This document shows, piece by piece, positions 1 through 42,748 of a stretch of DNA of 42,748 nt. Origin of the DNA: Candidatus Wildermuthbacteria bacterium (GTDB lineage: Bacteria > Patescibacteriota > Minisyncoccia > Minisyncoccales > UBA10102); contig JACOZJ010000003.1 of assembly GCA_016181405.1 (NCBI GenBank), positions 1 through 42,748 of the forward strand. Reading direction: 5' to 3'. Every line of letters begins with the position of its first letter. Within the stretch, counting starts at the first letter, position 1. Position numbers and translations under genes: made by a program. The notes beneath the pieces are model-generated. The model did no database searches. It saw nothing but the letters and a program-made list of their open reading frames with translations, and had not been told where the DNA came from.

Positions 1-248
1 GAACACCATGGGGAGAATGAGATTTGGACTGGTAATCATGCCTCAATCGTACCTTAGATGGCGCGTGAGGGGTATTACCGATGTATCTCATCCTCGACAC
101 TTTTTGTGTTGCGAGTTCAACCTCCAAATAAAACACAATATTGCTATTCGCTTAGCGCGTGGAGGTGAGAGTCTTATCTGGAGGGGCTATGGGCAATGCA
201 AAGAACGTCCTAAGTTTATCGAAGGGCGTTTTTTGCTATAATACAACT

Positions 249-806
249 ATGAGTTCGGTGTTTAAACATTTACAGAACAGGTCGCTGGCACATGTGATGC
301 GGTTTAACTTAAAGCCCCAGCATTTTCCCGAGAGTGTGTCCGATCACTCGTATTTTGTTGCTTATATCGTGAGCATCCTTTGCCATTTGCTGGGACAGCA
401 AAGTGAGCATACGGTGGATAAGCAGAAGGTTCTTGAAATGGCGCTGGTGCACGATATGGAAGAGATGTTTTCAGGAGACATTGTTACGCCGTTTAAACAT
501 TATTCCGCTGAAATGGAAAAGGCGATTGCCAAAGTAAATAAAGAGATGATTGGCGAAGTATTCGTAGATCTTCCCGAAGAACTTGCCGCCCACTATGTTG
601 CGTTGTGGAACGAGGAAGGAGCGGGCGAGACTATTGAGGCGCAAATAGTGAAAGTGGCAGACAAGCTTTCTCTTATAGCAAAGTGCGCAGAAGAAGTACG
701 GGTGGGCAACGAATTTTTCCAGGAGATTTACGAGCAGGGCATTAAGTTTTTGGAACAGTACGACAAGCCGTGGTGGCAGAAAATCAAGGCGCAAATTCTC
801 CCGTAA
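249..806 (+). CDS. HD-domain hydrolase, YfbR/5'-nucleotidase-like
   Basis: Translation from internal ATG 249 (MSSVFKHLQNRSLAHVMRFNL...SDHSYFVAYIV...LEMALVHDMEEMFSGDI...KVADKLSL) has the HD signature (H...HD...D). Extended -10 TGCTATAAT lies just upstream of this ATG. Confidence 0.85.
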   Translation: MSSVFKHLQNRSLAHVMRFNLKPQHFPESVSDHSYFVAYIVSILCHLLGQQSEHTVDKQKVLEMALVHDMEEMFSGDIVTPFKHYSAEMEKAIAKVNKEMIGEVFVDLPEELAAHYVALWNEEGAGETIEAQIVKVADKLSLIAKCAEEVRVGNEFFQEIYEQGIKFLEQYDKPWWQKIKAQILP

Positions 807-1022
807 CGCACGCATCGCGAAGCATCGCGGTTTCTCCTCGCGCTTAACCCCTCTGCATATGCGAGAGCGTATGCTTTTCTCGGTCACGCTCGCTTGCTCC
901 AGCGGCAAGCGAGCTCCATCCTCGGCAAAATTTTGCTTTCAGCAAATCCAAGCATTTTGCCTGCGGGGACCTTCGAAAAGCACATGCTCTCGCGCATGGC
1001 ATAGGAAATATATTTTTAGTTT

Positions 1023-1346
1023 TTATCTGTCTAGAGCTTTGATGCGGGCGGCTTCCTCGTCCAGGAGCGGGCCTGCGTGTTCCGCGCTGTGGGCGTGCGA
1101 ACCTTTGTAGCTTGCTTGTTTTTGATCCAAGTGAAGATTTACGATAGCGGTTTTTGCGTCTTGGGCAGACGCGCAATACGCGTGAAATTTTGGGTAGGAG
1201 CGCCCTGTTAAGAATCGATGGAATACAAACTCCTGTCCGCCTCCGCCCTCTGCGGCGGGCTTCGTCGGGGTGAAGGCGGGCGAGTAGCCACATTCGCGCA
1301 TAAATGTATAAAGAGTTTTGCCAGAAAGGTTGATTGAAAATTTCAT
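1023..1346 (-). CDS. Conserved hypothetical protein (CPR-type), with Gly/Pro-rich insertion
   Basis: MKFSINLSGKTLYTFMRECGYSP...FHRFLTGRSYPKFHAYC...NLHLDQKQASYKGSHAHSAEHAGPLLDEEAARI; orderly hydrophilic protein, divergent to the SH3 gene. Confidence 0.7.
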   Translation of the reverse strand: MKFSINLSGKTLYTFMRECGYSPAFTPTKPAAEGGGGQEFVFHRFLTGRSYPKFHAYCASAQDAKTAIVNLHLDQKQASYKGSHAHSAEHAGPLLDEEAARIKALDR

Positions 1347-1368
1347 TGTGTGATATACTATGCATATT

Positions 1369-1794
1369 ATGATACCTCAAAATAGCAAATTCGCGCCAAT
1401 GTTGTTGGTTGCCATGGTGGGTGCGGTTTTTATTTTTAGCTTATATGTATTTTTGACAACCGAGAATACTGTTATTGTAGTAAATGAAGCTGCGACCGAG
1501 CCCAAAGAAGTGGTTGTAACGGGAAGCGAACAGCCCAAGCCAGAAGTAGAACAGCCCAAGCTAAATCCGCGGATTCGCATTTTGGAAACCGGTGTGGGAT
1601 TCTTGAATGTGCGCGAGAGCGGCTCTACGCAGGCAAGACAGGTAGGTCGTGTTCTACCCGGAGAGGTGTATGAATATACCCAGCTGCAAAACAACTGGTA
1701 CAAAATTGTGCATCCTGATTTTCCAAATGCGTGGGTTTCTGGCCAGTATGTGGAGGTGGTGGATCGAAGTAGTGACCTGATGGGTGGTGAGTAG
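1369..1794 (+). CDS. Membrane-anchored SH3-domain protein
   Basis: N-terminal TM helix, then RIRILETGVGFLNVRESGSTQARQVGRVLPGEVYEYTQLQNNWYKIVHPDFPNAWVSGQYVEVV, a bacterial SH3 (SH3_3-like) pattern. ORF track start is 1360; ATG 1369 is preferred from promoter spacing. Confidence 0.8.
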   Translation: MIPQNSKFAPMLLVAMVGAVFIFSLYVFLTTENTVIVVNEAATEPKEVVVTGSEQPKPEVEQPKLNPRIRILETGVGFLNVRESGSTQARQVGRVLPGEVYEYTQLQNNWYKIVHPDFPNAWVSGQYVEVVDRSSDLMGGE

Positions 1795-1815
1795 AAAACT
1801 CCTTTTGAGCTTAAT

Positions 1816-1848
1816 GTCCTATCTCCTCATGGATAGGACTTTTTTTTC
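1816..1848 (+). terminator. Rho-independent terminator
   Basis: GTCCTATC-tcctcatg-GATAGGAC followed by TTTTTTTT. Confidence 0.8.
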
Positions 1849-1872
1849 CTATCTCCATGAAAAATGTCCCAA

Positions 1873-1900
1873 TTGACAGGTTGTTTTGGGTTGCTAGAAT
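1873..1900 (+). promoter_or_regulatory. Sigma70-type promoter for the SdrD-repeat gene
   Basis: TTGACA - 16 nt - TAGAAT, 15 nt before ATG 1916. Confidence 0.65.
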
Positions 1901-1915
1901 GGGCGATACTTTGCC

Positions 1916-4900
1916 ATGGGACACTTTGTAAAAAATCGAAATAGCGCTTTCATTTTTGGTGTTTTGTTTGACGCGATTTACGCTACAGCACTCACTTTTG
2001 TTGTGCTGTTTTTTGGCATAGCTGGTTCGTTTCTTGCTTCGCCAGCCGTGACATACGCAACGGGGGGTGCAAGTGCTGAAATTGAAGTTGAGTTTACTTG
2101 TACTTCTGTTGTCGTAGAATCCACAAAAGATATTTCGAATGTGGTGCTTTTGTTCGCTGACGATACAACACAAAAGTTCGACGAACTTTCCGGCCATACC
2201 GGGACATTCACTGGCACCGGGGACAACGAAGGCAAAATTATTTCCGCTGTTTGGGTGAAATCGGGAAATAATGCAAGCGGTGATGGCCCAGGATACGGAG
2301 AAAAATTTGAGAGTGACGCGGCTTGCGATGGCGGGAATGATGATGAGGAGGAAGAAGAGTGCATGGAAGATCCTGAAGCCGATCTCGAAGGCGCTATAAC
2401 AGATGGGACAGGAAACGCTACCGTGACAAACAGCTCTGCAAAGTGCACGTACAAAGTGGGGCTTGCGGTCTACGAAATAGGAAAATGGAACAAGCAGACA
2501 TTATTTGATTCCCACTATCCTGTTATGGCGGGTCCTGAAGAAACGGTAAACCTCGCCGTAGATCTTCCCGAGTGCAACTATCAAATTGATCTTCTTTATG
2601 GGGATCTCATTGAAGACTTCCAGGACGGCTCCGTAGTGTACGGGGAGCGTTTGCTGGACGCAGCTAAGGTAACGGATCGTAAGGTCTGCGGCGAAGATGG
2701 CCTTGTTATCCGGGGGAGAAAATACGAAGACAAGAATGGAAATGGCCAGTACGAGGGAAGCACCGAGCCAAGCCTTACGGGATGGGAAATTACTCTCAAG
2801 GAAACAGACGGCACCGTACTTGAGACAATGGACACTGATGATGATGGCCTCTACGCTTTTTCGGGGCTTGCGGCAGGAACCTTTCTCATCTGCGAGGAAG
2901 ATCGAAGCGGATGGACGCAAACCCAACCGGCAACCCAGAGCAAATGCCATACGGCAACTCTTACTGACCACGACATCTGGCGAAACTTTGGGAACAAGCA
3001 AGAAAGCACCCCTCCGCCTCTCACGTATTCTATTTCTGGAATGAAATTCGAGGATGAAGATGGAGACGGGGTAAAAGATAGCAACGAACCGGGAGTTAGG
3101 AGCTGGAGTATTCACCTTGAGACATCGGATGGAAGCGATGATGTTCATGCTACAGACTACAACGGGAAATATAACTTTGGCGGTCTTGTTGCTGGACAGT
3201 ATACTCTTTGCGAATTCCAGCGGAACGGCTGGACCCAGACACTTCCAAACCCAAGCGTCAATAACGGCTGCTATTCGATCACCATAACCAATCAAAATAT
3301 TTCCGGAAAAGATTTCGGAAATAAAAGGGTAAGTGAAGAGGAAACAACGATCGTCGGCAAGAAGTACGAAGATCTCAATAAGAATGGACAAAGAGATGAT
3401 CAAGAGCCCGGTCTCCAGGGCTGGACAATTACCCTGACCTACCCAGATGATACTACCAAGAGTGATGTCACTGGTGAGGACGGGTTCTTTGAGTTCACAG
3501 ACAACATTGTCCCTGGAACCTACACTCTCTGTGAAACCATGCAAGACGGGTGGGATCAAACCCAACCAGCAACCACTTCCGGTTGCCATACCATCCATGT
3601 AGATGAGAGTGACGGCCAGATATGGAGAAACTTCGGGAATGTGGAAGAGGAGGAAGAAGAAGCAACAGCAACTATTGTGGCAACAAAAATTGTTTGCAAT
3701 GACGAATCTTTGCTTCCAAACTGGGGCGATGTGAAAGCGGATCCAAATATTACCGCTTCCACTGTAACAGATTTTCTTGCCGACAAAGGTGAAGATTGTT
3801 GGCTGGAGGAGGGGTGGGAATTTCAATGGACGCCGGAGACAACGTTCAACGATTTCCCAGAAAATCCAGGAGACAACACTGCCGCGGCAGGCAGCCCGTG
3901 GGTAACATTTGGTCCCACCGATGGGACAGGAGTTGCCAGCACTGTAGTTCCGCTCGCGAATGTAAATCCCAGAATCTGGCTTCGGGAGGTATGGAAAGAA
4001 GAGTATATTCCGTTTACCGGTTTGCATGATCCTGCGGAAGAATCAGACGACGTATCCGCAGAATTCTACTGTCATACGGATGGCATTTACTACGATAACC
4101 TTGATTTCGTTTCAAATCCCGAAGACGGGGGCACCTACTACTGTGTTGCTTTTAATGTTCTTGAGGAAGAAGAGCCGGAACCAGAGCCGAGTCCGACTCC
4201 CACCCCAACTCCGACGCCCACCCCTGAACCAACCCCGACCCCAACTCCAACACCAACACCAACGCCCGCGCCGGATTCGGGAGGAGGGGGTGGTGGCGGT
4301 GGCGGAATCTCAAGGGCTTCCGGATTTGTTGGAATTCCGGTGTTTGCAGCAACGCCAACGCCAACGCCGGGAGGAGTTACGGAGTGCTTCTATCTTAGAG
4401 ATTTTCTTCGTATTGATTGGGACAACGATCCGATTGAAGTTTTGAAGCTCCAATCGTTCCTCAATACATTTGAAAACATCCCTACTCCATTAACTGGCGT
4501 ATTTGACCAGGATACGTTTAACGCGGTTGTGATATTTCAGGAACGCTATTTCGACGATATTTTAGCGCCCTGGGGACACGACGCGGGGACAGGATTTGTT
4601 TACTTGACGACACGAAAGAAAATAAATGAGATTTATTGTGATAAGTCGTTTCCTCTTACGCCAGAGCAATTGAAGGAAATTGATTGGTTCCGGGCCTTCT
4701 TGGAGCAATTGAAAGCAGGAGACCCACCTTCTGGAGATCCACCTAATGGGGGAGAAATAGATCCGCCCGATCCAAGCGGAGTAGAAGCTACGCCGCTCCC
4801 GGAGGATCAGGATGAAGATTTAGATTCGCGCATTCGGGAGCAGGTTGGCCTTCTTGGGACAGGGGAAGATAGGAATGGTGGGGATAACTTTTTGGGAGCG

Positions 4901-5020
4901 CTTAAGTTTTCCTCTCCCGAGGAATGGAGAAGATTTCTTTTCTACCTACTTGGGATTGCGGGCCTCATGACCTTGTGGTGGCTTTTGGAGAGGCGCCGCG
5001 CAAGACGAGTTGCGCTATAA
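1916..5020 (+). CDS. Large secreted wall protein with three SdrD B-like repeats, Pro/Thr linker, peptidoglycan-binding-like domain and C-terminal TM
   Basis: Signal/TM N-terminus; three repeats (IRGRKYEDKNGNGQYEGSTEPSLTGWEITL / ISGMKFEDEDGDGVKDSNEPGVRSWSIHL / IVGKKYEDLNKNGQRDDQEPGLQGWTITL); PTPTPTPT linker and Gly stretch; ...LKLQSFLNTFENIPTPLTGVFDQDTFNAVVIFQERY... resembles PG_binding_1; C-terminal FLFYLLGIAGLMTLWWLLERRRARR. Confidence 0.85.
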   Translation: MGHFVKNRNSAFIFGVLFDAIYATALTFVVLFFGIAGSFLASPAVTYATGGASAEIEVEFTCTSVVVESTKDISNVVLLFADDTTQKFDELSGHTGTFTGTGDNEGKIISAVWVKSGNNASGDGPGYGEKFESDAACDGGNDDEEEEECMEDPEADLEGAITDGTGNATVTNSSAKCTYKVGLAVYEIGKWNKQTLFDSHYPVMAGPEETVNLAVDLPECNYQIDLLYGDLIEDFQDGSVVYGERLLDAAKVTDRKVCGEDGLVIRGRKYEDKNGNGQYEGSTEPSLTGWEITLKETDGTVLETMDTDDDGLYAFSGLAAGTFLICEEDRSGWTQTQPATQSKCHTATLTDHDIWRNFGNKQESTPPPLTYSISGMKFEDEDGDGVKDSNEPGVRSWSIHLETSDGSDDVHATDYNGKYNFGGLVAGQYTLCEFQRNGWTQTLPNPSVNNGCYSITITNQNISGKDFGNKRVSEEETTIVGKKYEDLNKNGQRDDQEPGLQGWTITLTYPDDTTKSDVTGEDGFFEFTDNIVPGTYTLCETMQDGWDQTQPATTSGCHTIHVDESDGQIWRNFGNVEEEEEEATATIVATKIVCNDESLLPNWGDVKADPNITASTVTDFLADKGEDCWLEEGWEFQWTPETTFNDFPENPGDNTAAAGSPWVTFGPTDGTGVASTVVPLANVNPRIWLREVWKEEYIPFTGLHDPAEESDDVSAEFYCHTDGIYYDNLDFVSNPEDGGTYYCVAFNVLEEEEPEPEPSPTPTPTPTPTPEPTPTPTPTPTPTPAPDSGGGGGGGGGISRASGFVGIPVFAATPTPTPGGVTECFYLRDFLRIDWDNDPIEVLKLQSFLNTFENIPTPLTGVFDQDTFNAVVIFQERYFDDILAPWGHDAGTGFVYLTTRKKINEIYCDKSFPLTPEQLKEIDWFRAFLEQLKAGDPPSGDPPNGGEIDPPDPSGVEATPLPEDQDEDLDSRIREQVGLLGTGEDRNGGDNFLGALKFSSPEEWRRFLFYLLGIAGLMTLWWLLERRRARRVAL

Positions 5021-5095
5021 TGTCCTAACTCAACGAAACGATGTCCTATTTCAGTCAAGAACGGGTGGATTTTTATAGACGTGGCGCCTTTCTAA

Positions 5096-5161
5096 TGCAA
5101 AAAGTTTCCCAAAAAAGTTTTCCACAGTTTTGTGGAAAACTGATGTGCAAAAGTTTTTCCA
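5096..5161 (+). promoter_or_regulatory. Operator-like repeat cluster upstream of the VWA gene promoter
   Basis: Direct repeats TGCAAAAAGTTTCCCA (5096-5111) and TGCAAAAGTTTTTCCA (5146-5161) flank the perfect inverted repeat GTTTTCCACA-gttt-TGTGGAAAAC (5117-5140). Confidence 0.45.
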
Positions 5162-5168
5162 ATAACTA

Positions 5169-5196
5169 TTGACACTACTGCCAGGTTAGCTATTCT
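5169..5196 (+). promoter_or_regulatory. Sigma70-type promoter
   Basis: TTGACA (5169-5174) - 16 nt - TATTCT (5191-5196); implies a leader of about 270 nt before ATG 5477. Confidence 0.6.
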
Positions 5197-5299
5197 GACA
5201 AATATAGTGTTTTTCTATGTTTTCCCTCGTACAGACATATTGCGTGGGAGTTTGGAATGAAGTTTTCGGTTGTGCGCGCGCGGATTTCCAGTAGAATCT

Positions 5300-5440
5300 G
5301 GGGTCCGCTTTTTCTTTTTGTTGCTGGCATTGGTTTTCCGCTGTTGTGGCGGGTTGGTAACGGAGAAAAGGCGGACTCCGGATTGTACCCGCACGCTGGT
5401 GCGAGGCAAGCAAGTTCGGAACGCAAAGGTCGGAAACTGT
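5300..5440 (+). ncRNA. Candidate structured 5' leader (cis-regulatory RNA), copy 1
   Basis: Long-range stem GGGGTCCGC (5300-5308)/GCGGACTCC (5371-5379), then GTTCGGAACGCAAAGGTCGGAAACTG, a motif shared with the 7470 gene leader. Confidence 0.35.
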
Positions 5441-5476
5441 TAACCAACACAAGGGAAATGTGTTGAAACAAACGAG

Positions 5477-7279
5477 ATGAAAAAGAAAATTATACTAGCT
5501 GCGATTGCGTTGGTGGCAGTTGCCGGAGGAGTGGCAGGATTGTCCGCGTTCGAAGCACACGTTATCAACGTAACCGCGAAGATCGAAAACGCTCTGCGTG
5601 TCCCAACCGAACCCATTGATTTTGGCACCGTGTTTCCACAAGAGGAACTCGACCGAACATTCGATGTGGCTTTGTCGCAATCTTTCCTGGACGAAAATCG
5701 AGTGGATGATGTGGAATACGCGATTCGCCAAAAGCCGAAGTGCGGAGTCACCACAGACAACGGGCAAACATTGGTTGGCCCAACTGGGACTGGCCATGTG
5801 AGTTTGGACTCTGAAGATCAAGTTGTTATTGATTGCGGTCCTGCTCCACGCGACTTGACGACAGGCGAAACCTGGGACGTGCTTCCTCTGCTTTGTCCTT
5901 ATCTCTCAAAGCATGAGATAACAGAGGATGGATCCGAAACAAACAACGATTCTGATGTGCCGGCATTTCATGAGCCATGGACATTCAGCAACCATCAAGT
6001 TGTATGGACAGAAGCACTCGGACGGCTTTCGAAGCTTGCCGGGGATACGCTGGATACCTGGAACCTCGACTTGAAAGTTCCATGCTTCGGCGGAAATTGC
6101 GCGCAGGACTGGGAGGCGTTTGTGACAGGAATCAACGCGAGCGCGACTCCTGCTCAATATGTTCAGCCGATCGCAGAAGAACACAAAGTGTTCGGATGTG
6201 ATTTGTGGATTGAGGTAAATGGAGTGAGCGTGGCAGTTCCTTGCGTTCCTGGCGACTTCACGGTGGTGAGTGACACCACGAATACGGTTGAAGGCAACGG
6301 AAATGCCGTGGCAGTTTCTTCTCCGCATCCAAGCTGGACGGCTTCGATTCCCGGAGCGACATGGATTTGGTCTGAAGATCCAGTAAGCACCGAAAACAAT
6401 CAAACGGAGACATTTGTCAAACAGTTCAATGTTTCCGGAACGAGTGTTTCGGCTGCGAGCCTGATGATCGCGACTGACAATACCTACAGCGTGGAAGTGA
6501 ACGGATCTGCGGTTTGCTCGTCTGCGGATGAAAATAATTTCCAACTCGGAACACAAGACGTGTGCCCGGTGACAAATCTGGTTGCTGGAGCAAACACTCT
6601 TGAAATCACCGTGAACAACATAGGAGTTGGAAGTTCAGCAAATCCTGCTGGATTGCTCTACAAACTGTCATACACGACTGCTTGCGGAACATTGGGTTGT
6701 GCTGAAAAAGCAGATGCAATGCTCGTGCTTGATCGGTCAGGAAGCGTTGGTGATAACCTGACTGATTTGAAAAATGCGGCACACGCTTTCGTAACCGCAT
6801 TAAGCCCAGCAACTGACGGTGCTCACTTGGGGCAAGTAAGTTTCTCAAGCAGCGCAACACTGGATGTCCACTTGACAGCCGATGGTTCTGTTGTGGATAC
6901 AGCAATTGATGCGTTAGTCAGTGCCGGTTTTACAAACCTTGAAGATGCACTTTTGCAGGCAACTGCGGAATTTGCAAATCCAGGTGACGGACATGACCGT
7001 GCGGATGCTGATTCTGCAGACTTTATCGTGTTGATAACCGATGGAGCTCCGACTGCGAGCAACGGGCCCGATACCCATGAGCAGGACGCGATTAACGCAG
7101 CAAACGCAGCAGACGCGGCCGGAATTACTATCTACGTAGTTGGTGTCGGAACTGATACTAGCACTGCTGATTTCTTGGAAAACAGTATAGCAACAAGTCC
7201 CGCTCATTACTTTGACGCGGCTGACTTTGATGATTTGCAAGCTATTCTTGAAAGTTTGACTACGTGCAACGGAGATTAG
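5477..7279 (+). CDS. SipW-dependent-type secreted protein with TasA-like N-terminal head and C-terminal von Willebrand factor A domain
   Basis: N-term MKKKIILAAIALVAVAGGVAGLSAFEAHVINVTAKIENAL; conserved head DFGTVFPQEEL...SFLDENRVDDVEYAIRQKPKC...CFGGNCAQDW...EHKVFGCDLWIEVNGVS; VWA MIDAS DRSGS...GFTNLEDAL...ITDGAP. Confidence 0.8.
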   Translation: MKKKIILAAIALVAVAGGVAGLSAFEAHVINVTAKIENALRVPTEPIDFGTVFPQEELDRTFDVALSQSFLDENRVDDVEYAIRQKPKCGVTTDNGQTLVGPTGTGHVSLDSEDQVVIDCGPAPRDLTTGETWDVLPLLCPYLSKHEITEDGSETNNDSDVPAFHEPWTFSNHQVVWTEALGRLSKLAGDTLDTWNLDLKVPCFGGNCAQDWEAFVTGINASATPAQYVQPIAEEHKVFGCDLWIEVNGVSVAVPCVPGDFTVVSDTTNTVEGNGNAVAVSSPHPSWTASIPGATWIWSEDPVSTENNQTETFVKQFNVSGTSVSAASLMIATDNTYSVEVNGSAVCSSADENNFQLGTQDVCPVTNLVAGANTLEITVNNIGVGSSANPAGLLYKLSYTTACGTLGCAEKADAMLVLDRSGSVGDNLTDLKNAAHAFVTALSPATDGAHLGQVSFSSSATLDVHLTADGSVVDTAIDALVSAGFTNLEDALLQATAEFANPGDGHDRADADSADFIVLITDGAPTASNGPDTHEQDAINAANAADAAGITIYVVGVGTDTSTADFLENSIATSPAHYFDAADFDDLQAILESLTTCNGD

Positions 7280-7280
7280 T

Positions 7281-7329
7281 TCTAGCTACACTCTGTCCCG
7301 TCATTCGACGGGATGGAGATGTGGCTAGA
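7281..7329 (+). other. Long imperfect hairpin after the VWA gene / in the leader of the next gene
   Basis: TCTAGCTAC...TCCCGTC-attc-GACGGGA...GTGGCTAGA; no T-tract follows, so it is not a canonical terminator. Confidence 0.5.
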
Positions 7330-7344
7330 ATATAGAAAATCTTG

Positions 7345-7440
7345 ATGGTTGGTCCGCCTCTTCGCTTGAGAGGAAACAGGGGAGCGGGGACGAGCCATAA
7401 AGGTTCGGACGCAATAAAAGGTCGAACGAAACTAAGTCGA
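7345..7440 (+). ncRNA. Candidate structured 5' leader (cis-regulatory RNA), copy 2
   Basis: CCTCT-tcgcttg-AGAGG hairpin and GTTCGGACGCAATAAAAGGTCGAACGAAACT (7403-7433), matching the copy 1 motif at nearly the same distance from the start codon. Confidence 0.35.
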
Positions 7441-7469
7441 GAAATAATAACGTACGTAATTAGGAAAAA

Positions 7470-9065
7470 ATGAAAAAGAAATTTGCTTTAACACTCGTTG
7501 CCTTTGTTGCGGTTGCTGCAGGTGTGGCAGGATTGTCCGCGTTCGAAGCGCATGTCATTAATGTAACAGCGCAGATTGAAAACGCGTTGCAGGTGCCAAC
7601 CGATTCCATTGATTTTGGTACAGTATTTCCACAGGAAGAATTGAGTCAGGAAGTATCTGTTTCTCTCTCAAGCTCTTTCTTGGATGAAAATCGCGTGGAT
7701 GACGTAGATTACTTTATTCGCCAGAAGCCGAAGTGCGCGGTAACAACAGATAACGGAACAGTATTGGTTGATCTTCCAACGGCTACCGGGCATATTGATC
7801 CTGAAACTGGAGAAGTTGATTGTGGAGAGGCTCCTGCTGGATTTGAGGAAGAAACTATGGATTGGGGAGTCCTTCCTTCGCTTTGTGAGTACATTTCAAA
7901 GCATCCGGATGGAAATCCAACGCCAAGTAATGATGGTTCCTTGAATTCATTCCACACTCCGTGGGTTGTGGGTAGCGGTTCGATTGATTGGACTGATACG
8001 CCGGGGCGACTTGCAAAATCAGAAAATGACACAGAAGATACTTGGACGATTGATTTGGCGGTGCCCTGCTTCGGCGGAAATTGCGCGCAGGATTGGTTGG
8101 ATTTTGTCCGTCGCGTATCGGGCGATGAAACCATGACGCAGGAGGAGGCAGATGCGTTTACGCGGCCGATCGCAGACGAGCATAAGATTTTCGGATGCGA
8201 TCTGTGGATTGAGGTAAATGGAGTGAGTGAAACGCCTGAACCAGGACCAGTGCGAGAAACAGTAGGAGCTGACCTTTCAAGCTATGTCGCGCCAGATCCA
8301 AGCCAATGTGATGTGACAGTGCACAGCGGTGAATCCATCGCGACTGCGGTTGCTGGTGCAAGTCAAAACAATACAGTCTGCGTAGAAGCTGGAACATACA
8401 ATGAAACTGTGCCTATTGAGATTGTAGGGTTGAGTCTTGTTGGAGCTAGTCCAGTTACCACCACGATTAACGGAGGCGTCATCATTAACGCAGACGGAGT
8501 AACAGTAACTGGATTCAAGGTTATTCCTGGAAACACGGAGGGCAGCGTTGCAGGGTTTTACTTGAAAGAAGCGGCTGATAATGCAAGGATTTCCTTCAAT
8601 GACATTGATGGTACGGGTATTGTGGTTGGAGATCCTCGTGGAATCTTGAATGTGATTGGTACCGATATAGGTGGTGTACTGATTGATAATAACTTCATCC
8701 ACGATCTTACGACTGGTATCTACACCAATCCACATACAGGTAGTTTGTGGACCATCAGCAACAATGATATTGATGACAACCTTGCTGGTATTGGGCAGTG
8801 GAACGGCGCGAACGTGCTGAACAATGAGTTTGAGCATACAGCGGCGGGCTCTGAAGCAATTGGTGTGGATAACGCTTGGGATGCGAATGGCGGCGTAGCG
8901 AACTTCAACAATTTCCTGAACGGCACCATGATAAACCAATACGGCGTTATTGCAGGAACGATAAATGCAGAGAATAACTTCTTTAGCACTGGTGCAGTGG
9001 TCGCAGTTAATGGTTCGAGTATTGACGCGAGTCCAGAGGAGGGAAGTGCGTTTCCGCATAACTAG
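7470..9065 (+). CDS. SipW-dependent-type secreted protein with TasA-like N-terminal head and C-terminal right-handed beta-helix
   Basis: Same head as 5477 (GLSAFEAHVINVTAQIENAL...DFGTVFPQEEL...CFGGNCAQDW...FGCDLWIEVNGVS). C-terminus VCVEAGTYNETVPIEIVGLSLVGASP...ARISFNDIDGTGIVV...VLIDNNFIHDLTTGIYTN has a NosD/parallel beta-helix pattern. Confidence 0.8.
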   Translation: MKKKFALTLVAFVAVAAGVAGLSAFEAHVINVTAQIENALQVPTDSIDFGTVFPQEELSQEVSVSLSSSFLDENRVDDVDYFIRQKPKCAVTTDNGTVLVDLPTATGHIDPETGEVDCGEAPAGFEEETMDWGVLPSLCEYISKHPDGNPTPSNDGSLNSFHTPWVVGSGSIDWTDTPGRLAKSENDTEDTWTIDLAVPCFGGNCAQDWLDFVRRVSGDETMTQEEADAFTRPIADEHKIFGCDLWIEVNGVSETPEPGPVRETVGADLSSYVAPDPSQCDVTVHSGESIATAVAGASQNNTVCVEAGTYNETVPIEIVGLSLVGASPVTTTINGGVIINADGVTVTGFKVIPGNTEGSVAGFYLKEAADNARISFNDIDGTGIVVGDPRGILNVIGTDIGGVLIDNNFIHDLTTGIYTNPHTGSLWTISNNDIDDNLAGIGQWNGANVLNNEFEHTAAGSEAIGVDNAWDANGGVANFNNFLNGTMINQYGVIAGTINAENNFFSTGAVVAVNGSSIDASPEEGSAFPHN

Positions 9066-9086
9066 AACTGATTGATTTCTGATTGA

Positions 9087-9120
9087 TCTTGCCGCGCCGC
9101 CCGCGGGCGGCGCGGCAAGA
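9087..9120. repeat. Perfect 34-nt GC-rich palindrome
   Basis: TCTTGCCGCGCCGCCCG|CGGGCGGCGCGGCAAGA is self-complementary over its full length; no T-tract on either side. Confidence 0.9.
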
Positions 9121-9161
9121 AAACAAGAAAGCAAGGTCAAACGCAAAGTAAAAAATGAAAA

Positions 9162-9569
9162 ATGGCTAAAGTAAAGATAGTTCTTTTAGGGCTTGGAGTG
9201 GTTGCGGCAATTTTTGCGATTGTGCAGTTTATAAACGCCGCAAAGTACGAGATGGTGGTGAACGTGGTCGAAGGAGAAAATGTGCTGGGATTAAACCCAA
9301 CCACGGAGCGGCTCGATTTTGGCGATTTGTCGAGAAACAACGGAATCGCGCGCCAGGTAACCATTGAGAATGGCGGAGGCATGGATATTTTTGTTGCCGC
9401 GTTCAAATTTGGTGAGTTGGCAAGTTTGGTGAAACTCGACCGGAATTTCTTTGTGCTAAAGCCGGGTGAAGAAGCGCAAATTTCTTTGGAGGTTTCTATT
9501 CCGCCTTCCGCTGAAACAAAAAAATACGATGGCCGAATTTGGATATTTCGATTACCGAAGCCGATATAA
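9162..9569 (+). CDS. Membrane-anchored Ig-like accessory protein of the SipW locus
   Basis: N-terminal TM then LNPTTERLDFGDLSRNNGIARQVTIENGGGMDIFVAAFKFGEL...FVLKPGEEAQISLEVSIPPSAETKKYDGRIWI. Stop overlaps the start of the signal peptidase (TAATG). Confidence 0.7.
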   Translation: MAKVKIVLLGLGVVAAIFAIVQFINAAKYEMVVNVVEGENVLGLNPTTERLDFGDLSRNNGIARQVTIENGGGMDIFVAAFKFGELASLVKLDRNFFVLKPGEEAQISLEVSIPPSAETKKYDGRIWIFRLPKPI

Positions 9570-10036
9570 TGGAGAATTTTGAACAACATGAAGAGCAAAA
9601 GCCAATAAAGAAAAAAGGATCAGTGCTGAAAAGTCTTATCGGGTGGATTGTATATGTGGCATTACTTGTGGGATTGGTTGTGGGCACGCCAAAGGCATTA
9701 AGCTATATTTTGAAAAGTGAATATCCCATGGCGGCCATCACTTCAGGATCAATGTGGCCAACGCTGAAAACTGGAGATATGGTGTTTATCCAGGGAATAC
9801 AAAGCAGAAATGAATTTGAGGTGGGGGACATCGTGGTGTACAAAAATCCCCAGGGGTTTACCATTCACCGCGTGGAGGAAAAACAGGAGAATGCGGTGAT
9901 TACCAAGGGAGACGCCAACAACACATTGGATACGCCGGTGAAATACGAAGATATTATAGGCAAGACTGTGGAATTTCAGGGAAAACCTTTTAAAATTCCC
10001 TTGCTGGGGAACATAAGCATTATGCTCAACAAATAA
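9569..10036 (+). CDS. Signal peptidase I, SipW/ER-type (Ser/His)
   Basis: N-term TM; AAITSGSMWPTLKTGDMVFIQG...EFEVGDIVVYKNPQGFTIHRVEEKQENAVITKGDANN: Ser in SGSM, His in TIHRV where P-type enzymes have Lys. Confidence 0.88.
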   Translation: MENFEQHEEQKPIKKKGSVLKSLIGWIVYVALLVGLVVGTPKALSYILKSEYPMAAITSGSMWPTLKTGDMVFIQGIQSRNEFEVGDIVVYKNPQGFTIHRVEEKQENAVITKGDANNTLDTPVKYEDIIGKTVEFQGKPFKIPLLGNISIMLNK

Positions 10037-10042
10037 ATCCTC

Positions 10043-12751
10043 ATGTACAGTTACGGAGAAACAATAGTCCCCGTGCGCGTACGCCACAGAATACATGTGG
10101 AGGATTTTGGATATGGGTATGGATATAGAAAGTGGACCCTCGCGTCTCGTCGAACCCATAATGTTTTGCCTCGACTCGGCAAGGCGGGCCTGCCTCGCCG
10201 ATTCAAGGCGGGCAGAGTGTTGCATGGAATGCTTACGCTCTTGCTCGTGGGAATTTTATCCGTAGGCAGTTCCGGGCTTGTGCTTCTTGCGGCTGCTTTT
10301 GAATCTCACATAGTGAACGTAACCGCCGCGATATCGCAGATTGATCCCGCAGTGCTTACGTCGCCAGGAGATATTGGTTTTGACAATCCCGATGGAGGCA
10401 CGAATTTGACTGCGCCCTTGGAAGTCGTGATGACTGATACAGACTCCGATGCGACCCACATTTTTTATACCTATGGTTCAGGCCTTGATCCTTTGAGTGT
10501 GCCAGAACCTGTGTGCGGCCAGGCCGATCCGAACGGAGGAGGTGGGGAAATTGCAACCGAGATCATCTCCTTAGCCTTGACCGGCGATACGGTTATTCGG
10601 GCAATCGCGTGCGATGGCGCAGATTCCTCGGCCCATCACAGCTTTATTAATACGAAAATTTACGACTTTACCGACCTTGCCTGCGTGCCACAAAGCGTTG
10701 AGTTTCCCGCGAATCTCGCGGTGCTTGCCGCAGGCCCCGGCAATTCTTCCAACGGAGACATCTTTGCCTCCGCGAATGTGACCATCAACGGAGACGTGCG
10801 CAGTAATGACGATATTAACGCCAATGGCGGCGGAGCAAACCGCACTATTAACGGAAACGCCCTCGCCGGTGATACCATTGAAACCGCCAACTTTACTATT
10901 TCCGGAACTGTTGCTACCGACACGCCAGCAACCACTCTGCCAGACATCAACATTCCTTTTTGGCAAGCAAGAGCCGCTGAAGGTGGCACGGTAAGCGGGA
11001 GCATTATTATTCCTGGTACTGCGGCTCCTTCTATAGATTTTGGGCCAACGGAAATTGAAGGAAACTTGGAAATCGGCACCAACAACGTGATTAACGTGAA
11101 AGGTCCGATATATGTAAAGCAGAATTTGGTTATTAGCTCAAATGTTACCCTCAATCAGGATCCTGCGTTTGGCGATCAGTTTACAGCAATTATTGTTGAC
11201 GGCACCATAGATATTTCTTCAAATGTGGCTTTTAACGGCACAGGATCTATTGGAACATTTCTGTTGGTTTCCACTTCTGGGCCAAAAGTCGGGGACAACG
11301 CGGCAATTGAAGCAAATTCAAACAATTCAGACTTGGGAGATGTGGTGTTGTTTGCTTCGGCGGGAGATGTGCACATGAATTCCAACCGTAACCTGCTTGC
11401 CATTTTCGCGACTATCGGCACTTCGGCAAGTAACCCGGCCATTGATTTGGATTCTAACGTGACAGTTAACTACCGGGAACTGCCCGGAACTATTTCTTGC
11501 GGTCCGGTGTTCACGCCGCTCGATCAAGTGCTTATCAATGAATTTTTGCCAAATCCCACAGGCGCAGACAACGCGGCCATGCCCGACGGCGAGTTTGTGG
11601 AATTGTACAACGGGTCAGGTTCTCCCGTGGACGTGAATGGTTGGGTGCTATACGACAACTTTGTGCCGGTGGGGTCGGCAACAAATAAAACGTGGACTTC
11701 AAGCGCTGATTTTAATGCAGGAGGCACAGCCAGCGGCACTACTGTTTCTGCAAACAGCGTGCAGATGTCTGCCGGAGAAGCTTTGGGAACATTTGAAAAC
11801 TTTTTGGATGCGGGCGAAGGCAACAAGGGAGATTGGCAGAATTTGACTTGGGGTGAAACTCTTGGAGCTACGAGTGATATCTGCGTTGAGGTTGCCACTT
11901 CTAACGACGGAGCAGCATATTCGGATTATTCTGCGCAAGATTGCACGATCCCTTTTAGCTTGACTGGAATTTCAGACAGCCGCTTTATCAAGTGGCGCTC
12001 CATGCATAGCCGGAGCGATATTTCCCATAGCGCCAATCTTAATGAGCTGACCATTAGCTATAATCGCTTTAATTATAATGAGCTCGTGATTACGCCAGAC
12101 CGTACTTTGGGAGGGGATACGGTTATTCCGGCCGGCGGATTGCTTGTGGTGTACCGCGATGGCGACATCGATTTTGAGCTGACCAACGATGCGGACACGG
12201 TGAAACTATACGACGATCACGTTTGGCTGGGCGGTACGCTTGTCGATTCTCACGCGTATGACTATGGCACCGCCGCGCCGAACGACAAGTCGTTTGCCCG
12301 GATTCCCGACGGAAGCGTAAACTGGGTTGATCCTGACCCAACACCGGGTGAACCTAACGATGAATTTGTTGATCCAAGCACGGTTCCGAGCGAAGCGATT
12401 ACATTTGAGTCTGAACCAGTCGCGGAAGAAGAACTTATTGAGGATGAACAGTCTGTGGCGGTTCAGGAGGAATCGACAGTTCCAGCAGAAACTGTTGAGG
12501 AAACCGACACTCCCGCAGCCGCAGAAGAAGCGCCGGAGATAACGGATGAGTCGTCTACGCCAGAAGCTATGGCGAGCGAACCGCCGGCGACAACGGAAGA
12601 ACAACCAGCGACAACTGAAGAATCTCCGGCAACAGTCGAAGGATCACCTGCGGTAACTGAAGAACCTGTGATAACTGAAGAACCGGCGGCAGTACCGGAG
12701 CCGTCTTCTCCGCCCGAGGCGGATTCGGCGAGCAAGGAGTCAGGTTTATGA
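10043..12751 (+). CDS. Large secreted protein with SipW-type N-terminal motif, polymer-forming-like central repeats, lamin-tail domain and acidic Thr/Glu/Pro tail
   Basis: AAFESHIVNVTAAI follows the TM segment; chitobiase-like PGDIGFDNPDGGT...IFYTYG...DTVIRAIACDG; GDVRSNDDINANGG repeats; VLINEFLPNPTGADNAAMPDGEFVELYNGSGSPVDVNGWVL (lamin tail); TEEQPATTEESPATVEGSPAVTEEP tail. Confidence 0.75.
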   Translation: MYSYGETIVPVRVRHRIHVEDFGYGYGYRKWTLASRRTHNVLPRLGKAGLPRRFKAGRVLHGMLTLLLVGILSVGSSGLVLLAAAFESHIVNVTAAISQIDPAVLTSPGDIGFDNPDGGTNLTAPLEVVMTDTDSDATHIFYTYGSGLDPLSVPEPVCGQADPNGGGGEIATEIISLALTGDTVIRAIACDGADSSAHHSFINTKIYDFTDLACVPQSVEFPANLAVLAAGPGNSSNGDIFASANVTINGDVRSNDDINANGGGANRTINGNALAGDTIETANFTISGTVATDTPATTLPDINIPFWQARAAEGGTVSGSIIIPGTAAPSIDFGPTEIEGNLEIGTNNVINVKGPIYVKQNLVISSNVTLNQDPAFGDQFTAIIVDGTIDISSNVAFNGTGSIGTFLLVSTSGPKVGDNAAIEANSNNSDLGDVVLFASAGDVHMNSNRNLLAIFATIGTSASNPAIDLDSNVTVNYRELPGTISCGPVFTPLDQVLINEFLPNPTGADNAAMPDGEFVELYNGSGSPVDVNGWVLYDNFVPVGSATNKTWTSSADFNAGGTASGTTVSANSVQMSAGEALGTFENFLDAGEGNKGDWQNLTWGETLGATSDICVEVATSNDGAAYSDYSAQDCTIPFSLTGISDSRFIKWRSMHSRSDISHSANLNELTISYNRFNYNELVITPDRTLGGDTVIPAGGLLVVYRDGDIDFELTNDADTVKLYDDHVWLGGTLVDSHAYDYGTAAPNDKSFARIPDGSVNWVDPDPTPGEPNDEFVDPSTVPSEAITFESEPVAEEELIEDEQSVAVQEESTVPAETVEETDTPAAAEEAPEITDESSTPEAMASEPPATTEEQPATTEESPATVEGSPAVTEEPVITEEPAAVPEPSSPPEADSASKESGL
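10168..10213 (+). repeat. GC-rich palindromic element, in-frame within the 10043 gene
   Basis: GCCTCGACTCGGCAAGGCGGGCCTGCCTCGCCGATTCAAGGCGGGC; core CGGCAAGGCGGG/CCTGCCTCGCCG is a near-perfect palindrome. Confidence 0.6.
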
Positions 12752-13836
12752 AGAATTTTTTCAGGAAAAAGCAGTTTTTTGGAATATCCGTGAATGTTGC
12801 CGTGATAGTGTTTGGGCTTGCACTTTTCGTTTCGCTGGGAGTAAGCGCGCACGGGAATGTGCATATAAACGACGCTCTTTCGGTTTCGCCTTCGCAACTT
12901 TCCTATGGCGCGGTATTCCCCGAAGAAGTATTGCTCCAGAATGTTCTGATTACGTTGAGCACCTCATTTCTGCGAAACAACAAGCTTGACAACGTGGAGT
13001 ACAGCATAAAACAAAAGAGCAAGCCCCGCGATCCCAAAGACACTTCGTACTGCCAGAATTATCCAAATGATTTGACGCGCTGTTATCCCACGCTTTGTCC
13101 GTACCTTTCCAAAGAACCGGATGGCAATCCGGGCAACGATACGGGAGTTGCCGCGTTTCATGACCCAACTGCGTCTTCATCAATCGCTGTTGGACGTTTG
13201 GCGAAATCAGATAACGATCTTGAAGATCCGTGGGTCATTGATCTTCATGTGCCGTGTTTCGAGGGGCAATGCGCCCAAGACAATGTTGTGCCGCAGGAAT
13301 ACGAAGTGAATCCGGCGTTGGAAGGAGAGGAGTTCGGATGCGATCTTCAGGTGGTGGTGAATAAAATCAGTTTTTCCCATAGAGAACGGGAAGGCACGAT
13401 TGGTTTTTGGAAGCATTGGAACAAGCATAAAACGTACACTCAAGCACAGATTAATGGCTGGCTTGGCGCGATTGACGCAGCTTCGGGCTGGGTTTTGGCA
13501 GAAGGCGGATATAGCGTGGATACCACCGGAATGGTGAATTTGATAAACGATTCAAAGTCATGCAATGGGGTTTCTCGCGCCTGCGCCAAGAAAAAGTTTC
13601 TCGCGCAATGCCTTGCAACGCGCCTCAACGTGGAATCGGGAAGAAAGCTGCTTACATATAATTATTCGGTGAATAGCAGCCAGCGCAACTATCTTGGCTT
13701 GACTAATCCCGACGCGCTTGCAGATATTATTTCCGCCATTGAAAGCAAGTTGCCTGATAACGGAATAAATCCAACTCGCGTACAATTCCTATTGATGAAG
13801 AATCTGTGCAATAAAATTAACAATGCAGGCTCGTAG
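12748..13836 (+). CDS. Paralogue of the TasA-like head family with a C-terminal GFWKHW-type module
   Basis: Head: LSYGAVFPEEVLLQNVLITLSTSFLRNNKLDNVEYSIKQKSK...LCPYLSKEPDGNPGNDTGVAAFHDP...VPCFEGQCAQDN...FGCDLQVVVNKIS. Then GTIGFWKHWNKHKTYTQAQINGWLGAI. Start overlaps the previous stop (ATGA). Confidence 0.75.
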   Translation: MKNFFRKKQFFGISVNVAVIVFGLALFVSLGVSAHGNVHINDALSVSPSQLSYGAVFPEEVLLQNVLITLSTSFLRNNKLDNVEYSIKQKSKPRDPKDTSYCQNYPNDLTRCYPTLCPYLSKEPDGNPGNDTGVAAFHDPTASSSIAVGRLAKSDNDLEDPWVIDLHVPCFEGQCAQDNVVPQEYEVNPALEGEEFGCDLQVVVNKISFSHREREGTIGFWKHWNKHKTYTQAQINGWLGAIDAASGWVLAEGGYSVDTTGMVNLINDSKSCNGVSRACAKKKFLAQCLATRLNVESGRKLLTYNYSVNSSQRNYLGLTNPDALADIISAIESKLPDNGINPTRVQFLLMKNLCNKINNAGS

Positions 13837-13882
13837 AATAGAACTTTAGGCGAAAGGTCGAAAAAAGAATGTATTTACGAAT

Positions 13883-14668
13883 ATGAAAAAAATTTTACTT
13901 ATCGTACCTACCCTTTTGGTGTTTGGGCTTGCTTTAGCTATTGTGAGTGCTTCAGCGCCTGCAAACGCGCAGGAATCCGTCGGGGTCGTTCAGGATGAAG
14001 AAGCTGTTGTGGAAGCGGCAGGCGGAGAAGATGAGTTAACCGCGGAAGAACGGCAGGCGATGCTTGCGGAAATTACCACCCAGCTCGAAGAAGTTGAGCG
14101 CGAGGCGCTGCGCTTATCTTTGTTGGTAATGAGGTTGGAGCTTGAAGAGCAGGCATTGGCGTTGGAGCAGCAGTTGCAGCAGGCATTAACACAGGGAGGA
14201 ACCGGTGTTGCAGCAGCTATGCCAGTACCGGGTTCCAATGTGCCAGAGATGGTTGTCGAGGAAACGGCGGTTGCAGAAGAGGCAGGTCCGGCACAGTTCA
14301 GCGAAGTCCCAGCCGAGCAGGCTGATTTGGGCGTAGAGGAGAGTGTGAACGCATTTGCGGCTGAAGAAGAAGTTTCCGCCGACGCAAATGCTTTGGCGGG
14401 CAGGCAGGGTGAAGAAGAGGAGGAGGGAAAAGGTTTTCTTGCCGGGTTCGGGCCTCTCTCGAATTTGGGAGCGCCGGAAGTCGCGGCTCTTGCAATCCTT
14501 GTTTTTCTGGTGGCCTTCACTTTGTTGCGGCGCCTGCGGCGTGGCCGCACGGTGCGCCCCAGCTCTCCGCAGAATATCCTACCAGCTTCACAGCATCTAC
14601 CTCAATCTCCGCAGGGTATGCTGCAGGAGGGTCGTGAAGATCTGAAAGAAAAGATTGCCTGGGAATAA
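13883..14668 (+). CDS. Secreted low-complexity protein with coiled-coil segment and C-terminal TM
   Basis: Signal peptide KILLIVPTLLVFGLALAIVSASAPANAQ; ELTAEERQAMLAEITTQLEEVEREALRLSLLVMRLELEEQALALEQQLQQ; C-term VAALAILVFLVAFTLLRRLRRGR. Confidence 0.7.
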   Translation: MKKILLIVPTLLVFGLALAIVSASAPANAQESVGVVQDEEAVVEAAGGEDELTAEERQAMLAEITTQLEEVEREALRLSLLVMRLELEEQALALEQQLQQALTQGGTGVAAAMPVPGSNVPEMVVEETAVAEEAGPAQFSEVPAEQADLGVEESVNAFAAEEEVSADANALAGRQGEEEEEGKGFLAGFGPLSNLGAPEVAALAILVFLVAFTLLRRLRRGRTVRPSSPQNILPASQHLPQSPQGMLQEGREDLKEKIAWE

Positions 14669-14738
14669 ATTGACTGCTATACTTGAGTGGTATAAGGTCG
14701 ATTTTAGTTTGCGTTTATAAACATAGCTCATAGTAAGG

Positions 14739-15011
14739 ATGAATAAAGAACAGCTTCTCGAAGCCATGGCCCAGAAAGCCAGCATTACCAAGAAGCAGGC
14801 GGGCGAGGCGCTCGACGCGTTTTTAGGTAGCATTACCGATACTCTTCGAAAAGGGAAAGCAGTCGCGCTTACCGGATTTGGTACGTTTCAGACTTCGCGC
14901 CGCGCCGCGCGCGAAGGAAGAAATCCGGCGACCGGAGAAAAAATCAACATTCCCGCGACGACCGTGCCTAAGTTCAAGGCTGGTAAGGGGTTGAAGGACG
15001 CGGTAAAGTAA
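14739..15011 (+). CDS. HU-family DNA-binding protein
   Basis: MNKEQLLEAMAQKASITKKQAGEALDAFLGSITDTLRKGKAVALTGFGTFQTSRRAAREGRNPATGEKINIPATTVPKFKAGKGLKDAV. Confidence 0.97.
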   Translation: MNKEQLLEAMAQKASITKKQAGEALDAFLGSITDTLRKGKAVALTGFGTFQTSRRAAREGRNPATGEKINIPATTVPKFKAGKGLKDAVK

Positions 15012-15022
15012 AACAACGAACG

Positions 15023-15055
15023 CCAAAAAACCCGCTTGTGCAGCGGGTTTTTTGG
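15023..15055 (+). terminator. Rho-independent terminator
   Basis: CCAAAAAACCCGC-ttgtgca-GCGGGTTTTTTGG. Confidence 0.85.
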
Positions 15056-15070
15056 TAGTATGATTTTAGA

Positions 15071-15562
15071 ATGGAAAAAGAGTTCCTTGAGGCCTACGAG
15101 AAATACGCAGACGCGCTATTTCGCTATTGCTATTTTCGTCTATCCGACGAGGAAAAAGCGAAGGACGTGGTGCAGGATACCTTCGTGAAAACATGGGATT
15201 ATATCGCGCAGGGGAAAAGCATAGCAGAGATGCGCGCTTTTTTATACCGCGTGGCGAGCAATTGCATTGTGGATCAGTATCGGAAGCGCAAAACCACATC
15301 GCTCAATTATCTGCAAGAAAAGGGCTTTGAACCACGTCTTGATATAAGGGAAAAACTGGAAACCGAGATTGAAGCAAAGGAGGTGATTGAAGTTTTACAG
15401 CAGCTGGATGAAAAGTACCGAGATGCCTTTATTATGAGGTATGTGGGTGAGCTTTCGGTAAAAGAGATAGCAGAAATTCTCGGAGAAGCTGAAAACACGG
15501 TTTCGGTTCATATCCATAGGGCGGTAAAACAAGTAAGACTATTGCTTAAGCATGAAGGATAA
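15071..15562 (+). CDS. RNA polymerase sigma-70 family (ECF-like) sigma factor
   Basis: YADALFRYCYFRLSDEEKAKDVVQDTFVKTWDYI...AFLYRVASNCIVDQYRKRK...LDEKYRDAFIMRYVGELSVKEIAEILGEAENTVSVHIHRAVKQVRLLL (sigma2 and sigma4). Confidence 0.92.
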   Translation: MEKEFLEAYEKYADALFRYCYFRLSDEEKAKDVVQDTFVKTWDYIAQGKSIAEMRAFLYRVASNCIVDQYRKRKTTSLNYLQEKGFEPRLDIREKLETEIEAKEVIEVLQQLDEKYRDAFIMRYVGELSVKEIAEILGEAENTVSVHIHRAVKQVRLLLKHEG

Positions 15563-16709
15563 TTTTGAACAATTTATTCGCAAGGCACGGCAAGTTCGAT
15601 TTTCTCAAGAAGACAAAGCTCGCACTCATGAGCTACTTTCGCGTTATATGCGTATGAATCCCGCAAGATTTCGTGCGGAGGGTCGTCATCAAGTGCAAAG
15701 GTCGCCTTTTTTTCAAGAATTCATTAAAAACTGTAAGTTTCTTTATAAACCTATGATGGCATTAGCCGTATTAGTCGTAACAGTTATGGCCGGAGGGGGT
15801 GTTTCTCTGGCCGCGGAAAACGCCTTACCCGGAGACGTGCTGTATCCGGTAAAAGTGGAAGTAAACGAGGAATTCCGGGCAATGCTCGCTTTCTCTCAAG
15901 AGGCAAAGGCAGAGTGGAAAGTGCAGCAAACAGGGCGGAGGCTTCAGGAGGCGGAGAAACTTGCCGCAAAAGGAGAATTCGGGAGTGAAACCGCCGCGAA
16001 GGTGGACGCAAAATTCGAACAGCATACCCAAAAGCTTTCTGAAATAGCCTCAAAGCTTGAGGCAAAGGGAAACGTAGAGGCTGCCGCGGCAATTCATTCC
16101 AGTTTGGAAGCCACGCTCGAGGCCCATGAAAGGATTTTGGGCGCTTTAAGGGGCGAAGCCGACGGAAGGGTGGAAGAAATCCTTGTAAAAGTGAAAGTTA
16201 AAACAAGAGAAGCAAGAGAGGCGAGAGATCGGGCTGAAGCTGAAGTTTCCGCAAAGGCGCATACGGAAGTAAAGGAGGCGGCAGAAGGGAAGTTGGGAGC
16301 CGCGCAAAACAAAATCGCGGAAGTAAAAAGCTTCATCGCGAAAATGGAAGCTCGGGCAGGGGCAGCAGCTACAGCCGATGCAAAAGCAAGGCTTGAGGCA
16401 GCCGATAACACTCTTGCGCAAGGGAAAACTCGGCTTGAAGCAGACGCATGCGGCGAAGCATTCGTACTGTTCCAACAGGCAATGCGAACCGCGCAAGAGG
16501 CAAAATCACTTGTGCAAGGCAGTATTGATATAGAGCTGGATTTGGATGACGAGGACGAAGAAAACGAGCAAGAATTAGAAGAAGAACATCCGCCAGCTGA
16601 CGGAGAGATAGAAGTGGAAACAGAAATAGAAACAGAAGTTGAGCTAGAAACCGATAACGAAAGGGAGGAGAGGGGGAGAAGTGGAACGCAAATAGAAGTT
16701 GAGCTATAA
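15552..16709 (+). CDS. DUF5667-type membrane protein, putative anti-sigma partner
   Basis: N-term FIRKARQVRFSQEDKARTHELLSRYM, TM PMMALAVLVVTVMAGGGVSLAAENALPGDVLYPVKVEVNEEFRAMLAFSQEAKAEWKVQQTGRRLQEAEKLAAKG; overlaps the sigma gene. Confidence 0.75.
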   Translation: MKDNFEQFIRKARQVRFSQEDKARTHELLSRYMRMNPARFRAEGRHQVQRSPFFQEFIKNCKFLYKPMMALAVLVVTVMAGGGVSLAAENALPGDVLYPVKVEVNEEFRAMLAFSQEAKAEWKVQQTGRRLQEAEKLAAKGEFGSETAAKVDAKFEQHTQKLSEIASKLEAKGNVEAAAAIHSSLEATLEAHERILGALRGEADGRVEEILVKVKVKTREAREARDRAEAEVSAKAHTEVKEAAEGKLGAAQNKIAEVKSFIAKMEARAGAAATADAKARLEAADNTLAQGKTRLEADACGEAFVLFQQAMRTAQEAKSLVQGSIDIELDLDDEDEENEQELEEEHPPADGEIEVETEIETEVELETDNEREERGRSGTQIEVEL

Positions 16710-16743
16710 CAGAAAACCCCCTCGCGGGGGTTTTCTGTTATAG
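16704..16743. terminator. Bidirectional terminator between convergent genes
   Basis: CTATAACAGAAAACCCCC-tc|gc-GGGGGTTTTCTGTTATAG palindrome containing both stop codons. Confidence 0.85.
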
Positions 16744-17658
16744 CCAGCGTTTCTTGAAAAATACCACCAACAGCGTGAGGGCAATGAACAGCACCGCAGA
16801 TACAATGATATAGAACGCGACGGGTGACTCGCCAAACGGAAGGCGCACATTCATGCTGTAGAAAGCGGTAATAGTGATCGGAATGGTTAAGATAACAGTT
16901 AGAGAGGTGAGAAATTTAATAACCCTGCTTAGTTCGTTGGTTAAAATGGCCGAGTACCCCTCCCGTATGTTTCCAATACTTTTCATATTGGATTGGCAGA
17001 GTTCCACCAACTGATGATTGGAAAGTACAAGATCTTGCACCAGTTCATGATCTTGCTCATAGAGCTGAAGAAATTTTCCGGACAAAAGATTGCTCAAAGA
17101 GGTGTTCATAGGAATTAAGGCGGCAAGAAAGTCGTTCAGAGAGCTTTCAAACACGACAAATTGTTTTACCTCTTTGTTGCCGATGCTTTCCAAGCGCACC
17201 GTAATGCTGCGGACTTTTCTGGCAATGTCGTTGACGAAGAAAGCGTAAAGATTGTTTATTTCAGAAAACAGCTGCAGGAAAAACTTGGTTTTTTGCGTAG
17301 TGTAGAATTCTATTTTTTCCTCTTGGAATTTTGCAAGAAATGGCAAGGGGGATCGGGAAACGGTTAAAACAAAGTCTCCCCCTATAGCAATCAACAAAGG
17401 AGTGGTGGTTGTTTGCAGGGTTTCTGCATGAGGGACTCGGGTGAAAACGTATGTTACTTCCTTGTCGCGTTCTACGCGGGGGACTTCATAGGGATCTATG
17501 GAGTCTCCCAGTAAATCTCGACTCAAAGATAAGTTGCGCGCCAAAGAATCCAGTTCGTCTTGAGTAGGATTCTCCGCATAAATCCAAGAGCCAACTTTAA
17601 AATCGGCAAGCTCAACAAGGCGATGTTCCCGCACTGCCTTATAGTAGATTTTGATCAT
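16738..17658 (-). CDS. corA: CorA-family divalent cation transporter
   Basis: CorA architecture: ...FVNDIARKVRSITVRLESI...LTNELSRVIKFLTSLTVILTIPITITAFYSMNVRLPFGESPVAFYIIVSAVLFIALTLLVVFFKKRWL. GMN motif reads SMN. Confidence 0.88.
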   Translation of the reverse strand: MIKIYYKAVREHRLVELADFKVGSWIYAENPTQDELDSLARNLSLSRDLLGDSIDPYEVPRVERDKEVTYVFTRVPHAETLQTTTTPLLIAIGGDFVLTVSRSPLPFLAKFQEEKIEFYTTQKTKFFLQLFSEINNLYAFFVNDIARKVRSITVRLESIGNKEVKQFVVFESSLNDFLAALIPMNTSLSNLLSGKFLQLYEQDHELVQDLVLSNHQLVELCQSNMKSIGNIREGYSAILTNELSRVIKFLTSLTVILTIPITITAFYSMNVRLPFGESPVAFYIIVSAVLFIALTLLVVFFKKRWL

Positions 17659-17669
17659 AATTTCAGCTG

Positions 17670-17740
17670 TCGGGCCAGGCGGAATCGGACCGCCGTCATA
17701 CCCACCCCAAGGGTACGTACTACCATTATACTATGGCCCG
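17670..17740 (-). tRNA. tRNA-Pro (anticodon GGG)
   Basis: Minus strand CGGGCCA-TA-GTATAATGGTAGTAC-G-TACCC-TTGGGGT-GGGTA-TGAC-GGCGG-TCCGATT-CCGCC-TGGCCCG-A: full cloverleaf, C1-G72, A73; CCA not encoded. Confidence 0.9.
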
Positions 17741-17780
17741 ATGTTTAAATTGCAATGAAGCGTGTATGGATTTTAGCCCT

Positions 17781-17849
17781 GGGCGATTTTTTACGGCTTC
17801 GCAGAGCTTCGCCTAAATCGCCCGCGAAACTCAAGCAGTTGAGTTTCGC
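17781..17849. repeat. Two adjacent perfect inverted repeats
   Basis: GGGCGATTT (17781-17789)/AAATCGCCC (17815-17823) and GCGAAACTCAA (17824-17834)-gcag-TTGAGTTTCGC (17839-17849). Confidence 0.85.
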
Positions 17850-17855
17850 CCCCTC

Positions 17856-17899
17856 GGGTACGTACTACCATTATACTATCGATGTTTAGATTGCAATGA
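17856..17899 (-). pseudogene. Decayed partial duplicate of the tRNA-Pro 5' half and its upstream flank
   Basis: GGGTACGTACTACCATTATACTAT----CGATGTTTAGATTGCAATGA matches 17711-17758 except for a 4-nt GGCC deletion and one substitution. Confidence 0.85.
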
Positions 17900-18025
17900 C
17901 TGGAAGTATTACCCATTGTAGGAAAAAATTCTTTGTTCTGCAACCTCACATTTGTTTGAGGAAACTAAAAATTCCCCCTGTGGGAAATTTTCGTGCTTGC
18001 GCCCCAGTTTAGATTAAGCCAAAAC

Positions 18026-18214
18026 CTATGCTGCTTTTGCGGCGGCCTTCATGCATTTGGTGCAGGCTTTAATGCGCCCGCCGCCGGGCAGAGCCATCCA
18101 TTGTAGATTTGGTTTCTGTGCGTGTTTAATAGTAGGGTTGTATTTTCCTCGGAGTTTTACTAAGCGCCACGCCATATTTTTTGTTTTTCCGCAAATCGCG
18201 CATGCTTGTGCCAT
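18026..18214 (-). CDS. rpmB: Ribosomal protein bL28
   Basis: MAQACAICGKTKNMAWRLVKLRGKYNPTIKHAQKPNLQWMALPGGGRIKACTKCMKAAAKA. Confidence 0.92.
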   Translation of the reverse strand: MAQACAICGKTKNMAWRLVKLRGKYNPTIKHAQKPNLQWMALPGGGRIKACTKCMKAAAKAA

Positions 18215-18311
18215 ATACGCGCACTATAGCAGAAAGCGACGTTTTCCGCAAGTGCACAAGGTTTATAGTTTGGCATTTGTAATTTGAAATTTTCGTGCTA
18301 TGCTTGAATTT

Positions 18312-18932
18312 ATGGAACCTGTTTCGGTTTTGTTTTACTTCGTAATCCTTTTAATGTCTGTGATCCTCCACGAAGTAGCGCACGGGTATATGGCTTTGTC
18401 TTTGGGAGATTCCACGGCAAAACAGGCGGGCCGTCTTACTATCAATCCTATCCCTCATATCGATCCCATCGGATCTGTGGCCGTTCCTCTTCTTTTAGTT
18501 CTTTTTTCAAGCCCTTTTTTGTTTGGCTGGGCAAAGCCGGTGCCGGTGAATCCGTATAACTTTCGCGATAAGAAATATGGGTCTGCCAAGGTGAGCTTTG
18601 CGGGGCCTGCGGCAAATCTGGCAATCGCCCTCGCTTTCGGGTTTTTACTGCGTTTCTTGGGTACGCCCATAGCGGAAGTCTTGCCTGGAATAATCCCTTT
18701 GCTGGTGGGGATTATATATCTCAATATTGTCCTCGCGATTTTCAATCTGTTGCCAATCCCGCCGCTCGACGGCTCGCACATTTTGTTTGATTTTCTGCCG
18801 CGCTCTCTGGATGTCGTGCGGCGATTCCTTATACAGTACGGCCTTTTTATCCTCCTTTTTTTCATATTTTTCCTCTTCCGATTTCTTACTATTCCCATCG
18901 AATGGTTATTCCGCCTCATTGTAGGCTTTTAA
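18312..18932 (+). CDS. Site-2 protease family (M50) membrane metalloprotease
   Basis: VILHEVAHGYMALSLGD (HExxH), ...NPIPHIDPIGS..., LLPIPPLDGSHIL. ATG 18312 preferred over 18300 from promoter spacing. Confidence 0.92.
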   Translation: MEPVSVLFYFVILLMSVILHEVAHGYMALSLGDSTAKQAGRLTINPIPHIDPIGSVAVPLLLVLFSSPFLFGWAKPVPVNPYNFRDKKYGSAKVSFAGPAANLAIALAFGFLLRFLGTPIAEVLPGIIPLLVGIIYLNIVLAIFNLLPIPPLDGSHILFDFLPRSLDVVRRFLIQYGLFILLFFIFFLFRFLTIPIEWLFRLIVGF

Positions 18933-18937
18933 CTTTA

Positions 18938-18966
18938 TTGACACGGACTCCATAAATTGATACATT
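18938..18966 (+). promoter_or_regulatory. Promoter of the S12 operon
   Basis: TTGACA - 17 nt - TACATT, 9 nt before ATG 18976. Confidence 0.65.
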
Positions 18967-18975
18967 AATCGCGAT

Positions 18976-19392
18976 ATGCCAACAATTCGGCAGTTAATAA
19001 AAAATCCGAGAAAGAAAGCAGTAAAAAAAGACAGAACGCCTGCCTTGACGTTTGGTTTTCGTCCCCAAAGAAACCGCGCGGTGTACTATCCTTCTCCATT
19101 CAAGCGAGGGGTATGTTTGCGCGTATTCACCGTAACTCCCAAAAAGCCAAACTCTGCGCTCCGAAAGGTAGCGAGGGTGCGTTTGTCCAATGGTATGGAG
19201 GTGACCGCGTATATTCCCGGGATAGGACATAAGCTTCAGGAGCACTCAATTGTTCTTATTCGGGGCGGACGTGTAAAGGATTTGCCCGGAGTTCGGTATC
19301 ACATTGTCCGGGGGGTACTGGATGCGGGAGGAGTCGAAAAACGCAAACAGGAACGATCCAAGTACGGAGCAAAACGCGAGAAAAAGGGCTAA
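18976..19392 (+). CDS. rpsL: Ribosomal protein uS12
   Basis: [14 protein letters not shown]...[67 protein letters not shown]. Confidence 0.98.
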
Positions 19393-19400
19393 CGTAATTT

Positions 19401-19820
19401 ATGGAAGACGCGACAGTTGAAAAATTTATCAACCAGGTGATGGAGCGCGGGAAGAAAACAATAGCGCGGAAAATCGTGTACGGCGCTTTTGATTTGATAA
19501 AAACACAATCAAAAAAAGATCCCGTGGAAGTGTTTCAAAAGGCAATCGGGAACAGCTCGCCTTTGGTGCAGGTGCGTTCGAGGAGAGTAGGGGGAGCTAC
19601 CTATCAGGTGCCTATGGAGGTAAAGCCCGAGAAACAGGTGAGTTTGGCAATGAAGTGGATTTTGGCCGCCGCAAAATCAAAGAAGGGAAAGCCGATGAAA
19701 GTGAAGCTTGCGGACGAATTGCTCGCGGCTTCCAAAAACGAAGGATCCGCGGTGAAAAAGAAAGAAGACATGCACCGTATGGCTGAAGCCAACAGGGCCT
19801 TTGCTCATTTCGCACACTAA
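19401..19820 (+). CDS. rpsG: Ribosomal protein uS7 (N-terminally short)
   Basis: [25 protein letters not shown]...[17 protein letters not shown]...MKWILAAAK...[20 protein letters not shown]; an in-frame TAA six nt upstream of ATG blocks extension. Confidence 0.96.
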
Positions 19821-19822
19821 AT

Positions 19823-21898
19823 ATGCCCCGGCAGTATCCAATAGAGAAGTACCGGAATATTGGCATTATCGCGCATATTGATGCCGGAAAGACTACGAGT
19901 ACCGAGCGTGTTTTGTTTTATACAGGAATTTCCCATAAAATAGGCGAGGTGCACGAGGGGACTACCGTTATGGATTGGATGGTTCAAGAGAGAGAGCGGG
20001 GTATTACTATTACTTCTGCTGCTACCACGTGTTTTTGGGGGGACCACCGGATTAACATTATCGACACACCTGGGCACATTGACTTTACGGCAGAGGTACA
20101 GCGTTCTTTGCGAGTGCTCGATGGCGCGGTCGTAATCTTCGACGGCGTAGCCGGCGTGGAGCCCCAGTCTGAAACCGTATGGCGCCAGGCAGATAAATTT
20201 CTCGTACCGCGCATTTGTTTTATTAATAAGATTGACCGGATGGGTGCGTCGTTTGAAAAAAGCTTAGGTTCTATTTGGAAAAAACTTACCAAGGATGCGG
20301 TTGCGCTTCAAATTCCCATTGGCGAGGAGGGTGAACTTAAAGGGGTCATCGACCTGCTGGAGATGAAAGCTGTGTATTTTGATGGTGACTTCGGCCAGAT
20401 TGTCCGAAAAGAAGAAATTCCCGCAGAACTGCAAGAGCGCGCGAAAGAGTGGCGCGACAAGGCGTTGGAAAAAATCGCCGCGGAAGATGAGGCCTTAATG
20501 GAGAAATATGTCGGCGGGGAAGAGCTTGCCGTGGAGGATTTGAAAAAAGTTCTTCGAAAGGCAACGCTTGCCAACAAGTTAGTGCCAGTATTTACCGGTT
20601 CTGCTTTAAAGAATATGGGAGTACAGCCGGTCCTCGACGGAGTAGTTGATTATTTGCCAAGCCCGGCTGACGTTCCGGCTATTGAAGGCACAGATCCAAA
20701 GACCGGAGAGAAGATTTCTAGGAAGCCTTTGGATTCAGAACTGTTTTCTGCGCTTGCGTTTAAGGTGGCGTCCGACCCATATGTGGGTACATTAACGTAT
20801 TTTCGCGTGTATTCGGGCACTTTGAAGAAAGGTTCTTATGTACTCAATACCACGACCGGTGAGAAAGAACGCATCAGCCGGATTTTACGCATGCATGCGG
20901 CCGAACGCGAAGAGGTAGATGAGCTGTATGCGGGAGATATTGCAGCTACGGTGGGGTTGAAGAATACGAGCACGGGGCATACTTTGAGCGCGGAATCCGC
21001 ACCCATTGTGTTGGAAAAGATTTCATTCCCCGAACCCGTAATCTCTATTCGCATCGAACCCAAAACCAAACCCGATCAGGAAAAAATGGGTTTGGCTTTG
21101 CACCGACTGGCAGAAGAAGATCCTACGTTTCGCGTGAACTCGGATTTGGAAACGGGAGAGACTATAATCTCGGGCATGGGAGAATTGCATTTGGAAATTA
21201 TTGTTGACCGCATGAAACGAGAGTTTGGCGTGGGAGCTGCCGTGGGGCGTCCGCAAGTGGCGTATAAGGAAACAATTAGAGCCAAGGCAGAAGCCGAAAC
21301 CAAATATGTGCGCCAATCGGGCGGTCGCGGACAATATGGCCATGTGCTTTTGCGCGTGGAACCCAAGGGAGAGGGAGAGGGTTTTGAGTTCATCGATGCG
21401 ATCAAAGGAGCCGCGATCCCCAGAGAGTACATTCCGGCTGTGCAGAAAGGCGTTCAGGAGGCAATGGATAAAGGTGTTTTGGCCGGCTATCCCGTGGTTG
21501 ATGTCAAAGCTACGCTATACGACGGTTCGTACCACGAGGTGGATTCTTCTGAATTTGCGTTTAAGATTGCTGCCTCTATGGCTTTTCAGGATGCTGCCAA
21601 AAAGGCGAATTTAGTGCTTTTGGAACCTGTGATGCACTTGGAGGTGACTTGCCCCGCTGACTTTCTCGGAGATGTTATCGGCGATCTTTCTTCAAGGCGC
21701 GGGCGTATCGAGGAGACAGAAGACAGAATTGATCTAAAAGTTATTAAAGCGAAAGTTCCTTTGAGTGAAATGTTCGGATATGCAACCAATCTTCGTTCCT
21801 TGACGGAAGGGCGGGGAACCTTTACTATGGAGTTTGAACGATATGAAGAAGTGCCTGCGAATATTACGCAGGAGGTTATTGAGGGTAAGCGAAGATAG
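19823..21898 (+). CDS. fusA: Elongation factor G
   Basis: [24 protein letters not shown]...[23 protein letters not shown]...; full length, 691 aa. Confidence 0.98.
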
Positions 21899-21901
21899 CC
21901 T

Positions 21902-22159
21902 ATGGATTTAAACGAAATCAAGGAGATTATAAAAAGGGAGGGGGGTAAAATAGTCATCGTGGAGAATAACAAACCCCAGATGGTGATTATGTCTTTTGAT
22001 GAATGGCGGCGCGCCCCACGGCCCGAACCGAGTTCAAGCCAGAGCGTGCCACAGGAAGAAAGGGCTCCTTCTGTACAGGCAGGACAAGCTTTGCGCCCGA
22101 CTCCTCCGCGAGTAGAGGAAAAGACAGAAGAGCTTACCATTGACGATTTGCCACTTTGA
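21902..22159 (+). CDS. Small Phd/YefM-like (type II antitoxin-fold) protein with disordered C-terminus
   Basis: MDLNEIKEIIKREGGKIVIVENNKPQMVIMSFDEWRR resembles the Phd/YefM N-terminal domain (VxxNGKPxAVLxSxxEY); then a P/S/E-rich tail. Confidence 0.65.
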   Translation: MDLNEIKEIIKREGGKIVIVENNKPQMVIMSFDEWRRAPRPEPSSSQSVPQEERAPSVQAGQALRPTPPRVEEKTEELTIDDLPL

Positions 22160-22168
22160 GCGTATACT
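22140..22168 (+). promoter_or_regulatory. tuf promoter
   Basis: TTGACG - 17 nt - TATACT, lying within the 3' end of the Phd-like ORF. Confidence 0.6.
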
Positions 22169-22204
22169 GATTTCAATAACTAAAACTAATTAAAAAACAT
22201 TTCT

Positions 22205-23398
22205 ATGGCCGGGAAATTTGAGCGAACAAAACCCCACGTCAATGTCGGCACCATTGGCCACGTTGATCACGGGAAAACCACGTTGTCTGCGGCAATCCTT
22301 CATGTGCTAAAGCTTAAAGGATTTGCTGCAACCGAAAAGAGCGTAGACCAAATTGATTCTGCGCCCGAAGAGAAGCAGAGGGGTATTACTATTTCGCTTA
22401 CTCATTTGGAGTACGAAACGGAAAAGCGCCACTACGCGCACATTGACGCGCCAGGTCACGCAGACTACATTAAAAATATGATTACGGGAGCCGCTCAAAT
22501 GGACGGGGCGATCTTGGTGGTTTCCGCTCCTGATGGGCCTATGCCCCAAACGAGAGAGCATATTCTGCTTGCTCGTCAGGTTGGCTTGCCTTATGTTGTA
22601 GCATTTTTGAACAAAGTTGATATGGTGGATGATCCGGAAATCATTGATCTTGTGGAATCGGAAATACGGGAGTTGCTGAACAAATACAATTTCCCCGGCG
22701 ATACGGTACCCATTATTCGCGGTTCTGCCTTAAAAGCGTTGGACGCTAAGTCTGCGGACGACGAAGTCGCAAAACCAATTTTGGACTTGATGAAGGCAGT
22801 GGATGAAAATGTTCCAGAGCCGGTGCGCGAAATCGACAAGCCATTCTTAATGGCGGTGGAGGACGTATTCTCCATTGAAGGGCGGGGAACAGTTGCAACA
22901 GGAAGAATTGAAAGAGGAGTCATTCGTCCAAATGACGAGATTGAAATTGTGGGCATTAAGCCTACCGCAAAGACGGTGGCTGTAAGCGCGGAAATGTTCA
23001 ATAAGATGCTGGATGAAGGAAGGGCGGGCGACAATGTGGGGATCTTGCTTCGCGGACTGAAAAAAGAGGACGTTGAGCGTGGACAAGTATTGGCAAAACC
23101 GGGTTCGGTTACGCCCCATACTGAATTTGACGCGGAAGTATATATCTTGACTAAAGAGGAGGGCGGACGGCATACGCCGTTCTTTAAAGGATACAAACCC
23201 CAGTTTTATTTCCGAACGACCGATGTGACAGGAGAGGTTGAATTGCCCGAAGGGACCGAGATGGTAATGCCCGGTGATACCATCACCTTTAAAGTAAAAC
23301 TTTTAGTACCAATTGCGATGGAAGCGCAACAGCGATTCGCAATCCGTGAAGGAGGGAAGACAGTTGGTGCGGGCGTAGTAACGAAGATTATACAGTAG
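22205..23398 (+). CDS. tuf: Elongation factor Tu
   Basis: [27 protein letters not shown]...[47 protein letters not shown]. Confidence 0.98.
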
Positions 23399-23407
23399 TG
23401 AATATCA

Positions 23408-23436
23408 CGAAATCCCGTTGATCGGGATTTCGTTTT
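23408..23436 (+). terminator. Terminator after tuf
   Basis: CGAAATCCCG-ttgat-CGGGATTTCG-TTTT. Confidence 0.85.
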
Positions 23437-23463
23437 GTACCCAAGGGGAACTTCAAAAAGACA

Positions 23464-23856
23464 ATGGCAAAATCGACAGTCCGCCAGCCCGCTTCGCAGC
23501 CAGCCTCGCCAAGGCTAGGCGGGCGAGGCACGCCGGCGGGGGAAAAAGGAACACAGCAGAAGCTGAGGATTAAGATTTCCGCGTATGACCACAAGGTCAT
23601 CGATGCTTCCTGCAAGCAGATTATTGATACAGTGCTCAGACAAGGGTGTGAGTTGGTAGGTCCTGTGCCTCTCCCAACCGCCATCCGGAAGTATACGGTA
23701 AACCGGTCTTCATTTGTGCATAAAGACGCGCGAGAGCAGTATGAAATGCGGACACACAAGCGGTTAATAGACATTTTGAGCCCGAATCCGAAAGTTATCG
23801 ATGCTCTCACAAGCTTGAATTTGCCAGCGGGGGTAGACATCGAGATTAAAATGTGA
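23464..23856 (+). CDS. rpsJ: Ribosomal protein uS10 with N-terminal extension
   Basis: QKLRIKISAYDHKVIDASCKQIIDTVLRQGCELVGPVPLPTAIRKYTVNRSSFVHKDAREQYEMRTHKRLIDIL, preceded by MAKSTVRQPASQPASPRLGGRGTPAGEKGT. Confidence 0.96.
   Translation: MAKSTVRQPASQPASPRLGGRGTPAGEKGTQQKLRIKISAYDHKVIDASCKQIIDTVLRQGCELVGPVPLPTAIRKYTVNRSSFVHKDAREQYEMRTHKRLIDILSPNPKVIDALTSLNLPAGVDIEIKM
23481..23539 (+). repeat. GC-rich palindromic element, in-frame in rpsJ
   Basis: Outer CCGCC/GGCGG; inner GCCTCGCC (23503-23510)/GGCGAGGC (23522-23529). Confidence 0.65.
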
Positions 23857-23931
23857 TATATAACAAGCAAATGATTTTTTGCTTTATCAACGCCTAAAAT
23901 CTAAGGTACTAACCTGAAAGCGGGCCGCAAG

Positions 23932-23954
23932 CCGGGGGTTAGACCCCCGGTTTT
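23932..23954 (+). terminator. Hairpin + T-run upstream of rplC (terminator or attenuator)
   Basis: CCGGGGG-ttaga-CCCCCGG-TTTT. Confidence 0.7.
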
Positions 23955-23964
23955 GTGTGAAGTT

Positions 23965-24555
23965 ATGAAAGCGATATTAGGTAAAAAAATTGGAATGACG
24001 CAGATATTCCAGAACGAAAAGGTAGTTCCCATTACCTTAGTTCAGGCTGGGCCTTGTAAGATTACGCAAGTGAAAACGCAAGAGAAAGATGGGTATGACG
24101 CAATTCAGGTGGGATTTGAGGAAATAACCAAGAAAAAGAAGCTTACAAAATCCAAGAAACAAAAGCCATTTGTTTCTATACGTGAGTTTCGCGGAGGAGA
24201 CGGAAAAAGTGAGGCAGGAAATATGGTTGATGTTTCAGTATTCCAGGAAGGCGATATAGTGCGTGTTGCGGGAATCTCAAAGGGAAAAGGGTTTCAGGGT
24301 GCCGTGAAACGACACGGATTTTCAGGCAGAAATCAGTCGCATGGTGTGAAGCACGAACATCGAACACTTGGGTCTACAGGAATGCGTTTTCCGCAACGGG
24401 TGATCAAGGGCAGGAGGATGCCGGGACGCATGGGTTCAGAACGGGTGACAGTGAAGAACTTAAAAATCGCGAGGGTGGATAAAGAGAACAATATACTAGC
24501 GATACAGGGAGCGGTTCCCGGACGTCCGGGTACGCTGCTCGAAATCCGCGGATAA
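23965..24555 (+). CDS. rplC: Ribosomal protein uL3
   Basis: MKAILGKKIGMTQIFQNEKVVPITLVQAGPC...GKGFQGAVKRHGFSGRNQSHGVKHEHRTLGSTGMRFPQRVIKGRRMPGRMGSERVTVKNL. Start moved from 23953 to 23965. Confidence 0.97.
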   Translation: MKAILGKKIGMTQIFQNEKVVPITLVQAGPCKITQVKTQEKDGYDAIQVGFEEITKKKKLTKSKKQKPFVSIREFRGGDGKSEAGNMVDVSVFQEGDIVRVAGISKGKGFQGAVKRHGFSGRNQSHGVKHEHRTLGSTGMRFPQRVIKGRRMPGRMGSERVTVKNLKIARVDKENNILAIQGAVPGRPGTLLEIRG

Positions 24556-24565
24556 CGATATACGT

Positions 24566-25201
24566 ATGAGTATCAGCGTGAAAACATACAACAGCGAAGG
24601 TAAAGAGGTGGGAACAATGAAGTTGCCCGAGAAGATTTTTGGTGTTGAGCTGAATTCTGATTTGGTGCATCGCGTGATGGTGTTGCAACAGGCAAACCGG
24701 CGCCAGATTTTAGCTGATACCAAAGGGCGGGGCGAGGTTTCTGGCGGCGGGAGAAAACCCTGGGCTCAAAAGCATACAGGGAGAGCTCGCCACGGCTCGA
24801 TTCGTTCGCCTATTTGGAAAGGAGGCGGCGTGACACATGGGCCGAGCGCAGAACGCAATTTTGTGAAAAAGATCAATAAGAAAATGCGCAGAAAGGCGCT
24901 TTCCATGGTTCTTTCTGCAAAGGCGAAAGGGGATTTGCTGGTTTTATTGGAAGACTTGAAACTTGAACGCGGCAAAACCAAGGAGCTGGCAGCTCTGCTG
25001 CGAAAGTTGCCCTGCGATAATAAGCGGTTATTGCTGGTTTTGCCCGCAATGAATCAAGAACTTATCCATGCAGGGAATAATCTTGCTTTCGCAAAAACAA
25101 TGCAGGCACGCGAGCTCAATGTATTGGATTTGGTGCAGGCAAAGTATTTGGTGATGCCAAAAGATTCTGTGCGAGTAATCGAGGAAACATTTGTGAAGTA
25201 A
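24566..25201 (+). CDS. rplD: Ribosomal protein uL4
   Basis: ADTKGRGEVSGGGRKPWAQKHTGRARHGSIRSPIWKGGGVTHGP. Confidence 0.97.
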   Translation: MSISVKTYNSEGKEVGTMKLPEKIFGVELNSDLVHRVMVLQQANRRQILADTKGRGEVSGGGRKPWAQKHTGRARHGSIRSPIWKGGGVTHGPSAERNFVKKINKKMRRKALSMVLSAKAKGDLLVLLEDLKLERGKTKELAALLRKLPCDNKRLLLVLPAMNQELIHAGNNLAFAKTMQARELNVLDLVQAKYLVMPKDSVRVIEETFVK

Positions 25202-25202
25202 T

Positions 25203-25619
25203 ATGGCTGCTTTAAATATTTTTGAAAAAAAGAAACCCGCCGCAAAGCAGCCGAAGGCTGCTAAACAGGCGGGCCCGCCGCAATCTGGTGGAGGCAGTTT
25301 GGGCGGGAAAACGGAAAAGGGTCAGCCTAGGATGGAAACAGCGGCGATCCAGCATCTTATTAGGCCTCATATTACGGAAAAAGCGACTGATTTGGCCTCA
25401 AAGAATCAGTATGTGTTTGTGGTAGATTCTTCGGCAAGTAAAAGAGAAATTGGAAGGGATGTGGCAAATAAGTATGGCGTAACCGTGCTGAAGACGCGAA
25501 TCGTGAACGTGCATCCAAAGAAAATGCGATTGGGAAGGACGCAGGGGATGAAGAAAGGGTACAAGAAGGCTATAGTACAAATAAAAATGGGAGAAAAAAT
25601 AGAGATTTTGCCAACGTAG
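25203..25619 (+). CDS. rplW: Ribosomal protein uL23 with N-terminal extension
   Basis: IRPHITEKATDLASKNQYVFVVDSSASKREIGRDVANKYGVTVLKTRIVNV, preceded by about 45 aa of Lys/Ala/Gly-rich extension. Confidence 0.95.
   Translation: MAALNIFEKKKPAAKQPKAAKQAGPPQSGGGSLGGKTEKGQPRMETAAIQHLIRPHITEKATDLASKNQYVFVVDSSASKREIGRDVANKYGVTVLKTRIVNVHPKKMRLGRTQGMKKGYKKAIVQIKMGEKIEILPT
25236..25273 (+). repeat. GC-rich palindromic element, in-frame in rplW
   Basis: CCCGCC-gcaa-AGCAGCC-gaa-GGCTGCT-aaaca-GGCGGG. Confidence 0.65.
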
Positions 25620-25631
25620 TGTTCAGAAACT

Positions 25632-26423
25632 ATGCAACGAGGAATTATTACAAAAAAGAAACCCGAAAAGCAATTGCTTATGCGCCTCCCAAAAAGCGGA
25701 GGGCGGGGTAATACTGGGCGCATTACAATACGGCATCGAGGAGGAGGGGCAAGGAAACTCTACCGGAAGATTATGTTCGGGCAAACTCAGCTTGGGCAAA
25801 AAGGGCAGGTTCGCGCAATCGAATACGATCCCAATCGGAACGCATTGATTATGCTTATAGAGTATACAAACGGATCCAAATTCTATATGTTAGCCCCTCA
25901 TGGGATTCGAGTGGGAGATGAGATTTTGTGCGATGAAAAAACTGATGTGAAAATAGGAAATCGGATGAAGCTGAAAAATGTTCCGCCGGGCGAACAAATA
26001 TACAACATTGAGTTGATACCTGGTCAGGGAGGAACAATAGTTCGCTCCGCCGGAAATTCAGCGCGCGTGGAAGCGCACGAGGGCAAGTACACGCAGCTCG
26101 CATTTCCGTCAAGCGAAATAAGGAGAGTGCTGGGCGAGTCTTTCTGTTCTATTGGGATGGTTTCAAATCCGGAATTCATGTATGAACGAGTAAAAAACGC
26201 GGGGCGTTCGCGACTCAAAGGGCGAAGACCTCATGTGCGCGGGACCGCTATGAATCCTGTGGATCATCCGCATGGAGGCGGAGAGGGAAGGCAGCCCATT
26301 GGTTTGAAATATCCAAAAACTCCGTGGGGTAAACCAGCACTCGGAGTGAAAACCAGAAGATCGAAGAAGTGGACGAATACGTTTATTATATCGAGAAGAA
26401 AGAAGAAAAAGAAAGAAAGATAA
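25632..26423 (+). CDS. rplB: Ribosomal protein uL2 (N-terminally short)
   Basis: KSGGRGNTGRITIRHRGGGARKLYR...GRRPHVRGTAMNPVDHPHGGGEGRQPIG...; the upstream in-frame TAG is the rplW stop. Confidence 0.97.
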   Translation: MQRGIITKKKPEKQLLMRLPKSGGRGNTGRITIRHRGGGARKLYRKIMFGQTQLGQKGQVRAIEYDPNRNALIMLIEYTNGSKFYMLAPHGIRVGDEILCDEKTDVKIGNRMKLKNVPPGEQIYNIELIPGQGGTIVRSAGNSARVEAHEGKYTQLAFPSSEIRRVLGESFCSIGMVSNPEFMYERVKNAGRSRLKGRRPHVRGTAMNPVDHPHGGGEGRQPIGLKYPKTPWGKPALGVKTRRSKKWTNTFIISRRKKKKKER

Positions 26424-26426
26424 ACT

Positions 26427-26744
26427 ATGGCACGATCGCTGAAAAAAGGACCATATATCGACGAGCGACTGCTTCAAAAGCTGAAAGGCGTGAAGCCCGA
26501 TGGCAAGACCGCGGTAAAAACGTGGTCGCGCTCAGCAGTCATTACTCCTGAAATGGTGGGATTTATCTTTGCTGTGCATAATGGAAAGACTTTTTTAAAT
26601 GTAAATGTAGCAGAGGCGATGGTAGGGCATAAGTTGGGAGAATTTTCGCCATCAACCAAGTTTTCAAGACATGGAGGGAAAATGCAAAAGGAAATAGAGC
26701 AGGGTCAAGTGGCGAACCCTCGAGTTGCGCCCAAGAAAGAATAA
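26427..26744 (+). CDS. rpsS: Ribosomal protein uS19
   Basis: MARSLKKGPYIDERLLQKLKG...WSRSAVITPEMVGFIFAVHNGKTFLNVNVAEAMVGHKLGEFSPSTKF. Confidence 0.97.
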   Translation: MARSLKKGPYIDERLLQKLKGVKPDGKTAVKTWSRSAVITPEMVGFIFAVHNGKTFLNVNVAEAMVGHKLGEFSPSTKFSRHGGKMQKEIEQGQVANPRVAPKKE

Positions 26745-26750
26745 AAGCAT

Positions 26751-27263
26751 ATGCAGTCAAAGGCAACATTGCGATATTTAAGAATTGCGCCCCGGAAAGT
26801 CAGACTCGTCGCAGAGTTGATACGCGGGAAAAAAACGAGCGAAGCAAACGCTATACTGCGTTTTTGTACGAAAAACGCAGCTAATCCTTTGCAGAAAATA
26901 CTTCAATCCGCTCTGGCCTCCGCAGTTAATAATTTTCAGCTCGATGAGGCGAATTTGTATATCGCAAAACTTGATGTGCAGGAGGGTTCGAAACTCAAGC
27001 GATATCGCCCGCGCGCGCGTGGACGAGCTTATCCTATTGAAAAAAAGACTTCCCATATTACCATGGTGCTCGATGAAATTGTTCCGACCGAAGGAGCTAA
27101 GAAAAGGAAATCTGTTCAGGGCAAGAAGAAAACCGAGGTGGGTACGCCGCAATCAACCAAAGCTGATTTGAGCGGGAAGCCAAAGTTTCGCGCAGAAAGG
27201 GAAATTGCGCAAGCAAAAAGAAATGCGAGAACTGCGAGATTCTTTAGAAGAAAAACGGTTTAA
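26751..27263 (+). CDS. rplV: Ribosomal protein uL22 with C-terminal extension
   Basis: ATLRYLRIAPRKVRLVAELIRGKKTSEANAILRF...RYRPRARGRAYPIEKKTSHITMVL. Confidence 0.96.
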   Translation: MQSKATLRYLRIAPRKVRLVAELIRGKKTSEANAILRFCTKNAANPLQKILQSALASAVNNFQLDEANLYIAKLDVQEGSKLKRYRPRARGRAYPIEKKTSHITMVLDEIVPTEGAKKRKSVQGKKKTEVGTPQSTKADLSGKPKFRAEREIAQAKRNARTARFFRRKTV

Positions 27264-27268
27264 TGATT

Positions 27269-27967
27269 ATGGCGCACAAAGTTCACCCAAAAATATTCCG
27301 TACAAGAGAAACAGCCGACTGGTATTCGCGCTGGTTCGAACGGGCTGCATATCCGGAAGCCCTGCGCGAGGACTACTTGATACGTTCGCATATTATCAAG
27401 AAATTGAAAGAAGCCGGCATAGAAAGTGTGGAGATTGAACGCTTTGCAGGGAAAATTTTGATTATCATTAATACGTCACGGCCGGGATTGCTGATTGGGC
27501 GTGGGGGTTCTGGCATTGAAGAGTTGCGCAAAGCGCTTGTAAAAATTTTGGAAACGGATAAAAAGAGTAGATATCGGAGTGCCCACCTTGAGCCGGCGAT
27601 GAGGGCAGTCGATAGCCGGAAACGAGAAATTCGCCTGGAAATACGGGAGATTAAAAATCCTTGGGCTTCAGCCTCTTTGACAGCTCAATGGATTGCACAG
27701 CAGCTTGAAAAGCGAATGCCGCACCGTAAAGTAATGAAGCAGGCAATCGGAAAGGTGATGGCGAACAAGGAAATTGAAGGTGTGCGAGTAGAAGTATCAG
27801 GAAGGTTGGGAGGTACTGATATTGCCAGGAGAGAGAAGTTAAGCATGGGAAGACTGCCTTTGCAAACATTGCGCGCCCGAATTGATTACGCGTTGCGAGA
27901 AGCGAAAACCACATACGGAATGATTGGAGTGAAAGTATGGATGTATAAGGGAGAAAAATTTGACTAG
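27269..27967 (+). CDS. rpsC: Ribosomal protein uS3
   Basis: MAHKVHPKIFRTRETADWYSRWF...RPGLLIGRGGSGIEELRKAL...GRLGGTDIARREKLSMGRLPLQTLRARIDYALREAKTTYGMIGVKVWMYKGE. Confidence 0.97.
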   Translation: MAHKVHPKIFRTRETADWYSRWFERAAYPEALREDYLIRSHIIKKLKEAGIESVEIERFAGKILIIINTSRPGLLIGRGGSGIEELRKALVKILETDKKSRYRSAHLEPAMRAVDSRKREIRLEIREIKNPWASASLTAQWIAQQLEKRMPHRKVMKQAIGKVMANKEIEGVRVEVSGRLGGTDIARREKLSMGRLPLQTLRARIDYALREAKTTYGMIGVKVWMYKGEKFD

Positions 27968-27969
27968 TT

Positions 27970-28380
27970 ATGCTTACGCCCAAAAAGGTAAAACATAGAA
28001 AATGGATGAAGGGAAGATCCCGAGCGAAAGGAGTAGAATCTCGGGGAACCGAAATCTCTTTCGGCTCTTACGGTTTGAAATCCGAAGGGACGAAGTGGGT
28101 TTCAGCCCGGCAGCTAGAAGCCTCCCGGCGAGCAATTATCCGGTATTTGCGTAAAGGAGGAAAGATGTGGACTCGTGTATTCCCAGACAAACCGATTACC
28201 AAAAAGGGCGCGGAAGTGCCAATGGGTGGCGGGAAAGGCGGCGTAGATCATTATGCGGTGGCCGTGAAGCCCGGAAGAATGCTTTTTGAGGTAGATGGTT
28301 TGGGAGAAGAAGCTGCGCGAGACGCATTACGCAAAGCAGCGGCAAAATTACCCTTAAAGACGAAAATTGTGAAACGTTAA
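27970..28380 (+). CDS. rplP: Ribosomal protein uL16
   Basis: MLTPKKVKHRKWMKGRSRAKGVESRGTEISFGSYGLKSEGTKWVSARQLEASRRAI. Confidence 0.97.
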   Translation: MLTPKKVKHRKWMKGRSRAKGVESRGTEISFGSYGLKSEGTKWVSARQLEASRRAIIRYLRKGGKMWTRVFPDKPITKKGAEVPMGGGKGGVDHYAVAVKPGRMLFEVDGLGEEAARDALRKAAAKLPLKTKIVKR

Positions 28381-28386
28381 ATCCGC

Positions 28387-28572
28387 ATGGAGACTTTTGA
28401 TTTACAGAAAAAAACTATGACAGAGTTGCAGAAGATGCTTAGAGAGGAACGCGCAAAACTTCAACAGTTGCGGTTTGATTTGCCCGGAGGCAAGGTAAAA
28501 AATGTGCGCGGGATTCGAGAGATACGAAGAAGCATCGCGCGAATATTAACGTTGATAAGACAGAAACAGTAG
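28387..28572 (+). CDS. rpmC: Ribosomal protein uL29
   Basis: [51 protein letters not shown]. Confidence 0.92.
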
Positions 28573-28576
28573 AGCT

Positions 28577-28810
28577 ATGAGCAAACGAAGGTTAACTGGA
28601 ATAATTGTTTCAGACAAGATGACAAAGACTGTGGTAGTGGAAACGGTGAGATTCAAGCAGCATCCCAAATATCTGCGGCGTATTCAGATACACGAAAGAT
28701 ACAAGGCGCACGATGAGAAGGGGGAATTTCATACTGGCGATAGAGTTGTTATTGAAGAATCAAGGCCTTTGAGTAAGGATAAACGTTGGAGAGTAGTAGA
28801 AAAATTATGA
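28577..28810 (+). CDS. rpsQ: Ribosomal protein uS17
   Basis: [73 protein letters not shown]; stop TGA. Confidence 0.97.
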
Positions 28811-29175
28811 TTCAACCAAGAACCAAACTCAAAGTTGCAGATAACACCGGGGCAAAAATCATCCAGTGTTTTCACGTTATGGGAGGTACGCGCCGTCGAT
28901 ATGCGCAAATTGGCGATGTGATTGTTGCTGCCGTCAAGGAAGCGGAACCCAGAAGAACGGTAAAAAAGCACGAGGTTGTCCGGGCGGTTGTGGTGCGGCA
29001 GAAAAAACCATTTCGGCGCGAAGACGGTTCGTATATCGCTTTTAGCGAAAACGCAGCCGTTCTTTTGGAGAAAGAACAAGAGCCAAAGGGTGGAAGGGTA
29101 TTCGGCCCGATTCCGCGAGAAATACGCGATAAAGGATTTACGAAGATTGCAGCGCTAGCTCCCGAAATATTATGA
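28807..29175 (+). CDS. rplN: Ribosomal protein uL14
   Basis: [52 protein letters not shown] overlap with rpsQ. Confidence 0.97.
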
Positions 29176-29477
29176 GAGTCAAGAAAGGTGACAATGTAAT
29201 AGTGACTAGTGGGAAAGATCGAGGAAAGAAAGGAAAGGTTTTGAGGGCGCTTCCGCGTGAGGCAAGAATAGTTGTCGAGGGAGTTAACATACGCAAAAAA
29301 CACGTCAAGGCAAAACGTGCAGATCAGAAGGGGCAGATTGTGGAGATGCCGGCTATGTTTTCTGTTTCTTCGGTAAAGCTCGTATGCGAAAAATGCGGAA
29401 AGCCGACACGAGTGGGCTACGCAGTGACAGGGAAGAAAAAGTCGCGGATATGCAAAAAATGCGGAGCGGAAATCTAA
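29172..29477 (+). CDS. rplX: Ribosomal protein uL24
   Basis: [46 protein letters not shown]. Confidence 0.97.
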
Positions 29478-29478
29478 T

Positions 29479-30039
29479 ATGACAGGCTTAAAAGAAAAAT
29501 ACGAAAAAGAGGTTATTCCCGCTATGATGAAGAAGTTTGGCTACAAAAGCGTCATGGCTGTTCCACGTTTGGAGAAAGTGGTGCTAAACACCGGATTTGG
29601 CAAATTAATTACCGCGAAATCTGGCGATGATCATCGGAAAACGCTGGAGGCGATTTTAGGAGATATGTCGAGTATCGCCGGCCAGCGCGCCATGCTCACC
29701 CGAGCCAAGCAGTCTGTCGCCGGCTTTAAGCTTCGCGCGGGAACGCCCATAGGGGCCAAGGTAACATTACGGGGCGCTAGAGTGTACGGTTTCCTTGAAC
29801 GATTGATTCATGTGGTGCTTCCGCGTTCAAGAGATTTTCGCGGATTGCCAGTTTCCAATGTTGATGAAAGAGGGAATCTCGCGGTTGGCATTCGAGAGCA
29901 TATCTTTTTCCCGGAGGTTTCCCCAGAGAAGGCAAGAGATATTTTCGGACTCCAGGTAACAGTTACGACAACTGCGAAAAGCAAGGAAGAAGGGTTAGAG
30001 TTATTCCGTTTGTTAGGATTTCCCATTAAACATGATTAA
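29479..30039 (+). CDS. rplE: Ribosomal protein uL5
   Basis: [38 protein letters not shown]...[27 protein letters not shown]. Confidence 0.97.
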
Positions 30040-30044
30040 CGAAT

Positions 30045-30230
30045 ATGGCAAGTAAAGCCCACATTTCAAAATCAAAGAAAAAGCCAAAATTTTCAAGCCG
30101 GACTCTGAACCGATGTTTTCGCTGCGGAAGAAAGCGCGGGTATATGCGGGATTTTGACTTATGCCGCATTTGTTTTCGAGAAATGGCAAACCAGGGATTA
30201 ATACCGGGGATTACGAAATCAAGTTGGTAA
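30045..30230 (+). CDS. rpsN: Ribosomal protein uS14, zinc-binding type
   Basis: [44 protein letters not shown] (two CxxC). Confidence 0.97.
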
Positions 30231-30237
30231 CTTACCT

Positions 30238-30627
30238 ATGCAAGATCCAATCGCAGACATGCTTAATCGTTTAGTAAACGCCCAAGCCGTGAAAAAAGAA
30301 ACGGTGGAAGTTCCGTTTTCGCAGATCAAATATGCGATTGCGAAAATTTTGGAAAGCAAGGGATTTGTAAAAAGCGTAGAGTTCAAGGGCAAGCGGACAA
30401 AGAAGCTCATCGAGATTGCTTTGCTTTATCCGGAAGGATTTCCGCGAATCGAAGGAGTTAAGCGTATTTCCAAGCCCGGGCAAAGAGTATACGCGCCCAC
30501 CCAGAAGATACGGCGTATACGAAGCGGCAAAGGGATTGCGATTATTTCCACTTCGAAAGGGTTGATGACAAATCAGGAAGCGCAAAAACAAAAAGTAGGA
30601 GGAGAAATACTTTGCGAAATTTATTAA
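30238..30627 (+). CDS. rpsH: Ribosomal protein uS8
   Basis: MQDPIADMLNRLVNAQAVKKETVEVPFSQIKYAIAKIL...GKGIAIISTSKGLMTNQEAQKQKVGGEILCEIY. Confidence 0.97.
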   Translation: MQDPIADMLNRLVNAQAVKKETVEVPFSQIKYAIAKILESKGFVKSVEFKGKRTKKLIEIALLYPEGFPRIEGVKRISKPGQRVYAPTQKIRRIRSGKGIAIISTSKGLMTNQEAQKQKVGGEILCEIY

Positions 30628-30631
30628 GGAT

Positions 30632-31186
30632 ATGAGCAGAATCGGAAAAAAACCAATTGAAATACCACAAGGGGTGCAGGTGCAGGTTGAAGGAAGAAAG
30701 GTGCTGGTGAAAGGGCCAAAGGGAGAACTCTCGCGTGAGTTTCGCCCCGAGGTTGCTATTGAGCAGAAAGATGGTAGCATGATTGTGAATTCATTGAGTA
30801 ATTCTAAGCTGGGAAAGTCTTTATGGGGGTTATCGCGCACGCTGCTTGCAAACATGATTCAGGGTGTTTCTCAAGGGTACGCGAAACGGCTGGAAATCGA
30901 AGGGGTAGGGTATAAGGCTGCAATGGAAGGTAATTCTTTGGCATTGAATGTAGGTTTTAGCAACCCCGTGAAAATGGAGCTTCCCCCACATACAACGGTT
31001 TCGGTTGAGAAGAATATTATTACGGTGAGCGGAATTGATAAAGAAGAAGTTGGACAGTTTGCGGCAAGCATTAGAAAGGTGCGAGTTCCTGAACCTTATA
31101 AGGGGAAAGGCATTCGATACGAAGGCGAAATTATACGTCGAAAACTTGGGAAGAAGGCGGCAACTGCTGCAGGGAGTAAGGCCTAA
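30632..31186 (+). CDS. rplF: Ribosomal protein uL6
   Basis: MSRIGKKPIEIPQGVQVQVEGRKVLVKGPKGELSREF...GKGIRYEGEIIRRKLGKKA. Confidence 0.97.
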   Translation: MSRIGKKPIEIPQGVQVQVEGRKVLVKGPKGELSREFRPEVAIEQKDGSMIVNSLSNSKLGKSLWGLSRTLLANMIQGVSQGYAKRLEIEGVGYKAAMEGNSLALNVGFSNPVKMELPPHTTVSVEKNIITVSGIDKEEVGQFAASIRKVRVPEPYKGKGIRYEGEIIRRKLGKKAATAAGSKA

Positions 31187-31187
31187 T

Positions 31188-31538
31188 ATGATTGAGGAAA
31201 CAAAGAGAGAAAAAAGAATACGGCGCCATAGGCGGATACGTGCGAGAATCACGGGGAATGCGGCAAGGCCGCGTTTGGCAGTGTTCCGTTCGAACAAACA
31301 TTTGTACGTTCAGTTGATTGACGACGAGAAGGGGCATGTGCTTGCTTCTTTTTCGGATATGAATTTCAAATCCAAGGAGAAGAAAGGAGAGGTTTCGAAA
31401 GAAATTGGCAAACGCATTGCGCAGGCGGCGAAGGATCAAAAAATCGGATCGATTGTGTTTGATCGGAGTGGATATAAATACCATGGGCACGTAAAGGTCT
31501 TAGCAGAAGAAATACGCTCGCAGGGCATTGTATTTTAA
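31188..31538 (+). CDS. rplR: Ribosomal protein uL18
   Basis: From ATG 31188: MIEETKREKRIRRHRRIRARITGNAARPRLAVFRSNKHLYVQLIDDEKGHVLASFSD. Confidence 0.96.
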   Translation: MIEETKREKRIRRHRRIRARITGNAARPRLAVFRSNKHLYVQLIDDEKGHVLASFSDMNFKSKEKKGEVSKEIGKRIAQAAKDQKIGSIVFDRSGYKYHGHVKVLAEEIRSQGIVF

Positions 31539-31539
31539 T

Positions 31540-32094
31540 ATGGCACGAGAACAAGGACAATCTGATCGCGGTCACGGTTCTAGGGGAGGATTTCGCAAGG
31601 AAGCGGGAAAGCGAGAGTCGGATGCAAAATTATTTGATTTAGCACGCGTTACGCGGGTGGCAGCGGGGGGTCGTCGTTTCCGTTTTCGCGCCGTCGTCAT
31701 TTCGGGCGACAAACAAGGGAAAGTAGGTGTTGGCGTTGCAAAAGGATCAGATGTTACCCAGGCGATAGAAAAGGCAACACGCCAGGCGAAGAAACGAGCC
31801 ATTCTGGTGCCTATTCAAAAGGGTACAATCCCGCATGAGGTGAAAGCAAAATTTGGGGCTTCAGTGGTATTGCTGAAACCGCAAAAAGGCGGCAGGGGTC
31901 TGGTTGCCGGAGGGCCGATACGCATTATTTGTGAATTCGCGGGAATTCAGAATATATCGGGAAAGTTTGTTTCGAAAACTCACAATAAGCTGAATAACGC
32001 ATTGGCGACGATAGAAGCTTTAAAAATGCTGAAAAAAGTCCGCCCGACGGCGGCGAAAAACGATGCAGATACACGAGATACAACCAAAGACTAA
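31540..32094 (+). CDS. rpsE: Ribosomal protein uS5
   Basis: RVAAGGRRFRFRAVVISGDKQGKVGVGVAKGSDVTQAIEKATRQAKK...GGPIRIICEFAGIQNISGKF. Confidence 0.97.
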   Translation: MAREQGQSDRGHGSRGGFRKEAGKRESDAKLFDLARVTRVAAGGRRFRFRAVVISGDKQGKVGVGVAKGSDVTQAIEKATRQAKKRAILVPIQKGTIPHEVKAKFGASVVLLKPQKGGRGLVAGGPIRIICEFAGIQNISGKFVSKTHNKLNNALATIEALKMLKKVRPTAAKNDADTRDTTKD

Positions 32095-32491
32095 ACAGCG
32101 AAAGGCACGCCGCATTGGCCGTGGCGGGAAAAAGGGCACGTATTCCGGGCGCGGCATGAAGGGGCAGAAATCCCGAGCCGGACATCGAATGTCTCCGAAG
32201 GTGCGGGAATTGCTGAAACGGTATCCCAAACTGCGCGGATCCCGGAGACCAACGCGTGAAAAAGCGATTATCGTAAAACTTTCCCAATTGGAAAAGCATT
32301 TTCAGGCCGGTGAAACGGTGAATCCTGCTGTGCTGGCGCAAAAGAAAATTGCAGGTAAAATAAAAGGGGTGATCCCTGGTATTAAAATTCTGGGCGATGG
32401 AGAAATAACCAAAGCGCTAACCATAGAAGATTGCGTTTTGTCAAAGCGCGCACGCGAGAAAATAGTAAAAGCGGGTGGAACCATAAAATAG
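32063..32491 (+). CDS. rplO: Ribosomal protein uL15
   Basis: RIGRGGKKGTYSGRGMKGQKSRAGHRMSPKVRELLKRYPKLRG; overlaps the end of rpsE, with no uL30 gene between. Confidence 0.96.
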   Translation: MQIHEIQPKTKQRKARRIGRGGKKGTYSGRGMKGQKSRAGHRMSPKVRELLKRYPKLRGSRRPTREKAIIVKLSQLEKHFQAGETVNPAVLAQKKIAGKIKGVIPGIKILGDGEITKALTIEDCVLSKRAREKIVKAGGTIK

Positions 32492-32493
32492 AC

Positions 32494-33771
32494 ATGCTTG
32501 AAAAACTCCTTCGACTTTTTAAACTTAAAGACCTTCGGAATAAGATTTTATTCGTTTTGGGCATTTTCGTCATTTTTCGATTAATGGCGAATATTCCCAT
32601 TCCCGGGATTGATGCCTCAAGATTGCAGGCCTTTTTTGAGGGCAATCAATTGTTTGGTTTGATTAATTTATTTACGGGTGGCGCGCTCGACAACCTTTCG
32701 ATTGTAATGCTTGGGGTGGGGCCGTACATTACCGCGGTCATTGTAATGCAGTTGCTTACGATGATTTTTCCGGCGCTCAATCGTTTGTATAAAGAAGAAG
32801 GTGAAGAAGGAAGAAAGAAATTTAATCAGTATGGAAGAATATTGACCATTCCTTTTGCGTTTGTGCAGGGATACGGATTTTTGACACTTCTTTCTCGGCA
32901 GGGCATTATCGATCAGTTGTCTCCGCTTTTTTACCTCACGGCGCTCGGCACGGTAATCGCTGGAACAGTATTTTTGATGTGGCTAGGCGAGTTGATTACG
33001 GAAAAGGGCATTGGAAATGGCGTGTCGCTTTTAATTTTTGCCGGTATCGTCGCTGAATTTCCTTTGAGTGTGCGGCAGCTATTTGTTGATTGGGATCCTT
33101 CACGCAGCCTTTCAATCGCCGCGTTTTTCCTCATGGCGATAGTAATTATCGCGGGGGTAGTGTTTGTAACGGAAGCGCGGCGCAATATTCCCGTATCTTA
33201 CGCTAAGCGCGTGCGCGGCAACAAAATTTATGGAGGTAGCTCCACGTATCTTCCTTTGAGCGTAAATCCTGCGGGAGTGATTCCCATCATTTTTGCATTG
33301 TCGCTTCTGATGTTTCCCGGAATGATCGCGAACTTCTTTGTAGGTCAGCCGGGTTTCGCGGGGAACATCGCGCGATTCATTACGACCAATTTCAATCCCA
33401 CATCCTGGATATATATTGTTGTGTACTTTTTGCTGGTGGGCGCTTTTACCTTTTTCTATACAGCAGTAACGTTCGAACCAAAATCGATTTCCACAAACCT
33501 GCAAAAGATGGGTGGGTTTGTGCCCGGCGTGCGGCCTGGCGCTTCTACCGCCGAACATATTTCCTATATCTTAAATCGCATACTGCTAATTGGCGCCCTG
33601 TTTTTGGGTGCGGTGGCGGTAATGCCTTTTTTGGTGCAGATGATTACTCACGTTACGGCGTTTCAATTTTTGCTCGGCGGCACCGCGCTTCTCATTATGG
33701 TAAACGTGGCTTTGGAGACTATGCGGCAAGTGCGGGCGCAGCTCCAGATGCGCGATTATGACACCTTCTAA
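32494..33771 (+). CDS. secY: Preprotein translocase subunit SecY
   Basis: Ten-TM pattern; IPIPGID...LFTGGALDNLSIVMLGVGPYITAVIVMQLL...GIGNGVSLLIFAGIVAEFP. Confidence 0.97.
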   Translation: MLEKLLRLFKLKDLRNKILFVLGIFVIFRLMANIPIPGIDASRLQAFFEGNQLFGLINLFTGGALDNLSIVMLGVGPYITAVIVMQLLTMIFPALNRLYKEEGEEGRKKFNQYGRILTIPFAFVQGYGFLTLLSRQGIIDQLSPLFYLTALGTVIAGTVFLMWLGELITEKGIGNGVSLLIFAGIVAEFPLSVRQLFVDWDPSRSLSIAAFFLMAIVIIAGVVFVTEARRNIPVSYAKRVRGNKIYGGSSTYLPLSVNPAGVIPIIFALSLLMFPGMIANFFVGQPGFAGNIARFITTNFNPTSWIYIVVYFLLVGAFTFFYTAVTFEPKSISTNLQKMGGFVPGVRPGASTAEHISYILNRILLIGALFLGAVAVMPFLVQMITHVTAFQFLLGGTALLIMVNVALETMRQVRAQLQMRDYDTF

Positions 33772-34354
33772 CTTTAAAGTATTAATTGTATTGGGGAAAT
33801 CGGGATCCGGGAAGGGGACGCAGGTGGAAAAACTCGCCGAGCAGTACGGCTTGAAAATTATTAGTTCTGGAAGTTTACTCCGCGCCCGCGCAGAAGAAAA
33901 AGATTTTGTCGGGAATAGAATTGCGGGAATTCTTGATAAGGGAGGGCTTATTCCTACGCCGATCATTTTCCATTTATGGCTGCACGAATTAGAGAAAGTA
34001 ACAGTCGCGGGAGATGGCGGTAAGGGAATTATATTTGAAGGAAGCCCCCGGAAACTTTACGAAGCTTACCTGCTGGATGAGACTTTGTGGTTCTATAACC
34101 TGGAAAAAGACATGCGAGTTGTTCACCTCGATATTACTGATGAAGAAGCGGCGAGACGGCTTTTGGAGCGAAAACGAGAGGATGATACCGAAGAGGCGAT
34201 TCGGGAGCGGCTGCAATGGTATAAAGCAGAGGTGGTGCCGGCCATAGAATACTATCGGGAGAAGGGGAGGCTGGTTGAAATTAACGGGGAACAATCGATT
34301 GAGGCCGTACATCAGGAAATAATGGAGAAACTCAAAGATTTTCTTGAACAATGA
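33758..34354 (+). CDS. adk: Adenylate/nucleoside monophosphate kinase
   Basis: VLIVLGKSGSGKGTQVEKLAEQYGLKIISSGSLLRARAEEKDFVGNRIAGILDKGGLIPTPIIFHLW; position between secY and map. Confidence 0.9.
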   Translation: MTPSNFKVLIVLGKSGSGKGTQVEKLAEQYGLKIISSGSLLRARAEEKDFVGNRIAGILDKGGLIPTPIIFHLWLHELEKVTVAGDGGKGIIFEGSPRKLYEAYLLDETLWFYNLEKDMRVVHLDITDEEAARRLLERKREDDTEEAIRERLQWYKAEVVPAIEYYREKGRLVEINGEQSIEAVHQEIMEKLKDFLEQ

Positions 34355-35100
34355 TCCCTATCAAAACACCGCAAGAAATTGCGATTATGCGGGAAGGGGG
34401 GCGCATACTGGCCAGGATAATGGATGAGCTTATTGCGCAAGTGCGGCCTGGCATGAGCACTGCACAACTTGACAAAAGCGCTGAAGAAAAAATTTTAAAA
34501 GCAGGTGCAAAGCCTGCTTTTAAAGGTTATCAAGGGTTTCCGGCTACGTTATGCGCGTCGGTAAACGAAGAGGTAGTACACGCGATTCCCTCTCCGGAGA
34601 AAATTCTCAAAGAGGGCGATATTATCACTCTTGATTTAGGGCTCATTTATAAAGGCTATTATTCGGATATGGCGCGTACAGTGCCGGTGGGAGAAATTAA
34701 AAAAGAAACCGCGCGGCTTGTACGGGTTACCAGAGAAGCATTAGAGCTTGGCATCAAAAAAACGCGTCCGGGCGCGACTGTAGGAGATGTTGGGAACGCA
34801 ATTCAGCGTTTTTTGGAAGAACGGGGATATGGCGTTGTGCGCGAGCTTTGCGGTCACGGCATTGGAAAAGAACTCCATGAAGAACCCCAGGTGCTCAATT
34901 ACGGTGATCGCCATACCGGAGTTGAGCTCAAGGAGGGCATGGTTATTTGTATTGAACCTATGGTTACTGTGGGGGATTGGAATGTGAAGCGAGCTAGAGA
35001 CGGCCAGACATATATAACCCGAGACGGCTCTCTCTCGGCGCACTTTGAAGACACGATCGCGATAACAAAAGATGGCGCGGAGGCGTTGACGAGGCCTTGA
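34351..35100 (+). CDS. map: Methionine aminopeptidase type I
   Basis: IKTPQEIAIMREGGRILARIMDELIAQVRPGMSTAQLDKSAEE...DLGLIYKGYYSDMARTVPVGE...GHGIGKELHEEPQV. Confidence 0.97.
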   Translation: MIPIKTPQEIAIMREGGRILARIMDELIAQVRPGMSTAQLDKSAEEKILKAGAKPAFKGYQGFPATLCASVNEEVVHAIPSPEKILKEGDIITLDLGLIYKGYYSDMARTVPVGEIKKETARLVRVTREALELGIKKTRPGATVGDVGNAIQRFLEERGYGVVRELCGHGIGKELHEEPQVLNYGDRHTGVELKEGMVICIEPMVTVGDWNVKRARDGQTYITRDGSLSAHFEDTIAITKDGAEALTRP

Positions 35101-35150
35101 AAAGTATCTAAAATAACTAGAATCAACCCGAGGGGAAAAGGGAGTATGTT

Positions 35151-35486
35151 GTGATTCCACATTCCAAACTTTTGGGTCAGTATGATTTCGTTGATCGTTT
35201 CTTCGAGGGTCTCGCTCGGGTCGGGAAAGATGGCAAGCAATTTCACGTTCGTCTTGACGGCACGCCGGCCTACGAGGAGAGGTACGATTGTGTCAGTCCC
35301 TTCTTTTCTGTTGAAGGTCTTGCCTGGGCGAGGGAAGCAGGTCAATGGTTCCACATTCGCCGTGATGGCAAACCGGCCTACCCGGAGCGGTATGACTCGG
35401 TTGCCCCATTTTTCCAGGGTCGTGCGCTGGTAAAGAAGGGTGGTACCTACTTCCGCATTACCCCAGATGGAAAGCCGGTAGAGTAA
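35151..35486 (+). CDS. WG-repeat (KWG-like) protein
   Basis: Tandem units ...YDFVDRFFEGLARVGKDGKQFHVRLDGTPAYEERYDCVSPFFSVEGLAWAREAGQWFHIRRDGKPAYPERYDSVAPFFQGRALVKKGGTYFRITPDGKPV; purine-rich SD upstream, GTG-type start. Confidence 0.8.
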   Translation: MIPHSKLLGQYDFVDRFFEGLARVGKDGKQFHVRLDGTPAYEERYDCVSPFFSVEGLAWAREAGQWFHIRRDGKPAYPERYDSVAPFFQGRALVKKGGTYFRITPDGKPVE

Positions 35487-35515
35487 CCTGCGAAAGGTTT
35501 CTTTGCTGGCATGCA

Positions 35516-35541
35516 CCCCAGTTTCTCATACTGGGGCTTTT
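35516..35541 (+). terminator. Rho-independent terminator
   Basis: CCCCAGT-ttctcat-ACTGGGG-CTTTTT. Confidence 0.85.
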
Positions 35542-35571
35542 TCATACTAATGGATCGTGCTACAATATCCA

Positions 35572-36315
35572 ATGGCAGAAGTGAAGTTATCAGTGGTAAT
35601 CCCCGTATATAACGAAGAAAATCGTTTGCCGCGAACGCTCCGGGACGTTGATGCGTACTTACGGAAACAAGATTACGAATACGAAATTATTGTGGTAAAC
35701 GATGGATCGCGCGATCGAACAGCCGAAGTGACGAATGCGCTGGCGCGAGAAATTGCGAATCTTCGTTTGGTTAACAATCAAAAAAATCGCGGGAAGGGAT
35801 ATGCGGTGCGTCAAGGAATGCTGGAGGCAAAAGGCGCGTATCGTGTGTTTTCTGATGCCGACAATTCCACGAGTATAACACACGTGGGAAGAATGTGGCC
35901 TGAATTTGAAAAAGGGTTTGATGTAGTCATTGGCTCCCGTGATACCAAAGGTGCGGTGATTGCCGTGCGCCAACCCTGGTGGCGACGGCGCCTCGGCGAT
36001 GTGTTCAATCTTGTGGTGCAATTGCTGTCTGGATTATGGGGTATTTGGGACACGCAGTGCGGGTTTAAAGGATTTTCCGCGCGCGCGGCGCAAGAAATTT
36101 TTTCCCGCGCCAAAATCAACCGATGGGCGTTTGACGTGGAGGTGCTGGTTATCGCGAAAAAACTTGGGTATCAGATAAAGGAAGTGCCGGTAACATGGGT
36201 TAATGACAGGCAAAGTAAAGTTCGACTTTCAGGAATGGCGAAAATGCTTTTGGACGTTTTGCAGATTAGTATGAATAACGTAATGAATAGATATAGTGGT
36301 TTCAGGACAATATGA
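35572..36315 (+). CDS. Family 2 glycosyltransferase (dolichyl-phosphate sugar synthase-like)
   Basis: LSVVIPVYNEENRLPRTLRDVDAYL...EIIVVNDGSRDRTAEVT...NRGKGYAVRQGMLEAKGAYRVFSDADNSTSI...DTQCGFKGFSARAAQEIF. ATG 35572 follows TGCTACAAT. Confidence 0.93.
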   Translation: MAEVKLSVVIPVYNEENRLPRTLRDVDAYLRKQDYEYEIIVVNDGSRDRTAEVTNALAREIANLRLVNNQKNRGKGYAVRQGMLEAKGAYRVFSDADNSTSITHVGRMWPEFEKGFDVVIGSRDTKGAVIAVRQPWWRRRLGDVFNLVVQLLSGLWGIWDTQCGFKGFSARAAQEIFSRAKINRWAFDVEVLVIAKKLGYQIKEVPVTWVNDRQSKVRLSGMAKMLLDVLQISMNNVMNRYSGFRTI

Positions 36316-36393
36316 TTTTGTAGCGCTTTACCCGTTCTGTGGAATGGGATCCTCGCGTCTCACAAAATTACACCATCCTTGCGGCTTTACGCT

Positions 36394-37449
36394 ATGCCAT
36401 TATCAAAAAAATTTCCATCGGAATTGCGGCTTGATCCCGTTTCCAAAGATTGGGTTCTGATTAAGACGGGTTTGGCACACAAGCTCGAAGACCTGCGCCG
36501 CCGAGCAGGCGGGTATGATCGCGCCTCATGGGAAGCTGCGCAGAAAGATTGCCCTTTCGATACTTTAGAAAAGCAGGATTATCCCACGCACGCATTTTTT
36601 GAGGGTAAAGAAATGCCTTTGCCCAAGGAGGGAAAGCGCGTACCCGACCATTGGACCACTATTGCCTTTCCCAATAAATATCCAGCGTTCGTCGAGAAAA
36701 AATATTTTAAAATCCGGAATCTTGGACCGTATCAGATGGCAGATGGGGTCGGATTTCATGAAGTTATCGTTACAAAATCTCACACAGACGATATCCCGCA
36801 ATTTTCTGTTTCGCAAGCAAAAGAGCTGTTTGATATGTATCACGCGCGCTATAGAGCTTTGAAGGGTAAGAGATTTGTAAAGCATATTTCCATTTTTAAA
36901 AACCGCGGACCGCGGGCTGGTGCTTCGGTCGCTCATCCGCATTCCCAGATCATTGCAGCTCCCGTTACCGATCCCGATATCCTTAGCAGTCTCCAGGGAT
37001 CCCGGGAATACTTCACGGAAAATAAAAAGTGTATCCACTGTGCTATGATTGCGTGGGACAGAAAAGGCAAAAAACGCATAGTGTATGAAAATGATGAATT
37101 CGTAGTGTTCTGCCCTTTTGCTTCTCGCGTATCTTTTGAAATGCGGGTATATCCCAAAGTTCATGCTCCTTATTTTGAGCAGGCCGACGCACGAGAGCGA
37201 GAAGCGCTTGCGGATGCCTTTCTCGCGGCGATGAAAAAGCTGTACAAGGCGTTGAAAGATCCTGACTATAACTATTTCTTGCATACGGCTCCTGCTGACG
37301 GCGGGAACTATGAACATTATCATTGGCACTGGGAAATTCTGCCGAGAACCGCAGTTTGGGCAGGATATGAATTAGGTTCGCAAATCGAAGTTTCTACGAT
37401 TGAACCAGAAAAAGCAGCGGCGTTTTTGCGTAAACAGAATCACTCCTAG
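36394..37449 (+). CDS. Galactose-1-phosphate uridylyltransferase-like HIT-superfamily protein
   Basis: SELRLDPVSKDWVLIKTGLA...FPNKYPAF...HEVIVTKSHTDDIPQFS...NRGPRAGASVAHPHSQIIAAPV...HYHWHWEILPR. Confidence 0.88.
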   Translation: MPLSKKFPSELRLDPVSKDWVLIKTGLAHKLEDLRRRAGGYDRASWEAAQKDCPFDTLEKQDYPTHAFFEGKEMPLPKEGKRVPDHWTTIAFPNKYPAFVEKKYFKIRNLGPYQMADGVGFHEVIVTKSHTDDIPQFSVSQAKELFDMYHARYRALKGKRFVKHISIFKNRGPRAGASVAHPHSQIIAAPVTDPDILSSLQGSREYFTENKKCIHCAMIAWDRKGKKRIVYENDEFVVFCPFASRVSFEMRVYPKVHAPYFEQADAREREALADAFLAAMKKLYKALKDPDYNYFLHTAPADGGNYEHYHWHWEILPRTAVWAGYELGSQIEVSTIEPEKAAAFLRKQNHS

Positions 37450-37455
37450 AAATAT

Positions 37456-38079
37456 ATGATTGAAACAATCTTTGAGTTTCTTGCGAATACCGTTATTTTT
37501 GTTATTGAAGCCACGGGGTATGTCGGTATTGCGCTGTTGATGGCATTAGAAAGTGCCAATGTCCCCATTCCCTCGGAAGTTATTATGCCTTTTGCAGGGT
37601 TTTTGGTATGGGAAGAAAAGCTCAATTGGTGGTTTGTTATCTTTGCGGGGGCATTTGGGAATCTTGTTGGCTCTTTGGCATCGTATTATCTAGGGAAATG
37701 GGGCGGGCGGCCGTTTCTGGAGCGCTACGGACGATATTTTTTTATAACAAAGCATGATTTGGATCTCGGAGACAGGTTGTTCGCCAAATATGGGCCTATC
37801 ACTATTTTCGCTTCCCGAGTTCTTCCTATCGTGCGGACATTTATTTCTTTTCCGGCCGGCATGGCGCGCATGAACATTTGGAAATTTTCACTGTATACTT
37901 TTACGGGGTCTTTCATGTGGAGCATGATGCTTACTTATGCCGGGTTAATTACTGGGGAAAATTGGGATGGGCTGAAAGAATATTTCAGGACGTTTGATTG
38001 GCTTATCGCCGGAATTATTGTAGTATTAGGTACATGGTGGATTTGGAGGCATATTAAGCTTCTAAAACGTGAAGCGTAA
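37456..38079 (+). CDS. DedA family membrane protein
   Basis: LLMALESANVPIPSEVIMPFAGFLV...GAFGNLVGSLASYYLGKWGGRPFLERYGRYFFI...FASRVLPIVRTFISFPAGMARMNIWKFSLYTFTGSFMWSM. Confidence 0.93.
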   Translation: MIETIFEFLANTVIFVIEATGYVGIALLMALESANVPIPSEVIMPFAGFLVWEEKLNWWFVIFAGAFGNLVGSLASYYLGKWGGRPFLERYGRYFFITKHDLDLGDRLFAKYGPITIFASRVLPIVRTFISFPAGMARMNIWKFSLYTFTGSFMWSMMLTYAGLITGENWDGLKEYFRTFDWLIAGIIVVLGTWWIWRHIKLLKREA

Positions 38080-38092
38080 ATGCATAGCAGCA

Positions 38093-38761
38093 ATGGAAAA
38101 GACAATTATCATAGCTAACTGGAAAATGAACCCCTGCGCGTTTCTCGACGCGCAAGCCCTGATAAGCGAGATATTGTTTGGCACGAAAGATACAAAAACT
38201 GTAAACGTAGTCTTTTGTCCACCATTTGTATATCTTCAAGGGCTTATTAAGAAATATCCGAAAGCTGTTTTTGGCGCGCAGGATTGTTTCTGGGAACAGC
38301 AAGGTGCTTTCACCGGCGAGATTTCTCCCCAAATGCTTAAAGATATGGGATGTGCGTATGTTATTCTTGGGCATTCAGAACGCGCAAAATATCTGGGAGA
38401 AACGGAAGATATGGTGCAAAAGAAAGTTGCAGCAGCACTGGCTGCTGGCTTGAAAGTTATTTTATGCGTAGGGGAAAAAGAAGAAACACCAAAGGATCTA
38501 CCTGGCCTTCTCGTAGTGTATGAGCCAGAGTGGGCTATTAGTACCCAAGGAAAGGGGGCTGCGGATACCAAGCTTGTGGCTTCTCGAGTCGCAGCAATGC
38601 GCCGTACGCTCAAAACCAGCCCGATCCTCTATGGCGGCAGCGTAACCAGCTCAAATATTGCTTCACTTATAAAAGAAACTGGAGTTCAGGGCGCGCTCGT
38701 CGGCTCCGCCTCGCTGGACGCGTGCGAATTCTTCAATCTTGTGAAAAACGCCGCTGCGTGA
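38093..38761 (+). CDS. tpiA: Triosephosphate isomerase (short form)
   Basis: NWKMN, FGAQDCFWEQQGAFTGEISPQMLKDMGCAYVILGHSERA, YEPEWAIST, ILYGGSVTSSNI, GALVGSASLDA. Confidence 0.93.
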   Translation: MEKTIIIANWKMNPCAFLDAQALISEILFGTKDTKTVNVVFCPPFVYLQGLIKKYPKAVFGAQDCFWEQQGAFTGEISPQMLKDMGCAYVILGHSERAKYLGETEDMVQKKVAAALAAGLKVILCVGEKEETPKDLPGLLVVYEPEWAISTQGKGAADTKLVASRVAAMRRTLKTSPILYGGSVTSSNIASLIKETGVQGALVGSASLDACEFFNLVKNAAA

Positions 38762-38776
38762 TACAGTAATGCACCT

Positions 38777-39280
38777 ATGGATCTTTTTCTGAACGAAAAG
38801 TTTTACAGTCCGACCAAAGGTTCGCTTTCGCTCCCTGAAGTATTGGAAGAGATGGTGGCCTATATGCAAGAGGAACCCCATAAGAAATACGAGGTTATCG
38901 TGGGGTGTGATTCTTCAGCTACCACAGATCCCACGTTTCCGGTGGTTATCGTAGTGCTCCGGAAAAAAGCAGGCGGAAGATTTTTTTTGCGCAGAATCCA
39001 TTATCCCGCGCGCCCTTTTCCCAGCAGGCGCCAGCGCATTTTAGAAGAGGTGTTGCTTTCGTGCCAGCTTGCTTTATGGCTGCGAGAGAATTTTGGTCAG
39101 CTCGCTCTTCAGCATGGCGTAACATACGATTTTCAGTATATTCACGCTGATATCGGAGAGAATGGCATTACTCGCGATATGATAAAGGAGGTTACCGGGC
39201 TTATCCGCGGCAACGGCTTTGAGCCAAAAATCAAGCCAGAATCTTTCGCCGCATCGAGTGTTGCAGACAGATACTCTTAA
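38777..39280 (+). CDS. RNase H-like YkuK/DUF458-type protein
   Basis: FYSPTKGSLSLPEVLEEMVAYM...YEVIVGCDSSATTDPTFPVVIVVLRKKAGGRFFLRRIHY...YIHADIGENGITRDMIKEVTGLIRGNGFEPKIKPESFAASSVADRYS. Confidence 0.85.
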   Translation: MDLFLNEKFYSPTKGSLSLPEVLEEMVAYMQEEPHKKYEVIVGCDSSATTDPTFPVVIVVLRKKAGGRFFLRRIHYPARPFPSRRQRILEEVLLSCQLALWLRENFGQLALQHGVTYDFQYIHADIGENGITRDMIKEVTGLIRGNGFEPKIKPESFAASSVADRYS

Positions 39281-39315
39281 ACCTTTGTATATTTTGAGCT
39301 TCAAATAAGAAAAGT

Positions 39316-39366
39316 GCCCCGAGGCGACGTTGCACTCTCATAGAGATATGCATATTGCCTCGGGGC
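39316..39366. other. Stem of GCCCCGAGGC/GCCTCGGGGC
   Basis: Perfect 10-bp inverted repeat 39316-39325/39357-39366. Confidence 0.75.
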
Positions 39367-39534
39367 TTCACCGCGGGGGTGCTCCGTGTCGTGGCCGTGC
39401 GTATCCCGACGCCACTTGGGAACTGGGTATCTACGTGAGCGCCGGGTTTTTCGAAACGGCCGCCTCAGCTCTCGCGGGTCAGATGACTTCGCATGCGCCC
39501 GCGAAGAGTGACAAACCGGCGCGCGCGGTGGAGC

Positions 39535-39567
39535 AAACCCCCTTCCTAAGAAAAGTGAAGGGGGTTT
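39535..39567 (+). terminator. Terminator-like hairpin
   Basis: AAACCCCCTTC-ctaagaaaagt-GAAGGGGGTTT. Confidence 0.65.
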
Positions 39568-39590
39568 ATGTTTGTAGGAGTAATGAAAAT

Positions 39591-39623
39591 GCCCCGGACA
39601 ATCTCGTGAGAGACTGCCGGGGC
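39591..39623. other. GC-rich hairpin, possibly the terminator of the minus-strand operon
   Basis: GCCCCGG (39591-39597)/CCGGGGC (39617-39623) with inner TCTC-gt-GAGA; lies downstream of the lipoprotein gene on the minus strand. Confidence 0.6.
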
Positions 39624-39649
39624 TGAATGGTTGCTACGCCTGGGCTTCT

Positions 39650-39889
39650 TTAGGGCGATCCCTGCGAACAGGTAATCGCAACGCCTTCGTAGACATAGCA
39701 GACCATCCTACCGTCCTCGATGCGATAAACGCCGTGGTTTTCGATGGTTGCCACCCGCGTAGCCCCAGTAGTATTCGGGACTGGCGTGCGTGGAGTAGAG
39801 GAGCCGGGGGTGGGGGTTGCCGGTGGCGCGCATGCCGTCACCAGCAAGGCGACAAGGAAAACAACAGCAACCAGTGTCTTCTTTCTCAC
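39650..39889 (-). CDS. Small lipoprotein
   Basis: MRKKTLVAVVFLVALLVTACAPPATPTPG with lipobox LVTAC; upstream GGAGG and a GTG start. Confidence 0.75.
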   Translation of the reverse strand: MRKKTLVAVVFLVALLVTACAPPATPTPGSSTPRTPVPNTTGATRVATIENHGVYRIEDGRMVCYVYEGVAITCSQGSP

Positions 39890-39898
39890 GTTTTCCTC

Positions 39899-40939
39899 CT
39901 ATGGCGCTGGGGTCGGCGTTGGGCTTGGCGCACGGATTCCTTTAAGGAATGCATCCGTGAGAAGCAAACCTTGGTCCGCCGGAATGATGACCAACTCCAC
40001 GTTGTCTGCGATTCTGTTCACCGTAGCGTACTGGATGACCTCTTCGGTGAGTGACTCAGCGATGAGCTTGTTCGCCTGTGCCTGCTGTTCGGCGACCAGA
40101 CGAATGGCTTCCGCCTCGCCCTGCGCGCGAAGGACCGTGAATTGCCGTTCACCTTCGGCTTGGGCGATGCGTGCGTCGGCCTCACCCTTTGCTCGGGCCT
40201 GCGCTTGGCGAGCTTCCACCTCAATCTGCCGGAGGCGGTTCTCGGCTTCCAACGCCCGTTGCGATGCGACTACCTTCGCCTCGACGGCCTCCGCGAACGA
40301 AGGCGAGAATTCGAAGTTCGTAATCGCGACCGCCTTGACTAGGATACCGTGTGGTTCCACACGGAGTTTGAGTGCCGATTCAATTTCATCGCGTATCTTA
40401 GGGCGTTCGGTGATGAGCGCCTCTGCGTTATAGCGGGCGGTCACGGCTTTGACGCTTTCCTGGACCGATGGCACCATGATGCGCGCGATGTAGTCGCGCC
40501 GGAGAGTCTGATATATTGTGTTCACGCGGCCAGGGTCGAGCGAATAGTTCACCGTCACCTGTGTCGCGACGTCCTGCAGGTCATGCGAGGCCGCCGCCGC
40601 GTCGGCAGAAAAAGGATGCTCCTGTACATCCATCACCTCTACCGACTCCAAGAAAAAGGGATTCCGGAAATGAAGCCCCTCCCCGAAGGTCGTGTCGGTT
40701 ACCGCGCCGGCGCGAACGAGTACGCCCCGTTCGGCAGGGTCAATCATCACCACCGATATGGCGGCGAAGAAAGCCACTAGGACCACGAGCACGGCGGGCA
40801 CAATAGCCCAGGCTCGCACCTCCACACGGGATTCGGAGTTGCCGTACCTACTGGACTCGCTCTTACTCACTCGCAAGACCAGGACTGCGACGACCACCAA
40901 GGACAGAAGAACCAAGAGTATCTGCAGGAATTCCATCAT
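39899..40939 (-). CDS. SPFH/prohibitin-like membrane protein
   Basis: TM then VMIDPAERGVLVRAGAVTDTTFGEGLHFRNPFFLESVEVMDVQEH...VNYSLDPGRVNTIYQTLRRDYIARIMVPSVQESVKAVTARYNAEALITERPKIRDEI...QRALEAENRLRQIEVEARQAQARAKGEADARIAQAEGERQ. ATG 40939 has GGAGG upstream. Confidence 0.92.
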   Translation of the reverse strand: MMEFLQILLVLLSLVVVAVLVLRVSKSESSRYGNSESRVEVRAWAIVPAVLVVLVAFFAAISVVMIDPAERGVLVRAGAVTDTTFGEGLHFRNPFFLESVEVMDVQEHPFSADAAAASHDLQDVATQVTVNYSLDPGRVNTIYQTLRRDYIARIMVPSVQESVKAVTARYNAEALITERPKIRDEIESALKLRVEPHGILVKAVAITNFEFSPSFAEAVEAKVVASQRALEAENRLRQIEVEARQAQARAKGEADARIAQAEGERQFTVLRAQGEAEAIRLVAEQQAQANKLIAESLTEEVIQYATVNRIADNVELVIIPADQGLLLTDAFLKGIRAPSPTPTPAP

Positions 40940-41165
40940 CCAACCATCCTCCGTTTTCTTTGGGCGCCAAGTTACCAGCATATTGTATACCATACTCTCT
41001 TGCTTCTGTCAATATTTAGCTACTTTGCAAAAATAATAATTTTGTGGCATATGGCTAACATTAGCAGAGGAATATTTGAAGCTATTAAACCAAAACACAG
41101 AGTTGACGGCTTAGGAAAAATGTGATATATAAAATACTGCAGTTCTTTGAGAAATGAGGTGGGGT

Positions 41166-41981
41166 ATGCTTACTCTTTATACCCGCTCCATTATGTATCC
41201 CATAAATTGGTCGAACGTTCCTCTTGCGCTGCCAGAAGACGCGGCACGCATTGGGTTTCATAAGCCCATCTTCGTGGTAGCCGATGGAGTAACCCGTTCA
41301 TCGAAGGTGGGACAAGGAAATCTGTCCATGGCGCTCGGGGCGCACAATGCCGCTAACATATTCTGCAACACGGTAATGGAGTTTCTGCAGTTGCCCATCC
41401 CTCTTGATGCTTCAATCCTGCGAGAGGCATTTATCGCGGGAAACAACGCATTGAGCCAGTTGAACAAGGCATACGGAGTTTCTCCGGAGAACACCGATTG
41501 GCTTAAGCGCGACCTCTTCGGTGTGTGTGCCGCCCTGGGATTTCTTGCAGACGACATGTTCTTTTTCGGGTGGATTGGAGATTGCGGAGTTGCGGTCTTC
41601 GACTCGCAAGATGTCCCAAAGCTCATCACTCCGGAAAAAGTCTCCGCGCTCGAGCGATTCCGAGATGGTCTCCAAATGCCCGAGGATCAAAGGATGATTT
41701 TCTGGAGACGAGAACTAAGAAACCATCCGGGCATGGGGGCCACATACGGAGTAGCTACAGGACAGAGGGAAGCAGAACCCTACTTTGAGCAAGGAGCAAT
41801 TCCAGTCAAAGAAGGAGATTTGCTACTCCTCTATACAGACTCCATGGGTCCAGTCGTGATCGGAGATAAAAACTTCAGAGATGCCTTAAGGTCTAAGGAG
41901 CCCGGCATCCCGCCTTTTCCCTACCAGGAACACTCCGACGCGACTGTAATATCAGTCGTCATCTCTCAAGAGCGTTCATGA
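41166..41981 (+). CDS. PP2C-like serine/threonine phosphatase domain protein
   Basis: FVVADGVTRSSKVGQGNLSMALGAHNAANIFCNTV...LFGVCAALGFLADDMFFFGWIGDCGVAVFD...KEGDLLLLYTDSMGPVV...HSDATVISVVI; SD GAGGTGGGG upstream. Confidence 0.8.
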   Translation: MLTLYTRSIMYPINWSNVPLALPEDAARIGFHKPIFVVADGVTRSSKVGQGNLSMALGAHNAANIFCNTVMEFLQLPIPLDASILREAFIAGNNALSQLNKAYGVSPENTDWLKRDLFGVCAALGFLADDMFFFGWIGDCGVAVFDSQDVPKLITPEKVSALERFRDGLQMPEDQRMIFWRRELRNHPGMGATYGVATGQREAEPYFEQGAIPVKEGDLLLLYTDSMGPVVIGDKNFRDALRSKEPGIPPFPYQEHSDATVISVVISQERS

Positions 41982-41990
41982 CAAACATCG

Positions 41991-42030
41991 AAGGTCTGCC
42001 TATATCAGTAAAATGGCAGGCCTTTTCTTT
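41991..42030 (+). terminator. Rho-independent terminator
   Basis: AAGGTCTGCC (41991-42000)/GGCAGGCCTT (42015-42024) then TTCTTT. Confidence 0.8.
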
Positions 42031-42122
42031 TATTTCTGCAAAATACCTGGGATATTGTACCGGGGCTATTCCAGTACCGCCAAGTTGCGCGGATTTTAAT
42101 TTTGTTGCATAATATAGAGGCT

Positions 42123-42748
42123 ATGGCGAAGGAAAAAGGGAAAGTTTTTGTGGGAATGTCGGGCGGGGTGGATTCGAGCGTTGCCGCGGCCTTGCTCAAA
42201 AAGGCTGGTTTTAATGTTGTTGGAATTTATATGAAATGCTGGTCCGCTGAATTGAGTCCATCCTGCACAGCAAACGACGACGAAAGAATGGCGCGGCTCG
42301 CGGCCAGCCATTTGGGTATTCCATTCTATGTCTGGAATTTTATTGATGAGTACAAAAAGCGAGTGGTTGATTACATGATTGAGGGGTACCGAAACGGAGT
42401 TACGCCGAATCCCGACATGATGTGCAACAAGGAAATAAAGTTTGGTTTGTTTTTTGACAAGGCAATGGCGCTCGGGGCAGATTATGTGGCAACCGGGCAT
42501 TATGCTCGCATCCAGCACGTGAGAAATATTTCTTCCGCTTCGTCCGCCAAACCTCCTCTCGAAAAAGCCCGCCCTTTACTGCTTACCGGCAAAGATTCAA
42601 ATAAAGACCAGTCATACTTTTTGGCGTTTATAAAAGCTGAAGTTTTAGACCGAGTATTATTTCCCATTGGCAATTATACCAAGCCCGAGGTGCGGGAGAT
42701 GGCTCGGAAATTCGGTTTGCCGAACGCGGAGCGCAAAGACAGTCAGGG
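42123..42748 (+). CDS. mnmA: tRNA-specific 2-thiouridylase MnmA (truncated by window end)
   Basis: Read manually (no stop in window): MAKEKGKVFVGMSGGVDSSVAAALLKKAGFNVVGIYMKCW...TPNPDMMCNKEIKFGLFFDKAMALGADYVATGHYARI...GKDSNKDQSYFLAFI. Confidence 0.95.
   Translation, partial: MAKEKGKVFVGMSGGVDSSVAAALLKKAGFNVVGIYMKCWSAELSPSCTANDDERMARLAASHLGIPFYVWNFIDEYKKRVVDYMIEGYRNGVTPNPDMMCNKEIKFGLFFDKAMALGADYVATGHYARIQHVRNISSASSAKPPLEKARPLLLTGKDSNKDQSYFLAFIKAEVLDRVLFPIGNYTKPEVREMARKFGLPNAERKDSQ

Follow-up and report, generated by a model that had tools for sequence, protein, structure and literature searches.

The window analysed here is the whole stretch of 42,748 nucleotides, with which a contig of 264 kb begins; the genome measures 729 kb and is 99.6% complete. 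Three open reading frames on its forward strand encode proteins with a common N-terminal head, as the original prediction had proposed, and their coordinates were confirmed. Head protein 1 (5477..7279; 600 aa) consists of a SipW-like signal, a AFEAHVINVTAKI segment, the head (residues ~24-252), a beta-sandwich spacer that matches no family and a C-terminal VWA domain. Head protein 2 (7470..9065; 531 aa) has the same signal and segment, a head at residues ~24-254 and a tail that is probably a right-handed beta-helix. The downstream head protein (12748..13836; 362 aa) has a different signal, lacks the AFEAH segment, contains the shortest head and ends in a GFWKHW-type tail. The heads of 5477 and 7470 are 60% identical over 260 aa (E 1e-86), and the head of 12748 is 34-37% identical to either (about E 1e-30). 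Four cysteines (in LCxY, PCF, GxCxQ and FGCDL) are invariant in a head alignment of 7 rows, and the head count across all 729 kb of the genome is three.

Three further genes lie between the second and the last head, all on the forward strand. The first (9162..9569), which the original prediction had missed, encodes a small protein in which one Ig/ASH-like domain follows an N-terminal membrane segment, and it proved to be a constant component of the cluster, lying upstream of the peptidase. The second (9569..10036) encodes a signal peptidase of the Ser/His (ER/archaeal/SipW) type; its longest open reading frame begins at TTG 9539, and the start is probably ATG 9569, which overlaps the stop of the 9162 frame (TAATG). 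The peptidase scored 88.4 bits against TIGR02228 (archaeal/ER type), above the curated cut-off of 51.85, and 50.1 bits against the SipW equivalog NF046067, far under the curated cut-off of 190. Ser and His (not Lys) are invariant among 22 aligned relatives (SGSMWP...IHR), so that the Ser/His assignment made from the window by itself was borne out. The third gene (10043..12751) encodes a large non-head protein with an AFESHIVNVTA segment, a lamin-tail domain and a P/E/T-rich C-terminus.

Upstream of the cluster, the surface protein encoded at 1916-5020 combines SdrD_B/SpaA modules with a weak peptidoglycan-binding match and ends in a membrane segment; downstream, 13883-14668 encodes an Ala/Glu-rich protein with a signal, a C-terminal membrane segment and no clear family, and a run of ribosomal-protein, EF-G, EF-Tu and SecY genes occupies 18300-40000. 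A perfect 34-bp palindrome (9087-9120; 17-nt arms, no loop) separates the beta-helix and Ig-like genes; its 14-bp core is found nowhere else in the genome and no T run follows it. A regulatory RNA in the region was considered and rejected in the absence of any Rfam match, and promoter and terminator scans of the region remained at shuffle level. Ribosomal protein uL30, present in 13 of 14 control genomes, is absent from this 729-kb genome. A missing uL30 and a small genome are both characteristic of the candidate phyla radiation (CPR); combined with the presence of the only named relative of the cluster in a metagenome-assembled genome of the Parcubacteria group (locus L005), these two features make an episymbiotic life likely for the lineage.

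To determine how widely the cluster occurs, a head profile was searched over 387 genomes of the class and 381 genomes of the phylum (the source genome being in both samples), and the neighbourhoods of the head loci were annotated with profiles of four components. The head was found in 20/387 genomes of the class and 7/381 of the phylum, with the source genome counted in both. The order head(s), 9162-like gene, peptidase was kept in 22 of the 23 clusters that could be judged, the remaining loci except L079 being cut by contig ends; these 22 clusters come from 21 genomes. Between one and four heads precede the 9162-like gene in each, a large protein bearing the signal of the heads usually comes after the peptidase, and a further head-like protein lies downstream in 13 of the 22. 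The exception, L079 (5661-10020), is divergent: it contains a weak head, an Ig-like protein and a protein with a YAFEGH signal, has no adjacent peptidase, and its genome yielded no peptidase in the TIGR02228 survey. In one genome (G479) the cluster is present twice (L065 and L066), on different contigs and with near-identical peptidases. Another (G557) begins a contig with a peptidase and a GFWKTH protein with an AFEAH signal (L093, 123-1831), which is a truncated cluster not counted by the head search.

The peptidases of these clusters form one clade (22 sequences; support 100/99), apart from the peptidases associated with TasA; their signature is SGSMWP...IHR, against mostly SGSMEP...THR in the TasA-linked enzymes. 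TIGR02228 was matched above its cut-off in 51/387 genomes of the class, namely 15/20 genomes with a head and 36/367 others (Fisher's exact test, p = 8e-11), and in all 15 head genomes that have such a peptidase it sits inside the cluster. Contig breaks explain four of the five head genomes without one. Ordinary signal peptidase I (TIGR02227) was matched in 20/20 head genomes, over the cut-off in 18; in the remaining two the sole TIGR02227 match listed is the cluster's own peptidase or a partial one. The proposal that the peptidase is dedicated to the system is supported by the gene order, the single clade, the co-occurrence and the accompanying TIGR02227 matches, and heads were not usually found far from a Ser/His peptidase.

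A segment with the pattern A-[F/Y]-E-[A/S]-H-[V/I]-[I/V]-N-V-T-A-x-I directly follows the hydrophobic signal. It is present in 48/48 complete heads encoded upstream of the peptidase versus 0/13 downstream heads, and this is the unconditioned comparison; the overall motif count of 70 is conditioned on the motif's own pattern. The motif also occurs on 16 non-head proteins that are otherwise unrelated. Conservation is concentrated in it: pairs of motif-bearing heads are 87% identical across the motif, as against 37% for the signal and 47% for the remainder of the head. A degenerate DNA pattern (≤3 mismatches) searched genome-wide returned exactly three copies, all on the forward strand within the operon: as AFEAHVINVTA in head protein 1 (5546..5577) and head protein 2 (7539..7570) and as AFESHIVNVTA in the large non-head protein (10295..10326). 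The 10043 protein carries the special signal and early mature segment, whereas head 12748 does not, and the former is possibly a fibre-starting or capping subunit.

Cleavage probably occurs just before the Ala of AFEAH. A cut there would leave an aromatic residue (F/Y) at P2' in each of the 48 complete upstream heads. Such a residue at P2' contributes to TasA being refractory to E. coli LepB yet served by SipW, and when TasA was tested with LepB the residues that counted were those from P3 to P4' (PMC10269814). The donor strand of TasA is formed by the first residues of the mature protein (28-38, including F29; PMC9674648), and TapA is an Ig-fold starter that shares the donor strand of TasA and whose gene overlaps sipW (PMC10151520). 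The position of the motif in the heads corresponds to that of the TasA donor strand, and by this analogy the AFEAH segment may itself be a donor strand.

The C-terminal tails are interchangeable, as had been proposed from the three proteins of the window: across the heads they are VWA, SpaA/prealbumin, beta-helix, RTX or absent, and domains are inserted internally as well. No tail of ≥60 residues is present in 31/68 heads; the other 37 comprise 13 VWA tails, about five SpaA/prealbumin tails and single RTX, DUF11, fn3, pectinesterase-like and other tails. The VWA domain of 5477 matches PF00092 (E 2e-21), with the MIDAS residues DxSGS, T and D readable in the sequence. The tail of 7470 has a weak NCBIfam match (E 0.004), no Pfam match of its own and no PDB sequence match, and the beta-helix reading comes from its sequence pattern and from a related tail that matches pectinesterase (E 9e-4). 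The GFWKHW region of 12748 matches no family. In at least five proteins the head is interrupted by 157-195 inserted residues (L053 9496-10722, L054 8887-10107, L071 3915-5183, L072 11521-12675 and L076 5541-6728); two of these insertions match DUF642 and one DUF1349, and they form a site of display additional to the C-terminal one. None of the three heads of the window has a C-terminal membrane segment or an LPxTG sortase signal, as originally noted, and upstream heads elsewhere have no such anchor. Among the 13 downstream heads, four end in a membrane segment (L053, L054, L056 and L076), together with LPKTG/LPRTG in L053 and L056, which suggests that the downstream member can be the cell-bound end.

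The head is an undescribed family that none of our sequence, profile or fold searches placed with TasA, and the original prediction of a TasA-like head was not supported. No Pfam or NCBIfam model matches it; PF12389 (TasA/camelysin) has no match anywhere in the genome at E 0.001 and matches 0/49 heads in Pfam searches; a PDB sequence search with the head found no relative; and a comparison of the head profile with TasA proteins from the class was at noise level, with 32/60 shuffles scoring as well. AlphaFold2 (AF2) models were computed for the head from 8 sequences only (the window and L005). The head is predicted to be an Ig-like beta sandwich (pLDDT 81-84): the model of the 7470 head is a beta-rich sandwich with pLDDT 83.6 and pTM 0.77, in which residues 5-15, containing the motif, are the least confident stretch, and the shorter head of 12748 was modelled with pLDDT 81.2. 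Foldseek searches of these models against the PDB, which had been suggested as a check against TasA, returned no significant match, and TasA was outside the top 50. The nearest neighbours of the shorter head include cohesins, FimG, MSP domains and AggA, none of them significant; FimG (E 0.07) and AggA (E 0.3) are both donor-strand pilins. Membership of TasA was rejected on the combined Pfam, PDB sequence, profile-profile and fold searches. The 9162 family is the only component with TasA-like profile similarity, and this is weak: its mature part matched the TasA profile with prob 69% and E 4e-5, the N-terminal part being beaten by 0/60 shuffles, and the match could be explained by generic Ig resemblance. 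The N-terminus of the head against the 9162 family profile was borderline (1/60 shuffles).

The cluster resembles the Bacillus tapA-sipW-tasA and sipW-calY operons in having a dedicated Ser/His peptidase beside its few substrates, an Ala and an aromatic residue after the cut (here predicted), an Ig-type partner gene that overlaps that of the peptidase (by 1 nt in this cluster) and a segment common to major and accessory proteins. It differs from them in its head, which is unrelated to TasA by sequence and fold search and bears interchangeable C-terminal and internal modules, in its segment (AFEAHVINVTA) and in a peptidase far below the SipW equivalog cut-off. Genuine TasA clusters also occur in the class: PF12389 was found in 32/387 genomes, 30 of which have an over-cut-off TIGR02228 peptidase (L081-L120). 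The TasA-cluster loci that we read contain TasA-like genes, then the peptidase, then a large protein whose signal is of the same type (with a P/E-rich end in several loci) and lastly a further protein with an ordinary signal. Their layout and their archaeal/ER-type peptidase parallel those of the head clusters, but their segment is of the AYFSDTETS type and their peptidases lie elsewhere in the tree. None of the 20 head genomes contains TasA; mutual exclusion of the two was considered, for which this count is suggestive and non-significant (p = 0.39). The literature that we searched contained no paper linking SipW to the CPR. Ig-like sandwich subunits with an N-terminal extension are likewise found in chaperone-usher pili and other donor-strand pili (FimG, AggA; archaeal bundling pili), and FimG and AggA are weak fold neighbours of the head with non-significant Foldseek E-values; neither an usher nor a periplasmic chaperone was seen in the cluster. 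VWA, SpaA and SdrD_B modules occur as tails, as in MSCRAMM/SpaA-type modular proteins, but the common head and the special signal are foreign to those families and the window lacks LPxTG.

We consider it highly probable that the locus serves the dedicated, SipW-type export of modular surface proteins. For what happens outside the membrane, the anatomy is best read as assembly into donor-strand fibres, a reading that we hold at about an even chance. The Ser/His peptidase would cleave its neighbours, the products of 5477, 7470 and 10043, probably before the Ala of AFEAH, and the P2' aromatic residue left by this cut would be poorly handled by ordinary bacterial signal peptidase I. The freed AFEAHVINVTAxI segment would most likely insert as a donor strand into the Ig-like sandwich of the next head, and the heads would thereby build up a fibre or surface layer beyond the membrane, from which the VWA and beta-helix tails would hang as binding modules. 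The 9162 protein, the 10043 protein and head 12748 could be base, starting or ending subunits. Taken as a whole, from peptidase through assembly to tails as binding modules, we judge this donor-strand display reading just as likely to be right as wrong; the lack of a TasA match to the head by sequence or fold and the lack of a peptidase at L079 count against it.

Conservation of the motif might instead reflect nothing more than recognition by the peptidase, with SipW-type export delivering heads that stay monomeric or loosely held as adhesins. The adhesin-like tails on many heads would suit this, as would the presence of the motif on unrelated proteins, which is where a recognition signal would be expected; conservation, however, reaches ~13-17 residues past the likely cut, beyond the P3 to P4' range (PMC10269814), and the 31 of 68 heads without a tail are better suited to a structural subunit, and we regard adhesins of this kind as rather unlikely. 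Less probable still is a strict TasA fibre operon in which the head would be a TasA/camelysin that has diverged very far. The peptidase type and the layout shared with genuine TasA clusters of the class speak for such descent, together with the 69% profile probability of the 9162 family and the borderline link from the head N-terminus to that family, but the head itself meets TasA at noise (32/60 shuffles as good), with no PF12389 or PDB sequence match and TasA outside the top 50 of Foldseek.

An S-layer-like or covalently anchored coat, as a sheet or fixed to the wall through an anchored downstream head, draws on the LPKTG/LPRTG and membrane segment of the L053 and L056 downstream heads and on the membrane segments of L054 and L076. 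Nine of the 13 downstream heads, including 12748, have no such anchor and upstream heads have none, and we think a coat very unlikely. That these are ordinary secreted proteins beside a housekeeping signal peptidase deserves almost no credence: a single genome would have left chance adjacency possible, but the order is conserved in 22 loci with one peptidase clade and an operon-confined motif, and signal peptidase I (TIGR02227) matches are present besides in 20/20 genomes, 18 of them over the cut-off.

Little is known of the means by which CPR bacteria recognise hosts and attach to them; the main lead tested so far is type IV pili (PMC12206443). For the assembly described here, host contact is a reasonable guess and a conjecture. 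We put forward only tentatively, as a doubtful possibility, that a second SipW-type fibre system has arisen independently here, in which an undescribed head family, a private peptidase subfamily and a membrane-anchored Ig-like base would make donor-strand fibres with exchangeable binding modules, by which CPR bacteria would hold their hosts. The cluster is a compact and recognisable candidate surface apparatus whose named parts can be searched for in any CPR genome, and it suggests that the SipW logic, a private peptidase paired with substrates that share an early mature segment, serves more than one kind of subunit.
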